Source: Candidatus Pelagisphaera phototrophica
Lineage (GTDB): Bacteria; Verrucomicrobiota; Verrucomicrobiia; Opitutales; Opitutaceae
Assembly (NCBI RefSeq): GCF_014529625.1
Contig: NZ_CP076039.1
Span: forward strand, 2,232,001-2,296,000
Direction of reading: 5' to 3'
Length of the DNA: 64,000 bases
Both the position numbers and the translations under genes were made by a program. This document shows, in pieces, positions 1 through 64,000 of this stretch (within the stretch, counting starts at the first letter, position 1; every line of letters starts with the position of its first letter). The notes under the pieces were generated by a model, which worked only from the letters and a program-made list of their open reading frames with translations, was not told the DNA's origin and searched no databases.

Positions 1-2
1 AA

Positions 3-104
3 TCTGAGCCGGTGTGCGACGCAAGCGATGGATTGCGATCTTTGGAAATGGTCTGTGGCGCTAGGGATTCGTTCGATTTCAAAGGAGAATTGAGAGTTTT
101 ATGA
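3..104 (+). CDS. C-terminal end of a protein, possibly Gfo/Idh/MocA oxidoreductase (partial)
   Basis: An open frame enters from the left edge and stops with TGA at 102-104. The 33 visible residues include DGLRSLEMVCGARDS, which resembles the last helix of Gfo/Idh/MocA oxidoreductases, where a Gly-Leu-x-Ala-Leu-Glu motif precedes the end of the protein. This is a short resemblance only. A second open frame (1-93) is also possible. Function is not established from so little sequence. Confidence 0.3.
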   Translation, partial: SEPVCDASDGLRSLEMVCGARDSFDFKGELRVL

Positions 105-395
105 AAGCCGCAGAATGGCCTATAACGGGTCGATCTGAAGGCCTGCGGGATAGATGGGACAGTTGATGGTCTTATACGACCTTTTAGAGCAGGCACTGCG
201 TGATCTGGCGATTGATCCTAATAAGATAGTACCAAATATACAAATACTATAAAATGGTCGCATTCCTTCATCTGACATCGGTCGATCTAGGGATTTGCAG
301 GATCCCCCTGAGATTGGAAAATAATGGGCTGAAAATGCCCTGAATAACTCTCGCTCAACCGAAATATTTGACTACCTGATTTGAGGAGATAGCTT
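105..395. other. intergenic region, no gene seen
   Basis: No open frame of convincing length or recognisable sequence was found here. The stretch is moderately AT-rich around 220-260 and ends with a GAGGAG ribosome-binding sequence at about 381-386 that serves the next start codon. Confidence 0.5.
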
Positions 396-510
396 ATGAA
401 AGTGAAATCCCTCCTAACACTTGTGGTCGCTACAATTCTCTGGATTCCAACAGAAACTCAAGGCGAACCACGATTTGTGGCCCAAACGATCCATTCTGAT
501 ATGCAGATTG
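396..510 (+). pseudogene. 5' fragment of an FG-GAP/VCBS-repeat secreted protein
   Basis: An ATG at 396 preceded by a good GAGGAG ribosome-binding site opens a frame with a typical signal peptide (MKVKSLLTLVVATILW) followed by a short mature segment containing FVAQTIHSDMQIG. In Verrucomicrobial FG-GAP/VCBS proteins such a segment normally runs into a repeat of the form YGIAIGDVDGDG. Here the similarity stops at about 510, and the frame continues only as unrelated codons antisense to the end of the neighbouring sulfatase gene, closing at 581. The natural reading is a gene whose body was deleted at a junction just outside the sulfatase stop codon. It could instead be a real 61-residue secreted peptide, but the antisense overlap argues against that. 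Confidence 0.5.
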
Positions 511-513
511 GAT

Positions 514-1905
514 CTACTGCTCAATCTCTTGAGGGAGCACGGTTCTTTGCGATTGGGGCATCGTCAATTCGTGGTCGGTGATCGTCGGACGCGATTCTCC
601 CGCTATTTCCATGGCATCTAGTATCTTTTCCTTCAGACGTGCTGCGACCTTGCGGTGGGAACCGTAGCCGATGAGATTTTGCAACTCGTAAGGGTCGGAG
701 TGTAAATCATACAGGTAGTTCTCAACATAGAGATCTGCACAAGATTCCGTTTCCCCGTCATTTTGGTTAGATACGACGCCATATTTCCATCGGCCCGTAC
801 GGATGGCCCGACCAACCTGGCTTTCGCTAATCTGAATGAATGCCTCTTGTTTCCAGTCGTTTGCCTCGCCTCGCAGTATCGGCATCAGTGATCTACCCGG
901 CATTTCCTCTGGAGGTTCAATTCCACTGGATTCTAGAAGGGTTGGGACTAGATCTACCAGACTCATGACTTCCGTTCGCCTTCCGCCTCCCTTGAATCCG
1001 GGTCCTGAAAATGCGGTGGGAACTCTTACGGACGCCTCGTGGCCCGATCGCTTGTATTCAGAGTTTCGAGTCTTGAAGTGGCATCCATGGTCCGCAGTGT
1101 AGAGAATGATGGTCTCATCATCAATATTGAGACTTTTGAGCGAATCCAAGATCCGGCCAAGAGCTTCGTCCAGACGCTTTATCATACCAAGGTAGCCGCC
1201 TAGATGTTGGCCTGAACTGCCTCCTAGCTGTTGCAAATCTGGCGGTATCCATTTGCCCGTGTATCTCTCCCGATACCCGTCAGGAGGTGGATAGTCATCA
1301 ACGTGGTTCTGGTGGTGTGGCTCTAAATAGGAAGTGAAGAGAAAGAACGGTTTATCCTCTTTGTTTGCATTGTCGACGTAACGAATTACGGCATCTGTCA
1401 TAGCGTCCACTCGGTATCCAGGCAAATGGACCTTCTCGTTGTCATTGTTCCAGAGATTGCAGTCGTAGGCATCCGAGCAAAATTCCAGCAAGTTAGCCGC
1501 CAGCCAATAGTCATATCCACCACGTTCCTCGACTGGAACGATGTCATCGCGGGTGCCCAAGTGCCACTTTCCGATGTATCCCGTATTGTATCCAGCTTTC
1601 TTGTAGAGCTGCGCGATTGTTGTGAGATTTTTGTCGAGGGGTATTCCGTTGCGCCAAGATCCTGTTTGGGTGGCATAAAGACCTGTTTGCAAGCAAGACC
1701 GAGCGGGTCCGCACACCGGTTGGCAAGTTATTGACGCATCGATATGGGTACCTTGATTGGCAAGTCGATCAAAATTTGGCGTTAAATCCAATGGATTACC
1801 ATGAGTCCCGCAGGTGTCCCAGCGTTGTTGATCTGTAAAGAATACGATGACGTTTGGTTGTTTACTGGTGCTCATTAAGCAAGTGGCGGGGGTGTGGACA
1901 GTCAT
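514..1905 (-). CDS. S1-family sulfatase without signal peptide
   Basis: Formylglycine-dependent sulfatase of the alkaline-phosphatase superfamily, hydrolysing a sulfate ester whose identity cannot be read from sequence. The N-terminal metal-binding stretch is NVIVFFTDQQRWD, and the modification motif is CGPAR with the Cys to be converted at about residue 65. YTADHG and a KWHLG box follow, and the C-terminal part has the usual LYDLHSDPYELQNL segment. At 463 residues it is normal length. No signal peptide is visible, so it is probably cytoplasmic, unlike the other sulfatases in the window. An ATG at 1875 (MSTSKQPNV) is an equally good start. It is divergent from the SDR gene across 121 bp. The gene ends directly beside the broken FG-GAP fragment, so a rearrangement may have occurred there. 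Confidence 0.9.
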   Translation of the reverse strand: MTVHTPATCLMSTSKQPNVIVFFTDQQRWDTCGTHGNPLDLTPNFDRLANQGTHIDASITCQPVCGPARSCLQTGLYATQTGSWRNGIPLDKNLTTIAQLYKKAGYNTGYIGKWHLGTRDDIVPVEERGGYDYWLAANLLEFCSDAYDCNLWNNDNEKVHLPGYRVDAMTDAVIRYVDNANKEDKPFFLFTSYLEPHHQNHVDDYPPPDGYRERYTGKWIPPDLQQLGGSSGQHLGGYLGMIKRLDEALGRILDSLKSLNIDDETIILYTADHGCHFKTRNSEYKRSGHEASVRVPTAFSGPGFKGGGRRTEVMSLVDLVPTLLESSGIEPPEEMPGRSLMPILRGEANDWKQEAFIQISESQVGRAIRTGRWKYGVVSNQNDGETESCADLYVENYLYDLHSDPYELQNLIGYGSHRKVAARLKEKILDAMEIAGESRPTITDHELTMPQSQRTVLPQEIEQ

Positions 1906-2026
1906 CTTCTCAAGATTATTGAATTGAGTGAGTCAATAGCGGATAAGCCCGGCTAATTTGATCAAGATAGACGAAGCGGGGTACTAACTACTTGTGGGCA
2001 ATGCTTCTCTGTACTAGTTCAATGGG

Positions 2027-2779
2027 ATGAAAGAAAGGATGTTAGAGGGACGGGTTGCTCTCATTACAGGTGGAGGACGCGGCCTAGGTCGATCAATCGC
2101 AGCTGCTTACGCGAAGGAAGGCGCCCGAATTGTCGTTAGCTCAAGAACTAAATCGGAATTGAGCCAAACCGTTGAAGCGATAAAGGAAGCAGGAGGCACT
2201 GTACTAGGCGTCACCGCGGATCTAACAGTGGAATCAGAGGTTCGGAAACTTATTGAACGAGTCGAAAAGACGTTTGGACAACTGGACTTGGTCTTTCTCA
2301 ATGCCGGAGGAAATGCGGGGGCTCGGGAACCGATTGAAGTCGTCGATTCCCAAGCATGGATTAAAACTGTCGAGATTAACCTCTTCACCGCCTTTCACGT
2401 AGCTAAGGCCTCTATACCGCTTTTGAAAAAGAGCGAGAATGGTCAAATTCTGACGATGGGATCTGGAATGGGTAGGCGGCCCGACAAATCGAGTGCGGCT
2501 TATAGTGCTGCGAAGGCGGCCCTTTGGATGCTGACGCAGTCGCTTTCAATCGAATTGGCCGATTATGGAATTACCGTAAATGAGATGATTCCCGGTCCCG
2601 TTAAAACGAAAATCCCAGAAGGGGAGACTTTTGAGCCCTTCCTCCATGCAGATGGGGACTGGGAAAACGAATGGGTGAAACGTGCCGAAGACATTGTGCC
2701 AATGGCATTGTTTCTGGCATCCCAGCACAAATATGGACCGTCTGGCCAGAGCTTTGCCTTGAACCGGCGCCTGTTGTAG
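2027..2779 (+). CDS. SDR-family NAD(P)-dependent oxidoreductase
   Basis: Classical short-chain dehydrogenase/reductase of 250 residues. The Rossmann cofactor motif TGGGRGLG lies near residue 15, the structural NAG motif appears as LNAGGNAG near residue 92, and the active site has a Ser in GSGMGRR followed by YSAAK. The C-terminal part has a proline-glycine turn typical of the family (IPGPVKT). The substrate is unknown; such enzymes oxidise or reduce alcohols, sugars or acyl derivatives. An ATG at 2039 (MLEGRV) is a plausible alternative start and fits the family N-terminus better. The gene converges on the RND pump gene with only 17 bp between stops. Confidence 0.9.
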   Translation: MKERMLEGRVALITGGGRGLGRSIAAAYAKEGARIVVSSRTKSELSQTVEAIKEAGGTVLGVTADLTVESEVRKLIERVEKTFGQLDLVFLNAGGNAGAREPIEVVDSQAWIKTVEINLFTAFHVAKASIPLLKKSENGQILTMGSGMGRRPDKSSAAYSAAKAALWMLTQSLSIELADYGITVNEMIPGPVKTKIPEGETFEPFLHADGDWENEWVKRAEDIVPMALFLASQHKYGPSGQSFALNRRLL

Positions 2780-2796
2780 GACTTATTCGTTGAGGT

Positions 2797-5700
2797 TTAA
2801 GAAGCGACTTCCTGGACTTTTGCGACTGCTTCAGCGGACTTTTGCTTGCCACGCAATCCTCTCCACCACCAGGCGAATAGCGATTTGAAGTCCTCCAAAA
2901 TCAGATAGGTACAGGGCACAAGCAAGAGCGTGATAAATGTGGCGAATAATACGCCAAAGGCGAGGGACGTTGCCATGGGAATTAAGAACTGAGCCTGAAG
3001 ACTCTTTTCCATAAGTATTGGGACTAGACCTACAAAGGTGGTGATTGATGTTAGAATGATCGCCCTAAATCGCTGGCTTCCTCCCACATGGACCGCATCA
3101 AAAACGGACATGCCTTGAATTCGAAGTCGGTTAACCCGATCCACTAGAACGAGTGAATCGTTTACGACGACACCCGACATCGCTATTATTCCAAGAAGCG
3201 AAAGAAGACTCATGTCCTGCGGTGTTCCGAGGTTTTGAAAATTGATTAAGTGACCGTAGATGGCTCCTCCAATCCCGAAAGGAATTACCGAGATTACGAT
3301 CAATGGCTGAAGGTAGCTTTTAAAAGGGATTGCGAGCAAAGCATAGATCATGACTAAAACGAGGAGCATCCCTCCGATAATCGCGGGAGTCGACTCTTCC
3401 ATATCTTTTGCTTCCCCTCCTTTAACGGAAGTTACTCCAGGATACTTTTGCAGAACGCGACCCAGAATTGAATCTGGATCTCCTGGAAACTTTCCATAGA
3501 TTGAGGAACTAATATCGTCAGAATTCGCGACTGCTTTGTTGGCGTCCGCCTGAACATTGATAATTCGCTTTCGATTCAGGCGGGAAATCGATGGGTAGCC
3601 AGTGCCGTATTCAATATCTGCAATCTCTGATATCGGGATTCTTGATCCATTGGGAGCAACGATCCGCATCGATTCCAAATTCCCAAGCGATTCGCGCTCG
3701 TCTTTGGGATAGCGTACCATGACTCGGACGTCCTCCTTGTCCCGCTGGACCCGTTGGGCTTCGGCTCCATAGAATGCATAGCGGATCTGTCGCCCCAAAT
3801 CGCCGGCGGTAAGCCCCAAAGGTCGAGCATCGTCTTTCAATTTGACCTTGAGCTCTCGTTTCCCTTCTGAATAGGTGTCACGTATATCCAGCAAACCTTC
3901 GAACTGTTTAAGCTCCTCCTGTATCTCCATTGAGGCAGCCTTCAAATCGCCGAAGTTTCTTCCAGTTAAGCGAATGTCAACCGGTAGGCCAACGGGCCCG
4001 GAAGCGCTTGAAAGGAAATTCAGTTTTCTGGCACCGGGAATCTCTCCGACTTTTTCGCGCCAAATTTGAGCGATCTCGTCCGCATTGGAATCTCGAAGCT
4101 CCGCTTTAGAAAGCTCAAGGATAATCGACCCCACGTTAGCGCCAGAGCTCATCGATGCGGGCCCTGGTCCTCCAGAAACCACGCTGTATCCAATGAATAC
4201 TGATTTGTTTCTAACCGGATCAATGGACCCTTGATCTATTTGTTCCGTCGATATCTCGTCGATGGCCCTGTCAATTCGTTCCATTGCCTTTTGCGTTTCG
4301 GGTAACGGAGTTCCCTCGGCCATCTTGAGTTCAAGGAAAATGTAGTCGGAAGGAACATTCGGAAAGAAGACGAATCGAATCGCTCCGAATGCCACAAGGG
4401 CGATGGAGGTGGCTAAGGCGAACAGGAAAAGGGAAAGTGTTAGCCAGCGAAACGAAAGGGCCTTGTCGAGAATAGGCATATAGACGTTTTGGATGAAACG
4501 TTCCATTCCATCCGAGAAACGCCGCTGCAATTTTGAAATAGGGTTGAGCTTTTCCCTGCCTCCTCTGTCGCCTACATGACAAAGGGTCAGATGATAAGGA
4601 AGAACGAGTTTGCTCTGTACCAATGAGAAAAGCAGGGTGGGGATCACTACAATGGGGATCACGTACATGAACTTACCAATCATACCCGGCAAAAAGAATA
4701 CTGGTATGAAGGCAACGGCTGTAGTGATGATAGCGAACGTCACTGGCATTGAAACCCGCTCAGCACCTTTTACCGCGCTTTCAACTCCGTGACCGTTTGT
4801 TTGGAATTCCGTGAATACGCTTTCTCCAACGACAATCGCATCATCAACGACGATCCCTAAGACTAAAATGAACGCGAAGAGAGAAAGAAGATTAATCGTT
4901 ATCCCTAGTGCAGGCGCGATGGCGATTGTCGCTAGAAAACTTACTGGTATACCGATGGCTACGAACAGGGCGAGGGAAGGTCGCAGGAAAATGGCCAGTG
5001 TGACTAGGACTAGCAAAAAGCCGATAAAGCCGTTTTCCAGCAGCATATCGATACGGCCTTGAAGGTAAAATGATGAGTCGCTCCAAGCCTCTAGTTCAAC
5101 CCCGTTCGGCATCCAGGTCTCGGAGGCCTTTTCCACGTAGTCATAAACGAGTTCCGATATTTTCAATGGATTTTCGCTTCCTACCTCCTTGACGAGAATG
5201 ATGGCTGCGAGCTTGCCGTTGAACTTGGTGATTATGTCCTGCTCAGCAAACCCGTCCCGAACTGTGGCGATGTCTCCAAGCCTTATTTTCCCGCCATCGG
5301 GATTGGTTAACAAGATGATTTCACTAAAATCGGTACCAATGTAGGCTTGTTCAGTAGTGCGAAGCGAAATTTCTCCGCCTTCCGCCTTTATGAGTCCACC
5401 CGGCAAATCGACGGAACTCCCTCTGACTGCCTGAACGACTTGATCGAAAGTAAGGTTGTAATTTCGCAGTGTATTTTCGGATACTTCGATTGAAATTTCG
5501 TAGTCTCTAACCCCTTGAACCTCTGCTTGGCTGATCCCATCGAACTCTACCAACTCGTTTCTAATCCGATCGGCGATCTTCTTGATCTCCTTTTCACCCG
5601 CGTCTCCGAACACGGAAATACGGATGACTTCCTTGGGAATAAGGGGTTCGTCAACGATAGGGCGCTCGGTGTCGACTGGAAACGTCGTGATCGCATCAAC

Positions 5701-6027
5701 ACGTGTTTTGATCTCGTCTTTGACCTTCGCTAACTCGTATCCTTTTTCCACCGTCGCGGTTACTGAACCATAGCCCTCCTGGGCGACCGAGCGAAGTTCT
5801 TTGATTCCATCAATCGACTGAATCGCTTCTTCAATGCGTATGATTACAGATTCTTCGACCTCTTCAGGCGATGCCCCGAGATACGGAACCCGTATTGTGA
5901 CTATATCCAGAGAGAATTGTGGAAATAGCTCCTTCTTTACGGTGAGATAGGAAGCGATCCCGCCGATGACGAGGATCAACATCACCAAATTCGCTGCGAC
6001 TCCGTTTCTTGTAAACCAGGCTATCAT
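2797..6027 (-). CDS. RND-family efflux pump inner-membrane transporter
   Basis: Proton-driven resistance-nodulation-division transporter of 1076 residues, the normal length for AcrB/MdtB-type pumps. It begins with the first transmembrane helix (VAANLVMLILVIGGIA), has the long periplasmic porter loops, and in the fourth helix carries the adjacent aspartates of the proton relay (GIVVDDAIVVGE). The second half repeats the fold (FLFALATSIALVAFG onward). It is the last gene of an operon after the regulator, outer-membrane factor and membrane fusion protein, 11 bp after the fusion protein. Substrate cannot be predicted; the set probably exports toxic small molecules and is likely under control of the upstream TetR-type regulator. 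Confidence 0.95.
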   Translation of the reverse strand: MIAWFTRNGVAANLVMLILVIGGIASYLTVKKELFPQFSLDIVTIRVPYLGASPEEVEESVIIRIEEAIQSIDGIKELRSVAQEGYGSVTATVEKGYELAKVKDEIKTRVDAITTFPVDTERPIVDEPLIPKEVIRISVFGDAGEKEIKKIADRIRNELVEFDGISQAEVQGVRDYEISIEVSENTLRNYNLTFDQVVQAVRGSSVDLPGGLIKAEGGEISLRTTEQAYIGTDFSEIILLTNPDGGKIRLGDIATVRDGFAEQDIITKFNGKLAAIILVKEVGSENPLKISELVYDYVEKASETWMPNGVELEAWSDSSFYLQGRIDMLLENGFIGFLLVLVTLAIFLRPSLALFVAIGIPVSFLATIAIAPALGITINLLSLFAFILVLGIVVDDAIVVGESVFTEFQTNGHGVESAVKGAERVSMPVTFAIITTAVAFIPVFFLPGMIGKFMYVIPIVVIPTLLFSLVQSKLVLPYHLTLCHVGDRGGREKLNPISKLQRRFSDGMERFIQNVYMPILDKALSFRWLTLSLFLFALATSIALVAFGAIRFVFFPNVPSDYIFLELKMAEGTPLPETQKAMERIDRAIDEISTEQIDQGSIDPVRNKSVFIGYSVVSGGPGPASMSSGANVGSIILELSKAELRDSNADEIAQIWREKVGEIPGARKLNFLSSASGPVGLPVDIRLTGRNFGDLKAASMEIQEELKQFEGLLDIRDTYSEGKRELKVKLKDDARPLGLTAGDLGRQIRYAFYGAEAQRVQRDKEDVRVMVRYPKDERESLGNLESMRIVAPNGSRIPISEIADIEYGTGYPSISRLNRKRIINVQADANKAVANSDDISSSIYGKFPGDPDSILGRVLQKYPGVTSVKGGEAKDMEESTPAIIGGMLLVLVMIYALLAIPFKSYLQPLIVISVIPFGIGGAIYGHLINFQNLGTPQDMSLLSLLGIIAMSGVVVNDSLVLVDRVNRLRIQGMSVFDAVHVGGSQRFRAIILTSITTFVGLVPILMEKSLQAQFLIPMATSLAFGVLFATFITLLLVPCTYLILEDFKSLFAWWWRGLRGKQKSAEAVAKVQEVAS

Positions 6028-6038
6028 CCTTAAAGCTT

Positions 6039-7262
6039 TTAGTTGATTTCAGTTTTCAGGATTTTAATAGACTCCTTCGATTCCCGCTCTACCCGCATTC
6101 CCATTACGGCGTACTCCAATGGAGTAATGCAAATGCGGTCTCCGTCTTCGAGTCCCGCTGTAATAATCGCCCATTCCGTATCCGTTTGGTAGACTTCCAC
6201 GTCTTTGAAAACGATTCGACTCTCCCGATCGACAGTGTATACCGTATTATTCTCCCGCAGAGCTTTTCTGGGGATTTGAAATGCATTATCGATGCGTTTT
6301 CCTTGAATCGACGCTTCGACGAAAAGTCCGACTTTGAGTGGGGGGCGATCGCTGCTTTCGTTTTTTTTATACGGCTCCTCTATTTTGGCTACGACATAAG
6401 AGAGGCGGGTTTTGGGATCAATGGCTCCCTCTGTCCGATCTATCACGCCTTCCCACTCATATTGTTCCCCTCCATAGGATCCTCTCACGATGACCCTTGG
6501 TTTTGTGTCGTTGGCTGAGCGATTGCTGTAGGATTCAGGAAGTTCGAGGTATTCGATATCCTTTAGGGAGATGGGTAGTCGAATTTCCGCAGTATCCGTA
6601 GAGTAAATACGCGCCAACTGGCTTTGCCTTGCCGAGACCATTTGGCCGATGTCCGCGAATTTTTCATGAATACGACCATCGTAGGGCGCTTTCACCGTCG
6701 TTCGTTCAAGATCACGCTTCGCCATTTCCACACCTGCTAAAGCTGACTCGTAGACCGCCTTCGCGCGCTCTAGCTGCGGTTTGCGAAGGGTTAGATCAGA
6801 GCCTTCCCCACGTCCGAAACTTTCCCAGTCCTCTCGCGCTTGATCGGCGAGTGCCTTTTCCTGCTCATAGGCCAATCTCGCCTCAGCCAACCGGCTTTTG
6901 GATAAGGCCAAATTGGCTCGATAATCTACGGGGTCAATTTCAATAAGGGGATCACCTTTCTTGAAATATCCTCCAGCGAAAAAGGAATTGGAAATTGACT
7001 GAATGCGCCCTGTGACTTCTGCAACGAGTAAGGTTTCCGTCCGAGATTCCACGATACCCTGGCTTCGGGCCTCAAGTGTTATCGGTTTGGATCTTGCCTC
7101 AATTATTTCTACCACAGGAAGCACTTGAATGGTCTCCTTCTTCTCGGGTACCGGTTTAAAGACAAATGCGGTTACAATTATCCCAAACGAGGCAAAAATG
7201 AAGAAGATCGGCAGCACGTATTTTACCAATCTTAAAAGTAGCGATTCTTTTTTATCCGACAT
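6039..7262 (-). CDS. RND efflux periplasmic adaptor (membrane fusion protein)
   Basis: HlyD/AcrA-type periplasmic adaptor of 407 residues. A single N-terminal membrane helix (LPIFFIFASFGIIVTAF) anchors it. The lipoyl half-motifs appear as IVESRTETLLVAEVTGRI and VKAPYDGRIHEKFADIG, flanking a coiled-coil hairpin rich in Ala, Glu and Arg (about residues 115-185). The beta-barrel and membrane-proximal domains follow, ending with AIITAGLEDGDRI. It bridges the RND pump 11 bp downstream and the outer-membrane factor 47 bp upstream. Its start is the only ATG that leaves the complete anchor helix. Confidence 0.93.
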   Translation of the reverse strand: MSDKKESLLLRLVKYVLPIFFIFASFGIIVTAFVFKPVPEKKETIQVLPVVEIIEARSKPITLEARSQGIVESRTETLLVAEVTGRIQSISNSFFAGGYFKKGDPLIEIDPVDYRANLALSKSRLAEARLAYEQEKALADQAREDWESFGRGEGSDLTLRKPQLERAKAVYESALAGVEMAKRDLERTTVKAPYDGRIHEKFADIGQMVSARQSQLARIYSTDTAEIRLPISLKDIEYLELPESYSNRSANDTKPRVIVRGSYGGEQYEWEGVIDRTEGAIDPKTRLSYVVAKIEEPYKKNESSDRPPLKVGLFVEASIQGKRIDNAFQIPRKALRENNTVYTVDRESRIVFKDVEVYQTDTEWAIITAGLEDGDRICITPLEYAVMGMRVERESKESIKILKTEIN

Positions 7263-7309
7263 GACTGAAATCTGTTAAGTTAGCGGTGGGGATTAACGTT
7301 TGAATCCGA

Positions 7310-8695
7310 TTATTCAAAATCGCCTCCCAATGCGAGATGCAGATTGATGCGATTTTGAAGGCGTTGATTTTGTATGGAAATGAGTTGGCTGGTGCTTTCG
7401 TCCGCCCTCCGTTGGGCATCCAAAAGGGTGGTGATGTCTACGAGGCCTTTGTCATACTGCTCCCAAGCAAGATCCTCGGCTTTTTGATTTTCATCAGCGG
7501 CTATGGCGGATTCCTCTCTCAATAGCGAAAGGTCAATTTCGCTAGAAAGCGCATTCTCGACCTCCTGAAAGGCTGTCAAGACAGTGGAGCGGTATTGGGC
7601 TAGCTGAGACTCCGCTTGCGCTTGAGATTGGACACGTTCGGACTTTAGACGACCTGCAGCGAACAGGTTGGCCGCAAGATCCCCAGCGATCGACCAAACC
7701 GAGAAATCAGAATCTAGCAAATTAGTTAATTCACTGCTTGTGGTACCAGAGCTCCCAGTTAGCGCGAGCCTAGGTAGCCAATTTTTGGCTACGTTATTCT
7801 GCTGAGCGAGTATTGCCGCCAGACGTCGTTCCGCCGCGTACAGGTCAGGACGCCTTGCTACTAATTCTGCCTGCAGGCCTCCAGGGACATCGCTGTTTAG
7901 TGAAGGTAGCGAGTGGCTGCTGTCCTGGGTTGCAGAGGGATATCGGCCGAGAAGCACTTCCAGGGATCGCTTGGCGTTATTCAGTTGTGTTTTTCGTTGC
8001 TGTATCAGCGCACGACTGGAGGCGGCTTGGGCCCGCGTCAGCCTGAGATCTAAACTCGTCACTAAACCGCGATCGTATCTTCGATCAAGCGACGCTAGCT
8101 TTTGTTCAAGCGATTCTGAGGAGTCAATCGCGAGCTGCCATTGGCGCTGGGCTTCGAGCATATTGAACCAAGAGCGAGCCACCTGGCCGGCAATTGATAG
8201 CTTGAGAGCCCTTACATCTGCTTCCGCTGCTTCAAAATTAGCCAATCCCGAAGCGTGGGTATCTTTTAGGCGACCCCAGACATCGACCTCCCATTGGCTT
8301 CTCAGGTTAAGGGCGTGTGATTCCGTTTCAATTCTTTGAAAATTGAGGAACGAAAATCGACTTTTCTGGTTGGAGGAATTGAGTCCCAATGAAAGACTTG
8401 GGATTCTGAGTGAGCCAGCAATTCTTGCTGCAGCCTCCGCGGCTCTCGCTTGGGCTTCTGCGGCATCAAGACCAAAATTGACGTCCAGCGCTTCAGCTAT
8501 GAGTTGATTCAAGGTTTCGTCTCCGAATCGACCGGCCCATTTTATCGACTCTCTGGACTCAAGAGGCTTTGACGCGAGAAACTCATCATAATCTTTAGGG
8601 CTGGCTACCGATTGTGGTTCCATAGGTGCCGTCGCACATCCGGAAATGAAAAGCGTAAAGAAGGCGAAATGTAGCCAATTTGTATTTCTGGTCAT
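7310..8695 (-). CDS. RND efflux outer-membrane factor lipoprotein (NodT/OprM type)
   Basis: TolC-like outer-membrane channel, 461 residues. The signal peptide ends in the lipobox FISGC, so the mature protein is probably lipid-anchored as in OprM. Two homologous OEP repeats are seen: one with the NFEAAEADVRALKLSIAGQV region, the other with QAQAESQLAQYRSTVLTAFQ. The pattern GLVTSLDLRLTRAQ in the first half and GLVDITTLLDAQR in the second is characteristic of the family. It lies four bases after the TetR-type regulator and upstream of the adaptor, completing a tripartite exporter. Confidence 0.93.
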   Translation of the reverse strand: MTRNTNWLHFAFFTLFISGCATAPMEPQSVASPKDYDEFLASKPLESRESIKWAGRFGDETLNQLIAEALDVNFGLDAAEAQARAAEAAARIAGSLRIPSLSLGLNSSNQKSRFSFLNFQRIETESHALNLRSQWEVDVWGRLKDTHASGLANFEAAEADVRALKLSIAGQVARSWFNMLEAQRQWQLAIDSSESLEQKLASLDRRYDRGLVTSLDLRLTRAQAASSRALIQQRKTQLNNAKRSLEVLLGRYPSATQDSSHSLPSLNSDVPGGLQAELVARRPDLYAAERRLAAILAQQNNVAKNWLPRLALTGSSGTTSSELTNLLDSDFSVWSIAGDLAANLFAAGRLKSERVQSQAQAESQLAQYRSTVLTAFQEVENALSSEIDLSLLREESAIAADENQKAEDLAWEQYDKGLVDITTLLDAQRRADESTSQLISIQNQRLQNRINLHLALGGDFE

Positions 8696-8699
8696 TGTA

Positions 8700-9344
8700 T
8701 CAAGTCTTTGGACTCAGCTTTGAAACCGCCTCGAGCCCCGAGCTAATAAAAGCTACGAGATGGTCAGCTAAGCCATCCGTGTCGTGCAGATCGATTTTGC
8801 CACAGGAAATAAATTGGAGTCGCGAATGCTGCATCATGACCCCTAGCATACAGCAGGAAAGAAAGTGCATGCCATAGGAAATCTTCTCAAAGCCTGGGTG
8901 GCCGAGGGAATCGGAAATTGCTTTCGAAAATTTCGCAACGATTTCCTTTAATATATCCTGATGCAGTTCTTTCATGAAAGGGCGTTCTTCCGACATCGCT
9001 TTTCCCATAGCTCGCATGAAGCGGAAATCAGTCCCGGGCTCGCCTATAAACTGGGAAAGTAGTGGACGAACCATAAAGTCGACCACTTTCTGGATCGGAA
9101 GCGGTTTTGAATCATTCTCAATAGTTGCCTTTTCGAGCATATCGATTCGCAGATGATTTATCGGCTCGATACGATGACGTACCATTTCTTTGAAAAGGAC
9201 CTCTTTGGTACCAAAATGGTAGTTGATCGCGGCGATATTGACACCGGCACGTTTGGTAATCTCTCGAATCGAAGCCCCTCCGTACCCCCGCTCAGCAAAT
9301 TCAATTTCGGCCGCTTCGATGATTTTTACCTGCGTATCGTTCAT
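8700..9344 (-). CDS. TetR/AcrR-family regulator (CecR/YbiH-like)
   Basis: Transcription regulator of 214 residues from the ATG at 9344. The N-terminal helix-turn-helix has the family pattern (IIEAAEIEFAERGYGGASI, then AGVNIAAINYHFGTKEVLF). The larger C-terminal ligand domain, with a helix around MRAMGKAMSEERPFMKEL, resembles the CecR (YbiH, DUF1956) group. In Escherichia coli and relatives CecR-type genes often head efflux operons, as here: the stop codon is four bases before the outer-membrane factor gene. A 5-residue longer frame begins at a TTG (9359), but that start overlaps a palindrome that looks like its operator, so the ATG is preferred. Autorepression is inferred. Confidence 0.9.
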   Translation of the reverse strand: MNDTQVKIIEAAEIEFAERGYGGASIREITKRAGVNIAAINYHFGTKEVLFKEMVRHRIEPINHLRIDMLEKATIENDSKPLPIQKVVDFMVRPLLSQFIGEPGTDFRFMRAMGKAMSEERPFMKELHQDILKEIVAKFSKAISDSLGHPGFEKISYGMHFLSCCMLGVMMQHSRLQFISCGKIDLHDTDGLADHLVAFISSGLEAVSKLSPKT

Positions 9345-9355
9345 TGGGAAAACTT

Positions 9356-9384
9356 TCAAACAATCGTTTTAAACGGTGGTTTGA
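9356..9384. promoter_or_regulatory. candidate operator: 29-bp inverted repeat upstream of the tetR-type gene
   Basis: The arms 9356-9369 (TCAAACAATCGTTT) and 9371-9384 match as an inverted repeat at 12 of 14 positions around a single central base. It lies 12 bp upstream of the regulator ATG, the expected place for an autoregulatory TetR-family operator controlling the whole efflux operon. Binding is inferred, not shown. Confidence 0.55.
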
Positions 9385-9568
9385 ATTAGGGCAAGGAAAT
9401 TTTTTAACTTCTTGAACTCGGATAAGAACTTAGGGACATAGGGATAATTCTCATTGGGCGGTTGCAAAATATTCCGATCGAGCCCTTAAACCAAAATAGG
9501 CATGGGAGGAATGCATTTTCCGCGACTCAGGAAAAGGGCTTTTAATTTTTGTCAAACCGGGTACTGAA

Positions 9569-10222
9569 CTACGAATTCTGGTCTAGAAGTACGGGTTTAA
9601 GACTATCGAGCAAGTGCTTGGCTATCCATCTATGGCCCTCTGGATTTGGATGTATCCCGTCTCTTTGATTTAGTCGGGGATCCCCACCGACTCCTTCTAA
9701 TAAAAACGGTATTAGGGTTGCCCCCAAAGTTTCCGCAACGGAAGGGTACAGCTTTTCAAACTCATCGGTATAGCTCACCCCTAAGTTCGGAGGCATTTTC
9801 ATGCCGGCGATCACAATGTGGACGTCAGGATACCTTTCCCTCACGCGGCTGGCGATAGCGATCAAATTGGCCCTTGTGGTGGAAAGATCGATTCCTCTGA
9901 GTCCGTCATTTGCTCCCAGTGCCAAGACAAATACGTCTATCGGATTTCTCAATATCCAGTCAATTCGTCTAAGGCCACCCGCGGTCGTCTCTCCACTTAC
10001 ACCGGAAGGTATGACTTCCCATTTCAAATTCTGCTCACTTAGCAAAGACTGGAGAACCTTTGGATAGGATTGATCATAGTCTACGCCATAACCGGCCGTA
10101 AGGCTGTCCCCGAAGAATAGAATCGCTCGTTCGTTGCTTTCGTCCGAGCCCCGTAATTGGCTTTCTGTAGAGCAAAACAGGCTGAACGCCAAAACCAATA
10201 GGGCGATATTTCTAAGCAACAT
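9569..10222 (-). CDS. tesA: SGNH/GDSL arylesterase, TesA-like
   Basis: Secreted or periplasmic esterase/lysophospholipase of the SGNH hydrolase family, 217 residues from the ATG at 10222. A signal peptide (MLLRNIALLVLAFSLFCS) is followed by the four family blocks: block I FFGDSLTAGYG with the catalytic Ser, block II Gly (PSGVSGETTAGGL), block III GANDG, and block V DGIHPNPEGH with the catalytic Asp and His. An upstream ATG at 10297 would bury the signal peptide and overlaps the divergent gene, so it was not chosen. It is divergent from the ybbA/ybbP-type pair, the same arrangement as tesA-ybbAP in Escherichia coli. Confidence 0.9.
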   Translation of the reverse strand: MLLRNIALLVLAFSLFCSTESQLRGSDESNERAILFFGDSLTAGYGVDYDQSYPKVLQSLLSEQNLKWEVIPSGVSGETTAGGLRRIDWILRNPIDVFVLALGANDGLRGIDLSTTRANLIAIASRVRERYPDVHIVIAGMKMPPNLGVSYTDEFEKLYPSVAETLGATLIPFLLEGVGGDPRLNQRDGIHPNPEGHRWIAKHLLDSLKPVLLDQNS

Positions 10223-10400
10223 ATTTGTAGATACATGTGATTGAGCATAATGTTTCAAGTGTTGATCGGAAATAGATTTGTGCTCTTGTGTTCTCAAATC
10301 CAGACAACAAGAGTTTAGTATTTATACGCATCGCTTGGAACTGGCTGTTCGTAATCAGGCCGTAGAATTGTTTTCGTTGAGTGGATTTTGGAAAAAGGTT

Positions 10401-11081
10401 ATGTCTGGAGCGGTCATTTTGAGTTTAGATAAAGTGAGCAAGTCTTTCGCTAGTGGCGATCGGCTACTCGAAGTTCTTAAAGAATCTAGCCTGGAGGCTC
10501 GCCTGGGAGAGTCCATCGCTATCGTTGGTCCATCGGGAAGTGGTAAAACAACCCTGCTCGGGATCTGCGCGGGACTGGATTCGCCCACCAAAGGCGAGGT
10601 CAGCCTAAACGGGGAATCTTTGAGCACACTGACTGAAGACCAGCGGTCAGATATCAGAAATCATTACGTGGGATTTGTTTTCCAGAATTTCCAGTTGCTG
10701 CCAACTTTGACGGCACTGGAAAACGTGATGGTGCCGCTCGAGCTCCGAGGCGAAACAGGAGTCGAGTCCGCGGCCATTGAGATGCTGGAGAAAGTGGGTC
10801 TTGGCGAAAGGGTTCATCACTATCCAGTCCAGCTTTCAGGGGGGGAGCAGCAGCGCGTGGCATTGGCACGAGCCTTTATCAATCGCCCCAAAATACTGTT
10901 CGCAGATGAGCCAACGGGTAATTTGGATGCGGATACCAGTCATTCGATAGTCGATTTGCTATTTCAACTGAATCGGGATGCCGGTACGACGCTGATTTTG
11001 GTTACCCATGATCGGGAGCTAGCGGAGAAGACCGATCGAACCCTTCGTATCGAGCTGGGAAGGGTTACGGTAGAGCGATGA
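10401..11081 (+). CDS. ybbA: ABC transporter ATP-binding protein (YbbA/LolD type)
   Basis: ATPase of a MacB/LolCDE-type exporter, 226 residues from the ATG at 10401. Walker A is GPSGSGKTT, the Q-loop is [17 protein letters not shown], the signature is [14 protein letters not shown], Walker B is [12 protein letters not shown] and the switch His is in LVTHD. The frame is open upstream to 10278, but those residues do not belong to the family. The stop codon overlaps the start of the permease by four bases, so translation is coupled. By position and partner it is the YbbA equivalent. Confidence 0.92.
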
Positions 11082-13645
11082 GCGATTTGAGGAGGAGTTC
11101 GAAAAAGCTCAAACCACAACTTAATTGGGTGCTCAAAATGGCATGGCGCGATACGCGTCGCTCCAGAGGGAAGTTAGCTCTGTTTGCCTTTTCCGTTATA
11201 TTTGGGGTTGCGGCACTGGTGGCGGTGAACTCGCTACGTAGCAATTTAGAAGCTGAAGTCGATCGGCAATCTAAGGCCCTTCTCGGTTCTGACTTGGAAT
11301 TCAGAAGCTCAGAGCCCTTTGACGATAAGGCAGAAGAACTCTTTAGTTCCCTAAACGCTTCGGGCGAAGCCATCGATACGCGCCTTTCGACGATGGCGTT
11401 GTTTATCGAGTTAGACCAGACCCGTCTGGTTTCATTGCGAGCTATGTCAGGGGGATTTCCTTGGTATGGTACACTTGATACGCGGCCTGAGGGATTGAAT
11501 TTCTCCGAGATGGAAGGCAAAGTTGCCTTGGTAGAAGAATCATTAAAAATTCAATACGGACTGGAGATCGGAGATACTATACGCATCGGGGATGCGGAAT
11601 TTGAGGTAATTGGCGAAGTGCTGAGAATTCCAGGGGAATCCTCCTTTGGCAGTTCGTTTTCACCTCGCATCCTGATCCCGCAGATTCATCTGGAATCAAC
11701 GAATTTGCTAGGTTTCGGAAGCCGAAAGACCTTTCGGAAGCATTTCGTGTTTGAGAACGGTCTGAGTGAAGATTTAATAAAGACTCTGCGATCCAAGGAG
11801 CCCGAGATTCGTTCCAGTGGCCTGCGTTTTGATACGGCCGAAGAGCAGAAAGGAAGCATCGGTAACATGCTGGATGAAATGACCAGCTACTTGAGCTTGG
11901 TCGGGTTTGTCGCTCTTCTTCTTGGTGGCGTTGGAATTGCAGGAGCAGTTCAAGTGTATCTGAAGGAAAAATCCGAGTCAATGGCTGTGCTAAGGTGCCT
12001 TGGCTGTAGCGGGCAGACCAGTATGATGGTTTTTTGCATACAAATTTTTCTAATGGGTTTTGTCGGTTGTCTTTTGGGAGCGATTTTGGGGGTCGGCGTT
12101 CAGGCGGCGTTGCCAAGGATCGTTCAGTCTTTCGTTCCATTCGATTTGGAGTTCGAGATTGTATGGCCAAGCTTAGCAGAGGCATTCGCCTTTGCTTGGG
12201 CTTTAACATTGCTGTTCGCCTTCCTTCCTCTACTTCCAATGCGAAAGCTTTCCCCGATGCGGGCGATTCGATCGTCTTTGGGAGTACAAAAGGGCCGGAG
12301 TGACTGGCTGGTATGGCTAGCTTCGGGACTGATTGGTATCCTTACTCTGACATTTTCGATTTTGCAAACTGACGAAGTCACTGAAGCACTGGGTGTTTTC
12401 GGAGGAATCGTTGTCGCAATACTAGTGCTCACGGCCACGGGCATCGGTCTTAGAGGGCTGTTGAGAAGGTTGTCTTCTAGAACGTTACCCTTTGTATGGC
12501 GACAAGGTTTGAGCAACCTCTACCGCCCTAACAATCGTACCGTTTCGTTAATAGTGATGATCGGTATGGGTGCCTTCCTCATCTACACGCTGTACCTCTG
12601 TGAGGTGAGTATTTTGAAGAGGGGTGAAATCAATGACCAGGACGATAAGCCTAATACGGTCTTCTTTGACGTTCAGAGCGACCAAGTCGATCGGGTAAAG
12701 CAAATTATCCAGGAAAACGGGAGCGAGTTGAAGTTTCATGATCCCATGGTGACGATGCGGCTGACCCATATTAGTTCAACGTCTGTCTCTCAACTCCGTC
12801 GAAACCCCGGTTATGAAAGGTGGGCTTTGTCCCGCGAGTACCGATCCACTTTTAGAGCAGAACTTCGAGAGCACGAACCGCTTGTTGAGGGGGAATTCGT
12901 GTCAGCTTCGAGTCTGGATAGCGATGATCCCATTCCTATTTCAATAGAAGAGAGACTGGTTGAGGCACTGAGTCTGAAGATCGGTGACACGCTTTCCTGG
13001 GATGTGCAAGGGCTGCCCTTGGACACGATCGTTACCAGTATTAGAAAAGTCGACTGGAGGCAAATGCAGCCTAATTTCTTCGTTGTCTTTCCGAGTGGTG
13101 TCCTTGAGGGAGCCCCCGCAAATCACATCATCGCAGTCAAGGCGAACGGTGTGGAACGAATTGCCGCCCTGCAAGGGGACGTGGTCAAGCGATATCCCAA
13201 TGTATCCGCAATTAACTTATCAATGGTGCTGGAAACGCTTAAAGACGTATTTGACAAAGTAGGGTTCGTCGTTCGCTTCATGGCATCATTTACGATTCTA
13301 ACGGGGCTGATCGCACTCATTGCAACGGTCCTTACGAGTCGGTATCAGCGAGTAAAGGAAAGCGTTCTCCTCCGTTCGCTTGGCGCGAGTATTGGACAAG
13401 TTCGTAGAATTATGGCGATTGAATATTTTCTACTGGGCGGATTGGGAAGTGCCACCGGCATTACCTTGTCACTCGCCGGCGCCTGGGCCATGACACAATT
13501 TGTTTTCAAGATCGATCTCTACATTCCTTGGGGAATGACGATCGGGTCGATCATAGGGATCGGCGTCATTACCTTGCTAACTGGCATGCTAAACAGTCTG
13601 GGAATCGCCAATCGATCGCCCATTGAAGCACTGCGATACGATTAA
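11078..13645 (+). CDS. ybbP: ABC transporter permease of the FtsX/YbbP family
   Basis: Large permease of 855 residues with FtsX-like domains. A first helix (LALFAFSVIFGVAALVAV) near residue 32 is followed by a long extracytoplasmic domain. Groups of helices then lie around residues 270-400 (LVGFVALLLGGVGIAGA; FLMGFVGCLLGAILGVG), 410-460 and 490-510, and near the C-terminus (FTILTGLIALIATVLTS; ITLSLAGAWAMTQFV). Length and double FtsX organisation match YbbP rather than LolC/E (about 400 residues). It pairs with the ATPase through a 4-bp overlap. YbbAP-type systems are thought to work with TesA on hydrophobic compounds in the envelope; the substrate is not known. Confidence 0.9.
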   Translation: MSDLRRSSKKLKPQLNWVLKMAWRDTRRSRGKLALFAFSVIFGVAALVAVNSLRSNLEAEVDRQSKALLGSDLEFRSSEPFDDKAEELFSSLNASGEAIDTRLSTMALFIELDQTRLVSLRAMSGGFPWYGTLDTRPEGLNFSEMEGKVALVEESLKIQYGLEIGDTIRIGDAEFEVIGEVLRIPGESSFGSSFSPRILIPQIHLESTNLLGFGSRKTFRKHFVFENGLSEDLIKTLRSKEPEIRSSGLRFDTAEEQKGSIGNMLDEMTSYLSLVGFVALLLGGVGIAGAVQVYLKEKSESMAVLRCLGCSGQTSMMVFCIQIFLMGFVGCLLGAILGVGVQAALPRIVQSFVPFDLEFEIVWPSLAEAFAFAWALTLLFAFLPLLPMRKLSPMRAIRSSLGVQKGRSDWLVWLASGLIGILTLTFSILQTDEVTEALGVFGGIVVAILVLTATGIGLRGLLRRLSSRTLPFVWRQGLSNLYRPNNRTVSLIVMIGMGAFLIYTLYLCEVSILKRGEINDQDDKPNTVFFDVQSDQVDRVKQIIQENGSELKFHDPMVTMRLTHISSTSVSQLRRNPGYERWALSREYRSTFRAELREHEPLVEGEFVSASSLDSDDPIPISIEERLVEALSLKIGDTLSWDVQGLPLDTIVTSIRKVDWRQMQPNFFVVFPSGVLEGAPANHIIAVKANGVERIAALQGDVVKRYPNVSAINLSMVLETLKDVFDKVGFVVRFMASFTILTGLIALIATVLTSRYQRVKESVLLRSLGASIGQVRRIMAIEYFLLGGLGSATGITLSLAGAWAMTQFVFKIDLYIPWGMTIGSIIGIGVITLLTGMLNSLGIANRSPIEALRYD

Positions 13646-13686
13646 AGGCGAATAGGACCCATTTATAAGGTTCCTCCCATGTAACC

Positions 13687-14403
13687 TCAAATTTTTCGAA
13701 ACAGGATCTGTTTCATGAAAGTCCAAGCATGCCTTAGGTTGGTACTGCTTCCTGGTACTTCTGTCCAATCGATAGGGATGGAAGCGACTTCCAAACCGTG
13801 TCTTTTTGCAGTGAGCAGTATTTCCAGATCAAAGGCGTAACCGTCTTGTACCATATTGCCTTTCGTTGATTGGAAGAACTCTTTGGGGATAGCCTTTAAG
13901 CCGCATTGCGTATCAGATAAGTGGATGTCGTACCGTATTCGAATCAGTTGATTGAAGATCTTTGCCACGATCTTGCGTGAGCATTTTCGCTGTAGATCGC
14001 GTCCCGCTCCTGAATCTCGGGATGCGATTAAGACTCGATTCTGCGTTGCCGACTGCTCAATGATGCCCAAGAACCGAATGGTCTCCTCCGCGGAAGCGGC
14101 TCCGTCTGCGTCGACAAAGGCGAGGATATTAGCATCGCCCCCTTTTCTCCAACCAGCGCGTACGGCACCTCCTTTCCCCAGATTTTTCTCCAGAAGAAGT
14201 GGCTCCCTTAAGAATGAGTATTGGGGGTTTAATTTCTGACTGAGATTAGAAAGGGCTTTTTGTTCATCCTGCGAGGACCCATCGTCAACCAGTTGAATTG
14301 CGATAGAGAGATTGGAGAGCTCAACCAATTCGCAGAGTTTTAGAAGAAACCGCGGCAGGCGCTTACTTTCGTAGTAGCAGGGAATAACTAGGAGCGCATT
14401 CAT
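13687..14403 (-). CDS. family 2 glycosyltransferase, dolichyl-phosphate sugar synthase-like
   Basis: GT2 enzyme of 238 residues without membrane helices. The nucleotide-binding strand LLVIPCYYESKRLP opens the GT-A fold, VDDGSSQDEQ supplies the first acidic motif, and FVDADGAASAEE carries the DxD metal motif. The middle block LSDTQCGLKAIPKEFF is the one seen in dolichyl- or polyprenyl-phosphate glucosyl/mannosyl transferases. It probably makes a lipid-phosphate-linked sugar. Its ATG overlaps the TGA of the ApbE gene by four bases, and it is the last gene of a three-gene operon whose first gene is a GT-C-like membrane protein that would use just such a donor. Confidence 0.85.
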   Translation of the reverse strand: MNALLVIPCYYESKRLPRFLLKLCELVELSNLSIAIQLVDDGSSQDEQKALSNLSQKLNPQYSFLREPLLLEKNLGKGGAVRAGWRKGGDANILAFVDADGAASAEETIRFLGIIEQSATQNRVLIASRDSGAGRDLQRKCSRKIVAKIFNQLIRIRYDIHLSDTQCGLKAIPKEFFQSTKGNMVQDGYAFDLEILLTAKRHGLEVASIPIDWTEVPGSSTNLRHAWTFMKQILFRKI

Positions 14404-15338
14404 GACTCAGACAAGCATTCAAAATGGAGACCACAATGGAATTCGCTGTCGTTGGAAAATATGGCGAAAGACAAGTCAGGATCCTGTTGAGAAATTATTT
14501 CAAGGGATTTTGGATCGAGAAGAAGGGCTGCGGTACTAGCGGCGTCCGCTAATGCCGCCCTAGGAGCGATGGCGTAGCTTCGGTTCCAATTGTAAGCGGG
14601 GGACCGGGTGCCGGGATCTATCACGTGGCTCCCTTGGAAGGCGACTCCTGAGCTGGCGAGCATCTGGTTGGCAGTTAAGGAAATGGTGCCTACCCAATTC
14701 TCGTATCCAATCGTCAACTCCCATGAGCTTGCATCGCAAGGCGGTCGCATCGCTAGGAACGTGCTTCCTCCGCATTCAATCAGCCCTTGCTCGATTTCCC
14801 ATTCTTGGAAGAGGGATTGAAGCTGATCCAGGGCGAATCCTTTGCCGATTCCGCCCAGGTCGAGTAGGGGACCGGCTCTCAATTTGACCACTGTGTTGCT
14901 TTCCTGATCGAGTGAAATGACCGGTTCCGAACTATCGGCCTCTTTTACTAGTAACTCGGCTAAATGGGGAAGCTCGTTTTGCTGTCCCTTGTGCAGGGCG
15001 TTTGCCTGACCCAGGAAGGGGTGGAACTTCCCGCCTAAGCGGGCACTCGCCTCGAATGACTGCAACAGGCAGTCTACCGCATCCTGCGAGATCCGAATGC
15101 CTTCTCCAAGCGGCGCCCGGTTGATGCGGGTGATGTCGCTGTATTCGATATAGAAGCTGAGTTGTTCCTCAAGGCGAGACAGTCGCTCCTCAGCTTCCAT
15201 CACAGCTGAATCCATCAGGCCCGAATTATCGCCAATTAAATGAAAGTTAAAGGTACAGGCCATGGCTTGACAGGAGTAAGACCGCAACGATGCAACGTCT
15301 TCAAGCCGGATTGAAATGAGAGAGGGATCTTCGTTCAT
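14400..15338 (-). CDS. apbE: FAD:protein FMN transferase (ApbE family)
   Basis: ApbE-type flavin transferase, which uses FAD to attach FMN covalently to a Thr or Ser in target proteins. It has 312 residues from the ATG at 15338. The N-terminal part has YSCQAMACTFNFHL and the Mg/FAD region LEEQLSFYIEYSDITRIN. The hallmark block is LDLGGIGKGFALDQL near residue 165, and a C-terminal metal-binding Asp lies in ADAASTAALLL. The usual Gly-Gly-Asp after the central helix is replaced by ECGGSTF, a divergence worth noting. No lipoprotein signal is visible, so export is uncertain. No FMN-binding-domain substrate gene is in the window. It starts two bases after the upstream stop and overlaps the downstream GT2 gene. 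Confidence 0.82.
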   Translation of the reverse strand: MNEDPSLISIRLEDVASLRSYSCQAMACTFNFHLIGDNSGLMDSAVMEAEERLSRLEEQLSFYIEYSDITRINRAPLGEGIRISQDAVDCLLQSFEASARLGGKFHPFLGQANALHKGQQNELPHLAELLVKEADSSEPVISLDQESNTVVKLRAGPLLDLGGIGKGFALDQLQSLFQEWEIEQGLIECGGSTFLAMRPPCDASSWELTIGYENWVGTISLTANQMLASSGVAFQGSHVIDPGTRSPAYNWNRSYAIAPRAALADAASTAALLLDPKSLEIISQQDPDLSFAIFSNDSEFHCGLHFECLSES

Positions 15339-15340
15339 TT

Positions 15341-16783
15341 TCAACGTGTTTCCATAAAAGCGTCCCAAAGGCGCTTCTCAATCCAGCATTCCAAAACTAC
15401 ATTCTCTCGAAGGCCGTGATATTCCGCGATATGGGTTTCGTTCAGCGATTGCGGCAGCTTCCCAATGGGACCGATCACAATATCCAAGGCGGGGATATCA
15501 GATGGGTTCTGCCAGTAGCCTATCGTGTCATTATTACGCAAGTACCATGGTAGTGGCCAGGCATTGTCACTTCCTCCGACTGCTATGGCGAGATCACTCG
15601 AAGGATCAAGAGCCTCAAGATCGTCAATTCGCTTAATTAGCTTTTCGAACTGGGGGGAGGTGTGTTGGTAGATGTAAGGATTGCGCGAGTCGGCGGCATA
15701 CCTCTCGACAAGCCGAGTGGATTGGTATTGATCCAAAAGAACGAGTAGGGTCACACCGACTACGGCGATACGCACCAATATTTGCGGCCAACGAGTGAAA
15801 AGGGTGACTAGCGTAAAGCCGGCGGCAATGCAAAATGACACATAGGTAGTAAGCATCAACCACGGTGTTTTGTAAGGAATGATAGAATACAATACAAAGC
15901 AGGTGAATCCGTAGAACACGCTTAGTCTCACGTGTTGCGACGCTTCTCTCGAGTCTCTGATAAGCAGGAAAAAGCCGATTGCCGCAAGAATGAGAAAAGG
16001 AGCTTCTCCCCAGCGAATTCCTTCCGCTCTTTGGGGCCAGAAAATCGATAGATAGTAGTATAGGGGTTTCTCATGCCCCAAACCCTGCGAGCGCTCTGCG
16101 TAGAACACGAAAGTTTTAAAACTATCGACAATTCCACTGAAATCCGTGAATGTGGCAGAAAAGAAGAACCCCCAGATAAAGGCGGTGCTCCCAAAGGCAA
16201 AAAGGATCTGCTTGAGGCGGATGCGTTCCGACCATACCTTGAATTCGAGAGCATTACTCTGTATCGAGACAACTGCCAATCCGATAGCAGCCAGATGGAT
16301 TATCGCGGTTTCTTTGGTCGCGAAAAATAGGCCGATCCAAAGTCCACAACGTGCTGCATTCATCGAGCTTGGGAGCTTCCAGTACTCGTTTGCAGAGTAG
16401 AGGAGCAGAAAACCGATTAGCGTAAATAGAATTTCCTGCACGTAGTAGGCGCTGTAAATAACTGGAAAGGGTGACAGCGCAAAAAGAGCCGCGGCGATGA
16501 GAGAGGTTCCATTAACTTTTCGTTCACTTACGAGAACGAGAAGTAATAGTCCGATACTCGCGAGTATCGGCAGGAGCCTCACCTGTGTGTGGGTCAGTTC
16601 GGATGCGTCGATCCCAAGGATCTTGTTCAAGACGGATGCCAAATAGTAGAGAATGGGACCGTGCTTGTCCTCGGGATCGTATTCATAGTATCCCGTTTCC
16701 ATCAATTCCCACAACTGATAAGCCTGCACAGCCTCATCGGAATGAAAAATTCTAGCATCGGAGTTTTGAATACGCAAATACAA
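15341..16783 (-). CDS. Agl23/TIGR03663-like membrane glycosyltransferase
   Basis: Polytopic membrane protein of GT-C/GT39 character. The N-terminal conserved stretch is HSDEAVQAYQLWELMETG followed by YDPEDKHGPILYY, the signature of the TIGR03663 family (flippase activity-associated Agl23-like proteins). At least eight hydrophobic helices follow (for example SLIAAALFALSPFPVIYSA). No ATG, GTG or CTG starts this frame. The first TTG at 16783 falls inside what looks like the end of the first membrane helix; the open frame continues upstream to a stop at 16868-16870 and encodes LVLYLAASLLVVTAG. Either an unusual start (ATA/ATC around 16840-16855) is used or a frameshift exists. The GT2 two genes downstream could supply its lipid-sugar donor. 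Confidence 0.72.
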   Translation of the reverse strand: MYLRIQNSDARIFHSDEAVQAYQLWELMETGYYEYDPEDKHGPILYYLASVLNKILGIDASELTHTQVRLLPILASIGLLLLVLVSERKVNGTSLIAAALFALSPFPVIYSAYYVQEILFTLIGFLLLYSANEYWKLPSSMNAARCGLWIGLFFATKETAIIHLAAIGLAVVSIQSNALEFKVWSERIRLKQILFAFGSTAFIWGFFFSATFTDFSGIVDSFKTFVFYAERSQGLGHEKPLYYYLSIFWPQRAEGIRWGEAPFLILAAIGFFLLIRDSREASQHVRLSVFYGFTCFVLYSIIPYKTPWLMLTTYVSFCIAAGFTLVTLFTRWPQILVRIAVVGVTLLVLLDQYQSTRLVERYAADSRNPYIYQHTSPQFEKLIKRIDDLEALDPSSDLAIAVGGSDNAWPLPWYLRNNDTIGYWQNPSDIPALDIVIGPIGKLPQSLNETHIAEYHGLRENVVLECWIEKRLWDAFMETR

Positions 16784-16997
16784 TCCTGCAGTGACAACAA
16801 GAAGACTCGCAGCGAGGTAGAGGACTAGTTTGACGTTTTGAAGGATGATTATAAGTAGAGTTAAACCTTAAAAGAAGAACGATTTTGAACCAAAGGCCAC
16901 AAAGAAAGTGTACCCTTTCGAAAACGTGGCGCCGGTCTGTTATTGTCCACAATCCATAACCGAATGGGTCCTCGGAGATCTCCCGCTAACCAATACT

Positions 16998-17034
16998 ACA
17001 AAAAACGCGCCCAGAGGTTTTCCTGGACGCGTCA
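16998..17034 (-). terminator. rho-independent terminator after the discoidin-like gene
   Basis: On the minus strand an imperfect GC-rich hairpin (ACGCGTCCAGG, AAAA-type loop, then CCTCTGGGCGCGT) is followed by a run of six T. It lies about 25 bp past the stop of the secreted discoidin-like gene and would end the DoxX-oxidoreductase-discoidin transcript. Confidence 0.7.
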
Positions 17035-17059
17035 AAAATTGCTAGATTGCCGAACTATT

Positions 17060-17722
17060 CTAGTTTGCCATTCCGAAGACTTCCACCTCCACGAAATGGT
17101 TCATTTCGTTGCTGGTATTTCCCGCTCCGTAAATGCGAACGTACTTGCCTTTCGCTTGCTTCGCATCGATGAGCTTGCCTTCGTTGGTTTCCAGATAGGC
17201 ATTGTCCGATCCTTTGCCGAAACCCGATGAATTGTCATGGTCATTGTTGAAGACCGTAGTCACACCGCTCTCGAACGACTCGTCATCGGAAATTTGAACG
17301 ATCACATCATGGTAGGCTCGTTTCTGCGTGTGGAAGTGCCAAATGGCGACACCGTAAATCGTTGAAGCGGATTCGAGGTCGATCTGTATCCACTGAGTCC
17401 CAGGAGCGAGCTCAACGAAGTAGCCCTCTTCCGATTCCTTGTCTCCGTCGGTAACGTAATCGAGCCCACCGATAATGGGAAAGTCATCGCTAGATGTGAC
17501 CTCTTTACCGTCTGCTAAATTGCCCACGCCTTCTGGAACCATGATATTGGGTCTCGGTGTTCCCGGGGCCTCCAAGTGAGGCAGGATCACTTGGACGGGA
17601 GTACCGATAAGAAAGGGTGGAGGGAATTCGATCTCCAAAGCCTTCTTGCCTCCGTGGTGGTTGGCGATCGCTACCGCGGAGAGTGCGATAACGGCGATAG
17701 TTGAAACTAGCTTCATTTTCAT
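17060..17722 (-). CDS. secreted discoidin (F5/8 type C)-like protein
   Basis: Secreted protein of 220 residues. A signal peptide (MKLVSTIAVIALSAVAIA) is followed by a His-Gly-Gly-Lys linker. From about residue 75 a galactose-binding-like fold can be recognised: SNLADGK-type opening (GNLADGKEVTSS), DGDKESEEGYFVELAPGTQWIQIDL, and the typical ending KYVRIYGAG. Such domains bind carbohydrate or other cell-surface ligands; no catalytic motif is seen. Two ATGs (17722, 17716) are possible. It is the last gene of the group DoxX, Gfo/Idh/MocA, discoidin with gaps of 21 and 42 bp, suggesting a shared role in sugar binding and conversion. Confidence 0.78.
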   Translation of the reverse strand: MKMKLVSTIAVIALSAVAIANHHGGKKALEIEFPPPFLIGTPVQVILPHLEAPGTPRPNIMVPEGVGNLADGKEVTSSDDFPIIGGLDYVTDGDKESEEGYFVELAPGTQWIQIDLESASTIYGVAIWHFHTQKRAYHDVIVQISDDESFESGVTTVFNNDHDNSSGFGKGSDNAYLETNEGKLIDAKQAKGKYVRIYGAGNTSNEMNHFVEVEVFGMAN

Positions 17723-17764
17723 ATCTTCAGTGTAATTTGATTTTGCATGGAAGGCTTAAGTCGA

Positions 17765-19111
17765 TTAAACTTCGAAGTCTTCCTTGGTGAATTCTAAGGT
17801 TTTACGAGCAGCCACTGCCTCGTTGACACGGAAGATGGCCATTTCACTTTTGAAGGTGTGCTCACCGTCAGAGTTGAGTTTTGCCTTGCCGTTAATTGCG
17901 GCGAAGAAATTCTCTAAGTGTGGCGTGTGTGGTTTCTTGTCGAGTACGACTGGGATTTCGTAAGCATCTGGTGGAGCCGATTCTCGAACGTCCACCTTCG
18001 TTTGCACTTTCGCAGCTGCGGCTTCTTCCTTGCGAATAAATCCCTTGCTCGCCCAATCGTCCCAAGAAGGTGCGCCGTACTCCCGATACATCTTAGTGAA
18101 GGCTGGGTTTTCCGACATGCGCATAGCTCCCTCGTCACCCATGAAGTACTCGTAGTAACCGCCCCCCGCGCCAGTGGTAGCCAGCGTTTGGTAAAAGGCG
18201 CGAGCAGGTCCATTGGGGGTGTCGTACTCGTATACGGCCATTACGTTGTCGTACCATTGGCGATCCGAATAATAGTCGTTACCACCGCTGGCCATAACAC
18301 TCTTAGGCAGAGCATCGAAAAACCAGTTAAAGATGTCTATTTGGTGGGACCCCAGATCGGAAATCGGGCCACCGCTGAGGTCGCGGAACCACCGCCAGTT
18401 CAGAAACTGCTCCATATTTTCAAAACCGTTCTTTTCCAGCACGTCCTGATCGACGGCAATCCGCGGGTTGACTTCGCGGAATGGCTTAGCCGAGCGATTC
18501 CATTGCCCGTTTGCAGTAGTGAAGCGGCCCATCAGCTTGGCTCGCTGGGTCAAATTGTGATAAGCGTGCATGTAGCGGGGGTTACTGCGCCGCTGGTGAC
18601 CGATTTGCAGAAGCATTCCGGTGTCGCGTGCCGTGCGGACCATGGAACGCGCCTCGTCCGGTGTTCTCGACATCATTTTTTCGCAATACACGTGCAGTCC
18701 GGCCTCCAAGCAGGCGTTTGTGTGGCGAGCATGCCAAAAGTCTGGTGTGGCGATGATTACAGCGTCCAAGTCCAGTTCGTCTTTCGCCGCGATCAATTCT
18801 TCATAGTCGAAATACCACTTCAGATCGGGGCTGGCAGTGCGCAGGGCGCTGCGGCACTTGCCGATACTGTTTTTCCAGATGTCGCAGACTGCCACGACAT
18901 GAAAAGGAGGGTTGGGAATTTCCAGCATGGAAGTGGTGAGCACTTCGCCTTGCTTGCCATATCCTAAGATGGCGATGTTGATCTTCCCGTTGGGGGAGGA
19001 CTGGGCCTTCATTATGGAAGGAGCTAATAGAATACCACCAGAGGCGAGGGCACCAGTTTTCAGAAACTGGCGACGATCTACAGGTGTCGTTGAAGTTGAG
19101 GGAGTAATCAT
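17765..19111 (-). CDS. Tat-exported Gfo/Idh/MocA-family oxidoreductase
   Basis: NAD(P)-dependent sugar or polyol oxidoreductase of 448 residues. The N-terminus has a twin-arginine signal (DRRQFLKTGALASGG) and an Ala-rich stretch ending in MKAQSS, typical of the exported subfamily in Verrucomicrobia. The cofactor-binding strand is INIAILGYGKQGE, and YCEKMMSRTPDEA keeps the active-site Lys of the family EKP motif with the Pro replaced by Met. A later GGPISDLGSHQIDIFNW carries the conserved His. Substrate is unknown. It lies between the DoxX gene and the discoidin-like gene on the same strand. Confidence 0.88.
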   Translation of the reverse strand: MITPSTSTTPVDRRQFLKTGALASGGILLAPSIMKAQSSPNGKINIAILGYGKQGEVLTTSMLEIPNPPFHVVAVCDIWKNSIGKCRSALRTASPDLKWYFDYEELIAAKDELDLDAVIIATPDFWHARHTNACLEAGLHVYCEKMMSRTPDEARSMVRTARDTGMLLQIGHQRRSNPRYMHAYHNLTQRAKLMGRFTTANGQWNRSAKPFREVNPRIAVDQDVLEKNGFENMEQFLNWRWFRDLSGGPISDLGSHQIDIFNWFFDALPKSVMASGGNDYYSDRQWYDNVMAVYEYDTPNGPARAFYQTLATTGAGGGYYEYFMGDEGAMRMSENPAFTKMYREYGAPSWDDWASKGFIRKEEAAAAKVQTKVDVRESAPPDAYEIPVVLDKKPHTPHLENFFAAINGKAKLNSDGEHTFKSEMAIFRVNEAVAARKTLEFTKEDFEV

Positions 19112-19132
19112 AAAGTAAGGTTGTTTGAGAGA

Positions 19133-19684
19133 TTAATATTTTTCGACCACCGAGAATCGATTATGTTTCACCAGTAATAAGGCACCTACGGTTAAAGCGA
19201 CATGCATTCCCAGCCAGGCGATACCGGCGTCTTGTTTAAGCAGTATCAGTCCCACCGTAAGGCTGGCCCAAACGAGACCAGAAACGAGTAGGGCGACGCG
19301 AGAGCAAATTCCCGCAAGGATCATGATACCTACTGCGATCAGCACGTAGCCGAGGACACCTGAGTAAATTGAAAGGGCGAATCCCGGCATGAGCGGCTCT
19401 TCCGCAAGTTTCTCGTAAAGAGGCTCAGGGACGCCATTGTAGTGGGAGAAACCGTATTCCTTGACTTTCATTTCAGTGACGAGCCCAGGGATGGCAAAGG
19501 CACCTTCTTCTGCTTCCATGGCCACTTCCTTAGTCACTGTCGCCGAAAATTTCTCGATTCCGGTGACTAAAGCTCTCAGACCGAGCCAGAAGCGGAGAAT
19601 TAGGTATGCGTAGAAGGATGCGGCATCAGGTCCGCAGCACGAGTTTACTTTGGAGGGCTCGCTAGGGTGATTCGTTTCAGTCAT
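19133..19684 (-). CDS. DoxX-family membrane protein
   Basis: Integral membrane protein of 183 residues from the ATG at 19684. After a polar N-terminus containing two adjacent cysteines (NSCCGPDAASF), four hydrophobic segments are visible (YLILRFWLGLRALV; SGVLGYVLIAVGIMILAG; VALLVSGLVWASLTVGLILL; VALTVGALLLV), the DoxX pattern. DoxX proteins are often redox- or quinone-related, but the role here is not known. A longer frame from 19717 adds residues that overlap likely promoter sequence. It heads the operon that continues with the Gfo/Idh/MocA oxidoreductase 21 bp downstream. Confidence 0.78.
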   Translation of the reverse strand: MTETNHPSEPSKVNSCCGPDAASFYAYLILRFWLGLRALVTGIEKFSATVTKEVAMEAEEGAFAIPGLVTEMKVKEYGFSHYNGVPEPLYEKLAEEPLMPGFALSIYSGVLGYVLIAVGIMILAGICSRVALLVSGLVWASLTVGLILLKQDAGIAWLGMHVALTVGALLLVKHNRFSVVEKY

Positions 19685-19938
19685 TGTAATCTTACCGAAT
19701 AGGTTCTGCGTTAGCACTTGTCCAGTTTAGAAGTGGCAGCCTTATTACATAATTGGCAAGTGTACGCACAGGAAATTATGGACCTCTGCAATACTTGGAC
19801 GATTTTCGCGCAGAAGTTTTCATTCTTCGTCAAAGATATATCCCGCAGGAGCACTTTCAAACACTTCCTTTTTCGTTTTTTCCTGATTATGGATTTTCGG
19901 TCTTTTCATTATCTGCGATTCTCGCATAGCAAAGGAAC

Positions 19939-21102
19939 ATGATATCCCTCCGTTACGGTGCCAATCCTCATCAAACCGAAGCCTCTATCGAGCTCCCCGA
20001 CCCGTCACCACTCAAAATACTGAACGGCGCGCCAGGCTTCATCAACATGCTCGATGCCCTGACTTCCTGGCAGCTTGTGCGGGAATTGAAGGAGGCTACA
20101 GGCAAAGTCTCAGCCGCCTCTTACAAGCACGTCAGCCCGGCGGGGGCCGCTATCGCCAAGCCCATCGACGAGGCTTTCAAGGAGTCGCAATTTCTCAAAA
20201 CAACTGATTTTTCCGAAGTTGCCAGTGCCTACGTGCGGGCCCGCGGCGGGGATCGTCTTTGCTCTTTTGGTGATACTCTCGCGGTCAGTGATGTAGTTGA
20301 TGTCAGTCTAGCTCAGTTCCTCAAAACGGAAGTCTCCGACCTTATTATCGCGCCCGGATACAAGCCAGAGGCTTTGGAAATCCTGAAAGGAAAGAAGAAG
20401 GGTGGTTTCGTCTTACTTGAGATTGACTACGACTTCATGCCGGAAGGGATTGAATCGCGTGAACTATTTGGAATCGGCCTCAATCAGACCCGAAACAGCC
20501 GCCTCATCAGCAAGGCCGATCTGCAAAATGTCGTTTCGGAGAACAAGACAATCTGCGAGGAGACCATAGAAACGCTGCTCGTAGCCGCCATATCCCTCAA
20601 ATACACCCAGTCCAATTCCATCAGTGTGGCCTACGATGGTCAGATCGTTGGCATTGGTGCGGGTCAACAATCCCGAATTCACTGTACAAGACTCGCGTGC
20701 GACAAGGCCGACAAGTGGTTTCTGCAGCGCCATCCCAAAGTGCGCGGGCTCGATTTCAAAGATGGAATCAAGAAGGTGGATAAGACCAATCTCATCGACC
20801 AGTACCTTCTGTGGGACTCACTCAGCTCTCGCGAAGAGGAGATGATGCTCCAGAATTTCAATACAAAGCCGGAACCCATTTCCCGCGAAGAACGGATTGA
20901 GTGGAATCGTCAATACAGGGACATTTGCCTAGGCAGTGACGCGTTTATCCCGTTCCGCGACAATATTGACCGAGCGAGCCGCTCCAATATCCAGCACACC
21001 GTGGAAACGGGGGGCTCATTGCGGACCCCGTATATCGTTGAAGCCTGCAACGAATACGACATGACCCTCACGCACACCGGGATCCGTAGCTTCCTGCATT
21101 AA
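19939..21102 (+). CDS. purH: stand-alone AICAR transformylase (PurH C-terminal domain)
   Basis: Phosphoribosylaminoimidazolecarboxamide formyltransferase, transferring a formyl group from 10-formyl-tetrahydrofolate to AICAR in purine synthesis. The 387 residues begin at once with the transformylase domain: RYGANPHQTEA, LNGAPGFINMLDAL, then the catalytic Lys-His in SYKHVSPAGAA. The end GIRSFLH is the typical PurH C-terminus. The N-terminal IMP cyclohydrolase domain of ordinary bifunctional PurH (about 520 residues) is absent, with no sign of it upstream. The ATG has a good AAAGGA ribosome-binding site. IMP cyclohydrolase must be encoded elsewhere. Confidence 0.9.
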   Translation: MISLRYGANPHQTEASIELPDPSPLKILNGAPGFINMLDALTSWQLVRELKEATGKVSAASYKHVSPAGAAIAKPIDEAFKESQFLKTTDFSEVASAYVRARGGDRLCSFGDTLAVSDVVDVSLAQFLKTEVSDLIIAPGYKPEALEILKGKKKGGFVLLEIDYDFMPEGIESRELFGIGLNQTRNSRLISKADLQNVVSENKTICEETIETLLVAAISLKYTQSNSISVAYDGQIVGIGAGQQSRIHCTRLACDKADKWFLQRHPKVRGLDFKDGIKKVDKTNLIDQYLLWDSLSSREEEMMLQNFNTKPEPISREERIEWNRQYRDICLGSDAFIPFRDNIDRASRSNIQHTVETGGSLRTPYIVEACNEYDMTLTHTGIRSFLH

Positions 21103-21463
21103 GAGAACCGAGCTAAGACGTTTTCGGATATGCAAACCGAAGTCAGGTAGGTTCGCCAATCGAAGGAGCGGCTTTACGCCGCGATTGCGAGACCGAGCCA
21201 TTGAGCGAAAGAAATATAGATCGCGATATATAACCAATCCTACAAACAAAAGCCGCGTGTTACTAATCCAATCGGTATTCATCCTCATCAAACCCTGTCT
21301 CTTGATTCTTATTTTGCAGCAGGGTAGTTGTTTGTAAAAACACAGATTTTATCCCATCCCTGAGTGAATATATTTATTAGACATAATGCTTATTGTGCGA
21401 AATAAATAAAATCTATTAAAACGGAGCTGCTGGAAATAAGTCGTTGAGGATTAGATGGTTTAA
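21103..21463. other. intergenic region, no gene seen
   Basis: No convincing coding sequence was found between the AICAR transformylase stop and the remains of the CE15 gene. The second half is AT-rich. The missing N-terminal part of the CE15 gene was not recognisable in any frame. Confidence 0.5.
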
Positions 21464-22213
21464 ATTGTGCCAGAGGCTGTGGAAACGATTCTCTATCGAG
21501 GCTACCGAATTGCAACGTACTATTAAGGGGACATCGAGCCCGATTACAAGGATGGCTGGGAGGCTGGCATACGTTCCTTTTACGAGAAAAGACGAAGACG
21601 GCCATTCGCTAGCGCTAGAAGACTGGAGCGCAATATCCGCTTGGGCATGGGGCTTGAGTCGGGTTATGGACTATTTTGAAACCGACGACGATGTCGACTC
21701 AAGGCGCGTTCCCCTTCTCGGCCATTCACGACTGGGGAAGACATCCCTCTGGGCGGGGGCTAAGGACCAAAGATTTGCCCTAACGATCTCCAATAACTCA
21801 CGATGCGGCGGAGCGGCCCTAAGCCGCAGAGCCTTTGGAGAAACAGTCGAACGGATCAACACGAATGTCCCGCACAGGTTCAACAAAGTCCTTCAAACAG
21901 TACAACGGGAACGAGAACGCACTGGCCGTTGACCAGCATCAGTTGATCGCCCCTCATGGCTCCGCGGACAGTGTACGCGGCCAGTGCAGAAGAAGATGTC
22001 TGGGCCGATCCCAGAGGAGAGTTTCGTTCAGCCAGGGACGCGGGTCCCGTCTACGAACTATTTGGTCTCACGGGCGTAGGTGTTGAATCTCAACCGCCGG
22101 TCAATACCGCCGTGGGCGACTACGTTGGGTACCATGTTCGCACAGGCGGACACAATGTAATGGACTATGATTGGGAACAGTATTTGAATTTCGAGGACAA
22201 GCATCTAAGGTAG
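21464..22213 (+). pseudogene. decayed CE15 glucuronoyl methylesterase
   Basis: Pieces of a carbohydrate esterase family 15 protein, which cleaves 4-O-methylglucuronoyl esters between lignin and xylan or related bonds, are readable in order but in different frames. First [16 protein letters not shown], an in-frame TAA at 21524, then [14 protein letters not shown] in the same frame. Next [17 protein letters not shown] and the catalytic Ser motif [14 protein letters not shown]. Then [20 protein letters not shown], and finally AEEDVWADPRGEF plus the His motif TGGHNV and DWEQYLNFEDKHLR. That makes one stop and at least three frameshifts (near 21585, 21880, 21950). The N-terminal third is missing. 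All catalytic residues survive, so decay is recent or some breaks are sequencing errors. Confidence 0.82.
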
Positions 22214-22331
22214 GAGAATTAAAGAGTAAGTTTGAGTATGAAGGCTCACGCCGAAGCGAATTAGGTGATTCGAGAATTAGCCTTCTCACTGATTCGCCGA
22301 GACCGGTCGCTTCGTAAAGCGGTGAGGCAGG

Positions 22332-22408
22332 TTTAGGTATCGGGCGATCTCCGAGCGCCCATTGGGCAAACCATCCTGTGTGTGCTCGGAGTTCACCCGC
22401 TACCTAAA
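22332..22408. repeat. palindromic repeat, copy 1 of a dispersed family
   Basis: Arms 22332-22356 and 22384-22408 form an inverted repeat matching at 22 of 25 positions, with a 27-base middle. The arm core (GGTATCGGGCGATCTCCGAG) is shared with the element at 25558 and the half copy at 44588. It lies in the otherwise empty gap between two converging units. Confidence 0.75.
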
Positions 22409-22585
22409 TCACTCGTACCTCTTTAGTCCCATAGAAACACCCATTTGCTCCTACGAATCAATCAGCGAATAAAGATCCCGGAGCCATTGACCAATCGGGG
22501 TCTAAGACAAGCCCCCTACCAGAGTCGAAGCCGACTGCCAGTCGGGGGTCTGCGACAAACTTCGGGGTATCAAACCCAAAGCGAA

Positions 22586-22616
22586 CAAAAAGCACCCCGA
22601 CTTCTCGAGGTGCTTA
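22586..22616 (-). terminator. rho-independent terminator of the sulfatase gene
   Basis: On the minus strand the hairpin AGCACCTCGA-GAAG-TCGGGGTGCT is followed by TTTTTG. It begins about 20 bp beyond the sulfatase stop codon at 22638, as expected for its terminator. Confidence 0.8.
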
Positions 22617-22637
22617 CGTTTTCGAATTATTTGGTTC

Positions 22638-24236
22638 CTAGTTCGCCGCGATACCACGTACTTCGTTCTGCCACGACTTTGGCTTTACTGTCATGTCGCT
22701 ATCATCCTCGTACTTCTTCTCCAGTTGATTTAGCTGATTTTTCATGCGCTTCACCAAGGACTGGTATTCGGGATTGTTGTACAAATTATTGTACTCGTCT
22801 GGATCCGATTTCAGATCGTAAAACTCCCACTCGTCAAATTGGTAGAAGTGCATGAGCTTATAGCGGTTGGTGCGAATTCCGTTGTGGCGGGGTACCATGT
22901 GTACGCTGGGGTACTCGTAGTAATGGTAGTAGATTGACTTCCGCCAGTCTTTGGGGTTCTCGCCCTTCAACAGGGGGACGAGGGACAAACCCTGCATATC
23001 ATCCGGGATCGTTGCCCCCGCAATATCGAGAAAGGTTTCCGCGTAGTCTAGATTCTGCACCATCTTTGTTGTCTTCGAACCGGGTTTCGTAACGCCAGGC
23101 CATTTGAGGATAAAGGGCATCTTGAGAGACTCTTCGTACATCCAACGCTTGTCGTACCAGCCATGATCGCCGATGTAGAATCCCTGGTCAGACGAATAGA
23201 TGACGATGGTATTGTCGTCTAGATCAAGCTCAACCAATGTGTCTTGGATCGTTTCCACGCTTTCATCCACTCCTTTTACGCTGCGAAGATAGTTTTTGGC
23301 ATACCGCTGATATTTCCAGCGTACCAGTTCCTTACCAGAAAGATTTGCGTCATGGAAAGCCTTGTCCTTGGGACCGTATGCCGCCCGCCACGCCTTCAAC
23401 TGTTCGGGTGTCATTCTTTGCATATTCCTCCAAGCCGACTTGTCGGTCCGAATGGGTAGCTCTTCGAAGTCAGGTGTCAGATCGAGGAACAGGTCGTAGT
23501 TGATGTGCATGTGGCGATCAATCTCGAGCTCCTGGTGACCGGCTGCGGGCGCATTGTCCTTGTAGTCGTCGAACAAGGTGGCTGGCTCAGGAATCTCGAT
23601 GTCATCATAAAGGTTCAAATGGCGCAATGCAGGCATCCAATTACGGTGCGGCGCTTTGTGCTGCACCATGAGCATGAAGGGCTTTTTCTCGTCGCGCTTA
23701 TCCTTGAGAAATTCGACCGCCATATCGGTCACGATGTCTGTGCAATACCCTTCGATGGTAACCTGGCCGCTCTCAGTAATCATGTCCGGGTTGTAATAGA
23801 GGCCTTGCCCTGGAAGAACTGCCCAACTGTCGTATCCCTGAGGATGCCCTTTCAAGTGGGACTTGCCGTAAATCGCGGTTTGGTAGCCAGCCTTCTGCAG
23901 AAGCTTGGGAAAGGTCTGCTGATTCCAGTCAAACGTGTTTCCATTGTTCATGAATCCGTTCTTGTGGCTGTGCTTTCCCGTTTGGATGACCGCACGGCTG
24001 GGGCCACAAATGGAGTTGGTACAGAAACTGTTCACAAAGAGCATTCCCTCGGCAGCCAGTTTGTCGATGTTCGGCGTGGGATTGACGGATTTGAGCCAGC
24101 CGTCGTAGGCGCCAATCGCGTGTGGGGCATGGTCATCCGTGAAAATGAACACGATATTAGGACGATCGTCCGCCGAAAGAATTGAGACAAAAGCGATCGA
24201 GATAGCTAAGTAGTAGGTGGTTAGTAGGGATCTCAT
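22638..24236 (-). CDS. secreted S1-family sulfatase
   Basis: Exported sulfatase of 532 residues. A signal peptide (MRSLLTTYYLAISIAFVSIL) is followed by NIVFIFTDDHAPHAIGAYDG, the first metal-binding site. The formylglycine motif is CGPSR with the Cys at about residue 77. YSSDQGFYIGDHGWYDKRW is the second metal region, and the C-terminal domain has WEFYDLKSDPDEYNNLY. The overall pattern (HAIGAYDG start, long middle, FYDLKSDP end) resembles N-acetylglucosamine-6-sulfatase-like and related glycan exo-sulfatases. The substrate is not proven. It is followed by a terminator and is transcribed alone. Confidence 0.92.
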   Translation of the reverse strand: MRSLLTTYYLAISIAFVSILSADDRPNIVFIFTDDHAPHAIGAYDGWLKSVNPTPNIDKLAAEGMLFVNSFCTNSICGPSRAVIQTGKHSHKNGFMNNGNTFDWNQQTFPKLLQKAGYQTAIYGKSHLKGHPQGYDSWAVLPGQGLYYNPDMITESGQVTIEGYCTDIVTDMAVEFLKDKRDEKKPFMLMVQHKAPHRNWMPALRHLNLYDDIEIPEPATLFDDYKDNAPAAGHQELEIDRHMHINYDLFLDLTPDFEELPIRTDKSAWRNMQRMTPEQLKAWRAAYGPKDKAFHDANLSGKELVRWKYQRYAKNYLRSVKGVDESVETIQDTLVELDLDDNTIVIYSSDQGFYIGDHGWYDKRWMYEESLKMPFILKWPGVTKPGSKTTKMVQNLDYAETFLDIAGATIPDDMQGLSLVPLLKGENPKDWRKSIYYHYYEYPSVHMVPRHNGIRTNRYKLMHFYQFDEWEFYDLKSDPDEYNNLYNNPEYQSLVKRMKNQLNQLEKKYEDDSDMTVKPKSWQNEVRGIAAN

Positions 24237-24405
24237 CTCTAAACCCTTTCTAATCGAAAACGGTATTGCAACCCCACAAACGCAATACGCAATCTAATGG
24301 GCTTGTTTTAAAAAGGTCGTCACCGAGAACGCTGAGCCCTAGCTCGGGATATCCGAATACCTTCCCTACCAATTGGATCGCAAAGAAAGTCCCATTAATT
24401 ACCCC

Positions 24406-25539
24406 ATGAATCAGACCCTTCAACTTTTCCTACACCTCCTAACACTCTGTTTTGCCACCACATCCCTTTCAAAGGGGTATTCCAGCATAATAGATGAGCT
24501 CGAAACCAATCTGGAGAATCTACTAAGAGATGGCTCTATCCTCGGAGCTCAGGCCCTCGTCGGAGAAGGAGATCAATTCCTTTACGAGAAAATCATTTGG
24601 CGTTCGCTCCGTAAAGGACCCCGAACCGATCAACTCAGACACGCAATTTTGCATTGGCTCCTTCTCCAAGCCTTTCGCATCCGCTACAATCTTTGTTTTG
24701 GCACAAAACAATCGGTTGAGCCTGAACACTCGGATAAACAGGTGGCTTCCCGAATTCGCTAAACCCAGTATCGTCGGGTCGGAAACCCCCACCCGTTCTC
24801 CTAACCTGCTTGAACTGCTAGCCCATCGAGGTGGCATCTATTCCCAAAAACGAGGAATGAATCGGAGACAGGCTCGTTGGATAAGGGATTTTCGACTAAC
24901 ATTGGAAGAGGCAGTCAATGGCATCGCTGGAGAAGAGCTTATATACAAACCCGGTACCGAGTACGCCTACAGCGGGGCTGGATATTGCGTTTTAGGTCGC
25001 GTAGCTGAAGTCGTATTGGGCCAGTCATTTGAGACCTTGTTGCAACAACGTCTCGCTCAGCCACTACAACTCGAACGCACCACCTATTTCCCCGATCCCG
25101 AAGATCCCAATATCGCCACGGGATCGATTAAAGGTAACCCAAACCCCGCAACCCCCATCTTTCGGCTCACTTTCACCTACCGCTCATCGGAGGCAGTCTC
25201 TATTCCACGGCAAGGGACACCTCTCGTTTTGCCCGAATGATTTTGGAACGGGGACGATTCGGAGATCGAACCCTTCTTGAGCCCGAAATCTACAAGAACT
25301 ATCTGTCCCTTCCCTTTGCGGGTAAAGCCTATGGTATGGGCTGGACCATTAGGAAAGAAAACAATCGGCCTGTGGAAATCTCTCACACAGGATCGCTGGC
25401 GTCCAGCCGCGCGTCCCTACGAATCAATCTCGATACCGGACGATATGCGATCGTCTTCTATACTTTGACCGACACCATTATATCCTTAAAAACCGGACAG
25501 TCTATTAATCGCGCCATTGGCACAGCTTTTAAAGAATAA
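24406..25539 (+). pseudogene. frameshifted class C beta-lactamase-like serine hydrolase
   Basis: A secreted penicillin-binding-protein-like esterase/peptidase gene, readable end to end but in alternating frames. The start ATG at 24406 gives a signal peptide (MNQTLQLFLHLLTLCFATTS) and DELETNLENLLRDG. A frameshift near 24590 leads to CIGSFSKPFAS, where the Ser-x-x-Lys nucleophile lies, and the second-motif region YAYSGAGYCVLGRV. A second frameshift near 25170 restores the first frame (GGSLYSTARDTSRFARM), which ends with the HTG motif in SHTGSLASS and a TAA at 25539. All three active-site motifs survive. Two single-base errors would make it intact, so it may be recently inactivated or mis-sequenced. 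Confidence 0.85.
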
Positions 25540-25557
25540 TGCTTCTAGGCAATAAAA

Positions 25558-25626
25558 GGTAGCGGACGATCTCCGATCGCCCACCCGATAGGAAAGTTAA
25601 TGGGCGATCATAGATCGTCCGCTACC
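25558..25626. repeat. palindromic repeat, copy 2 of a dispersed family
   Basis: Two 26-base arms, 25558-25583 and 25601-25626, are inverted copies with only two mismatches around a 17-base loop. The arm reads GGTAGCGGACGATCTCCGAT followed by CGCCCA. It lies between a stop codon at 25539 and the converging gene at 25652. The size and position suit a non-coding mobile palindrome (REP- or MITE-like) that may also act as a bidirectional terminator; no T-run follows it. Confidence 0.85.
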
Positions 25627-25651
25627 AAAATCAACACGAACAGAGCTGACC

Positions 25652-26236
25652 CTAAGAGTACGACCAAGCGGTGTCGCCAACTTCAGATCGAGGAATACAC
25701 CCCTTGTACATTCCTGGTATAGGATCGTACTTCAGCACATTCATCCCCACTTCCTTTGAGGTAAAATAGCCCACCAAAGTCAGCTCTCTTACCTTTTCGT
25801 AGAACTCCCTATTTTTAGAATCCGCTGCTAGGTCTCGGACCAGATCATCTTGCTGAGCCGCATTCAATTCCGCGAAATGCTTCTTGTGCGCCTTGCGTGC
25901 TCTTTGGTTCATGGCGTTTAGGCCATTGGCGAAAATGGACTTTTCCTCTTTGGTCATGTAGCTGCCATACAAAATATCCATGAATTCCGGCACGCCGACA
26001 TCGATAGCGCCCGGCGTATCGGTCTTGGGCAATATCCGCTCTGCAATCGCTCCAGCGACTTCGGCCTGGCGACGCTTGAGATTGACCGGCTTCCAGCTAG
26101 CCCCGGATCGGCTGGATTGAGCAAAGGCCACTCCTGAGAGAGTAGAGGCCGAAATAGCCGCACCTAGCGCAAATCCCGCACGTTTAATCGCATCGCGACG
26201 ATTCATACTTAAAGAATTTTCTGTTTCCGTATTCAT
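25652..26236 (-). CDS. gluconate 2-dehydrogenase subunit 3 family protein (Tat-exported)
   Basis: Small partner of a membrane or periplasmic GMC-type dehydrogenase, 194 residues. A twin-arginine signal (MNRRDAIKRAGFALGAA, cut near AFAQSS) is followed by the family pattern AERILPKTDTPGAIDVGVPEF and a helical domain with YGSYMTKEEKSIFANGLNAM. The family has no cofactor of its own; it accompanies the flavin subunit and may serve its export or assembly. It begins 15 bp after the GMC oxidoreductase gene on the same strand, which supports a two-subunit enzyme. Confidence 0.88.
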   Translation of the reverse strand: MNTETENSLSMNRRDAIKRAGFALGAAISASTLSGVAFAQSSRSGASWKPVNLKRRQAEVAGAIAERILPKTDTPGAIDVGVPEFMDILYGSYMTKEEKSIFANGLNAMNQRARKAHKKHFAELNAAQQDDLVRDLAADSKNREFYEKVRELTLVGYFTSKEVGMNVLKYDPIPGMYKGCIPRSEVGDTAWSYS

Positions 26237-26251
26237 CTTTCGTCTCCTTTC

Positions 26252-27967
26252 TTATGAGAGGTTGCCTTTCTTCAATTCCTCGACCGCATGATTTGCGGCT
26301 CGAGCGGTTAGGGCCATGTAGGTGAGCGACGGATTCACGCACGCCGCCGATGTCATACAGGCTCCGTCCGTCACAAAGACATTCGGAGAAGCGTGAACTT
26401 GATTCCACTTATTGAGTACCGAAGACTTAGGATCGCGTCCCATCCGTGCAGTTCCCATTTCATGAATGCAGTTCCCGGGAGCACTTTTCTCTGGTGTATC
26501 GAAAGGAGTGATATCTTTCGCTCCCGAAGCTTCGAGTATATCAACTGCGGACTGTTTCATGTCCTTTCGCATGCTGTACTCGTTCTCTTTCCAACCGCAA
26601 TCGAATGTCACCGTGGGCTGACCCCACTTGTCACGCACCTTGTCGTCCAGATACATCTTATTGTCGTGATATGGGAGGCATTCACCCCATGAACCAATTC
26701 CGAATCGCCAAGGTCCTGGCTCGATCAAGTCCGCCTTCAGGTCCTTTCCGAAGCGAGCGAGCTCAGCAACTCCGCGTGACCACTCTTCCCGGCTCGCCCG
26801 CCCTTGGTAACCGAAACCGCGAACGTAGTCTTTCTGTGTCGAAGCCTTGTCTATATTTCGAAAGCGAGGAACATAAATCCCGTTGGGACGACGACCTTTG
26901 TAATACTTGTCGTCGTAACCGTCGATGCGACCTGACGCTCCCACTTTGAAGTGGTGATCCATCAGATTGTGACCAAGTTCACCGCTATCGTTGCCGAACC
27001 CATTCGGGAATCGGTCCGATTTCGAATTCATCAAGATGAATGTAGACGCGATTGCCGAGGCACAGGAGAAGATGACTTTCGAGTAGTACTCGATCACTTC
27101 GTTGGTCTCCGCATCGATGATACGGACCCCTACCGCCTTGTCCTTGTTTTTGTCGTAAATGATCTGGTTTACGATCGAGAAAGGTCTCAATGTTAGATTG
27201 CCCGATGCATAGCCGGCAGGTAGTGTTGCCGCGTTGCTGCTGAAATAGGCGCCGTAGGGACATCCGCGGATACAGCGGTTCCGGTACTGGCAATTTCCTC
27301 GACCGTTGTGTGGCTGGGTCAGATTGGCGGCCCGACCGATTGTCATGATTCGGTCCGAAAAGTTTTCGGTGATCCGTTTGCGGACGTGCTCCTCTACACA
27401 GTTCATTGCCATGGGCGGGAGGAAACTGCCGTCAGGCAATTGCGGGAGACCTTCTTTCTGGCCACTGATTCCGGCGAACTTTTCCGCGTAATCATACCAG
27501 GGAGCGATGTCCTTGTAGCGAATGGGCCAGTCAACGGACATGCCGTCCTTCACGTTGGCTTCGAAATCCAGATCGCTGAAGCGATAGGATTGGCGCCCCC
27601 AGAGCAGTGAACGCCCACCGACGTGGTAACCACGCATCCAGTCGAAAGGCTGTTCTTCCGAGTAAGGATTGTCTACGTCGTCAACGAACCAATGAGCCGA
27701 TGCGGGACTCGTGGTATAGCCGGTTCGGTTTTGCTTTTGCTGTCGCTCTAGCTTTTCCTGTGAAATTTTGTTCCGACCTGCGAACTCCCAAGACTCCATG
27801 TGAGCCGTCGGATACTCCCCGTGCTTCACGTCGCGCCCGCGTTCGAGAACGAGCGTTTTCAGACCTTTCTCGCTCAGTTCCTTGGCTGCCCACCCACCAC
27901 TAATTCCTGAGCCTATTACGATCGCATCATACGTATTCTGCTTCGTTCCTTTTCCTTGAATATTCAT
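26252..27967 (-). CDS. GMC-family FAD oxidoreductase
   Basis: Flavoprotein of the glucose-methanol-choline family, 571 residues. The FAD-binding motif IVIGSGISGGWAAKELSEKG is at residue 17, and a Cys-rich strand GNCQYRNRCIRGCPYGA lies in the middle as in gluconate-dehydrogenase-type large subunits. The C-terminal block CIHEMGTARMGRDP and NVFVTDGACMTSAACVNPSLTYMALTARA contains the catalytic His and Asn. It has no signal peptide and could be carried out with the Tat-signal subunit 3 encoded 15 bp downstream. The substrate is probably a sugar, sugar acid or alcohol, transferring electrons to a cytochrome. Confidence 0.9.
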   Translation of the reverse strand: MNIQGKGTKQNTYDAIVIGSGISGGWAAKELSEKGLKTLVLERGRDVKHGEYPTAHMESWEFAGRNKISQEKLERQQKQNRTGYTTSPASAHWFVDDVDNPYSEEQPFDWMRGYHVGGRSLLWGRQSYRFSDLDFEANVKDGMSVDWPIRYKDIAPWYDYAEKFAGISGQKEGLPQLPDGSFLPPMAMNCVEEHVRKRITENFSDRIMTIGRAANLTQPHNGRGNCQYRNRCIRGCPYGAYFSSNAATLPAGYASGNLTLRPFSIVNQIIYDKNKDKAVGVRIIDAETNEVIEYYSKVIFSCASAIASTFILMNSKSDRFPNGFGNDSGELGHNLMDHHFKVGASGRIDGYDDKYYKGRRPNGIYVPRFRNIDKASTQKDYVRGFGYQGRASREEWSRGVAELARFGKDLKADLIEPGPWRFGIGSWGECLPYHDNKMYLDDKVRDKWGQPTVTFDCGWKENEYSMRKDMKQSAVDILEASGAKDITPFDTPEKSAPGNCIHEMGTARMGRDPKSSVLNKWNQVHASPNVFVTDGACMTSAACVNPSLTYMALTARAANHAVEELKKGNLS

Positions 27968-28044
27968 AGGGTTCTAATCTTTGGTTCCACCTCACGCCTA
28001 AGCGCCCGAAGGGTAACCGCTATCACAACGATCTAGTCAACTAA

Positions 28045-28081
28045 CCCGAAAGCAATCAATCGCTAAATACAGAAAAAGCCG
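28045..28081. repeat. 37-bp direct repeat, copy A
   Basis: This stretch is identical at 35 of 37 positions to 32340-32376. It includes the shared core ATCGCTAAATACAGAAAAAG. It lies about 80 bp upstream of the GMC oxidoreductase start, in the spacer before its operon. Function is unknown; a shared upstream control site is one possibility. Confidence 0.75.
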
Positions 28082-28184
28082 GTTTAAACCCTTCAAATTC
28101 TGTTGAGCAATTGTTGGACAATGGGCAATGTTGAATCGGGTGTGCGACGCCCTCCCAATAGGTTTGTAATTCGTGGTTCAGTGC

Positions 28185-29585
28185 TTAGGCCAATATCGGC
28201 TTAATCACTTTGGCCGGTTCCACGCCAGTGAGCTTCATATCCAGGCCTTGGAAAGGAAAGCTGAAGCCGTTTCCGTCGAGCCCAAGCTGATGCATTATAG
28301 TGGCGTGTAGGTCGCGCACATGGACCACATTGTTGACCGCGTTGTAGCCGAGCTCATCCGTCGAACCATAGCTCGTGCCGCCTTTGATGCCGCCGCCCGC
28401 TAGCCACATGGAGAATCCTTTAATATGATGATCACGGCCGGCTTCCCCATTTCCTTGGAACATCGGCGTGCGGCCAAACTCGCCACCCCAGATCACGAGC
28501 GTGTCGTCCAGCATGCCACGGCGTTTGAGATCGGTCAGGAGAGCCCAAGTCGGGCGATCCGTGAGGCCGCAGCAAATATCCATGTATTTCTTCAGATCCC
28601 CGTGGTGGTCCCATCCGCGATGGTAGAGGTGTATGAATCGAACGCCGCGCTCGGCCAAGCGGCGGGCAAGGAGACAATTCGAAGCGTAAGAGCCATCTCC
28701 GGGAGTTGCCCCGTAAAGATCAAGAACGCTCCGGGGCTCGTCAGATACATCCATCAATCCTGGAACCGAAGTCTGCATCCGAAACGCCATCTCGTATGCC
28801 GTCTTCTGCTTGAAAAAAAAGGGGTTGTGGACCGTTTGGTTGCGATTCCGGTCGAGCTGGCCGATGGCCTTGACCAAGGCTGCCTGCTGGCCGGGCAAAA
28901 CCCCTTTCGGATTGCTAACGTAGTGGACCGGATCTCCTGAACCATTAAACTCGACGCCTTGATAGCGGCTGGGAAGAAACCCCGAGGACCATTGGCGCGA
29001 GGCGATGGGCTGCGGATTGCGACCGCCTACACTGGTAAGCACGACGAATCCAGGCAAGTCTTCCGAATCGGACCCGAGGCCGTAATTGACCCAGGAACCC
29101 ATAGATGGCCGCCCACTGATAGCCGTGCCCGTATTCATAAAAGTATGGGCCGGATCATGATTAATCTGCTCGGTAACCATGGAGCGGACAATCGCGATAT
29201 CGTCGGCCATCTTGGCCGTCCAGGGAAGGTAGTCGCTGATTAGCTGGCCACTTCGTCCATAGCGTCTAAACGCGGTCTGGTGGCCAAGCACTTTAAGTTC
29301 TTCCCCTTGGAGCTGAGCAATGGGCTGCCCGCGGGTAAAAGACTCCGGCATTGGCTTCCCGTCTAGTTTGTTTAGATCTGGTTTGAAATCGAAGGTTTCG
29401 AGATGGGAAGGGCCTCCAGCCATGCAGAGAAATATTACTCGTTTGGCTTTGGCTGCGAACTGCGGTAGTTGCGGATTGGATGCGCTCGCAAACGCAGTCG
29501 TGGGGCCCATCAGGGAAGCCAGTGCGGCCGAACCGAGACCGAGTCCGGTTTGACTGAGGAAGGCGCGTCGTGTTGTCGGGTTCAT
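28185..29585 (-). CDS. DUF1501 domain protein (Tat-exported), sequence altered by adapter
   Basis: Protein of the DUF1501 family, related to the alkaline-phosphatase/sulfatase fold and of unknown activity, 466 residues. It has a twin-arginine signal (TTRRAFLSQTGLGLGSAALASL) and family blocks RVIFLCMAGGPSHLETFD, DPAHTFMNTGTAISGRPSMG, RRLAERGVRFIHLYHRGWDHH, and LVIWGGEFGRTP. Around residues 256-265 the native sequence is replaced by FFFKQKTAYE, the translation of an Illumina P7 adapter, while the frame and length stay normal. The gene begins 10 bp after the DUF1549/DUF1553 gene, the usual partner in this phylum, and both are probably one operon. Confidence 0.9.
   Translation of the reverse strand: MNPTTRRAFLSQTGLGLGSAALASLMGPTTAFASASNPQLPQFAAKAKRVIFLCMAGGPSHLETFDFKPDLNKLDGKPMPESFTRGQPIAQLQGEELKVLGHQTAFRRYGRSGQLISDYLPWTAKMADDIAIVRSMVTEQINHDPAHTFMNTGTAISGRPSMGSWVNYGLGSDSEDLPGFVVLTSVGGRNPQPIASRQWSSGFLPSRYQGVEFNGSGDPVHYVSNPKGVLPGQQAALVKAIGQLDRNRNQTVHNPFFFKQKTAYEMAFRMQTSVPGLMDVSDEPRSVLDLYGATPGDGSYASNCLLARRLAERGVRFIHLYHRGWDHHGDLKKYMDICCGLTDRPTWALLTDLKRRGMLDDTLVIWGGEFGRTPMFQGNGEAGRDHHIKGFSMWLAGGGIKGGTSYGSTDELGYNAVNNVVHVRDLHATIMHQLGLDGNGFSFPFQGLDMKLTGVEPAKVIKPILA
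28789..28820. other. Illumina P7 adapter sequence inside the DUF1501 gene (assembly artefact)
   Basis: Positions 28789-28812 match the 24-nt reverse complement of the Illumina P7 flow-cell oligonucleotide exactly (begins ATCTCGTATGCCGTC, ends CTGCTTG), followed by eight A at 28813-28820. In the DUF1501 protein it reads FFFKQKTAYE, a contaminant peptide widely seen in databases. The native codons share CATCTCGTA with the adapter end, which may explain the false join. Confidence 0.95.
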
Positions 29586-29595
29586 GCTACGAATA

Positions 29596-32070
29596 TCAGT
29601 TGCGGGTAATGGCCTCGCTCAAATTCATGAGCCCTCTGGCAACCGATGTCCATGAGGCAAGCTCGATGGGGTGGATGCCTTCGGGATGTCTGGCAACACC
29701 GGTCTCTACCAAGGCGATCGCGGACTGTGGATCCTCGCGGTAAGCTGCTTCGGTTGACTGGAGGAGCGAATGGAAAATCGCTCGCTCGTCTTCGGTGGGG
29801 GATCGAGTCAGCACCACTTCGCAGGCGAAATCCAGCCGATCGTCTAAAGTGTTACCTCCTTCTCGGAGGATCCGTTCCGCCAAAGCTAAGGCGGCCTCCA
29901 CAAAGCTCGGATCATTCAACAGCGCAAGGGCGGCATTGGGCGTGTTCGATTGCGGACGCTCCGCCACGCATTCCTCCCGACTTGGGGCATCGAGCGTTTT
30001 CATCACTGGATGGAGGAACATCCGCTGCCAATGGACATAAACCCCGCGGCGCCACCGCCGGGCGTCTTCGTGCGAGGCATAGGTTCGTTCAGGGAAGTTG
30101 AGATGCCGGTAGTAACCCGATGGCTGATAGGGCTTCACGCTGTCGCCACCGATATCGGTCACCAGCAATTGGCTAACCGCGAGAGCATTGTCTCGGATGA
30201 TTTCAGCCGGTAGGCGGTACCGTGATTGCCGGGCCACGAGTTGATTGTATGGATCACGCTCGAGGAGCTCTGGTGGCACGACCGAGGATTGTCGGTAGGC
30301 CCGGCTCGTAACCAGAAGGCGAAGAAAACGTTTCATATCCCAGCCATTTTCGTAGAACGATACCGCGAGATAGTCCAGTAGCTCCGGATTAATCGGCGGC
30401 TGCCCCTGACCCCCAAAATCCGTTAGCGATGAGGAAATCCCCCTCCCAAAGAATAGATACCAAAAGCGATTGGCCATAACGCGGGCAGTCAATCCCCCCA
30501 CTCCCTTTTCGGGATCGACCAGCCAATTGGCCAGATCCAGTCGCGTGGCTCGCTGGCCTTCCGGCACATCGATCTTACCTAAAAAGGCGGGGATCGCAGC
30601 AGTAACGATTTCACCACTGTCATCCTGCCAATTTCCGCGGGGAAGAATCCGCATCGTTCGCGGTTCTTCGGCTTGGGTGACCATGGTCGGTCGGCCACTT
30701 TTCAATAGCGTTTTCTCTTGTTCTATGAGCTCCAGCCATTGTGGACGCCTTTCCTCTAGCACGCTGACGGCGATCTGGTCTCCCAAAGCCTTAATCGCTT
30801 TCTCGACAGACTTTTTCGATTCTTTCCCAGTGAGCAGTGCCGCTTCACGTTCCGCCTTCTCTGATCTCAACCGTTCGACGCGCTCCCAAATCATTTCTCC
30901 CGCCAGCGCCTTCATCCGATTTTGGATTTTCTCGTGATCGGATTCCTGTGTATCCGACAGGAATATCATTTCCGGCGGACGATTGGTCGGCAGCGTGTTC
31001 CCGTTGTATCCGGCATCGTGAATATCTGCGAAGAACGCGGCCATCGAATAATGGTCTTTGGTCGTGTAGGGATCAAACTTGTGGTCGTGGCATTGGGCAC
31101 AGCCCAAGGTTGCCCCCATCCAGACCTCCGATAGATTACGAACGCGGTCGGCCGCGTAAATCGCATTATACTCCTTTTCTTGGATACCGCCTTCATGGGA
31201 AGTCTGAAGCAAACGATTATAGCCTGAGGCCACCTTCTGCCATTTGGTCGCCGATTCGAGAAGATCCCCAGCCAGCTGCTCGCGAGTGAACTGATCGAAG
31301 GGCAGATTCGCGTTCAGCGAATTTATGATGTAATCCCGATACGGCGAGATATTGTGGTCCTGATCCCCATGATAGCCTACCGTATCCGCGTAGCGTACCA
31401 AATCCAGCCAGTACATCGCCATGCGCTCGCCGAAATGAGGGGAGCTTAGCAATTCGTCAACCACTTGCTCTAGCGATTTCCGACCGTCTATGAATTCAGC
31501 CGCTTCCTCAGGCTTGGGCGGCAGCCCGATCAAGTCGAAATACAAGCGACGAATCAGGGTCACCTTGTCAGCGTCGAGAGAAGGATTCAGCCCTTCCTCT
31601 TCCAACCTGGCGAGTAGGAATCGATCGATAGCGTTCAAAGGCCAGTCCTCGTTCGCTACGGGCGGTGGTTCATGCTTAACGGGAGGCTCGTAGGTCCAGG
31701 GGGCTGAATACTCGGCCCCTTCTGTGATCCACCGGGCGAGCAATTCCGCTTCCGATTGATCCAGGATTTTGTGGGAATCTGCGGGCGGCATTGGATCCTC
31801 GCGGTCGTTGATCCGTTTGACCAACTCGCTTTCCTCTGGCTTGCCAGGCACGATGGCCGCGTATCCACCAAGGTCAGCATACGCGCCCGCCTCGATGTGG
31901 AGCATCAAATCCGCCTCTCGCTCGCTCGAATCCGGCCCGTGGCAAAAAAAGCACTTATCCGAAAGGATCGGGCGAATGTCTCGATTGAACTCGATCCTAT
32001 CCCCTCCATATAAACCGAAAAAGGGTGCAATCAAAGATAGAACGATAACGGAGATGTACTTCAATTTCAT
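29596..32070 (-). CDS. DUF1549/DUF1553 protein with N-terminal planctomycete cytochrome c domain
   Basis: Exported protein of 824 residues from the ATG at 32070. A signal peptide (MKLKYISVIVLSLIAPFFG) is followed by the cytochrome-like domain with RDIRPILSDKCFFCHGPD, where Cys-x-x-Cys-His binds heme c. DUF1549 (PSCyt2) follows (WPLNAIDRFLLARLEEEGL; LDLVRYADTVGYHGDQ; LGCAQCHDHKFDP), then DUF1553 (PSD1) with NRFWYLFFGRGI and SRAYRQSS. Family members often carry an extra LamG-type insert and exceed 1000 residues; this one does not. It heads an operon with DUF1501 ten bases downstream. The pair is typical of PVC bacteria and is suspected to act in extracytoplasmic polysaccharide oxidation; no reaction is established. 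Confidence 0.92.
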   Translation of the reverse strand: MKLKYISVIVLSLIAPFFGLYGGDRIEFNRDIRPILSDKCFFCHGPDSSEREADLMLHIEAGAYADLGGYAAIVPGKPEESELVKRINDREDPMPPADSHKILDQSEAELLARWITEGAEYSAPWTYEPPVKHEPPPVANEDWPLNAIDRFLLARLEEEGLNPSLDADKVTLIRRLYFDLIGLPPKPEEAAEFIDGRKSLEQVVDELLSSPHFGERMAMYWLDLVRYADTVGYHGDQDHNISPYRDYIINSLNANLPFDQFTREQLAGDLLESATKWQKVASGYNRLLQTSHEGGIQEKEYNAIYAADRVRNLSEVWMGATLGCAQCHDHKFDPYTTKDHYSMAAFFADIHDAGYNGNTLPTNRPPEMIFLSDTQESDHEKIQNRMKALAGEMIWERVERLRSEKAEREAALLTGKESKKSVEKAIKALGDQIAVSVLEERRPQWLELIEQEKTLLKSGRPTMVTQAEEPRTMRILPRGNWQDDSGEIVTAAIPAFLGKIDVPEGQRATRLDLANWLVDPEKGVGGLTARVMANRFWYLFFGRGISSSLTDFGGQGQPPINPELLDYLAVSFYENGWDMKRFLRLLVTSRAYRQSSVVPPELLERDPYNQLVARQSRYRLPAEIIRDNALAVSQLLVTDIGGDSVKPYQPSGYYRHLNFPERTYASHEDARRWRRGVYVHWQRMFLHPVMKTLDAPSREECVAERPQSNTPNAALALLNDPSFVEAALALAERILREGGNTLDDRLDFACEVVLTRSPTEDERAIFHSLLQSTEAAYREDPQSAIALVETGVARHPEGIHPIELASWTSVARGLMNLSEAITRN

Positions 32071-32988
32071 AACAATCGCCGCCGCGAAAGCCCCTGTCAA
32101 CTCCTCGATAGAACGAGCCATCTTGGAGGACTCAACCCTTTAATTTTAAGCCCGGAAGCCATGTTTTAAGGTGTCATTCTATTAGGGCTGAAATCCATCC
32201 TTCACGAGGCTCTTTAATCGATGCCCTAAAAAATCCTGCATAGGGCCTCCATAGAAGAACCGTATTTGGTCTTATGCGACGCTCCACTTCAGCGAGTCGT
32301 CCGATGGGTAATTGCTTTCGAAAAGACCCAGTTAATTCGCCCGAAATCAATCGATCGCTAAATACAGAAAAAGCCGTCCCAGGAAATTCAAGGTGCTTTG
32401 GGTAATTATTGAACAAACTTAAGCTTGGGACCGATCACTGGGTAACCTTTTTTTTCGACGAGCCGTCGAAAGGAACATGAGCCTACCGCTTCGTATCTCA
32501 GCATTATTGCTGGTAACGGTAACTGCCCCGGTTCCAATTCACATTAAGTAAGTGACGAAGCTACCTGATTCCGAATAGTTCGGCCTGACGCTTGCCGAGG
32601 CTGAACGTAAGGCACCACGAGAGGGTCTAAAGTTCCGGGTCGTGAGGGCCAAAAGAAAGTGTCTCCTCTAAACAAATACTTCCTCCCCCAAAAACCTCAA
32701 ATTTCGGGCAAAAACTCGTAGAGTGGAGCAAGATTCACTTACCTCCTTCCTGCACGTCTGCTTCCGCAAGAGCCTAATTCCGCCCCGTCGCATTGCCTCG
32801 GATATAAACCCTGCTGGCTCAGCTCGCTTTTTGGCGACTCCAACGTTTACTTCCGCAATCGAATCGCTCCGAGAAAAAAAGGCACTGGCTTTCCTTGGAC
32901 GTTCCTGCAAAATCGACTTACATAGGTGAATTTCCCGCCTAGTTTCTATCAGCAAGCTGCCACAACCTTTCGACACAAGTTATTTGCC
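32071..32988. other. intergenic region upstream of two divergent genes
   Basis: About 0.9 kb separates the DUF1549/DUF1553 and amidohydrolase starts. It holds a 37-bp direct repeat (32340-32376) and a perfect 8-bp inverted repeat TTTCGACG-AGC-CGTCGAAA at 32453-32471 next to a T run. Short frames here lack recognisable sequence and ribosome-binding sites, so no gene is called. Confidence 0.5.
32340..32376. repeat. 37-bp direct repeat, copy B
   Basis: Same orientation as copy A at 28045-28081 with two mismatches, sharing the core ATCGCTAAATACAGAAAAAG. Similarity continues weakly on both sides (AGTCAACT/AGTTAATT before; TTGTTGGACAA/TTATTGAACAA after). It lies about 270 bp upstream of the DUF1549/DUF1553 gene start. 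Confidence 0.75.
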
Positions 32989-34074
32989 ATGAACGCCAAA
33001 GCCACCCTCATCACAATAATAAGCTTAGTCGGGACGATCTACGGAGCTCAGACCTTGGACTGGGAAAACTATGATCCCCCTTCGACCCTAGTTGTCCCTG
33101 AGAACCCAATTGATCGCGCGAAATTTCCGTTTATCGATGTCCATAGTCACCAGTATCGTATGGGACCTTCCGACCTGGCAGACCGTATCGTGGAAATGGA
33201 TGCCATGAATATGGAAATCATGGTTAACCTCAGCGGACGCGGCGGATCGCAGTTGAAAGCGATGGCTAGCAATGTGGAAAAGGCATTCCCGAAGCGATTT
33301 GCCATTTTTACCAACCTGAACTTCAACGGTGTTGACCGTTCGAATTGGGCTAGGAATGCAGTTGCCCAACTCGAGGAAGATGTGAAAAATGGGGCCAAGG
33401 GGCTAAAGGTTTACAAGGGTCTTGGTCTTTCCAATAAGGATATTGATGGTAAACGAGTCGCTGTCGATGATCCACGCCTGGATCCTGTTTGGCAAAAGTG
33501 TGGCGAGTTGGGAATCCCCGTGATTATCCACTCGGCGGATCCGCAGCCGTTCTGGGAGCCGCATGACAATCAAAATGAACGTTGGCTAGAGCTAAAAATC
33601 CATTCTCGCCGCAAGCGTTCGGACACGAATCCCGCTCCTTGGGAGCAGATCATCGCAGAGCAGCACAACATGTTCCGGAAACACCCCGACACCAATTTCA
33701 TAGCCGCCCATATGAGTTGGTTGGCCAACGATCTGGGTCGCCTGAGCGAGATACTTGACGAGATCCCAAATATGCATGTTGGCATTGGAGCCATTATTGC
33801 CGAGCTCGGCCGACAACCCCGAATGGCGAATCGGTTTTTCGAAAAACACCAGGACCGCGTTCTGTTCGGAAAGGACTCCTACAGACCCGAGGAGTTCCCC
33901 ACCTATTTCCGCGTCCTAGAGAGCAACGACGAATACTTTCCTTACTATAAACGCTACCACGCATTTTGGCGCATGTACGGACTCAACCTTCCCGATGATA
34001 TCCTGAAAAAACTCTATTACAAAAACGCGTTGCGCATCATTCCCGGCCTTGACGCTTCGCTTTTTCCCAATTAA
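32989..34074 (+). CDS. secreted amidohydrolase_2-type metal-dependent hydrolase
   Basis: TIM-barrel hydrolase or decarboxylase of the amidohydrolase 2 family, 361 residues from the ATG at 32989. A signal peptide (MNAKATLITIISLVGTIYGA) is followed by FIDVHSHQYRMG with the His-x-His metal ligands, IPVIIHSADP with the third His, FIAAHMSWLAND, and VLFGKDSYRPEE with the catalytic Asp. The end (DDILKKLYYKNALRII) is the family terminal helix around the conserved Asn-Ala. Export is unusual for the family in general but common in this phylum. No operon partner; divergent from the DUF1549/DUF1553 gene. Substrate unknown, perhaps a lactone or small aromatic acid. Confidence 0.88.
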   Translation: MNAKATLITIISLVGTIYGAQTLDWENYDPPSTLVVPENPIDRAKFPFIDVHSHQYRMGPSDLADRIVEMDAMNMEIMVNLSGRGGSQLKAMASNVEKAFPKRFAIFTNLNFNGVDRSNWARNAVAQLEEDVKNGAKGLKVYKGLGLSNKDIDGKRVAVDDPRLDPVWQKCGELGIPVIIHSADPQPFWEPHDNQNERWLELKIHSRRKRSDTNPAPWEQIIAEQHNMFRKHPDTNFIAAHMSWLANDLGRLSEILDEIPNMHVGIGAIIAELGRQPRMANRFFEKHQDRVLFGKDSYRPEEFPTYFRVLESNDEYFPYYKRYHAFWRMYGLNLPDDILKKLYYKNALRIIPGLDASLFPN

Positions 34075-34160
34075 TTCCCTTTACTCATCTAGGGACGCTT
34101 TATCTAACTAATTTCTCTCTGCCCAAGCATGTATCTAATCACCAATAGTACTTTGTCCTC

Positions 34161-34535
34161 TTAAACGTAGTCTCCAACCCGTTACGGTATGAAAATAATA
34201 TTCAACACTTCCGAGGTATAATTGGACAGCGTACCTTCAAAGGCTAAACTAATGACAAGACCAGCCGCACCGTGAATCGGTACAGAGGAGGTCGTTTGGA
34301 TGCCTACTTTGCTGAGAGCCACGAAAGCCACTAGTGCTGCGTGAATCAGCGATCCGTCGGATTCGACGAGCGAAGGCTCAACTTTACGCATCTCCAATCC
34401 TCGCCGCACCGCGTTGGAGATCGTCTTGGCAATCCAGTTTCCAAAAATCAGAATTGTAATCGCGAAGAGGATCTTAGGGCCGAAAAGTACAGCCTGTTCC
34501 GTTAATGTCTGCCAAAACGCTTCAAAATTAATCAT
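34161..34535 (-). pseudogene. truncated MscS-type mechanosensitive channel
   Basis: The N-terminal membrane part of a small-conductance mechanosensitive channel is present: FGPKILFAITILIFGNWIAK (TM1 region), LIHAALVAFVALSKVGIQTTS (TM2) and the pore helix GAAGLVISLAFEGTLSNYTSEVLNIIF (TM3). The frame then meets TAA at 34182 exactly where the family reads RPF, and in the same frame the next codons are RVGDYV followed by another stop, the expected beta-domain start. The rest of the soluble vestibule domain is absent. The gene is therefore dead or makes only a 117-residue membrane piece. TM3 keeps most of the Gly/Ala packing residues, so the loss is recent. Confidence 0.85.
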
Positions 34536-34704
34536 GAGTTTGGTGCCGAGATTTTCATCTTCGACATCTAAACCAGTTTAATATTTTTCGTAAAAGATCG
34601 CTCCTTTCGGATCGTAAACAGTGGGTTTTAGTCACAAATATTTGAAAGAATATTCCATATTTTTATCCGAGCTCAGATCTCAATAATTGGCTTAGCGCCC
34701 TAGC

Positions 34705-36216
34705 CTACTGCGCCCAATCTGGAAATGCCCCAATCGGATCTCCTGTGACCAAAGGGAAAAACACATACACGGCAATTATCGTGAAAGCGATGGCCACAAA
34801 ATTGAGAAGCAATCCCGTGCGAGCCATTTCGGAAATACGGATCCGCTGACTCCCAAACACTACAGCATTGGGCGGCGTTGCCACCGGCATCATGAATGCC
34901 ATCGATGCCGAGATCGTCGCAGGAATCATGAACAAGAGAGGATGCATTTGCAGACTGACCGCCCAGGAAGCCAGTATGGGGAGCAGCATCGAAAGCGTCG
35001 CCACATTCGAAGTGAGCTCTGTCAAGAAAGTCACGCCGAGACAGATCACGAGGATCAAAAGCAACGAAGGAAATTCGCCCAAAGAGCGGAAACCTTCCCC
35101 GATGTATTCCGATAACCCGCTCGCTCCAAATCCAGCTGCCAGAGCAAAGCCTCCTCCGAAAAGCAATATGATACCCCAAGGCAGCTTGCCAAAAACATCC
35201 GCTTCCAAAATCCGCACTGGATTTTCTCCTTCCCGAGCAGGAAGAAAAAACAGCAGCATACTCATAGCGATGGCGATCGTGCCATCATCAATTCCCGCAA
35301 ATCCGCTCCACAAATCAGACCACCCGGGCAAAGACACAAATCCAAGCTCAAGCTTCCGACGGAACGTCCAGAGGAACACCGTCGTCATAAATACGCTGAG
35401 GACCATCTTTTCTCCCTTCCCCAACGGACCCAGCGATTTCAGCTCCTCGCGAACATGGGACTTGTCCAATGACAAGGACTTGTCGAACTTGCATAGGACT
35501 TTGGTTAACAAAAACCAAGTCACCAATATAAGAGTAATCGAGTACGGGATACCAATGATGACCCACTGCCCGAATGCAATTGGCGAAGCCTCTGGAAAGG
35601 CCTCGCTAAAGATACGCACGAAGGCCAAATTAGTTGGCGTTCCCACGAGTGTAGCGACGCCCCCGATCGAGCATCCGTAGGCGATTCCCAGCATCAAAAC
35701 AAGCGAGATCGAATGAGCCTTTTCTTTGCCAAACTCTTCTTCCATTTTCAAGATGATCGCTAAGCCAATCGGAAGCATCATTACGGCTGTAGCTGTATTT
35801 GAAATCCACATAGACAGAAACGCGGATGCAATCATGAACCCAAGCACCAGCATATCCGCTTTCTTCCCCACTGCGTTGATGATGTTAAGGGCAATGCGGC
35901 GATGCAAATTCCAACGCTCCATCGATAGGGCAATCAGGAATCCTCCAATGAAGAGAAACGTGATAGAGTTCACATAGCTCGTCGAAGTGGAACCCGCATC
36001 AATGATCCCAGTCAGTGGAAAGGCTACAAGGGGTATTAGTGCTGTCGCGGCCAAGGGAATCGCTTCCGTAATCCATAAGATAGCCATGAACGCGGCGATC
36101 GCAGCCATCTTGCCAACCGCAGGCTGTTCTGGCACGGGATTATAGAACAGTAGCATAGCTACGAATACAGCAATCCCCATTGAGAAGCCTATTTTTTTCC
36201 ACGGTTGCAAGGTCAT
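34705..36216 (-). CDS. SLC13/DASS-family sodium:anion symporter
   Basis: Membrane transporter of the divalent anion:Na+ symporter family, 503 residues from the ATG at 36216 (a TTG four codons earlier is less likely). Twelve or so hydrophobic helices are visible. Diagnostic motifs: AILWITEAIPLAATALIP near the start, the first Ser-Asn-Thr motif MWISNTATAVMMLP, CSIGGVATLVGTPTNL, the second motif ELTSNVATLSMLLPIL, and PVATPPNAVVFGS at the end. Family members carry dicarboxylates, citrate or sulfate. Its position 43 bp after two secreted proteins of unknown function on the same strand suggests it takes up an anion they release or bind; this is inference. Confidence 0.92.
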   Translation of the reverse strand: MTLQPWKKIGFSMGIAVFVAMLLFYNPVPEQPAVGKMAAIAAFMAILWITEAIPLAATALIPLVAFPLTGIIDAGSTSTSYVNSITFLFIGGFLIALSMERWNLHRRIALNIINAVGKKADMLVLGFMIASAFLSMWISNTATAVMMLPIGLAIILKMEEEFGKEKAHSISLVLMLGIAYGCSIGGVATLVGTPTNLAFVRIFSEAFPEASPIAFGQWVIIGIPYSITLILVTWFLLTKVLCKFDKSLSLDKSHVREELKSLGPLGKGEKMVLSVFMTTVFLWTFRRKLELGFVSLPGWSDLWSGFAGIDDGTIAIAMSMLLFFLPAREGENPVRILEADVFGKLPWGIILLFGGGFALAAGFGASGLSEYIGEGFRSLGEFPSLLLILVICLGVTFLTELTSNVATLSMLLPILASWAVSLQMHPLLFMIPATISASMAFMMPVATPPNAVVFGSQRIRISEMARTGLLLNFVAIAFTIIAVYVFFPLVTGDPIGAFPDWAQ

Positions 36217-36259
36217 ATGGTTCAACAACCTCGCTCCGAGGCCCGATTTAAATCTGCTA

Positions 36260-37558
36260 TCATAGGTGGCTATTCAACTTTTCCCAGTATTGCAACACCC
36301 CTTCAGCCTGAGCTTTCAGGGCGGCCTTTATATAGGTTTCAGCAGGAACGCCGCTAACCTCTTCGATCGCCTGCTCAACCAAAGCTCGACCAGACTCCTT
36401 TTTCTTTAGGGCGACCAATTTACTTCTCAGGTTTTCACCGAACGCATATCCATACCTCAGGTACATATCCAACATAGCGAATCTCGCACCTTCCGAATTG
36501 TTGAAACTGAAACGGACTCGGACAGGCCCTTTTTTTAATGACTGGGAGCGATCCTCTCCCTCAAGCCAATTGAGAGGATCCATGTCTACCGTAACCATAT
36601 CATTGAGAAAGTTGCATATTGCCGCATCGAACCATTCGCGGTCGATAACGCGATAGCTCCTGTTTTTCATGTGGTTAACCAAAGAGGAAGAAAACTTCGT
36701 CCGAAATCGCGTATTGCGACGTGCAGCCCAAGAGAAAGGATCGTAAAGATAGCTGAGGTTTCTGACGATTTGCCGCTGAATTCGGGTGATTTGCTCTTCG
36801 GAGTCTTCAGTACGCGAAACGATAATGGGATAGGAAACCTTTACCTCTCGAAAGGCATTTACATACACGCTATTAGGCAATGTGTCGCTGATGTGGAACC
36901 CCTTGTTTGTATCGAGATTCAACCCTTGCCACTTGTTGACGATTTTAACGTTCCTTTTATTCCGGATTGCCACCTCCCATTCCGTGAGGACTCTTCTTTC
37001 CCACGTGAGCGAATCCGGATTAAAACGCAAGTTCTGAGCGCGCCTATTTCCCCTTAGAGCTCTCTCCGAGAGCCCCTCTTTTTCCCAAACGATGATCTCC
37101 TTAATCTGGAAAAACGGTTTCGCGCGTAGTCGGGCAAGGATGGTCCTTTCCTTTCGCAGCCAACTTTCGTCATCTAGTTCAAACCCCTTGATTCCGAATG
37201 TATCCGCCAATACGGTCAACTTCCTTCCGTGAGCAACCCCTTGTGTCATCTGGAAGGCCATGTGCTTCGCCTCGAGCTCTAGAAGCCGGTTATGAAGTCC
37301 ACCCATGATTTTTGGGAAACTCGTATGTATTGCCTTAACCACCGCGTTGTCACTGTGATAGTTTTTTCCAGTGAACCCGTCGATCACAGCGATGTTGCCG
37401 CCGTATTTTACATAAGCGTCGAGCTCGACCAGAAATTGGCCATCATCGCCAACGCCCGCCTCAGAAAGGGCAGACTGTGACCAGCCGGCGTCCATCAGGA
37501 AGAACAGCGAAAGCGTGGCCGAGGCCACTTGAACCGTCCTGCCAAAAAAATGCGTCAT
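36260..37558 (-). CDS. secreted protein of unknown family, paralogue B
   Basis: No recognised domain. 432 residues with a signal peptide (VASATLSLFFLMDAGWSQS). It is a clear paralogue of the gene immediately upstream (3-bp gap). Shared blocks: YVKYGGNIAVIDGFTGKNYH, SDNAVVKAIH-x-SFP-x-IMGGLH, FFQIKEIIVWEKE, WERRVLTEW, LQGLNL-type (here WQGLNLDTNKGFHI), SYPIIVSR, NLSYLYDPFSWAARRNTRFR, WFDAAICNFLND, and a C-terminal AMLDMYLRYG helix region with PAETYIKAALKAQAEG. The pattern is mainly helical with many aromatic and basic residues. It has no cysteine pattern, protease or glycosidase motif that can be seen. Compared with paralogue A it lacks two inserts. Function unknown. Confidence 0.8.
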   Translation of the reverse strand: MTHFFGRTVQVASATLSLFFLMDAGWSQSALSEAGVGDDGQFLVELDAYVKYGGNIAVIDGFTGKNYHSDNAVVKAIHTSFPKIMGGLHNRLLELEAKHMAFQMTQGVAHGRKLTVLADTFGIKGFELDDESWLRKERTILARLRAKPFFQIKEIIVWEKEGLSERALRGNRRAQNLRFNPDSLTWERRVLTEWEVAIRNKRNVKIVNKWQGLNLDTNKGFHISDTLPNSVYVNAFREVKVSYPIIVSRTEDSEEQITRIQRQIVRNLSYLYDPFSWAARRNTRFRTKFSSSLVNHMKNRSYRVIDREWFDAAICNFLNDMVTVDMDPLNWLEGEDRSQSLKKGPVRVRFSFNNSEGARFAMLDMYLRYGYAFGENLRSKLVALKKKESGRALVEQAIEEVSGVPAETYIKAALKAQAEGVLQYWEKLNSHL

Positions 37559-37561
37559 CGG

Positions 37562-38971
37562 CTAGAAATTCATTTTTTCGCGAAATTGCTCCAGTCCAGC
37601 TTTCTGGGCCTTGATGGCTGCCGGGATATACTTTTCCGCCGGAACATTGCTTACTTCGGCGATGACCTTTTGTATTAATTCCTTGCCGTCTTCCCTCTTT
37701 TTCAAGCTCGTTAACTTTTCTCGAAGCGCATCAATAAATTTGTCTCCGTATCTCAAATACGCGTCTAACATGACAAATCGGGCTCCGCCAGGCCTATCGA
37801 AATTCAGCCAGATTCTGCGATCTCGGTTAACACTTTCGCCCTTCCGGTTTTCGCCTTCGTGCCAATTGAGAAGATCTAGATCTTTGCCTAATACGTTTTT
37901 GGAGTTAGCGAATTGCTGGGTCAGGTAAAGATCGTAGACTTCTTTGAAACCGTATCGCTTCACCGTGACTACGTCATTGAGGAAGTGGCAAATAACCGGA
38001 TCGAACCAATCGCGATCTTTAACCCGATACTTCCTCTCCTTGAAATAATTGATCAGTTCCGATGAGAAGGCGGTCCGGAATCGAGTCGATCTCCGAGCCA
38101 CCCACGTAAATGGATCATACAAGTGGCTGAGGTTCTCGACGATTTGCTTCTGCAATCGTTCGATTTGCTCCTCAGCGTTTTCTTTTCTGGATACGATCAT
38201 CGGGTAAGAAACAGTCACTTCACTGAAGTCTCCTGGCTGAACGTACTGACCAAGCCCTCTGCCCCCGACCATAATGTGGAACCCCTTGTTCGTCTCCAAG
38301 TTTAAGCCCTGAAGCTTTTCGACCATTTGGACATTAGTGTTCAACTGACCGTTATTCCATCTTGTAACCTGGACGGTGTTTACATTCCATTCGGTCAAAA
38401 CTCGCCGCTCCCAAGACTGAGTGTCCGGATTGAATTGAATGTTCTTGGCCCACTTGTTGTCCGGCAGTTCCTCGTCGAGGTATTCCTTTTCCCAGACGAC
38501 CAATTCCGTAATCTGAAAGAAGGGCTCTTTATCCAGCCTCTGCAGAATCGCTTTTTCTCTCACCATCCATCGTGATCGGTCCATTGAGAATCGTGTAATC
38601 CCAAAGGATTCTGCCAAGGCGGCAAGCTCTCGATCGTGCTGAACGCCTTGAGAAAGGTAGAAATTCATGTAACGGGCCTCCAGTTCAAGAAGCTTTACAT
38701 GGAGCCCACCCATGATTTGGGGAAAGCTGGAATGGATCGCCTTAACAACCGCATTGTCTGAATGGTAGGCTTGGCCTGTCAGACCATCGATCACATCGAT
38801 ATCGCCGCCGTATTTCACGTAGGTATCCAAGGTAATAAAAAACTCGGGATCTTCGGAAATTCTGGACCCAGATAAGGCGGATTGGGCTTCGATGACAGGC
38901 GGACTAATTGAAAGTAGAACTGCGGTCGCGCTAGCGAACCCAATTGCAACACTAAATCGGCTATTTTTCAT
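37562..38971 (-). CDS. secreted protein of unknown family, paralogue A
   Basis: No recognised domain. 469 residues with a signal peptide (FSVAIGFASATAVLLSISPPV) and mature start near IEAQSALSG. It shares ordered conserved blocks with the next gene (YVKYGGDIDVIDGLTGQAYH; HSSFPQIMGGLHVKLLELEA; FFQITELVVWEKE; WERRVLTEWNVN; LQGLNLETNKGFHIM; NLSHLYDPFTWVARRSTRFR; WFDPVICHFLNDVVTV; FVMLDAYLRYGDKF). It has two extra segments, about residues 200-215 (rich in Asn/Gln) and 345-370 (KRYGFKEVYDLYL). It is the first gene of a likely three-gene operon: paralogue A, paralogue B, DASS transporter. A tandem duplication is evident; divergence is large, so it is old. Confidence 0.8.
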   Translation of the reverse strand: MKNSRFSVAIGFASATAVLLSISPPVIEAQSALSGSRISEDPEFFITLDTYVKYGGDIDVIDGLTGQAYHSDNAVVKAIHSSFPQIMGGLHVKLLELEARYMNFYLSQGVQHDRELAALAESFGITRFSMDRSRWMVREKAILQRLDKEPFFQITELVVWEKEYLDEELPDNKWAKNIQFNPDTQSWERRVLTEWNVNTVQVTRWNNGQLNTNVQMVEKLQGLNLETNKGFHIMVGGRGLGQYVQPGDFSEVTVSYPMIVSRKENAEEQIERLQKQIVENLSHLYDPFTWVARRSTRFRTAFSSELINYFKERKYRVKDRDWFDPVICHFLNDVVTVKRYGFKEVYDLYLTQQFANSKNVLGKDLDLLNWHEGENRKGESVNRDRRIWLNFDRPGGARFVMLDAYLRYGDKFIDALREKLTSLKKREDGKELIQKVIAEVSNVPAEKYIPAAIKAQKAGLEQFREKMNF

Positions 38972-39275
38972 AGAACTCAGATGGTAAATTTAGAGGTTAA
39001 ATGAGTTGGAAACCTAGATAGAAAAAAGGCGAACGCATTGATCCCTACCGAGCAAGCCAAATTTGGAGTGTCATAAAATTGCCTTGTCCGAACAGGTGCT
39101 AATTCCGCCATAAAACAGCCCGTTTACGTAATCTCGAAAGGGCCAGAGCAGCTTAGATTTCAATATTGTTAAAAACTGTAAAAGGTTCAAGATTCGTTAG
39201 TCAGTCTCTCTTTCGTTTCAAAACCGTATCCCAAGGTGCCATTCCAAAGGCTTCACCATAGGGGCCCAGAACGCC
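38972..39275. other. intergenic region, promoter side of the unknown pair
   Basis: A 304-bp spacer between the first unknown secreted gene and the stop of the next sulfatase, both on the minus strand. No gene, strong hairpin or repeat was found. It should contain the promoter of the unknown-pair operon. Confidence 0.5.
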
Positions 39276-40622
39276 CTATTTCTTCTGCCAAGGGATCTCT
39301 CCAGCTTCCTGAATATGAAGCATCAGTGCTGCTCCTAGTTCGGCAGTGATTTTTCGATCATCCACGGGCGTGGTTTCCAACGGGTCGTCATCCAAGTTGT
39401 ACAGCTCCATGGGAGCGAAGGACGTGCTCTGCTCGAGTTTCCACGGACCACGACGCACCGCATAATAGGCACGGCCTTGATAGCCAGTGGCCCCTCCTTC
39501 CCTTCTTACCCAGAACAAGGTGCGATCGTTCAAACCCGAATCATCTCCTTGCATCAGGAACGGTAAGAGTGACACCCCGTCGGTTTCATGTTTCACGGGG
39601 ATCCCTGCGAGATCGCAAAGCGTAGGATAGAAATCCATGGTTATGCCAATTGTATCCACTCTTCCGGCACGTATATGCCCAGGCCAGTTAACACAGGTAG
39701 GTACGCGAATGCCTCCTTCCCAGTGGTCTTGTTTGGCACCACGCAGTTTTCCGTTTGACTGGAAATAATTGGCAGCACCTCCATTGTCTGAGCTGAAGAC
39801 GATCAGAGTATTGTCCCTCAGCCCGCTGGCCTCGAGCCCATCCAGCACGCGACCAATGTGGTAATCAGTATGCTCGATGAAGGCCACGTTTTTGGCACGG
39901 CCTTCGGACAGTTCAGGCTTCTCCTTTTTCGTCCGCTCCAGCCAGTCATCGGGAGGCTGAATAGGGAAATGCGGCGCGTTATAGGGCAGATAGAGAAAGA
40001 AGGGGTCCTTTTTCCCTTTTCGGGATTCGAAGTATTCGATCGCCCAATCAGAGAACAATTCCGTCGCATGGCCCACAGGGTCGATTTCCTTGCGGTTGTA
40101 GCGCATCCAGTTCACGCCCCCTCGACGGTGATTGTAGTAGTCGTCCATCATATCGCCTAGGAATCCGTGAAAGAAATCAAAGCCTCGATCATTGGGGATG
40201 TTGGGAGACTCATAACCTAAGTGCCACTTCCCCACCATTGCGGTATGATAGCCCGCCTTCTTCAACATCTGCGGAAGGGTAATCGCGTTCGGATCCAAAT
40301 ACCCCCAGCTATTAGCGGCGTTTTGGCGAATGACTCCTGGAACGCCGACCTTATCGGGATAGCACCCTGTCATCAACGAAGCCCGAGTAGGCGAACACAC
40401 CGTGCAATTGGAGTAAAACTGATCGAACCGGAGGCTCTCTGCCATCAGGGCATCGATGCGGGGGGAGTCCAGATCCGTGGCGCCGTACGATGAAAGGTCT
40501 CCGTAGCCCAAATCGTCGAGGAGGATAAACAGCATATTGGGCTTATTAGCGGTTTGACCCATTGCGATTGAAGCCAAGATGAGACCAAGGAAGAGGGAAC
40601 CAATACTACGGGATATGCGCAT
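39276..40622 (-). CDS. secreted S1-family arylsulfatase
   Basis: Exported sulfatase of 448 residues from the ATG at 40622, which gives a clean signal peptide (IGSLFLGLILASIAMGQ); an ATG at 40706 adds an unlikely leader. Metal site LLDDLGYGDLSSYGA, formylglycine motif CSPTR with Cys at about residue 76, KWHLGY box, second metal site FSSDNGGAANYF, and the end with MELYNLDDDPLETTPV. It belongs to the common arylsulfatase A-like subgroup whose members act on sulfated sugars or aryl sulfates. It is divergent from the DUF1552 gene across about 150 bp. Confidence 0.92.
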   Translation of the reverse strand: MRISRSIGSLFLGLILASIAMGQTANKPNMLFILLDDLGYGDLSSYGATDLDSPRIDALMAESLRFDQFYSNCTVCSPTRASLMTGCYPDKVGVPGVIRQNAANSWGYLDPNAITLPQMLKKAGYHTAMVGKWHLGYESPNIPNDRGFDFFHGFLGDMMDDYYNHRRGGVNWMRYNRKEIDPVGHATELFSDWAIEYFESRKGKKDPFFLYLPYNAPHFPIQPPDDWLERTKKEKPELSEGRAKNVAFIEHTDYHIGRVLDGLEASGLRDNTLIVFSSDNGGAANYFQSNGKLRGAKQDHWEGGIRVPTCVNWPGHIRAGRVDTIGITMDFYPTLCDLAGIPVKHETDGVSLLPFLMQGDDSGLNDRTLFWVRREGGATGYQGRAYYAVRRGPWKLEQSTSFAPMELYNLDDDPLETTPVDDRKITAELGAALMLHIQEAGEIPWQKK

Positions 40623-40774
40623 GATCGTTAACCCTTTCCGACGCGCAACAGATGGCAAGACCATAAGAAGTGCGGAAAGTGTCCGAAATACTCGAGTATC
40701 TTGCAATATACAGTTAAAGGACTCAACTTGTCACGATTGAGGATTAGAACCCAAATTACACCACTTCGAGACTG

Positions 40775-42067
40775 ATGAACATCGCATTCTCAAAACACAT
40801 TTCCCGCCGCTCTTTCCTGAAAGGCGCAGGCGTCTGCCTCGCCCTTCCTTACCTGGAGGCAATGACACCCGCTTTCGCCATCGCCAAGAGCCCGCCGAAT
40901 CCCAAGAGGTTTGTCGCCGTCGGAAACTCGTTCGGGATGTACCAGCCCGCCTTTTTTCCCGAGACATTAGGGTCCAACTTCGATTTCCCCCAGCTTCTCA
41001 ACCCGCTCAAGCCCCTCAAGCAGGACTTCACGATATTCTCCGGACTCGATCACGGTCTGACAGGGGGACATTTCGGCGTGCATTCTTTCCTCTCAGGTGT
41101 TCTCAGCGTAGATGCGAAAAACATGCCTGATGGCAACATCAGCCTTGATCAGCGCATCGCAGAATCGCTGGGCCACGAGACGCGTTTTCCCTCGCTTACG
41201 GTGGGCTCGGAAAGCGGGCTTCACAATGGTTGCCAAATGTCGTGGACCCGATCAGGTGTTCGGGTTCCGCCGATCAGTGACCCAAGCAAACTTTTTGATA
41301 CTCTATTTGTGGAGGATTCCTCCGAAGGGAAACGTTCCGCTGCCAAACGGTCAGCCCTAAAGAAATCGATACTCGACTCCGTTCAAGATGACGCCAAGAG
41401 CCTCGCTCAACGGGTTGGCAATCGCGATCGCGAAAAACTGGACGAATACTTCACCGCGGTTCGTGACGCGGAACGAGCTGTCGTGCAAAACAGTCGCTGG
41501 ATCGACGTGCCCAAACCCACCGCGCCAATCGACCGACCGGATAACAATGGCATTGTGCAGGATCTGCCGACGCTCTACGATTTGATACTGCTAGCCCTAG
41601 AAACTGACTCCACCCGCATCGCAACACTTGAGATCTCAAGTGAAGGATTCGACACTTCTGCATTGGGAGTTTCGGGCGGCTACCATTCTATTTCCCACCA
41701 CGGAAAGCAGCCCGGCAAGATTCGAGACTTGATCACCCTTGAGCAGCATCAGACCGAACAGTTCGCCCGATTCCTGCAACAACTGGGATCTAAGCAGGAA
41801 TCCGATCATACCGAGTCATTGCTCAGCGACACCGTGGTCCTCTTTGGCTCCGGTATGGGCAACGCCAATTCCCATACGAACACCAATCTACCTATCATGG
41901 TAGCTGGGGGCGGATTCCGACATGGGCAGCATCTTTCGTTTCTGGATAAAGGGCGCCGAGGAGCTCCCTTATCAAACCTCTACCTTTCCATCTTGAACAG
42001 GCTGGGCATTGAGTCTGACTACTTTGCGACAAGCACCGGCACGCTTCGAGATTTTCAAAGTGTTTAG
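40775..42067 (+). CDS. DUF1552 protein (Tat-exported)
   Basis: Protein of the DUF1552 family, 430 residues, of unknown activity. The twin-arginine signal is ISRRSFLKGAGVCLALPYLEAM. Family blocks: RFVAVGNSFGMYQPAFFP, FTIFSGLDHGLTGGHFGVHSF, FPSLTVGSESG, then LDEYFTAVRDAE, and LFGSGMGNANSHTNTNLPIM near the C-terminus. The fold is thought to be related to DUF1501. It precedes the DUF1592-type gene by 22 bp on the same strand; this pairing recurs in Verrucomicrobia and Planctomycetes and mirrors the DUF1501/DUF1553 pair at 28-32 kb. Confidence 0.9.
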   Translation: MNIAFSKHISRRSFLKGAGVCLALPYLEAMTPAFAIAKSPPNPKRFVAVGNSFGMYQPAFFPETLGSNFDFPQLLNPLKPLKQDFTIFSGLDHGLTGGHFGVHSFLSGVLSVDAKNMPDGNISLDQRIAESLGHETRFPSLTVGSESGLHNGCQMSWTRSGVRVPPISDPSKLFDTLFVEDSSEGKRSAAKRSALKKSILDSVQDDAKSLAQRVGNRDREKLDEYFTAVRDAERAVVQNSRWIDVPKPTAPIDRPDNNGIVQDLPTLYDLILLALETDSTRIATLEISSEGFDTSALGVSGGYHSISHHGKQPGKIRDLITLEQHQTEQFARFLQQLGSKQESDHTESLLSDTVVLFGSGMGNANSHTNTNLPIMVAGGGFRHGQHLSFLDKGRRGAPLSNLYLSILNRLGIESDYFATSTGTLRDFQSV

Positions 42068-42089
42068 AAATCCATTCCCAGATTTTGCG

Positions 42090-44567
42090 ATGGCTGCGGT
42101 TAGACTTACAGTCGTGGGCATTTTCCTTTGCACCGCTCTCCTTCCCCGTCTTCGGTGTGAGTCCCAGCAGGTAGCGCTCGATCTGGAATCGGAGCTCCAG
42201 CCTTATCTTGAGAGCTACTGCATTAGCTGCCACGGCGAGAAGAAACAGAAAGGAGACCGGCGTTGGGACACCTTAAAACTTCCCATCACCGACACCCTCA
42301 CGCTCCTCCATGTTCAGGAAATCCTCGACATTCTCAATCTCGGAGAAATGCCACCCATCGAGGAGGAGGAACAACCGAGCGCCAGTGAAACTAAACGTAT
42401 CGTCGAATTGCTTACGTCCACGTTGGATGAGCACTATGCAACACTTAAGAGCACTGGCCAGCAAACGGTGTTCAGGCGTCTTAATCATAGAGAATATCGT
42501 AATACGATTCGAGATTTGCTGCATATTGATACCACAAGTTTCGATCCAACCCAGTCGTTTCCTCGAGACCAAACGGACCACCACCTTGACACCATCGGAG
42601 ACCAGCTAGTCACCTCAGCCTATTTATTGGACCAATACCTCGAGGCAGCCGATCAGATCATTGAAAAGGTCTTTGCCGATTCAGAACGGCCTCCCCAGAA
42701 AACCTATCGCTTCACGGAGAATTTTCGCCAACAGCCTGAGCTCGATGGGGCCCTGAGGGACTGGGCCAACTTTGAATTCATCGCGCTTTACGAAACGCCC
42801 CTTTCACAACGGCACGAAGGCGCTTATGCGAAGATTCACGGCTTCGAGCAAGGAGTGCCTCACGATGGATTCTACAAAATTAGAGCCAAAACGATCGCCA
42901 AAAATCGGATACACGATCACCCGGAAAGAAGAGTCTCGACCAACCAAAAGGAGCCGATTCAACTGGCGATCGTTCCTGGAGACCATCGTTATGGCGACCT
43001 AAGCCGTCCCCAGCCGATTGAACCCCAGCTCGCCCACTTCGAACTGAAAGACGACATCCTGGAATGGAAAGAGGCCACGGTCTGGCTAGACGCCGGCATC
43101 ACTCCTCGATTCACTTACCCCAATGGAATGGTAGGACTGAGGGGGAATTTCGGGCCCATCGCTAATGCGATCAGCACCCAGGCAAATCGGGAAATCAAAA
43201 ACGTAGACTTTTCCGATCGCCGACTGATCGCAATGAAATACGGAGAACTCCCCCACATTCAAATACACGAGGTCGAGATTACAGGTCCTATCTACGACAG
43301 TTGGCCTTCTCCTTCCCAGAAGGCATTGCTGGGCGACATCCCCTTTTCCCAGGACCGAATACGGGAGCTGATTACAGATTTCTCGGCCAACGCCTATCGG
43401 CGACCAGTTGCGGATCGTGAGGTGGATGTAATAATGGAGTTCGTCGAAAACCGAGTTGATGATGGAGCTAAGCCTTTTCAGGCCTACAAAGACGCTCTTA
43501 AGCGCATTCTCTGCTCCCCTTCATTTCTCTACCTCCACGAACCCAGCGAATCCGGACAGGAAATGGACTCCTACGCACTGGCTTCGAGGCTGTCCTACTT
43601 CGTATGGTCGTCTATTCCCGACGAACCCCTGCTGCGTCACGCCGAAAATAATAGTCTCAAAAAACCCGATACACTTCGTAGCGAGATAGGTCGAATGTTG
43701 AGTGACCCGAAGTCTCAAGCATTCCTCGATAGCTTTGTCGACAGTCTCCTGACGCTAAAAGACCTTGGCACCCAGCCCCCTGACCGAAAGGCATTCCCTA
43801 TCTACTACGCCCGAAATCTGAAAGAGCACATGCGTACCGAGACCCTCCTCTTTTCAAAACATATGCTCGAAGAGAATCGGCCGCTCTCCGAGTTTATTGA
43901 CGCAGACTTCACGTTCATTAATGGATCGCTGGCGGAACTTTACGACTACCCGGATATTCAAGGGTCCGAATTCAAGATGACCGCAATCCCTGATAACCGT
44001 CGCTCTGGCATACTGGGCCAGGCTTCGATTCTGACTGTGACCGCAAACGGGATCGACACGTCACCGGTTGTCCGAGGCGTATGGATGCTCGAGAATCTCC
44101 TTGGCACCCCACCTTCACCACCCCCTCCCGATGTTGAGCCCTTTGATCCCGACACACGGGGAACCACATCCATTCGTCAACAGTTGGAAAAACACCGGGA
44201 AAATCCCACTTGCTATGATTGCCATCGAAAAATTGACCCGATGGGTTTCGCCTTTGAGTCTTTCGACGCGATCGGACAATGGAGAGACTCATATGCTAAG
44301 AACATTCCGGTCGATGCTTCCGGAAAGATGCCAAATGGGAGTGAGTATAATGGAATTGTCGAATTCAAGGACGTTCTCCTCGAACGAAAGACACAAATTG
44401 CCCGAGCGTTCACCTCTAAACTCATATCCTACGCCACAGGGCGTCGCATGGAGCCCGCAGACCGACCCGCGATCGACGCGATTGTGGAAGAGCTCGACCG
44501 GCGTGGCAACGGATTCTACGACCTTGTCGAGCTTGTCGTACTAAGCCGGACCTTCCAAAGCATCTGA
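42090..44567 (+). CDS. DUF1587/DUF1592/DUF1588/DUF1585 protein with cytochrome-like heme motifs
   Basis: Exported multi-domain protein of 825 residues from the ATG at 42090; an earlier start (42009) overlaps DUF1552 and lacks a signal peptide at its end. Signal MAAVRLTVVGIFLCTALLP. A cytochrome-like N-terminal segment has SYCISCHGEK (Cys-x-x-Cys-His), followed by DUF1587 (VFRRLNHREYRNTIRDLL), a long middle, DUF1592 (LKRILCSPSFLYLHE), DUF1588 (GILGQASILTVTANGIDTSPVVRG; TCYDCHRKIDPMGFAFE with a second Cys-x-x-Cys-His) and DUF1585 (KLISYATGRRM). Probably an extracytoplasmic electron-transfer protein; substrate unknown. Confidence 0.92.
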   Translation: MAAVRLTVVGIFLCTALLPRLRCESQQVALDLESELQPYLESYCISCHGEKKQKGDRRWDTLKLPITDTLTLLHVQEILDILNLGEMPPIEEEEQPSASETKRIVELLTSTLDEHYATLKSTGQQTVFRRLNHREYRNTIRDLLHIDTTSFDPTQSFPRDQTDHHLDTIGDQLVTSAYLLDQYLEAADQIIEKVFADSERPPQKTYRFTENFRQQPELDGALRDWANFEFIALYETPLSQRHEGAYAKIHGFEQGVPHDGFYKIRAKTIAKNRIHDHPERRVSTNQKEPIQLAIVPGDHRYGDLSRPQPIEPQLAHFELKDDILEWKEATVWLDAGITPRFTYPNGMVGLRGNFGPIANAISTQANREIKNVDFSDRRLIAMKYGELPHIQIHEVEITGPIYDSWPSPSQKALLGDIPFSQDRIRELITDFSANAYRRPVADREVDVIMEFVENRVDDGAKPFQAYKDALKRILCSPSFLYLHEPSESGQEMDSYALASRLSYFVWSSIPDEPLLRHAENNSLKKPDTLRSEIGRMLSDPKSQAFLDSFVDSLLTLKDLGTQPPDRKAFPIYYARNLKEHMRTETLLFSKHMLEENRPLSEFIDADFTFINGSLAELYDYPDIQGSEFKMTAIPDNRRSGILGQASILTVTANGIDTSPVVRGVWMLENLLGTPPSPPPPDVEPFDPDTRGTTSIRQQLEKHRENPTCYDCHRKIDPMGFAFESFDAIGQWRDSYAKNIPVDASGKMPNGSEYNGIVEFKDVLLERKTQIARAFTSKLISYATGRRMEPADRPAIDAIVEELDRRGNGFYDLVELVVLSRTFQSI

Positions 44568-44587
44568 GAAACCACGGAACGAATTCT

Positions 44588-44607
44588 GGGTAGCGGGCGA
44601 TCTCGGG
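44588..44607. repeat. half copy of the dispersed palindromic repeat
   Basis: GGGTAGCGGGCGATCTCGGG matches one arm of the palindromes at 22332 and 25558; no opposite arm is visible. It fills the 40-bp gap between two converging genes. Confidence 0.6.
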
Positions 44608-45981
44608 TTAACGCAACTTCCAGCCACCGCGAATGGGGCGGCTAAGCATCTTGTTGGCAGCGTCGTCGTTTATCACGCGTTCCCGTTTTGGATCCCACTC
44701 AAGCGAGTCCCGACCGAGACGGATCGCAATATTTGCCAGGTGACAAATAGAGATGGAGCGATGGCTGGCTTCGATCGGTGCCGCGGTGCGTTTTCCCGTT
44801 TCGATTCCATCGAGGAAATCTGCGATGTGATTGGTACTCTTATACACTCGGATCTCACTGTCTTGAATCCTCTCCCGGCGCAACTCGTAAGGGTTCATCT
44901 TTATCTCTCCTCGCTTAACAAAGATACTTTTGTCTCCCTCACCCTCGAACAAAATGCCCTGGGGGTTTTCGGATGTGTCGGTCACGACCATTTTCACACC
45001 GCTAGCATAAGTACATTCGAAATGAAACTTTGGCGCCGTATTGTAAATCGCGCTACTTGCTGGAAGCTCAGCCTTAATATTATCGATCCTAATGGGGCCA
45101 CTTTCATCCATACCCATGGCCCATTGGGCGATATCCATGTGGTGTGCACCCCAGTCGGTGATCATGCCACCTGAATAGTCGAAATTGTGGCGCCAATTGA
45201 GCGGCAATAATGCGGGACGATAATCACGATGCGGAGCGGGTCCTTCCCATAGATCGTAGTTCAATCCGTCTGGGACGGGTTCCGCCGCTTGGCGGTCGCT
45301 CATCTGATTCCAATCGGAGTGCCCACCGGGCAATCCGATTTGGATCGTTTTCAATTTTCCGATGCGCTCGTTTTGTACGAACTCAACGGCTTCGCGAAAA
45401 TAGGATTCGGAACGCTGCTGGCTACCGGTTTGCCAAGTGATCTTGTTGCGATTCACCGCTTTGACCATCTTTCGTCCTTCATCAACGGTCACCGCCAATG
45501 GTTTCTGCCCATAAACGTGCTTTTTGAGATTCGCGCAGTAGACCGCCATCACCGCATGCCAATGATCCGGTGTCGAAATATTGACTGCGTCCACATCCTC
45601 GTTGTCCAGCAAGTCGCGAAAGTCCTCATAGGCCCGACAGCCACGATAATGGGTTCTGCCTTCTGCCTCCGCATAAAACTCATTGACGATTTGCATCCCA
45701 ACAAGACGCCCGCCTTCCTTTTCTCCAGCATAGCCATAACTCCCCGACTTCCGATTAGGATCGGCCATCGCCACGATTTGAGCCCGATCATCCCTCAGAA
45801 ATCCTGTTACCGTACTGTGCGCGATCGTCCCAAATCCAATGCAAGCGACGTTGATCCGATTCGAAGGAGCGGGACGTTTGCCCAATCCTAAAACGCTTGA
45901 AGGGATGATCGTGGGAACGAAAATGCCGGCTGCAGAAGCCGCGATAAAATTGCGGCGAGACAAGGGGTACTTTGGCTTCAT
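44608..45981 (-). CDS. Tat-exported Gfo/Idh/MocA-family oxidoreductase
   Basis: NAD(P)-dependent oxidoreductase of 457 residues. Twin-arginine signal SRRNFIAASAAGIFVPTI, cofactor-binding strand VACIGFGTIAHSTV, then VNISTPDHWHAVMAVYC and VYGQKPLAVTVDEG, in which the usual Glu of EKP is Gln while the Lys is kept. GGMITDWGAHHMDIAQW holds the conserved His. It differs clearly from the exported oxidoreductase at 17765. It is the last gene of a minus-strand series that includes the TauD-type dioxygenase, and converges on the DUF1592 gene. Substrate unknown, most likely a sugar or cyclitol. Confidence 0.9.
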   Translation of the reverse strand: MKPKYPLSRRNFIAASAAGIFVPTIIPSSVLGLGKRPAPSNRINVACIGFGTIAHSTVTGFLRDDRAQIVAMADPNRKSGSYGYAGEKEGGRLVGMQIVNEFYAEAEGRTHYRGCRAYEDFRDLLDNEDVDAVNISTPDHWHAVMAVYCANLKKHVYGQKPLAVTVDEGRKMVKAVNRNKITWQTGSQQRSESYFREAVEFVQNERIGKLKTIQIGLPGGHSDWNQMSDRQAAEPVPDGLNYDLWEGPAPHRDYRPALLPLNWRHNFDYSGGMITDWGAHHMDIAQWAMGMDESGPIRIDNIKAELPASSAIYNTAPKFHFECTYASGVKMVVTDTSENPQGILFEGEGDKSIFVKRGEIKMNPYELRRERIQDSEIRVYKSTNHIADFLDGIETGKRTAAPIEASHRSISICHLANIAIRLGRDSLEWDPKRERVINDDAANKMLSRPIRGGWKLR

Positions 45982-46119
45982 AAGGTTTGATTAAATTCTT
46001 TAGAGATACGTTTCACATGCAAGAGATAACGAGATGAGACCCTAGAACTCCCACACTTTATCGGTAAATGCAGATTGGTTCTGATAAACGTGTCAAGAGG
46101 CTAAGCTTCCCTGCGGAAA

Positions 46120-47031
46120 TCAATAAGGACGATCCCCCGCGATGGTGGATCGCAGCATTTCCCTTCGGTATCCGTTGTAGTCATTCAAGGCAAAGTGCAT
46201 CAAACTTCGATTGTCCCAAAAGGCAACCGAACCCCGCTGCCAATGAAAACGACAGGTGAAGGCTTCTAGACTCGCATGGCGAAAGAGAAACTTCAAGAGC
46301 GGTTCGCTCTCGGCACCGCTCCACCCCTTGAAGCGTAGGGTAAACGTTCCATTCACAAAAAGTCCTTTACGTCCCGTTTCGGGATGTGTCCGAACGACTG
46401 GGTGTTCCACCTCGATCAACGCCTTTTCGCTCGTTTCCACCTGCATGTTCTTCCAATTGGTTTTCGACCGTCCGTGAGGCCCGAAGGGGCCCTCCGCCGA
46501 ATGAATCGCCGTGAGCCCGTCGAGCATTTCTTTCATTCCAGGCGAAAGTGTTTCGTAGGCCAGGTACTGGTTAGCAAACAACGTGTCGCCGCCGAAGGGA
46601 GGTACATCCAGGGCATAAAGCACAGAACCTAGTGCCGGGCACTCCATGTGTGTAACATCCGAATGCCACACCCCGCCAAAATTCATTCCTTCTTCATCGG
46701 CTTCTCGCACCAGACGAATCAACTCGGGATAGCCTTCCATCCCTTTCACAAAATCATGTTCATCCAGTTCACCGAACCGTCGAGAAAAGGCGATTTGCTG
46801 AGCGGGTCCCAAATTCTGGTCTCGAAAGAAGATCACCAAATGGTCCAGCAAGGCTTGTCTCAGGTCGGCGACCACCTCTTCGCTTAGCCGCTTCGAAATA
46901 TCGATCCCGCTAATTTCGGCTCCCAGTGCACCCGAAACCAATTGGGCTTCAAAGCTCGAATACTGTGTTCTTCGATTGAAAGACCAGCATGATAGACTTT
47001 TATCCGGCGATTTTATTGAATTTTGTACCAT
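46120..47031 (-). CDS. TauD/TfdA-family 2-oxoglutarate dioxygenase
   Basis: Fe(II)/2-oxoglutarate-dependent dioxygenase of 303 residues. The start of the fold is ALGAEISGIDISKRL. Iron ligands are His and Asp in WHSDVTH and a distal His in SLMHFALNDY, and the 2-oxoglutarate Arg is in YRREMLRSTI. The family includes taurine, alkylsulfate and 2,4-D dioxygenases, in which sulfonates or sulfate esters are cleaved oxidatively to release sulfite or sulfate. That would fit the sulfatase-rich surroundings, but the substrate cannot be read from sequence. No signal peptide; cytoplasmic. Confidence 0.92.
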   Translation of the reverse strand: MVQNSIKSPDKSLSCWSFNRRTQYSSFEAQLVSGALGAEISGIDISKRLSEEVVADLRQALLDHLVIFFRDQNLGPAQQIAFSRRFGELDEHDFVKGMEGYPELIRLVREADEEGMNFGGVWHSDVTHMECPALGSVLYALDVPPFGGDTLFANQYLAYETLSPGMKEMLDGLTAIHSAEGPFGPHGRSKTNWKNMQVETSEKALIEVEHPVVRTHPETGRKGLFVNGTFTLRFKGWSGAESEPLLKFLFRHASLEAFTCRFHWQRGSVAFWDNRSLMHFALNDYNGYRREMLRSTIAGDRPY

Positions 47032-47110
47032 GATTGTTAGGGGTCTCGTTTAAATTAAACGGTTTGGGGTTTACTCAAATAGGGTCCAAAAATGATTAAA
47101 GGCAACCTTT

Positions 47111-47374
47111 CTAAATTTGTCTACGAACAGTGACGATATCAAGTCGTTTAGGCTTTCCGGGAAAATCCAGATGGTCGCGTTGTACCCTTCCCCAATCGGA
47201 TTGCAAAGGCGTCTTCTCCCACGCATCCTGTTGGGCCAGTTGCCAATCACCTAGTATTTCGGCCTCAAGCGTCGATGCGTCACGTATCGAATTGAGATCG
47301 AAGAGAGGAGTCGCTTTCGATCCGAAAAGCGAAAACGAAAGGAGAGGAACTAAAAGAAAAAAGGTGTGTTTCAC
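47111..47374 (-). CDS. small secreted protein, unrecognised
   Basis: 87 residues from a GTG start at 47374, with a signal peptide (KHTFFLLVPLLSFSLFGS) and a mature part containing SIRDASTLEAEILGDWQ. It is not recognised. The opening of the mature part recalls the N-terminus of longer Verrucomicrobial secreted proteins, so it may be a truncated remnant. It is on the same strand as the dioxygenase 79 bp downstream. Real coding is plausible because of the clean signal peptide, but there is no strong ribosome-binding site. Confidence 0.45.
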   Translation of the reverse strand: MKHTFFLLVPLLSFSLFGSKATPLFDLNSIRDASTLEAEILGDWQLAQQDAWEKTPLQSDWGRVQRDHLDFPGKPKRLDIVTVRRQI

Positions 47375-47392
47375 GGAAAGGTTGATTCAAGG

Positions 47393-47461
47393 TAGGGCTG
47401 ACGCCCCGGCGTGCCGTGCAAGTAGCTCAACCAATGCGACACGCCGGGCCGTCGTGCCCTA
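47393..47461. repeat. imperfect palindrome, second type
   Basis: Arms around 47393-47416 (TAGGGCTGACGCCCCGGCGT) and 47437-47461 (CGACACGCCGGGCCGTCGTG) are inverted copies with a few mismatches and one gap around a 20-base loop. The region is GC-rich compared with its surroundings. It is unrelated in sequence to the GGTAGCGG family. No T-run, so not a classic terminator. Confidence 0.6.
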
Positions 47462-47551
47462 GCGAACAAAGCCAAAACCACCGACAGATTAGGTAATAGG
47501 ACATGCTTCGCGGCTTTGAATCCATGGGGAATCAAGAACTTCATTTGATCG

Positions 47552-48937
47552 CTACTTTATCCTAGCTGCTAACTGATCGGGTAACGAATCCTCTGTATCC
47601 AATTCATGGGCTTTAATCGTCCTCAAAAGCCTTGCCACAATTTCGGGATGCGTTTTGGCCACATCGTAAGCCTCGGAAATGTCAGCTTCCAAGTGATAGA
47701 GCTCAGGTCCTTCCATGGGAGCCAACCTTCCGTAATTAATCGGTTCGCGCTGCAGCACATGCAGTTTCCACGGACCGGATCGGACCGCATGTAATCGGGC
47801 TCGGGCCCAATAGTAAAATGTGTCTCGCGGGCTTTTCCCTTCACCCGACAAAACCGGCGACAGGTCATAGCCGTCCATCTTTCGGTCTGCAGGAGTTTTG
47901 GTGCCCGCTAAGGCGGCAAAGGTTGGCAGCAAGTCCAGAGTAGAACCCATCTCGCTGACCGTTCCCGGTTTAACTCTGCCAGGTCCCCAGAAAATGGTTG
48001 GCACCCGCTGGCCGCCTTCAAAGGTCGTCCCCTTCCCTGCCCGCAGGGGTCCCGCGGATCCTCCGTGCGTTTTGAATGCCAGCCAAGGACCGTTGTCCGT
48101 TGTGAATACCACAATCGTATCCTTTTCGATCCCTTCGTCCTTGATCGCCTTGAGAATCTCTCCTACCCCCCAATCGATCTCTTCCAGCACGTCTCCGTAC
48201 AGTCCGCGCGCACTCTTCCCCCGAAATTCCTCCGAAACAAAGAGCGGAATGTGCGGCATGGAATGAGCCAGATAGAGAAAGAAGGGCTTATCCTTATTTT
48301 CCTCTATAAAGTCGACTGCTTTCAGAGTGCACCGTTGTGTCATCGTATTCTGTTCAGCAGGACGTTCGATCACGTCCAAATTCTCCAGCAACGGAACATT
48401 ATAGTTTTTGATATCCGGATAAAAGTTAGGGTTACCTACCCCCTTTCTGTAATTGGGCACCCCTTTAACAAAGTCCATATCATTTGAATACGGTATTCCG
48501 TAATAGGAATCGAAACCATGTTCCATGGGCAAATACTGCGGCAAATGCCCGAGATGCCATTTCCCGATTGCCGCGGTGGCGTAATCTTTCTCCTTTAACA
48601 CTTCCGCGATCGTGATTTCGCTGGCGGGTAGGCCGCCCGCAGAATCGGGAAAAAGAACGACCCTCTCGCCTGAAGTCATTCCATTTCGGATCGGATATCG
48701 ACCCGTAAGCAAAGCCGCACGGCTCGGAGTACAAACGGGATCCGCTACATAGAATTGAGTCCACTTTTGACCTTGGGAGGCCATTCGATCCAAGTTGGGG
48801 GTCTTTATGGTAGGATTGCCAAAACAACCGAGATCACCGTATCCAAAATCGTCACAAAAAATGACGACGAAATTGGGAGACCGGCCATCTAGACTCAATA
48901 GATTAAGAACGGACAGCAGAATTAGGAGTTTTTTCAT
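47552..48937 (-). CDS. secreted S1-family sulfatase
   Basis: Exported sulfatase of 461 residues with a signal peptide ([18 protein letters not shown]). First metal site [15 protein letters not shown], formylglycine motif CTPSR with Cys at about residue 69, [29 protein letters not shown] region typical of arylsulfatase A-like enzymes, second metal site [10 protein letters not shown] and a C-terminal [15 protein letters not shown]. It is related to the next upstream sulfatase (49048) and lies 110 bp from it on the same strand, which suggests tandem duplication or a paired function on one sulfated glycan. Confidence 0.92.
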
Positions 48938-49047
48938 GAGGAACCGGGTAAAATTATTGCGAGGTATTAAAAAAGGAGTCCTACAAACGGTAGTTACCTC
49001 GTGGCCTAAGTCTATTGGACATAGTGAATTCGGATATCAAAACTAGC

Positions 49048-50445
49048 CTAATTACCCAGTTTCCCTGCAGGACGACGGTTTGCTCCTTCTCGTTCCCCAT
49101 CGCCCAGATCCTGGCGGGCTTTCTCCCCTAGCGCTTCCAGCTCACGGGCCACTTCTGGGTAGTGAGCTAGGAGATTTCTCGTTTCGCCCACATCCGTTTC
49201 CAAGTGGAAAAGAGACTTTTCGATCGTACGCCTACCATACTGGCCATGGATACCGTCTGCTCCAGGAGGTCCGGGTACGGAGTAGGTATGCGGATAGACG
49301 AGTTTCCATGGGCCCTTACGGACAGCTCGCAAGTTTTTCCCCCCATAATAATAAAGGGTTTCGCGGAGAGCCGATTTCGGCTCTTCCCCAAAAATAAGCG
49401 GCCGTATGTCTTTTCCATCGATAATTCGTTTGGCGGGCAACTCAACCCTTGCAAGGGCCGCTACCGTGGGAAGGAGATCCATGGTCGCGGTCAAGGCATT
49501 ACAGTCGCGTCCCGCTGGAATCGTCCCCGGCCAGCGCATGATGCATGGCACGCGGAAGCCGCCTTCGAACTGCGTCCCCTTGCCTTCGCGCAACGGGCCC
49601 ACCGACCCCCCATGATTTCCATAGAGCAGCCACGGTCCATTGTCTGAGGTGAACACTACCAGCGTCTTCTCATCGATTCCCGTTCGCTGCAAGGCGTCCA
49701 GAATTTGGCCAACGCTCCAATCGATTTCCGAAATGATATCGCCATATACGGTCGGCGTCTTTCCCGCGTATTTATCCGACGCATACAGGGGTACATGCGG
49801 CATCGCATGCGGCAGGTAGATGAAGAATGCGTGGTCCTTGTTTTTTTCGATAAAGGAAACCGTCCGCTCGGTATACCAAGTCGTGAGGTGAACCTGATCT
49901 TTAGGAAGGATGGCTGGGTTCAGGATCGTCTCGCCCTCCATTAAGGGCAGATCGGGAAAATTGTAGCGCGGATCGGGATGATACGGCCACATGTCATTTG
50001 AGTAAGGCAGGCCAAACCATTCATCGAAGCCCTGGCTTGTGGGGAGGAACTCCGGCTTATGTCCAAGGTGCCACTTTCCATACATCGCCGTCGCATATCC
50101 AGACTGCTTCACGATTTCCGCGATCGTCACCTCATCGGGATTCAATCCCGTCGCGGAACGTGGGCTAAAGTTTCCCGGCACTCCGACTCGCAATGGATAG
50201 CATCCTGTCATCAATGCCGAGCGAGAGGGACTGCACACCGATACCCCCACATGAAAATCGGTAAAACGCATCCCCTCTTCCGCCATGCGATCAAGGTTCG
50301 GGGTCTCGTACCCCTCCGCTCCAAACGGACCAATGTCGGCGTAACCCATGTCGTCGCAGAAAATGATAATTACATTTGGCTTCTCTTGAGCTGAGAGAAG
50401 CGTCGAAGACAGAAACGTTAGCAGGCAGATGAGAGGCGTTTTCAT
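49048..50445 (-). CDS. secreted S1-family sulfatase coupled to the cytochrome protein
   Basis: Exported sulfatase of 465 residues with a signal peptide (MKTPLICLLTFLSSTLLSAQ). Metal site IFCDDMGYADIGPFG, formylglycine motif CSPSR with Cys at about residue 71, GFDEWFGLPYSNDMWPYHP, second metal site FTSDNGPWLLYGNHG, and C-terminal LFHLETDVGETRNLL. It is arylsulfatase A-like, close to the sulfatase at 47552. Its ATG overlaps the stop codon of the 1407-residue FG-GAP/cytochrome protein by four bases, so the two are translationally coupled. Confidence 0.92.
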   Translation of the reverse strand: MKTPLICLLTFLSSTLLSAQEKPNVIIIFCDDMGYADIGPFGAEGYETPNLDRMAEEGMRFTDFHVGVSVCSPSRSALMTGCYPLRVGVPGNFSPRSATGLNPDEVTIAEIVKQSGYATAMYGKWHLGHKPEFLPTSQGFDEWFGLPYSNDMWPYHPDPRYNFPDLPLMEGETILNPAILPKDQVHLTTWYTERTVSFIEKNKDHAFFIYLPHAMPHVPLYASDKYAGKTPTVYGDIISEIDWSVGQILDALQRTGIDEKTLVVFTSDNGPWLLYGNHGGSVGPLREGKGTQFEGGFRVPCIMRWPGTIPAGRDCNALTATMDLLPTVAALARVELPAKRIIDGKDIRPLIFGEEPKSALRETLYYYGGKNLRAVRKGPWKLVYPHTYSVPGPPGADGIHGQYGRRTIEKSLFHLETDVGETRNLLAHYPEVARELEALGEKARQDLGDGEREGANRRPAGKLGN

Positions 50446-53400
50446 TCCGCTGACTCCATTTTCTCGACCTGCACGGGACTCGCAAGATAGGCCACCAGAG
50501 CCGCCACATCATCTTCCGGAATTGCGTCGAAGAGACCCGCTGGCATCATGGATTGCTCAAGAACCGTTCGCTCCTTGATTTCGCTCACCTGAATTCGGGA
50601 TGTGGCCCCGCCAGCCATGGCGATTTCAATAATTTGATCATCCTTGCTGGAAACCATTCCGCTAATCGAACGCCCATCTATCGTAGTGATCACATTCAAC
50701 TGATAGGCATCCCCGACAATCGAATTGGGTGCCAGCACGTTTTCGAGAATGTAGTCTAGATTGGCTCGATTGGAACCCGTTAAATCAGGTCCGAGAGCAA
50801 CCCCCTCGTCGAATAGCGTGTGACAAGCCCCACAAGTACTGGCAAACACATGACGTCCATAGGACAAATCGACCCGACTCAGCCACTCAGGAGTCAATGC
50901 GTACTTCCAGCGACGGATCTGCCGGGGAATATCGGAAGGGGTGGGCTTAATTTCTCCCCAAATTGAATTCATGCGTTCATCGATTCGAGCGTCTCGGTGA
51001 GATCTCATCTGTCTCATGAGCACGGGCGAAACAAGCGAAGACGCCACTTTCCCAAACTGAATTGAATCGAGCAGCAAGATCGTTGTATCCGCTCTGGAAC
51101 CCAGCAGATTGATTCCTTCGTTTCTCAGGTCTAAGGGGAAATTAGGCAGGGCCATAACCAAGTTCCCCGCCGTTTCCAGATCCAGATACATTTTCAAGGC
51201 CTTGAGCGCCGGGCCGCGAAATTCGGGATCAGACAATAACGAAGCCGCGACATCGCCCACGTCCGAATCGCCCCCGAGCTGAAGCAATTCCAATGCTTCC
51301 GTCCTTAAACGCGGCAATCGACTTCCATCCGCTAGAACACCTCTCCAATAGGGAAACGCATCTTCATCACCCAGTCGGGCTCGAATGTGCAGGATCATTA
51401 TATCCACTTGGTCATTATCCAGATTACGGCCACTGGCGATAAAGGTCGCTAATGATTCAGGTTGCTCCAAGTTCGTTTGCTCACCTAAAGCAGTGAGAAA
51501 CTGACGGCACCGATCGATAAACTGGGCAGGAGATACTGAGCTTGAGACATGGGCCAAAAGCTCGTTCCGTCCGCGCTCGAAAGCTGCTGCCCTTCGTTGC
51601 GTAAACGCACCCAACTCGCTCCAAGCCGATTGGTCCGTAATTTCGATCGCTTTGGCGGGCGACTCAGTAATCAATGGTTCTGTCCCATACCAGACGAGCA
51701 AGGGAATATTCTGGTCGTTCACATCTACCAGTCGCGATGAAAGCGCCTCCACTAGTCCCCATCTCTGCTTCTGGGGAATTCGTTGCAAGGCTGCTGCCAA
51801 GTACCGGCGAACTACCGGCGATTTCTCGTTCCTCGCCATCTCCACAAATTGGCCCAGGATTCTATTTTCCAGCCTCGAACTCGATTCCGTTATAAACTGG
51901 ACGGCCCAGCTGCGGACAAACTCATCGCTGTCTCGAAGCAGCGAATACATTTCATTTGGACTAATCAATTCGCAAACTTGCATCGTCCACAGCGACCGAA
52001 GACGAACGCTTCTGGATGGATGATTATTTAAGAGGTCCTTGAGCACCTTTGCGACGTATGTTTCATCCAGATTTTCCGAGTGGGCTCGTTCTTGCAATAA
52101 TCGCTGAGCCTGCCGTGCCATAAAGGCATTATCATTAGACAAATGCTTGACTAGCTGCTGATCGGATGCGCTGGGCAATTCTATCTTCGTCGTCGCCTTT
52201 TCCCCGTAACGAATACGAAAAATCCGCCCATCCGTCCGGTCCCATATGTGGGGATCGCGGTGATGACAGGTTTGCGGATCATGCCAGTCAGACGCATACA
52301 CGGCCCCATCGGGTCCTTGCATGAGAGCGACCCCGATGAAGGCATGATCATTGGCCAAAGCAAAATCTAGGGAGTGGCGAATAATGTGTCCCGAACCGTC
52401 TTTCTCGGGCGTTTCCCGCACGATTCGATGCCCATGCAAATTATGGAATAAAGAATCACCCCGGTACTCCTCGGGAAACGTCTCCGCTTGATAGATGACC
52501 AGTCCACAATGAGCGTGTCCGCCCCCTAGCGCTGAGGTATCCGCCGCTTTTTCGCGCTGCAAAGCCCGATCCACCCTACCGTCGCCCTTCATCGAAGCGA
52601 AGGTGCCATCGCCGTAATGCAGATGATCTGAGATGGTCTCAATATCGTCGTAAACATAGGGGTTAAAATGCTGTCCGGCCTGACGAAAATAGCGCCCGCC
52701 TTGAGTAATCTGATAGTAGTGAGGTATAACACACGCGGTTGCGAACCAGTCTCCGTTTTCATCAAAATCTAACCCCCACGGATTGCTGGTTCCCCAGGCA
52801 AAGACCTCGAACTCGTGGCGCGTCGGGTGGTAGCGCCAAATACCGGCGTTGATGGGATCCCGCTCTGCTTCGGGCGTTCCGGGTTTGCCCACTTTCGAGT
52901 GCGTGAACACGCCGTGGCAGCCATAAAGCCAACCGTCCGGCCCCCAGGTAAAACTGTTTAGTGTCTCGTGCGTGTCCTCATAGCCCCAGCCGTCCAGCAG
53001 GATCTCAGGAACGCCATCAGGCACATCGTCGCCGTTAGCATCCGGGATAAAGAGCAAATAGGGAGCTGCCCCTATCCACACACCACCAAATCCAACTTCA
53101 ATTCCACTCACCAAATTGAGGTTTTCCATGAAGGTTTTTTTCGTTTCAAAATCGCCATCGCCATCCTGGTCCTCGAAGATTAGGATTCGGTCGTCTCCCT
53201 TTTCGCCTAGGGATCGCTGCGGATACGTTTTTCCTTCCACTGCCCAAATACGTCCACGAGCGTCGAAACACATGGCGATGGGCTGGAATATATCTGGTTC
53301 CGAGGCGATCAAATCAACGTGGAACCCTTCCGGCACCTCCATCTTGCGGGCCGCTTCTTCAGGGCCCAGACTGTCCGCCCATTCCGTATCGGGGCGTCCC

Positions 53401-54665
53401 CCGGGCACTTTCCAAAGGATAGGAGCCTTCGTCATCATGTCCGCTTTTTGAAAATGAATACTGACCCCTTTCTTGCTCGCGCTCACAACATCGAGGAGCT
53501 GGTCCCCATTCAAATCTTCTACAAGCACGTCCACGCCGACCCCGCTCCCATTGTCGATTCGATAAGGTACGAACTCCACGCTATCGCTAGAGCGGACGCA
53601 TTGGAACCAGTAAAGCACGGGTTCCTGGTTGTTGCCCGGATCTTTGCCGTAGTGAGCGTGCCACCGTTTGCCGGTTACAATGTCCTTCAAACCGTCTCCA
53701 TCGATGTCCTTGAGCTCGACCGCGTGCAACTGGCTAAAAGCGACCCCGTAAGGATTCTGGGCTGAGCTTTCCCCTATAATATCGTGGCGCTCAAACGCAG
53801 TCGAACCACCGCTGCCTCGAGTCTGCCGAAACCAAGCCAGTCCGTATCCATGGCCATTCAGCGAGGTAACGATGTCGTTAAGACCGTCCCCATCGACATC
53901 GTGAACATGGATCTGGGCCCCACCGCGCTCGTATGGCTCCGATACCCAGGGCCGTTTTTTCCAGCTTCCGCTCGACCGACTCGTACCCGGGTTTTCCCAC
54001 CACGAGTATCGATCGATGACATCCAGATCCCCGTCTCCATCAATATCGCCTGTTCCTAACCCGTGACCGAACCTGGGCACCGTCTCGCCCGCCTCAGAAA
54101 CCGGATTCCATTTCCAGGGTTCAGTCGGGTCCGTACCCGCTTCATAATAGCCAAAAGCACGGTCGTTGGAACAGACGATTTCCGGAAGTCCGCCTGGAAC
54201 GATATCAACAAAATCAGGAGATTCGTGGCTAATCTGATCCGCAATGACCACCATTTCCCAATCGCTCGTGCTGGCCGGATCACCAGAATTCAAATACAAA
54301 CGAGCCTCTTTCCCGGGAAACCCGTACACCAGAACATCATTGTCGCCATCGCCGTCAATGTCGTGTACGTAACAAAAGAAATTATCAGAGTATTTTCGAA
54401 CATCGAAGGGTTCCGCTTTGTAAACGGTGTATCGCTCTACGAAGCTGGGTCCTTTCCACCAATAAGGACCACTCACGAGATCCCCTCTCCCATCGCCGTC
54501 AATATCGCCAAAACCTGCTCCTTCGGCAAAGAAATCGTCGTGCAGGGTCAGCTTTTTCCAACCGGGGTTTTCAGAGGCCTGAACCGTTTTCAAAAAGCCC
54601 GAAAGGCAAAGTGTTAAAGTGAGAGCCGCTTTGAGTACGAGCGAGGGGCGGGGGTAATCTAACAT
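50442..54665 (-). CDS. giant FG-GAP/beta-propeller/HEAT/cytochrome c protein (PVC-type)
   Basis: Exported multi-domain protein of 1407 residues from the ATG at 54665 (a TTG ten codons earlier is also open). After a signal peptide (VLKAALTLTLCLSGFLKTVQA) come FG-GAP/VCBS repeats with Ca-binding loops (DIDGDGRGDLV; DIDGDGDNDVLVYG; DVDGDGLNDIVTSL; DLNGDQLLDVVSAS) to about residue 410. A PVC-type membrane-bound-dehydrogenase propeller follows (PEGFHVDLIASEPDIFQPIAM; GPDGWLYGCHGVF; ALMQGPDGAVYASDWHD) to about 850, then helical HEAT-like repeats, and a C-terminal cytochrome c domain with CGACHTLF and the Met ligand region SMMPAGL. It probably oxidises a sugar-like ligand outside the cytoplasm. Stop overlaps the next sulfatase start. 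Confidence 0.9.
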   Translation of the reverse strand: MLDYPRPSLVLKAALTLTLCLSGFLKTVQASENPGWKKLTLHDDFFAEGAGFGDIDGDGRGDLVSGPYWWKGPSFVERYTVYKAEPFDVRKYSDNFFCYVHDIDGDGDNDVLVYGFPGKEARLYLNSGDPASTSDWEMVVIADQISHESPDFVDIVPGGLPEIVCSNDRAFGYYEAGTDPTEPWKWNPVSEAGETVPRFGHGLGTGDIDGDGDLDVIDRYSWWENPGTSRSSGSWKKRPWVSEPYERGGAQIHVHDVDGDGLNDIVTSLNGHGYGLAWFRQTRGSGGSTAFERHDIIGESSAQNPYGVAFSQLHAVELKDIDGDGLKDIVTGKRWHAHYGKDPGNNQEPVLYWFQCVRSSDSVEFVPYRIDNGSGVGVDVLVEDLNGDQLLDVVSASKKGVSIHFQKADMMTKAPILWKVPGGRPDTEWADSLGPEEAARKMEVPEGFHVDLIASEPDIFQPIAMCFDARGRIWAVEGKTYPQRSLGEKGDDRILIFEDQDGDGDFETKKTFMENLNLVSGIEVGFGGVWIGAAPYLLFIPDANGDDVPDGVPEILLDGWGYEDTHETLNSFTWGPDGWLYGCHGVFTHSKVGKPGTPEAERDPINAGIWRYHPTRHEFEVFAWGTSNPWGLDFDENGDWFATACVIPHYYQITQGGRYFRQAGQHFNPYVYDDIETISDHLHYGDGTFASMKGDGRVDRALQREKAADTSALGGGHAHCGLVIYQAETFPEEYRGDSLFHNLHGHRIVRETPEKDGSGHIIRHSLDFALANDHAFIGVALMQGPDGAVYASDWHDPQTCHHRDPHIWDRTDGRIFRIRYGEKATTKIELPSASDQQLVKHLSNDNAFMARQAQRLLQERAHSENLDETYVAKVLKDLLNNHPSRSVRLRSLWTMQVCELISPNEMYSLLRDSDEFVRSWAVQFITESSSRLENRILGQFVEMARNEKSPVVRRYLAAALQRIPQKQRWGLVEALSSRLVDVNDQNIPLLVWYGTEPLITESPAKAIEITDQSAWSELGAFTQRRAAAFERGRNELLAHVSSSVSPAQFIDRCRQFLTALGEQTNLEQPESLATFIASGRNLDNDQVDIMILHIRARLGDEDAFPYWRGVLADGSRLPRLRTEALELLQLGGDSDVGDVAASLLSDPEFRGPALKALKMYLDLETAGNLVMALPNFPLDLRNEGINLLGSRADTTILLLDSIQFGKVASSLVSPVLMRQMRSHRDARIDERMNSIWGEIKPTPSDIPRQIRRWKYALTPEWLSRVDLSYGRHVFASTCGACHTLFDEGVALGPDLTGSNRANLDYILENVLAPNSIVGDAYQLNVITTIDGRSISGMVSSKDDQIIEIAMAGGATSRIQVSEIKERTVLEQSMMPAGLFDAIPEDDVAALVAYLASPVQVEKMESAE

Positions 54666-54831
54666 AAGAAGGAAAGTATTGAATACTTGAATCAATGAAT
54701 ATTCCGATTGGCCATCATTAATTGGACTCTAGCGAGCCCTACTCTTTTGAACGCGAAATGGCAGGGCAATGAATTACGGGCGTGCCGGGAAATGGGTTTG
54801 TTGCCCAGCATAATAAAAACATCTAGAACGC

Positions 54832-56277
54832 CTAAGGACGCTCCTGCCAGAATGTGCCTTCCGACGAAAGATGGCTTTCGAAATGATCAATTTCACCCAT
54901 CAGAGTCTTGATCATATCCGGTCGCTCACTGGCTCGATCAAACCGCTCGGAAGGATCGTGCTCCAGCTGGAAAAGGAGTGGTTTTTCCCTGTTGGCCTGA
55001 AAACCATAGTCACTCTTCGTCTGCGAGTAGAGTCTCACATGGGCCTTCCAAGGACCTCGCCGCACGCCGTAGACCTCGTTTCTCGAGGCTCCGGTGTAGA
55101 TAAACCGAAAGTCGTCAACCTTCTCAGAGTAAAGGGCCCGGTTAAAATAGTGACGAATATCGCGTCCGTCCAAAGATCGACCAGTTGGGACCGGCACTGC
55201 CGCATACGCAAACACCGTTGGCAGGACGTCAAAGGTGCAAGCGGGCTCCCTTACTACCGTTGCCGGTTCAATGACACCCGGCCACCAGAAGACCCCCGGA
55301 ACACGAACGCCTCCCTCCCAAGTCGATCCCTTGCCGTCCCGAAAGGGCAAAGCCGAGCCAATATTCAATCGGGCCTCCCCATACATTTCGTGCTCGGCCG
55401 TTTCCTGGAATCGAATCCAGGGACCGTTGTCGGACGTGAAAACGATTAGCGTGTTCTCCGCCAATTCGAGTTCGTCGAGCAATGAGCGAAGCCGCCCAAC
55501 ATTGGCGTCGATTTCCTCGATCACATCCCCATACAGCCCGCGTTTCGACTTCCCTATCGCCTCCTTGGATGCGTGTACTGGGAGATGAGGCATGCCGTAG
55601 GCCAAGTAGGCGAAAAAAGGATTTTCCCGATTGTTCCGTATGAAAGATATCGCTTCGTCCGTATACCGGGCAGTCAGCGATCCCTGCAGTTCCTGATTCC
55701 TCGCATAGTTTTTCTCGATGATTTCATATCCAGGAGCCGGTGAGGTTCCTCCCGCTTTGCTCCGGATCAAGTTCGCGCCCGGATCGTAGTCATTGGACAC
55801 GTTCGAACCAATCCAGTAGTCAAATCCATGGGCGAGCGGCAGAGCATTAGAGGTAAACCCATTTGCCTCGTTGGGGTTCCCCAAATGCCACTTGCCGAAC
55901 ATGGCGGTTGAATATCCGGCAGATTTCAACCCCTCCGCCAGTGTGATCTCCTTCGTATGGATATGCTTTTCCGCCTCGGGCCCCAACACCCAATTAAATC
56001 CAGACCGAGCCGGATTGCGACCGGTCAAGAGCGCGTAGCGCGAGGCGGAACAAGCCGGAGAGGCCGTGTAAAATTGAGGGAAATTGAGACCTTCAGAGAC
56101 GAGTTGCGAGATGTTCGGCGTGTGGATACTCGGATTCCCCGTATGAGAAAAGTCCCCGTATCCACAATCGTCCAAAAACAAGATCACTACGTTCGGTCGC
56201 TCTAAAGCCGGACGAGGGCTGGAGAAGAGCGAAACCGCCTCAATAAGAGCGAATGTAATCAGTAGGCAGACACGCAT
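54832..56277 (-). CDS. secreted S1-family sulfatase with CSASR motif
   Basis: Exported sulfatase of 481 residues from the ATG at 56277, giving a signal peptide (MRVCLLITFALIEAVSLFSS); an earlier ATG (56316) adds 13 residues. Metal site LFLDDCGYGDFSHTG, modification motif CSASR near residue 76, KWHLGNPNEANGF, second metal site FTSDNGPWIRFQETAEHEMYG, C-terminal LFQLEHDPSERFD. The motif has Ala in place of the usual Pro; Cys-x-Ala-x-Arg is known in some type I sulfatases, so activity is likely. It is upstream of and on the same strand as the FG-GAP/cytochrome gene, 166 bp away. Confidence 0.9.
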   Translation of the reverse strand: MRVCLLITFALIEAVSLFSSPRPALERPNVVILFLDDCGYGDFSHTGNPSIHTPNISQLVSEGLNFPQFYTASPACSASRYALLTGRNPARSGFNWVLGPEAEKHIHTKEITLAEGLKSAGYSTAMFGKWHLGNPNEANGFTSNALPLAHGFDYWIGSNVSNDYDPGANLIRSKAGGTSPAPGYEIIEKNYARNQELQGSLTARYTDEAISFIRNNRENPFFAYLAYGMPHLPVHASKEAIGKSKRGLYGDVIEEIDANVGRLRSLLDELELAENTLIVFTSDNGPWIRFQETAEHEMYGEARLNIGSALPFRDGKGSTWEGGVRVPGVFWWPGVIEPATVVREPACTFDVLPTVFAYAAVPVPTGRSLDGRDIRHYFNRALYSEKVDDFRFIYTGASRNEVYGVRRGPWKAHVRLYSQTKSDYGFQANREKPLLFQLEHDPSERFDRASERPDMIKTLMGEIDHFESHLSSEGTFWQERP

Positions 56278-57222
56278 AGCAGCTATATAAATTTTGATTT
56301 CCCCTACTACGATCAACTAAATTCAATTTGAGCAGTCCTCTCAGGACCGGCCAATACAAAACTACTTATTCTAAAATCGCTTCACGTCCGCAAACAAGTT
56401 CTGACAATAATTCATTCGCCAGCAGGGGACCGTCCTCGAATCAATGTGATCCATCCGATTCAGCTAAACGTTTGAGGGTGCACAGCATCCTTTACTCCGT
56501 CACGAAATCGATGGCACCTCCAAACTGCGAGGCTAATGGTTTCACCCAGAGCATTTCCTCTGAAAATTCGATACAACTGCACAATATTAGCCTGCTTCTT
56601 AAAGGTTTCTTCGGCTCAATTTACATCTACCGCGATCGGCCCGACTCCCCTCCAGATTAAGCATCCCGAGTTTCTGGGCTCTCACCAGCCAGATGTCTTA
56701 TCTTGGCCTCAGAAAGCAAATCTAGATGCTGGGTAAATTCGGATAAAAAATAATCTCTTCGCCCGTCGATAATGACCGCCATTCATGGTCTTAATATTTT
56801 TCAGTCAATTTATTATCAGGTGTCCTGACTAACCTGACGGCATGCTGAAATGTAACACTATCTTATCTATCACCACAGCTCTTGTTAACGTAGCGTTAAT
56901 CGCTGGCCTTGATTCCTGATCATTGAAATGCAGCAGACTTCAGGCATCGCTCGGTCTGAGATCAGGGAGGACCGCAGTAACGCTATGACTGAGGAATTCA
57001 GCCAGATATAATCGGAAGATTCAGTGCTTTCTGTTCATATGGCTTCAACGGTAGGTGACTTTGAACCAATCACTTGCCTAGAAAAAGGGACCCGCAAAAC
57101 AACGGCCTAGGAGGTCTTCGAGCTCATAATCAGCTATTAACGGCAGGGTGTGTAGCCCAGTTTTCAACTGGAGAGACTACCCAGTCTCGATCCGTTTTAA
57201 AACTTTGAGTAGATTGGGAGTC
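56278..57222. other. long intergenic region, no gene seen
   Basis: Nearly 1 kb between a sulfatase start and the sulfotransferase stop, both on the minus strand. Frames of up to 110 residues exist but show no recognisable sequence or ribosome-binding site. A minus-strand fragment around 56515-56590 (containing LWVKPLASQFGGAIDF) might be a gene remnant, but I cannot assign it. A short palindrome CCAGTT-TTC-AACTGG lies near 57157. Confidence 0.45.
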
Positions 57223-58869
57223 TTAGCGATCGGGATAGAGAGCCGGCAATCGTTCACCGCGATAAATTGCCCAACCTAATCCGGTATCTTGCAGACGCAT
57301 ATCCCAAACAACTTCAGAGGGAGTCTCATGAGTAACTTCTAACAAACGAGCCCAGCGTTGTGTATCTGGTGCACGTCCAGCGTTATTACCTTCTGGGTCT
57401 GACTCCTGCCCGCCAATGGTGATTAGGATATTATCAGTCTTCGGTTGCCAGTCTACGTCGCCCAAATAACGAGCATAAAAATGTTCATCCTTGGGACCAT
57501 AGCTCCAGACTTGCGAGACTTCCATAGTCTCTTCGTTAACAGAGTATTCAACGGCTCGAGAATAGCTGTCTACGAGCGCCATCTTCTCATTAAAGGGCGA
57601 ACTCCGTGCGACACCGTTATCAAAAAGCAGATAGGTTCCGTTTTCGGTATGAGAAATAGCGTGATGTTTGTACGACCACTCGAGATCACCGACAGGCGTT
57701 AGCAGCTTATCACTCCAAGGCTCTTTCCAGTTGTCATGATTTCCGAGGATCCAGACGAGCTCGCCAGTATCCATACTAACCTTTATAACCGCGTCCTGAT
57801 AGGGCACAGACACGAGAAACGAGTTGTCGTCTTCTTCATAAATGATCGCATTTCCATGAGTCCAGTCACGGGCAGGACCACCGAGTTTTTCCTCGTAGTG
57901 TGCCCTCCAAAAGCCAGTGCCAAGCGAGCTGTAGCCGATACGGTAAGGATCGAGAATATCATGCAGTTTCCACTCTCTAAGCACATCACCAACGAGGTTC
58001 ATTTCGATAATGACATCACCCAAGACATTGGCGGTCGCTCTCGCCGCATCTGCATCCGTTTCGCTCGTATACCAGTTTTCCATGACCCGGTTCTCATTAC
58101 TGAGTAGCAGGATGTTTCCATTCGGAAGGCTGGTGAAGTCGTGATGGAATGACCCGGTTTCCACAGGGATGCTGCCTTCGGCTATATTCGTGGCGGTTCC
58201 AGTGAAATGCCAGCGCCGTAAAATATTACCCAGAACGTCGATCTCAACCATGCCACCAGTCCCCGGCCATATTTCGTAAATAAAGTTGCCGTCTGGCATT
58301 TGACGAACGTCATGGATTTTATGGTCTTCGGGCAAATAGTACCAAATAACTTCACCTAGATTATTAACGATAACGGCGGGTGCAAAGACGGCAGGTTCTG
58401 CGTCTCCTTCAGCATTCCAACGCCCATTGACATTAAACAAGGTCACTCCGGGCTCCATCTCATCAGGCTTATTCACAACCACTTTGGGTATTGGAAAAAT
58501 ATCCGGGAGCGGAGGTGTTTCAAAGGTTATCGCAGCAGAGGTGGCAGAGCTTCCTCCCGCGTTCGTTACTTTGGCGGTTATTATATGACTTCGTGCGGTG
58601 CGCAGCCCAATCACAGGAACCTCAAATGTAGTAGAGCGATCCGAGCTCGGCTCAATCGTCCATTGCCGGTCACCATCGTCTATGTTTATGGTCAAAGTCA
58701 CCGGTTGGTTAGCCGACAAACTGAGCACGGCTGCGAGTGGCACAGTAGGATTAGGATTTTGCACCAGGCTAATATCAACGATGGAAGGCCCTGGCTGGCT
58801 GCAGGCCGTAAGCAAAAGTGGCAGTAAAGCCAAGAAAATCATTTTATGCGTTGATTTGAGATGTGTCAT
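57223..58869 (-). CDS. aryl-sulfate sulfotransferase (AssT-like) lipoprotein
   Basis: Periplasmic lipoprotein of 548 residues resembling PAPS-independent arylsulfate sulfotransferase, which moves sulfate from one phenol to another through a sulfo-histidine. Lipobox LLTAC at the N-terminus, an Ig-like N-terminal domain (to about 120), then a six-bladed propeller. Active-site His candidates: FHHDFTSLPNGN (equivalent of His252 of the E. coli enzyme), DWTHGNAI (His356) and YKHHAISHTENG (His436, the sulfated one). The conserved Arg374 position, usually in Ser-x-Arg-x-x, appears as SVPYQDAVIK with Pro. So either the sulfate-binding Arg is supplied differently or the enzyme does something else. It has no operon partner. 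Confidence 0.82.
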   Translation of the reverse strand: MTHLKSTHKMIFLALLPLLLTACSQPGPSIVDISLVQNPNPTVPLAAVLSLSANQPVTLTINIDDGDRQWTIEPSSDRSTTFEVPVIGLRTARSHIITAKVTNAGGSSATSAAITFETPPLPDIFPIPKVVVNKPDEMEPGVTLFNVNGRWNAEGDAEPAVFAPAVIVNNLGEVIWYYLPEDHKIHDVRQMPDGNFIYEIWPGTGGMVEIDVLGNILRRWHFTGTATNIAEGSIPVETGSFHHDFTSLPNGNILLLSNENRVMENWYTSETDADAARATANVLGDVIIEMNLVGDVLREWKLHDILDPYRIGYSSLGTGFWRAHYEEKLGGPARDWTHGNAIIYEEDDNSFLVSVPYQDAVIKVSMDTGELVWILGNHDNWKEPWSDKLLTPVGDLEWSYKHHAISHTENGTYLLFDNGVARSSPFNEKMALVDSYSRAVEYSVNEETMEVSQVWSYGPKDEHFYARYLGDVDWQPKTDNILITIGGQESDPEGNNAGRAPDTQRWARLLEVTHETPSEVVWDMRLQDTGLGWAIYRGERLPALYPDR

Positions 58870-59586
58870 TTTTTAAAAATTTGATGGAGGCTGGTTATAG
58901 CCGAAGCAACTAGTACACCCCAAAAAATATAGGGATAATGGCAAAGTCGAGAGCATAAACGTTTGACGACTCGCTCGCTGTCGTCCTCCCCTGTCGTTAC
59001 CTAAACGCCACTTACGATCCAGAAATTTCAAAAACATACCCTGGTTCACTAAGGGGAATACCCACGACCGTCTACGAGGCGTTCCGCCATTGCGTTCCCC
59101 AAAATACACTTTTTAAAAAAGGGAGGCTAAATTCTCGGGCTTTGACAGGAATGTATGGCCTACGTCACGGTCAGAACAGGCTGCTTGAGGAGATTGCCAA
59201 AAAAAGGAGTTAAAAACCTCCCAGAGGAGATAGATTGAGAGGAAAAGATAGTTTATGGGGACGATGCGGAGACGAGAAAAACTTTGATACGTGTATTCTT
59301 CGGCTGGATCGTAATGATAGCGTGGAAAGGACCATAATTGGTTATATTTTTGGCAAGCACTAAAAACTGTTTGCAACAGTCCATATCGATTAATCAGAAC
59401 CGGAGGCTTTTTGTTAATCTAAAGAACACCAAAGCCCAAGATTTCTGGGGATTTTTTTTGTAGCCCACATTGTAGTACGGGAATTTAAAAATACTTTTTC
59501 CCGGACAAATTACCTGTCTTTCAGGAGCTCAGATTTTTACCCATCAAACGATTGCAGCGATTCCGTTCTTAGCCCAATTGTGAATT
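58870..59586. other. intergenic region between divergent genes
   Basis: About 0.7 kb between the sulfotransferase start and the next sulfatase start. AT-rich patches at both ends, including TTTTTTAAAAA-type stretches near 58868 and 59110. No open frame with recognisable sequence. Promoters for both genes should lie here. Confidence 0.5.
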
Positions 59587-61170
59587 ATGATTATCGTCCT
59601 CTTTCAAATACTCCCCGCCTATTTTGCGGAGCACAAAACTAAACCATGTATTTGGCTGTTTCTAGTTATGTGTGTGCCTACTTTGCTCTCTACCGAATCC
59701 AATGCAGCTAACCGCCCCAATGTCGTTTTTATTCTCGCAGACGATTTGGGATACGGGGACCTAAGTTGTTATGGTGCTACCAAAGTAAACACACACCATA
59801 TTGATAGCCTGGCAGAAGATGGGCTTCGTTTTACGGATGCCCATTCAGCCGCTTCGGTCTGTACACCCACCCGCTATAATATTCTTACAGGGCGTCACTG
59901 CTGGCGAACCTGGGCCAAGTCGGCTACTGTATGGGCTAATGATCCTTTGTTAATAGAAACCGATCGTTACACTTTGGCCGATTTGTTTAAGGATCAGGGC
60001 TACACGACCGCTATCCTGGGAAAATGGCACTTGGGATTTGGGACGCCGGATATGCAAGGCTGGGATGGTTACCTTGGGCCTGACTACAACCAAGAATTGA
60101 AGCCCGGCCCTCTGGAGCTCGGATTCGATTATTACTGGGGGTTCCCGCATGTCGGTCAGCGACCTCACTTCATTATTGAAAACCACAGGGTCCTGAACCT
60201 CAGTCCGGGGGACCCCATTACGATAATCCCAGATACTCGCCTCCCTTTTTACACTAACTATTTAAAACGTCCGCGCACAGTATCCAAAAATCCTCGACTC
60301 GATTCCAAAGGCGGCATCTCAGCACTGTATAAGCACGAAGACCTATCAAATAGCCTAACCGATCGGACTGTCCAATATTTAGAAGAGGTCGAGGCTGACA
60401 ACCCCTTTTTTCTTTATGTATGCCATCGTAATATTCACGGACCGCTGATTCCAGACCCAAAATTCAATAACACTAGCGAAATTGGAAAACGTGGAGACTT
60501 TATCAACGAGTTTGATGCTTCGGTGGGGCGAATCTTAGAGGCACTGGATGACAAAGGCCTTAGAGATAATACCTTGGTTTTGTTCAGTAGCGACAATGGA
60601 GGCGTGATTCGTTATGAACCAATCGATTACGCCCAAGACCAAGGACACTTTATAAATGGTCCCCTGCGCGGCCAGAAGGGGACCGCTTACGAAGGTGGCA
60701 ACCGCGTCCCCTTCCTAGCACGCTGGCCGGGCAAGATCGAAGCAGGCACTGAAAGTAGCACGGTCATCGCCCTCCAGGATCTGATCGCAACCTTTGCAGA
60801 CCTGTTTGAAGAAAAGTTACCCATCGATTCTGCGGAAGACAGCTTCAGCTTTCTCCCGGCTCTGCTAGATTTGGAACCTCGACAAGCCCAACGCAAGATC
60901 TTGCTGAATGACAGCTCCAGTGGCATCATCGCCATCAGAAAAGGTCCATGGAAATTAATCCCATCCTACCATGGAGGTCGAGCGAGAGGACCATACGATG
61001 GGTCCCAACCCATCGGCCAGCTTTTCCATATTAAAAATGACGTAAGAGAATCATCCAACCTATATGCAGAACGTCCAGAAATTGTTGCCGAACTTACTCG
61101 CCTGCTCAATCGCGTAAAAAACGGAAATCGTACGGCCCCCGTAGAGCGCTCTCTGGCTAGTTGGCAATAA
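59587..61170 (+). CDS. secreted S1-family arylsulfatase
   Basis: Exported sulfatase of 527 residues. A hydrophobic N-terminal segment (CIWLFLVMCVPTLLSTES) precedes the first metal site FILADDLGYGDLSCYGA. Formylglycine motif CTPTR with Cys at about residue 92, then KWHLGFGTPDMQGW, second metal site FSSDNGGVIRYEPI and LFHIKNDVRESSNLY. The pattern is that of arylsulfatase A-like enzymes with a His-rich insert (GRHCWRTWAKSATVW). It stands alone on the plus strand and converges on the ebo-type genes. Confidence 0.92.
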   Translation: MIIVLFQILPAYFAEHKTKPCIWLFLVMCVPTLLSTESNAANRPNVVFILADDLGYGDLSCYGATKVNTHHIDSLAEDGLRFTDAHSAASVCTPTRYNILTGRHCWRTWAKSATVWANDPLLIETDRYTLADLFKDQGYTTAILGKWHLGFGTPDMQGWDGYLGPDYNQELKPGPLELGFDYYWGFPHVGQRPHFIIENHRVLNLSPGDPITIIPDTRLPFYTNYLKRPRTVSKNPRLDSKGGISALYKHEDLSNSLTDRTVQYLEEVEADNPFFLYVCHRNIHGPLIPDPKFNNTSEIGKRGDFINEFDASVGRILEALDDKGLRDNTLVLFSSDNGGVIRYEPIDYAQDQGHFINGPLRGQKGTAYEGGNRVPFLARWPGKIEAGTESSTVIALQDLIATFADLFEEKLPIDSAEDSFSFLPALLDLEPRQAQRKILLNDSSSGIIAIRKGPWKLIPSYHGGRARGPYDGSQPIGQLFHIKNDVRESSNLYAERPEIVAELTRLLNRVKNGNRTAPVERSLASWQ

Positions 61171-61302
61171 TGCCAACCCCCAAAAGGAATGAGCAAAAGC
61201 TAGACTAACGAGACCGCTTACTCATCAGGGTTCGGTCCTCCTAAATTCTAGGAAGGACAACCGAGCCGGTCGTCTCTGCCAAGAAGCCCGAGCCAGAATC
61301 CC

Positions 61303-62670
61303 TTATTGCCCTGCCACCGCGTCCCGGATGGCGCCGTAAATATCCGTGGACTCCTTCACACTTTCAGCTCCCACTGGTGACACAAATACTGGCCATTCGC
61401 TCATATCCTCGGGAATGCGCCCGTGAGACCCTTTGACGAGCCAGGCATCCAGAGGAATTACATTCAGCAACCCTCGAATACCAAGTTTCTTTTTAAAGAG
61501 AAATGCGGCAATCTTTAGTTTCGGCATTTTTAACTTGGGATCGATAAAAAGCTCGACTGGGTCGTACCCAATTTTCCGATGAATATCGACGCAGCGAGCA
61601 AAGTCAGGAGCAACCGCGTCGTCTAACCAATAATAGTAAGTGAACCAACTCCTCGAATCCGAAACCGCTACGAAATCCCCGGCTCGCTCGTGGTCGTTTC
61701 CCGCTTCCCGTTTCCCGTCTTCATCGAGTACCGAATCAACTCCTTCAATGGATTCCAAAACCGCCCTTACTTCATCTTGGATAGCCTTGTCATTAACGTA
61801 CACGTGGGCTACTTGATGATCCGCAACCGCAAAAGCCTGGCTGGCCCCGCAATCGAGTTGCTCGAGTCCCAGTTCGTCTTTAATTGTAATCCAGCCTTTT
61901 TCCCTAAATACCCGATTCAGGTGGATCGGACGGTCCACGTCGCTAATCCCATATTCTGAAAGCAAAACTACTTGAATAGAGCGTTCCTCGAAGAAGGTTA
62001 TCAGGTCTCCGGCTACTTCATCGATGAGCTTTAAGTCGTCCCTAATAGCGGGATTCGAGGGACCCAGACGCTGCAAATTGTAGTCGAGATGGGGAAGATA
62101 GACTAGGTTGAGCGTGGGCTCATGTTTTCGCTCTACCCACTTGGCCGACTCCGCAATCCAGCGCGAACTCTCAATTCCCGCTCGTGGGCCCCAAAACGTG
62201 TGAAAAGGAAATGCTCCAAGGTCCTGCTTTATTTCGGTTCGCATACCCATCGGATGCGTGTAAACATCGAAAAACTTGCGACCATCGGCCGGGTACATGG
62301 GCCGAGGTGTTATCGAGTAGTCAACGGTCGAATACATATTGTACCACCAAAACATTTTCGCGCAGGTGAAATTCGGATCGATTCCCTTGAGCTCATCCCA
62401 AATTTTCAATCCTTTCACGATAGGATTCGACTGTTTCCAGAAGTTGACCTCGCTGTACTCCCGATTGTACCAGCCATTGGCGACCGCTCCATGTGATGCG
62501 GGTGTTTTGCCGGTGACGAAATTCGATTGCGCGGTACAGGTGACTGCTGGAAAGGCTGGCTTAACTTTCGATATCGAGCACCTATCCACGTAGGCTTTGG
62601 TGTTTGGCGTACGGTCGTCAATCAGAGAGGCCGTCAGACCGACAATATTTAGGACCGCGGTTCGACGCAT
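61303..62670 (-). CDS. eboF: EboF-like alkaline phosphatase superfamily protein
   Basis: Cytoplasmic phosphodiesterase/nucleotide pyrophosphatase-like enzyme of 455 residues. The opening LNIVGLTASLIDDRTPNT and KPAFPAVTCTAQSNFVTGKTP contain the Thr nucleophile position and metal Asp. WWYNMYSTVDYSITPRPMYPADG, LVYLPHLDYNLQRLGP (metal His/Asp) and QVVLLSEYGISDVDRPIHLNR follow. These are the signature blocks of EboF in the ebo cluster, known from cyanobacteria (scytonemin export in Nostoc), Bacteroidota, eustigmatophyte plastids and the edb cluster of Pseudomonas fluorescens. It starts four bases after EboD, so the two are coupled. The eboE gene usually found between them is absent. Confidence 0.82.
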   Translation of the reverse strand: MRRTAVLNIVGLTASLIDDRTPNTKAYVDRCSISKVKPAFPAVTCTAQSNFVTGKTPASHGAVANGWYNREYSEVNFWKQSNPIVKGLKIWDELKGIDPNFTCAKMFWWYNMYSTVDYSITPRPMYPADGRKFFDVYTHPMGMRTEIKQDLGAFPFHTFWGPRAGIESSRWIAESAKWVERKHEPTLNLVYLPHLDYNLQRLGPSNPAIRDDLKLIDEVAGDLITFFEERSIQVVLLSEYGISDVDRPIHLNRVFREKGWITIKDELGLEQLDCGASQAFAVADHQVAHVYVNDKAIQDEVRAVLESIEGVDSVLDEDGKREAGNDHERAGDFVAVSDSRSWFTYYYWLDDAVAPDFARCVDIHRKIGYDPVELFIDPKLKMPKLKIAAFLFKKKLGIRGLLNVIPLDAWLVKGSHGRIPEDMSEWPVFVSPVGAESVKESTDIYGAIRDAVAGQ

Positions 62671-62674
62671 ATCA

Positions 62675-63838
62675 CTAACCTAGTTTCTTAAGCTGTTCCA
62701 GTGAGCGGAGAACAACATCCGTATCCATTTCATGCACCTCAAACCGGGAACCCACGCGCTTTAAAAGTGTGATCGTGAGCAAGCCACCCAAATGCTCGCG
62801 AAACTCCTCCAGCCCCTCAAGCACATAAGGGAAACGACTACCATTTTTCCGCTCCAAGTGCTCCGAGTAGATCTCAAAGTTTAGATTTGTTAAGAGGGCT
62901 AGAATGCGTTCGGCGCTGCTGGCACTCAAGTAGCCCATCTCTTCGGAATACAGCGTGTCAATTGCGATCCCGATTGCCACTGCCTCGCCGTGACTCAACG
63001 CGAAACCGGAAAGCTGTTCGAGCTTGTGCGCTGCCCAGTGGCCGAAGTCCAGAGGCCTTACCGAACCCATCTCGAATGGGTCCCCCGAAGTAGCAATATG
63101 GGCCACATGGTGCTCGGCGCACCTTTGGATCAACTCTTCCATCGCGCTCCGATCAAAGGCATTCAGCGCGTCCGTATTTTCCTCGATCCAGTCGAAAAAC
63201 GCAGCGTCACGAATAAGGGCCACCTTGATCGCCTCAATGTAGCCATTGCGAAGGTGCACATCGGGGAGCGTATCCAAAAACGAGAAATCGTTCACCACCG
63301 CAAACGGTGGCGCAAACGCCCCCACGAAATTCTTTTTCCGGTTAAAATTGATACCGTTCTTAACCCCGACTCCCGCATCGGCCTGGCCTAAGGTCGTTGT
63401 CGGAAACCGAAAATGGCGGATTCCCCGATGGGCCGTCGCCGCCGCAAATCCGACAGTATCCAGCAAGGCCCCTCCCCCGATCGCGACGATGTAGCTGTGG
63501 CGACAGATCTTGCTCCGTTCGATATCCGCGTAGATTCGATCGAGGCACTTGTCATCGTTCTTCAGAGATTCTCCTCCAGGGAGAACGTTTACCCCCATCA
63601 GCCTTAGCTCCTCGCTGTAGTGGTCGAAATAGCTCGCGATCTCGTCGGCCAGTCCCGGATTTGATTGGCTCACCGCTTCGTCGACATAAAACAGGGCCTT
63701 GCGACGGTTTCCGCTTTCTTTCGAACAGGCGAGATCACGAAAAAGCGGATTCTCCACATCGAACGCTCTTTGGGTGAAGTACACCCGGAGATTGTAGGGG
63801 ATGTGAATGGGATACTCTATGTGAGGAAATTCGGGCAT
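62675..63838 (-). CDS. eboD: EboD-like 3-dehydroquinate synthase homologue
   Basis: Dehydroquinate synthase-fold enzyme of 387 residues from the ATG at 63838. An earlier frame start (63970) overlaps the eboC end and is unlikely. The NAD site is YIVAIGGGALLDTVGFAAATAHRG, then FPTTTLGQADAGVGVKNGIN and KNFVGAFAPPFAVVND. Metal ligands of the family are kept: Glu in NGYIEAIKVALI, His in DFGHWAAHKLEQL, His in LSHGEAVAIGI. The N-terminal block IPYNLRVYFTQRAFDVEN is specific to the EboD subgroup rather than AroB. It lies between the EboC-like end and EboF-like gene, all on the minus strand. Product of the reaction unknown. Confidence 0.88.
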   Translation of the reverse strand: MPEFPHIEYPIHIPYNLRVYFTQRAFDVENPLFRDLACSKESGNRRKALFYVDEAVSQSNPGLADEIASYFDHYSEELRLMGVNVLPGGESLKNDDKCLDRIYADIERSKICRHSYIVAIGGGALLDTVGFAAATAHRGIRHFRFPTTTLGQADAGVGVKNGINFNRKKNFVGAFAPPFAVVNDFSFLDTLPDVHLRNGYIEAIKVALIRDAAFFDWIEENTDALNAFDRSAMEELIQRCAEHHVAHIATSGDPFEMGSVRPLDFGHWAAHKLEQLSGFALSHGEAVAIGIAIDTLYSEEMGYLSASSAERILALLTNLNFEIYSEHLERKNGSRFPYVLEGLEEFREHLGGLLTITLLKRVGSRFEVHEMDTDVVLRSLEQLKKLG

Positions 63839-63849
63839 TTTAACAAAAG

Positions 63850-64000
63850 TCAGGTCGCAGGAATGCGGCGTTGAGCGATAACGGCGAACAGGAAAAAAGC
63901 CACCAGAAATCCCCCTGTCGTTAAAGAAAATTGACGCATACTGCTGAGAATCGCCCAGTCTACGAGGCAAATGCCAGCCAAGAGGGGCCCGATCGTCTTC
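63850..64000 (-). CDS. eboC: C-terminal end of EboC-like UbiA-family prenyltransferase (partial)
   Basis: The frame runs in from the right edge and stops with TGA at 63850-63852, 11 bases before the EboD start. The 49 visible residues contain a membrane helix pair (IGPLLAGICLVDWAIL and TTGGFLVAFFLFAVIAQR) and end in RRIPAT. This arrangement of a last helix, short basic tail and Thr end resembles the C-terminus of EboC prenyltransferase-like proteins, and position in the cluster supports it. Only the end is visible, so the call rests largely on context. Confidence 0.6.
   Translation of the reverse strand, partial: KTIGPLLAGICLVDWAILSSMRQFSLTTGGFLVAFFLFAVIAQRRIPAT

Follow-up and report, generated by a model that had tools for sequence, protein, structure and literature searches.

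Proteins A and B, encoded in tandem in Candidatus Pelagisphaera phototrophica, are paralogues in what is, judged from the databases and genomes searched here, an undescribed family of proteins that are roughly 450 residues long and probably exported. Our best explanation, which is tentative, is that they form a degenerate, likely non-catalytic gluzincin-like exported binding pair serving the use of sulfated glycans. Sulfatase genes adjoin the family more often than genes of the SLC13/DASS anion transporter family do. The DASS partnership in the window, the stretch of 64,000 nucleotides analysed here (positions 2,232,001 to 2,296,000 of contig NZ_CP076039.1), is local, and in the genus the DASS gene is a loosely linked neighbour in some genomes only.

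All genes of the locus lie on the minus strand. Protein A is encoded by an ORF of 469 aa at 37562–38971 and protein B by an ORF of 432 aa at 36260–37558, leaving a gap of 3 bp (37559–37561). The DASS gene follows at 34705–36216. Its ORF (34705–36228) opens with TTG at 36228, and ATG at 36216 is the likelier start because the N-termini in relatives read MTNLPWK and MTSIPWK; with this start, the gap between B and the DASS gene is 43 bp. The tandem arrangement and spacing reported in the first-pass annotation were confirmed as ORFs at these coordinates. A sulfatase gene (39276–40706; Pfam Sulfatase, 207.5 bits with a cut-off of 25) is located 305 bp upstream of A on the same strand. Beyond the DASS gene lies a truncated MscS channel gene (34182–34535), in which an in-frame stop cuts coding at 117 aa; no second half was found in 33801–34760. 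A full-length MscS gene (282 aa) stands after the DASS gene in L005 (10539–11387). Predicted promoters and terminators in 33900–40900 were about as frequent as in shuffles (9 against 7.3 and 9 against 7.8) and were not used as evidence.

A and B align with 52% identity (242/464 columns, E 6e-164), and on this alignment they are certainly paralogues, as had been claimed. By eye, both N-termini show a hydrophobic stretch followed by ...IEA/QS and ...GWS/QS, respectively, which suggests that both proteins are exported. No Pfam family matched A or B at E ≤ 1, and NCBIfam at E ≤ 10 gave no row for B and, for A, a single row at chance level (13.8 bits against a cut-off of 522). Searches of PDB sequences returned only chance rows with A alone as the query (E 0.78 and up) and no rows with a profile of 25 family members. 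A Pfam scan of these 25 members gave chance rows only, with no match to a peptidase family. A solute-binding domain was absent from A and B in Pfam and NCBIfam and from the Pfam families matched by the 25 members. Thus, the earlier statement that neither protein carries a recognised domain held, and by these comparisons the pair is real and without a name in the Pfam, NCBIfam, and PDB sequences searched.

The family has 63 columns conserved at 90% or more, and many of the conserved residues are charged or aromatic. A keeps 62 of the 63 columns and B keeps 58. Between orthologues, dN was 0.32 for A (L005) and 0.25–0.26 for B (L006 and L005), while synonymous change was saturated and not computable; together these are read as purifying selection on both genes. 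B is without a 26-residue segment, in-frame, that corresponds to A residues 338–363, and four of its conserved-column losses (G341, E344, Y346, and G362) fall inside this gap. A residue is present at the position of A341 in 48 of the 54 members; the others are B, the three members of a distant branch, an L006 gene that holds a run of N, and one fragment. B may be impaired or specialised. Neither this gap nor the sulfatase gene upstream of A had been noted in the first-pass annotation.

With A alone as the query, the family was found in 11 of 177 genomes of the order. A 25-row profile found it in 24 of 200 genomes at family rank, in 9 of the 11 genomes of the window's genus, in 3 of 335 genomes of the class sample, and in 4 of 288 genomes of the phylum sample, one of these being a weak row (G674, E 9e-4, 46 residues). 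The samples overlap, and each includes the window's own genome. Except for this weak row, the family was confined to the order Opitutales in the samples searched. A contig scan with one protein as the query, which reaches close relatives only, gave two loci, L005 from an Opitutaceae MAG (the same stretch as in G380) and L006 from an Opitutales MAG (the same stretch as in G615). In viral contigs, 28 stretches matched a search pattern and none was confirmed. The distant branch consists of three genes from another taxonomic family (L046 8803–10083, L047 9380–10699, and L048 2648–4039); a search with it for intermediates hit 3 of 365 genomes, namely two already known to hold the family and G398.

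In a midpoint-rooted tree of 49 members, from which L091, L044, L042, and the N-containing gene of L006 were left out, A and B fell into separate clades (bootstrap 92–100, SH-aLRT from 82). The A clade also holds L005 and L083, and the B clade also holds L005, L006, and L083. Since each clade contains other genomes of the genus, the A/B split is presumed to be older than these species. An A-type and a B-type gene occur together in four genomes of the genus (the window, L005, L006, and L083), the A-type gene of L006, which contains the run of N, being typed by similarity outside the tree. The first-pass annotation had proposed a two-component device. Its pairing of the two proteins stood to this extent, and a complementary pair is possible because the pair is kept in four genomes; its tie to the DASS transporter did not stand, as described below. 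The window's genome carries a third family copy elsewhere, of B-type in the tree, and no gene within the 20 kb around it was labelled as like the DASS or sulfatase gene of the window. L083 carries four tandem family copies (6353–11893; A, B, B, and A-like types) behind a sulfatase gene, with no DASS gene labelled on the rest of its 15.5 kb contig.

Within the genus, the best-kept neighbour of the family is the sulfatase gene (five genomes including the window, and the remnant locus of G828 described below). A sulfatase closely matching that of the window (805–832 bits) is encoded directly upstream of family genes in L005, L006, L083, and L089, and one to four family copies stand behind it in the genus loci. 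Neighbours were counted at 46 family loci, some of which are cut by contig ends. This count drops L085 and L109, which are the same stretches as L006 and L005, and L094, L107, and L110, which were earlier matches in which the ORF filter showed no family gene and no DASS gene was labelled. Also outside it are the G828 stretches L142 and L143 and those matches, chiefly fragments at contig ends, that lack wide flanks. A sulfatase gene of at least 250 aa lies within 500 bp at 12 of the 46 family loci; for the other genes of these loci the figure is 26 of 340 (Fisher p 0.0005). However, once the five syntenic genus loci and one sister-locus pair each enter the count a single time, p rises to 0.07, and the window's genome (G000, 4.09 Mb) is itself sulfatase-rich with at least 151 sulfatase matches, both of which weigh against our best explanation. 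Outside the genus, sulfatases lie within 500 bp at six family loci.

The idea of a degenerate gluzincin, with the helix named, was written down before the fold results were read. The structure of A was predicted with AlphaFold2 from a six-sequence alignment (window, L005, and L006), and the full-length model was poor (pLDDT 51.9, pTM 0.46). When the Foldseek candidates for this poor model were aligned in a second look (376 chains, 50 listed), gluzincin-type peptidases took each of the top 18 rows (Z 7.5 to 3.9, 162–189 residues aligned), with titles that give M1, M60, M4, M61, collagenase, and, once, a putative peptidase. The next row was unrelated (Z 3.9), and Z below 8 is common in such structure comparison. 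Labels that apply to rows of this comparison also include M9, M3, and gluzincin. Foldseek itself gave no rows at E ≤ 0.001 for the full-length model, the first gluzincin appearing at E 3.6. A domain-only model (pLDDT 58.5) likewise gave no Foldseek rows at E ≤ 0.001, and none of 993 chains reached Z ≥ 5 in the second look; three M1 rows (Z 4.4, 3.2, and 2.5) covered the tail only, and an unrelated chain also scored 4.4. The fold search on A proposed in the earlier note gave a divided answer, in which gluzincins lead one comparison based on a poor model and the domain-only model did not repeat it.

In a profile comparison with 42 Peptidase_MA_2 (PF13485) proteins chosen as showing the motif, the main family scored at chance level (15.0, below the 16.7 of the reversed profile). 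In its C-terminal tail the distant branch scored 28.6, at a stated probability of 8%; the best of 40 column shuffles was 19.5, the reversed profile gave 11.8, and the best of seven unrelated families gave 23.2. The distant branch also matched the main family (E 2e-13) over the N-terminal and sheet part. The argument for gluzincins by way of the distant branch is weak, because its match to the main family excludes the tail that matches Peptidase_MA_2. We place a gluzincin fold for the family somewhat below an even chance.

Gluzincins such as the M1 aminopeptidases and PF13485 proteins have the order of helix, sheet, and helices suggested by the poor full-length model of A. They carry HExxH and a downstream Glu ligand, whereas the family has neither HExxH in the candidate helix nor a conserved Glu. 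HExxH occurs in 2 of the 54 members, both times outside the candidate helix. The helix corresponding to A 266–285, itself a presumptive assignment, is represented in 53 members, and it lacks the motif in every one of them. At the candidate glutamate place, Glu stands at A300 in one of 52 members and at A301 in one of 52. At A283 in the candidate helix, 24 of 53 members have His and 22 have Tyr. Separately, the family proteins of L031 and L032 carry HEIQH and HEIGH at residue 87 in the long first helix; this place corresponds to A98, where Glu is nearly invariant (48 of 51).

In our best explanation, the fold would be that of a decayed gluzincin (M1/MA-like) metallopeptidase, comprising a helix, a small antiparallel sheet, two former site helices, and a helical tail. 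The former zinc helix would lie at about A 266–285 (consensus NLxHIYDPF), the former glutamate helix at about A 296–312 (TRFRGGF), and the tail would include GARFxxLDAYxRY. Since the zinc ligands would be gone, the family would most likely bind rather than cut, and the A-type and B-type copies would constitute a periplasmic or surface binding pair for the use of sulfated glycans. That these copies follow a sulfatase gene in the genus makes a sulfated-glycan binding pair their likeliest role. The family would then resemble the inactive metallopeptidase homologues, or pseudopeptidases, reviewed in PMC11266112, which have a metallopeptidase fold with lost zinc ligands and for which the part of that article used here gives roles in protein interaction, regulation, and scaffolding. 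The cases named in that part are mainly eukaryotic, and the present family is absent from them (PMC11266112). If the fold is true, in contrast to those mostly eukaryotic cases, a bacterial metallopeptidase-like family would have lost its zinc site, spread, and multiplied, with up to four tandem copies, in a sulfatase-rich lineage.

The many conserved charged residues count against this explanation in that they would also suit an enzyme. A and B may instead represent an undescribed enzyme family and be catalytically active, perhaps on glycans, sulfated or otherwise; the W-E-R-R, TRFR, D-R-x-W-F, and D-L-L-N-W motifs, all conserved, would then make up the catalytic site. We regard this as nearly as likely as our best explanation. 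It would fit the 63 highly conserved columns with their charged and aromatic residues, the export judged by eye, the sulfatases adjoining part of the family, and the low dN beside saturated synonymous change. However, no enzyme family matched significantly, a conserved segment is gone from the window's B, and the loci with a sulfatase within 500 bp outside the genus number six.

The loss of that segment from B also bears on another explanation, that A and B are dispensable paralogues specific to this lineage and now decaying, B being already broken by deletion. Elsewhere in the genus, the family copy of G571 is split in two frames, no full family copy was found in G398 and G555, and the site in G828 holds a remnant alone, though G828 has another family copy elsewhere. 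A stretch of G398 (C10:271755–271991; L177) may be a family relic with stops (E 0.0014). Decay is nevertheless unlikely, given that A keeps all but one of the highly conserved columns, both genes are open and constrained, and the A–B pair is kept in four genomes.

The third gene of the window was confirmed as SLC13/DASS, as annotated at first, by scores above the cut-offs of Pfam Na_sulph_symp (247.9 bits, cut-off 27) and NCBIfam dass (255.2 bits, cut-off 198.6) and by both SN[TV] motifs (SNT...SNV); VcINDY is a further member of this transporter group. The solved structures closest to it are SLC13A2, A5, A3, and A1 (303 to 281 bits; E 4e-89 to SLC13A2). The residues of the SNT and SNV motifs bind sodium and substrate. 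SLC13A2 and SLC13A5 have SNT and SNV, the same as the window's DASS, whereas SLC13A1, a sulfate carrier, has SNT and SNP. A di- or tricarboxylate is therefore likelier than sulfate, and is probably the substrate as judged from these motifs. We considered and rejected a scheme in which the sulfatase frees sulfate and the DASS carrier imports it, since the motif pair matches SLC13A2 and SLC13A5, not SLC13A1, and the linkage is not kept.

A DASS gene lies within 500 bp at 3 of the 46 family loci, and the order A–B–DASS occurs in the window, L005, and L006 only. In the genus, 8 of the 11 genomes have a DASS orthologue. It adjoins intact family genes in G000, G380, and G615 and a remnant in G828, where the window's gene order is kept with the sulfatase and DASS genes intact, and all that is left of A/B is a C-terminal remnant matching both proteins (L142). 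In G539, G571, G587, and G627, the DASS gene stands apart from family genes: these lie on other contigs in G539, G587, and G627, and about 677 kb away in the single-contig G571. In G539 and G627, its close neighbours are genes for a formyltransferase and a BacA-like protein (Pfam names for G627); in G571 and G587 the DASS gene is found in yet other places. G627 has four tandem family copies without a DASS gene beside them, and in G601, an 88% complete genome, the family is present and no DASS match was found. The first-pass annotation had proposed a secreted device tied to the DASS carrier and had itself set homologues mostly lacking a transporter neighbour against that proposal; this is what the loci show, and the tie was not borne out. 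Tight spacing to a transporter gene in one genome can be local, and several relatives have the two apart.

It is accordingly quite unlikely that A and B, whether as an exported pair of enzymes or of binding proteins, provide the DASS carrier with an anion. The gaps of 3 and 43 bp, the order common to L005 and L006, and the constraint on the DASS gene (dN 0.17, dS 2.4) would fit such a supply, as would another SLC13-like gene beside a family gene in L037 and L038, though convergent. Against it stand the 3 of 46 loci, the separation in four genus genomes, and the retention of the DASS gene after loss of A/B in a fifth; moreover, no SLC13 carrier is known to depend on a secreted partner. The gene in L037 (1884–4259) and L038 (6525–8900) encodes 791 aa and lies 13 bp from the family gene, with a DASS gene about 6 kb from it.

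The family shares with TonB-dependent receptors of these bacteria a TonB-box-like L-x-x-F-x-V segment just after the signal peptide (LEPFVI, LEAFVV), found in 18 of the 54 members. No member in the window's genus has the segment, the place reading LDTYVK, LDAYVK, or similar. We consider it highly improbable that the family members are exported pseudopeptidases that act as A–B heteromers and, linked to TonB, assist glycan import in the periplasm or at the outer membrane. The pattern, written after both sets had been seen and searched in stretches differing somewhat in length between sets, occurred in 8 of 30 TonB-dependent receptor loci (L178–L207). Among 276 other ORFs whose N-terminus is hydrophobic, 7 had it, and three of these look like receptors. 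The genes of the distant branch have ABC transporter permease genes as neighbours. In L046 the gene for malate synthase G comes next, and its relatives are found in L047 and, as a contig-end fragment, in L048.
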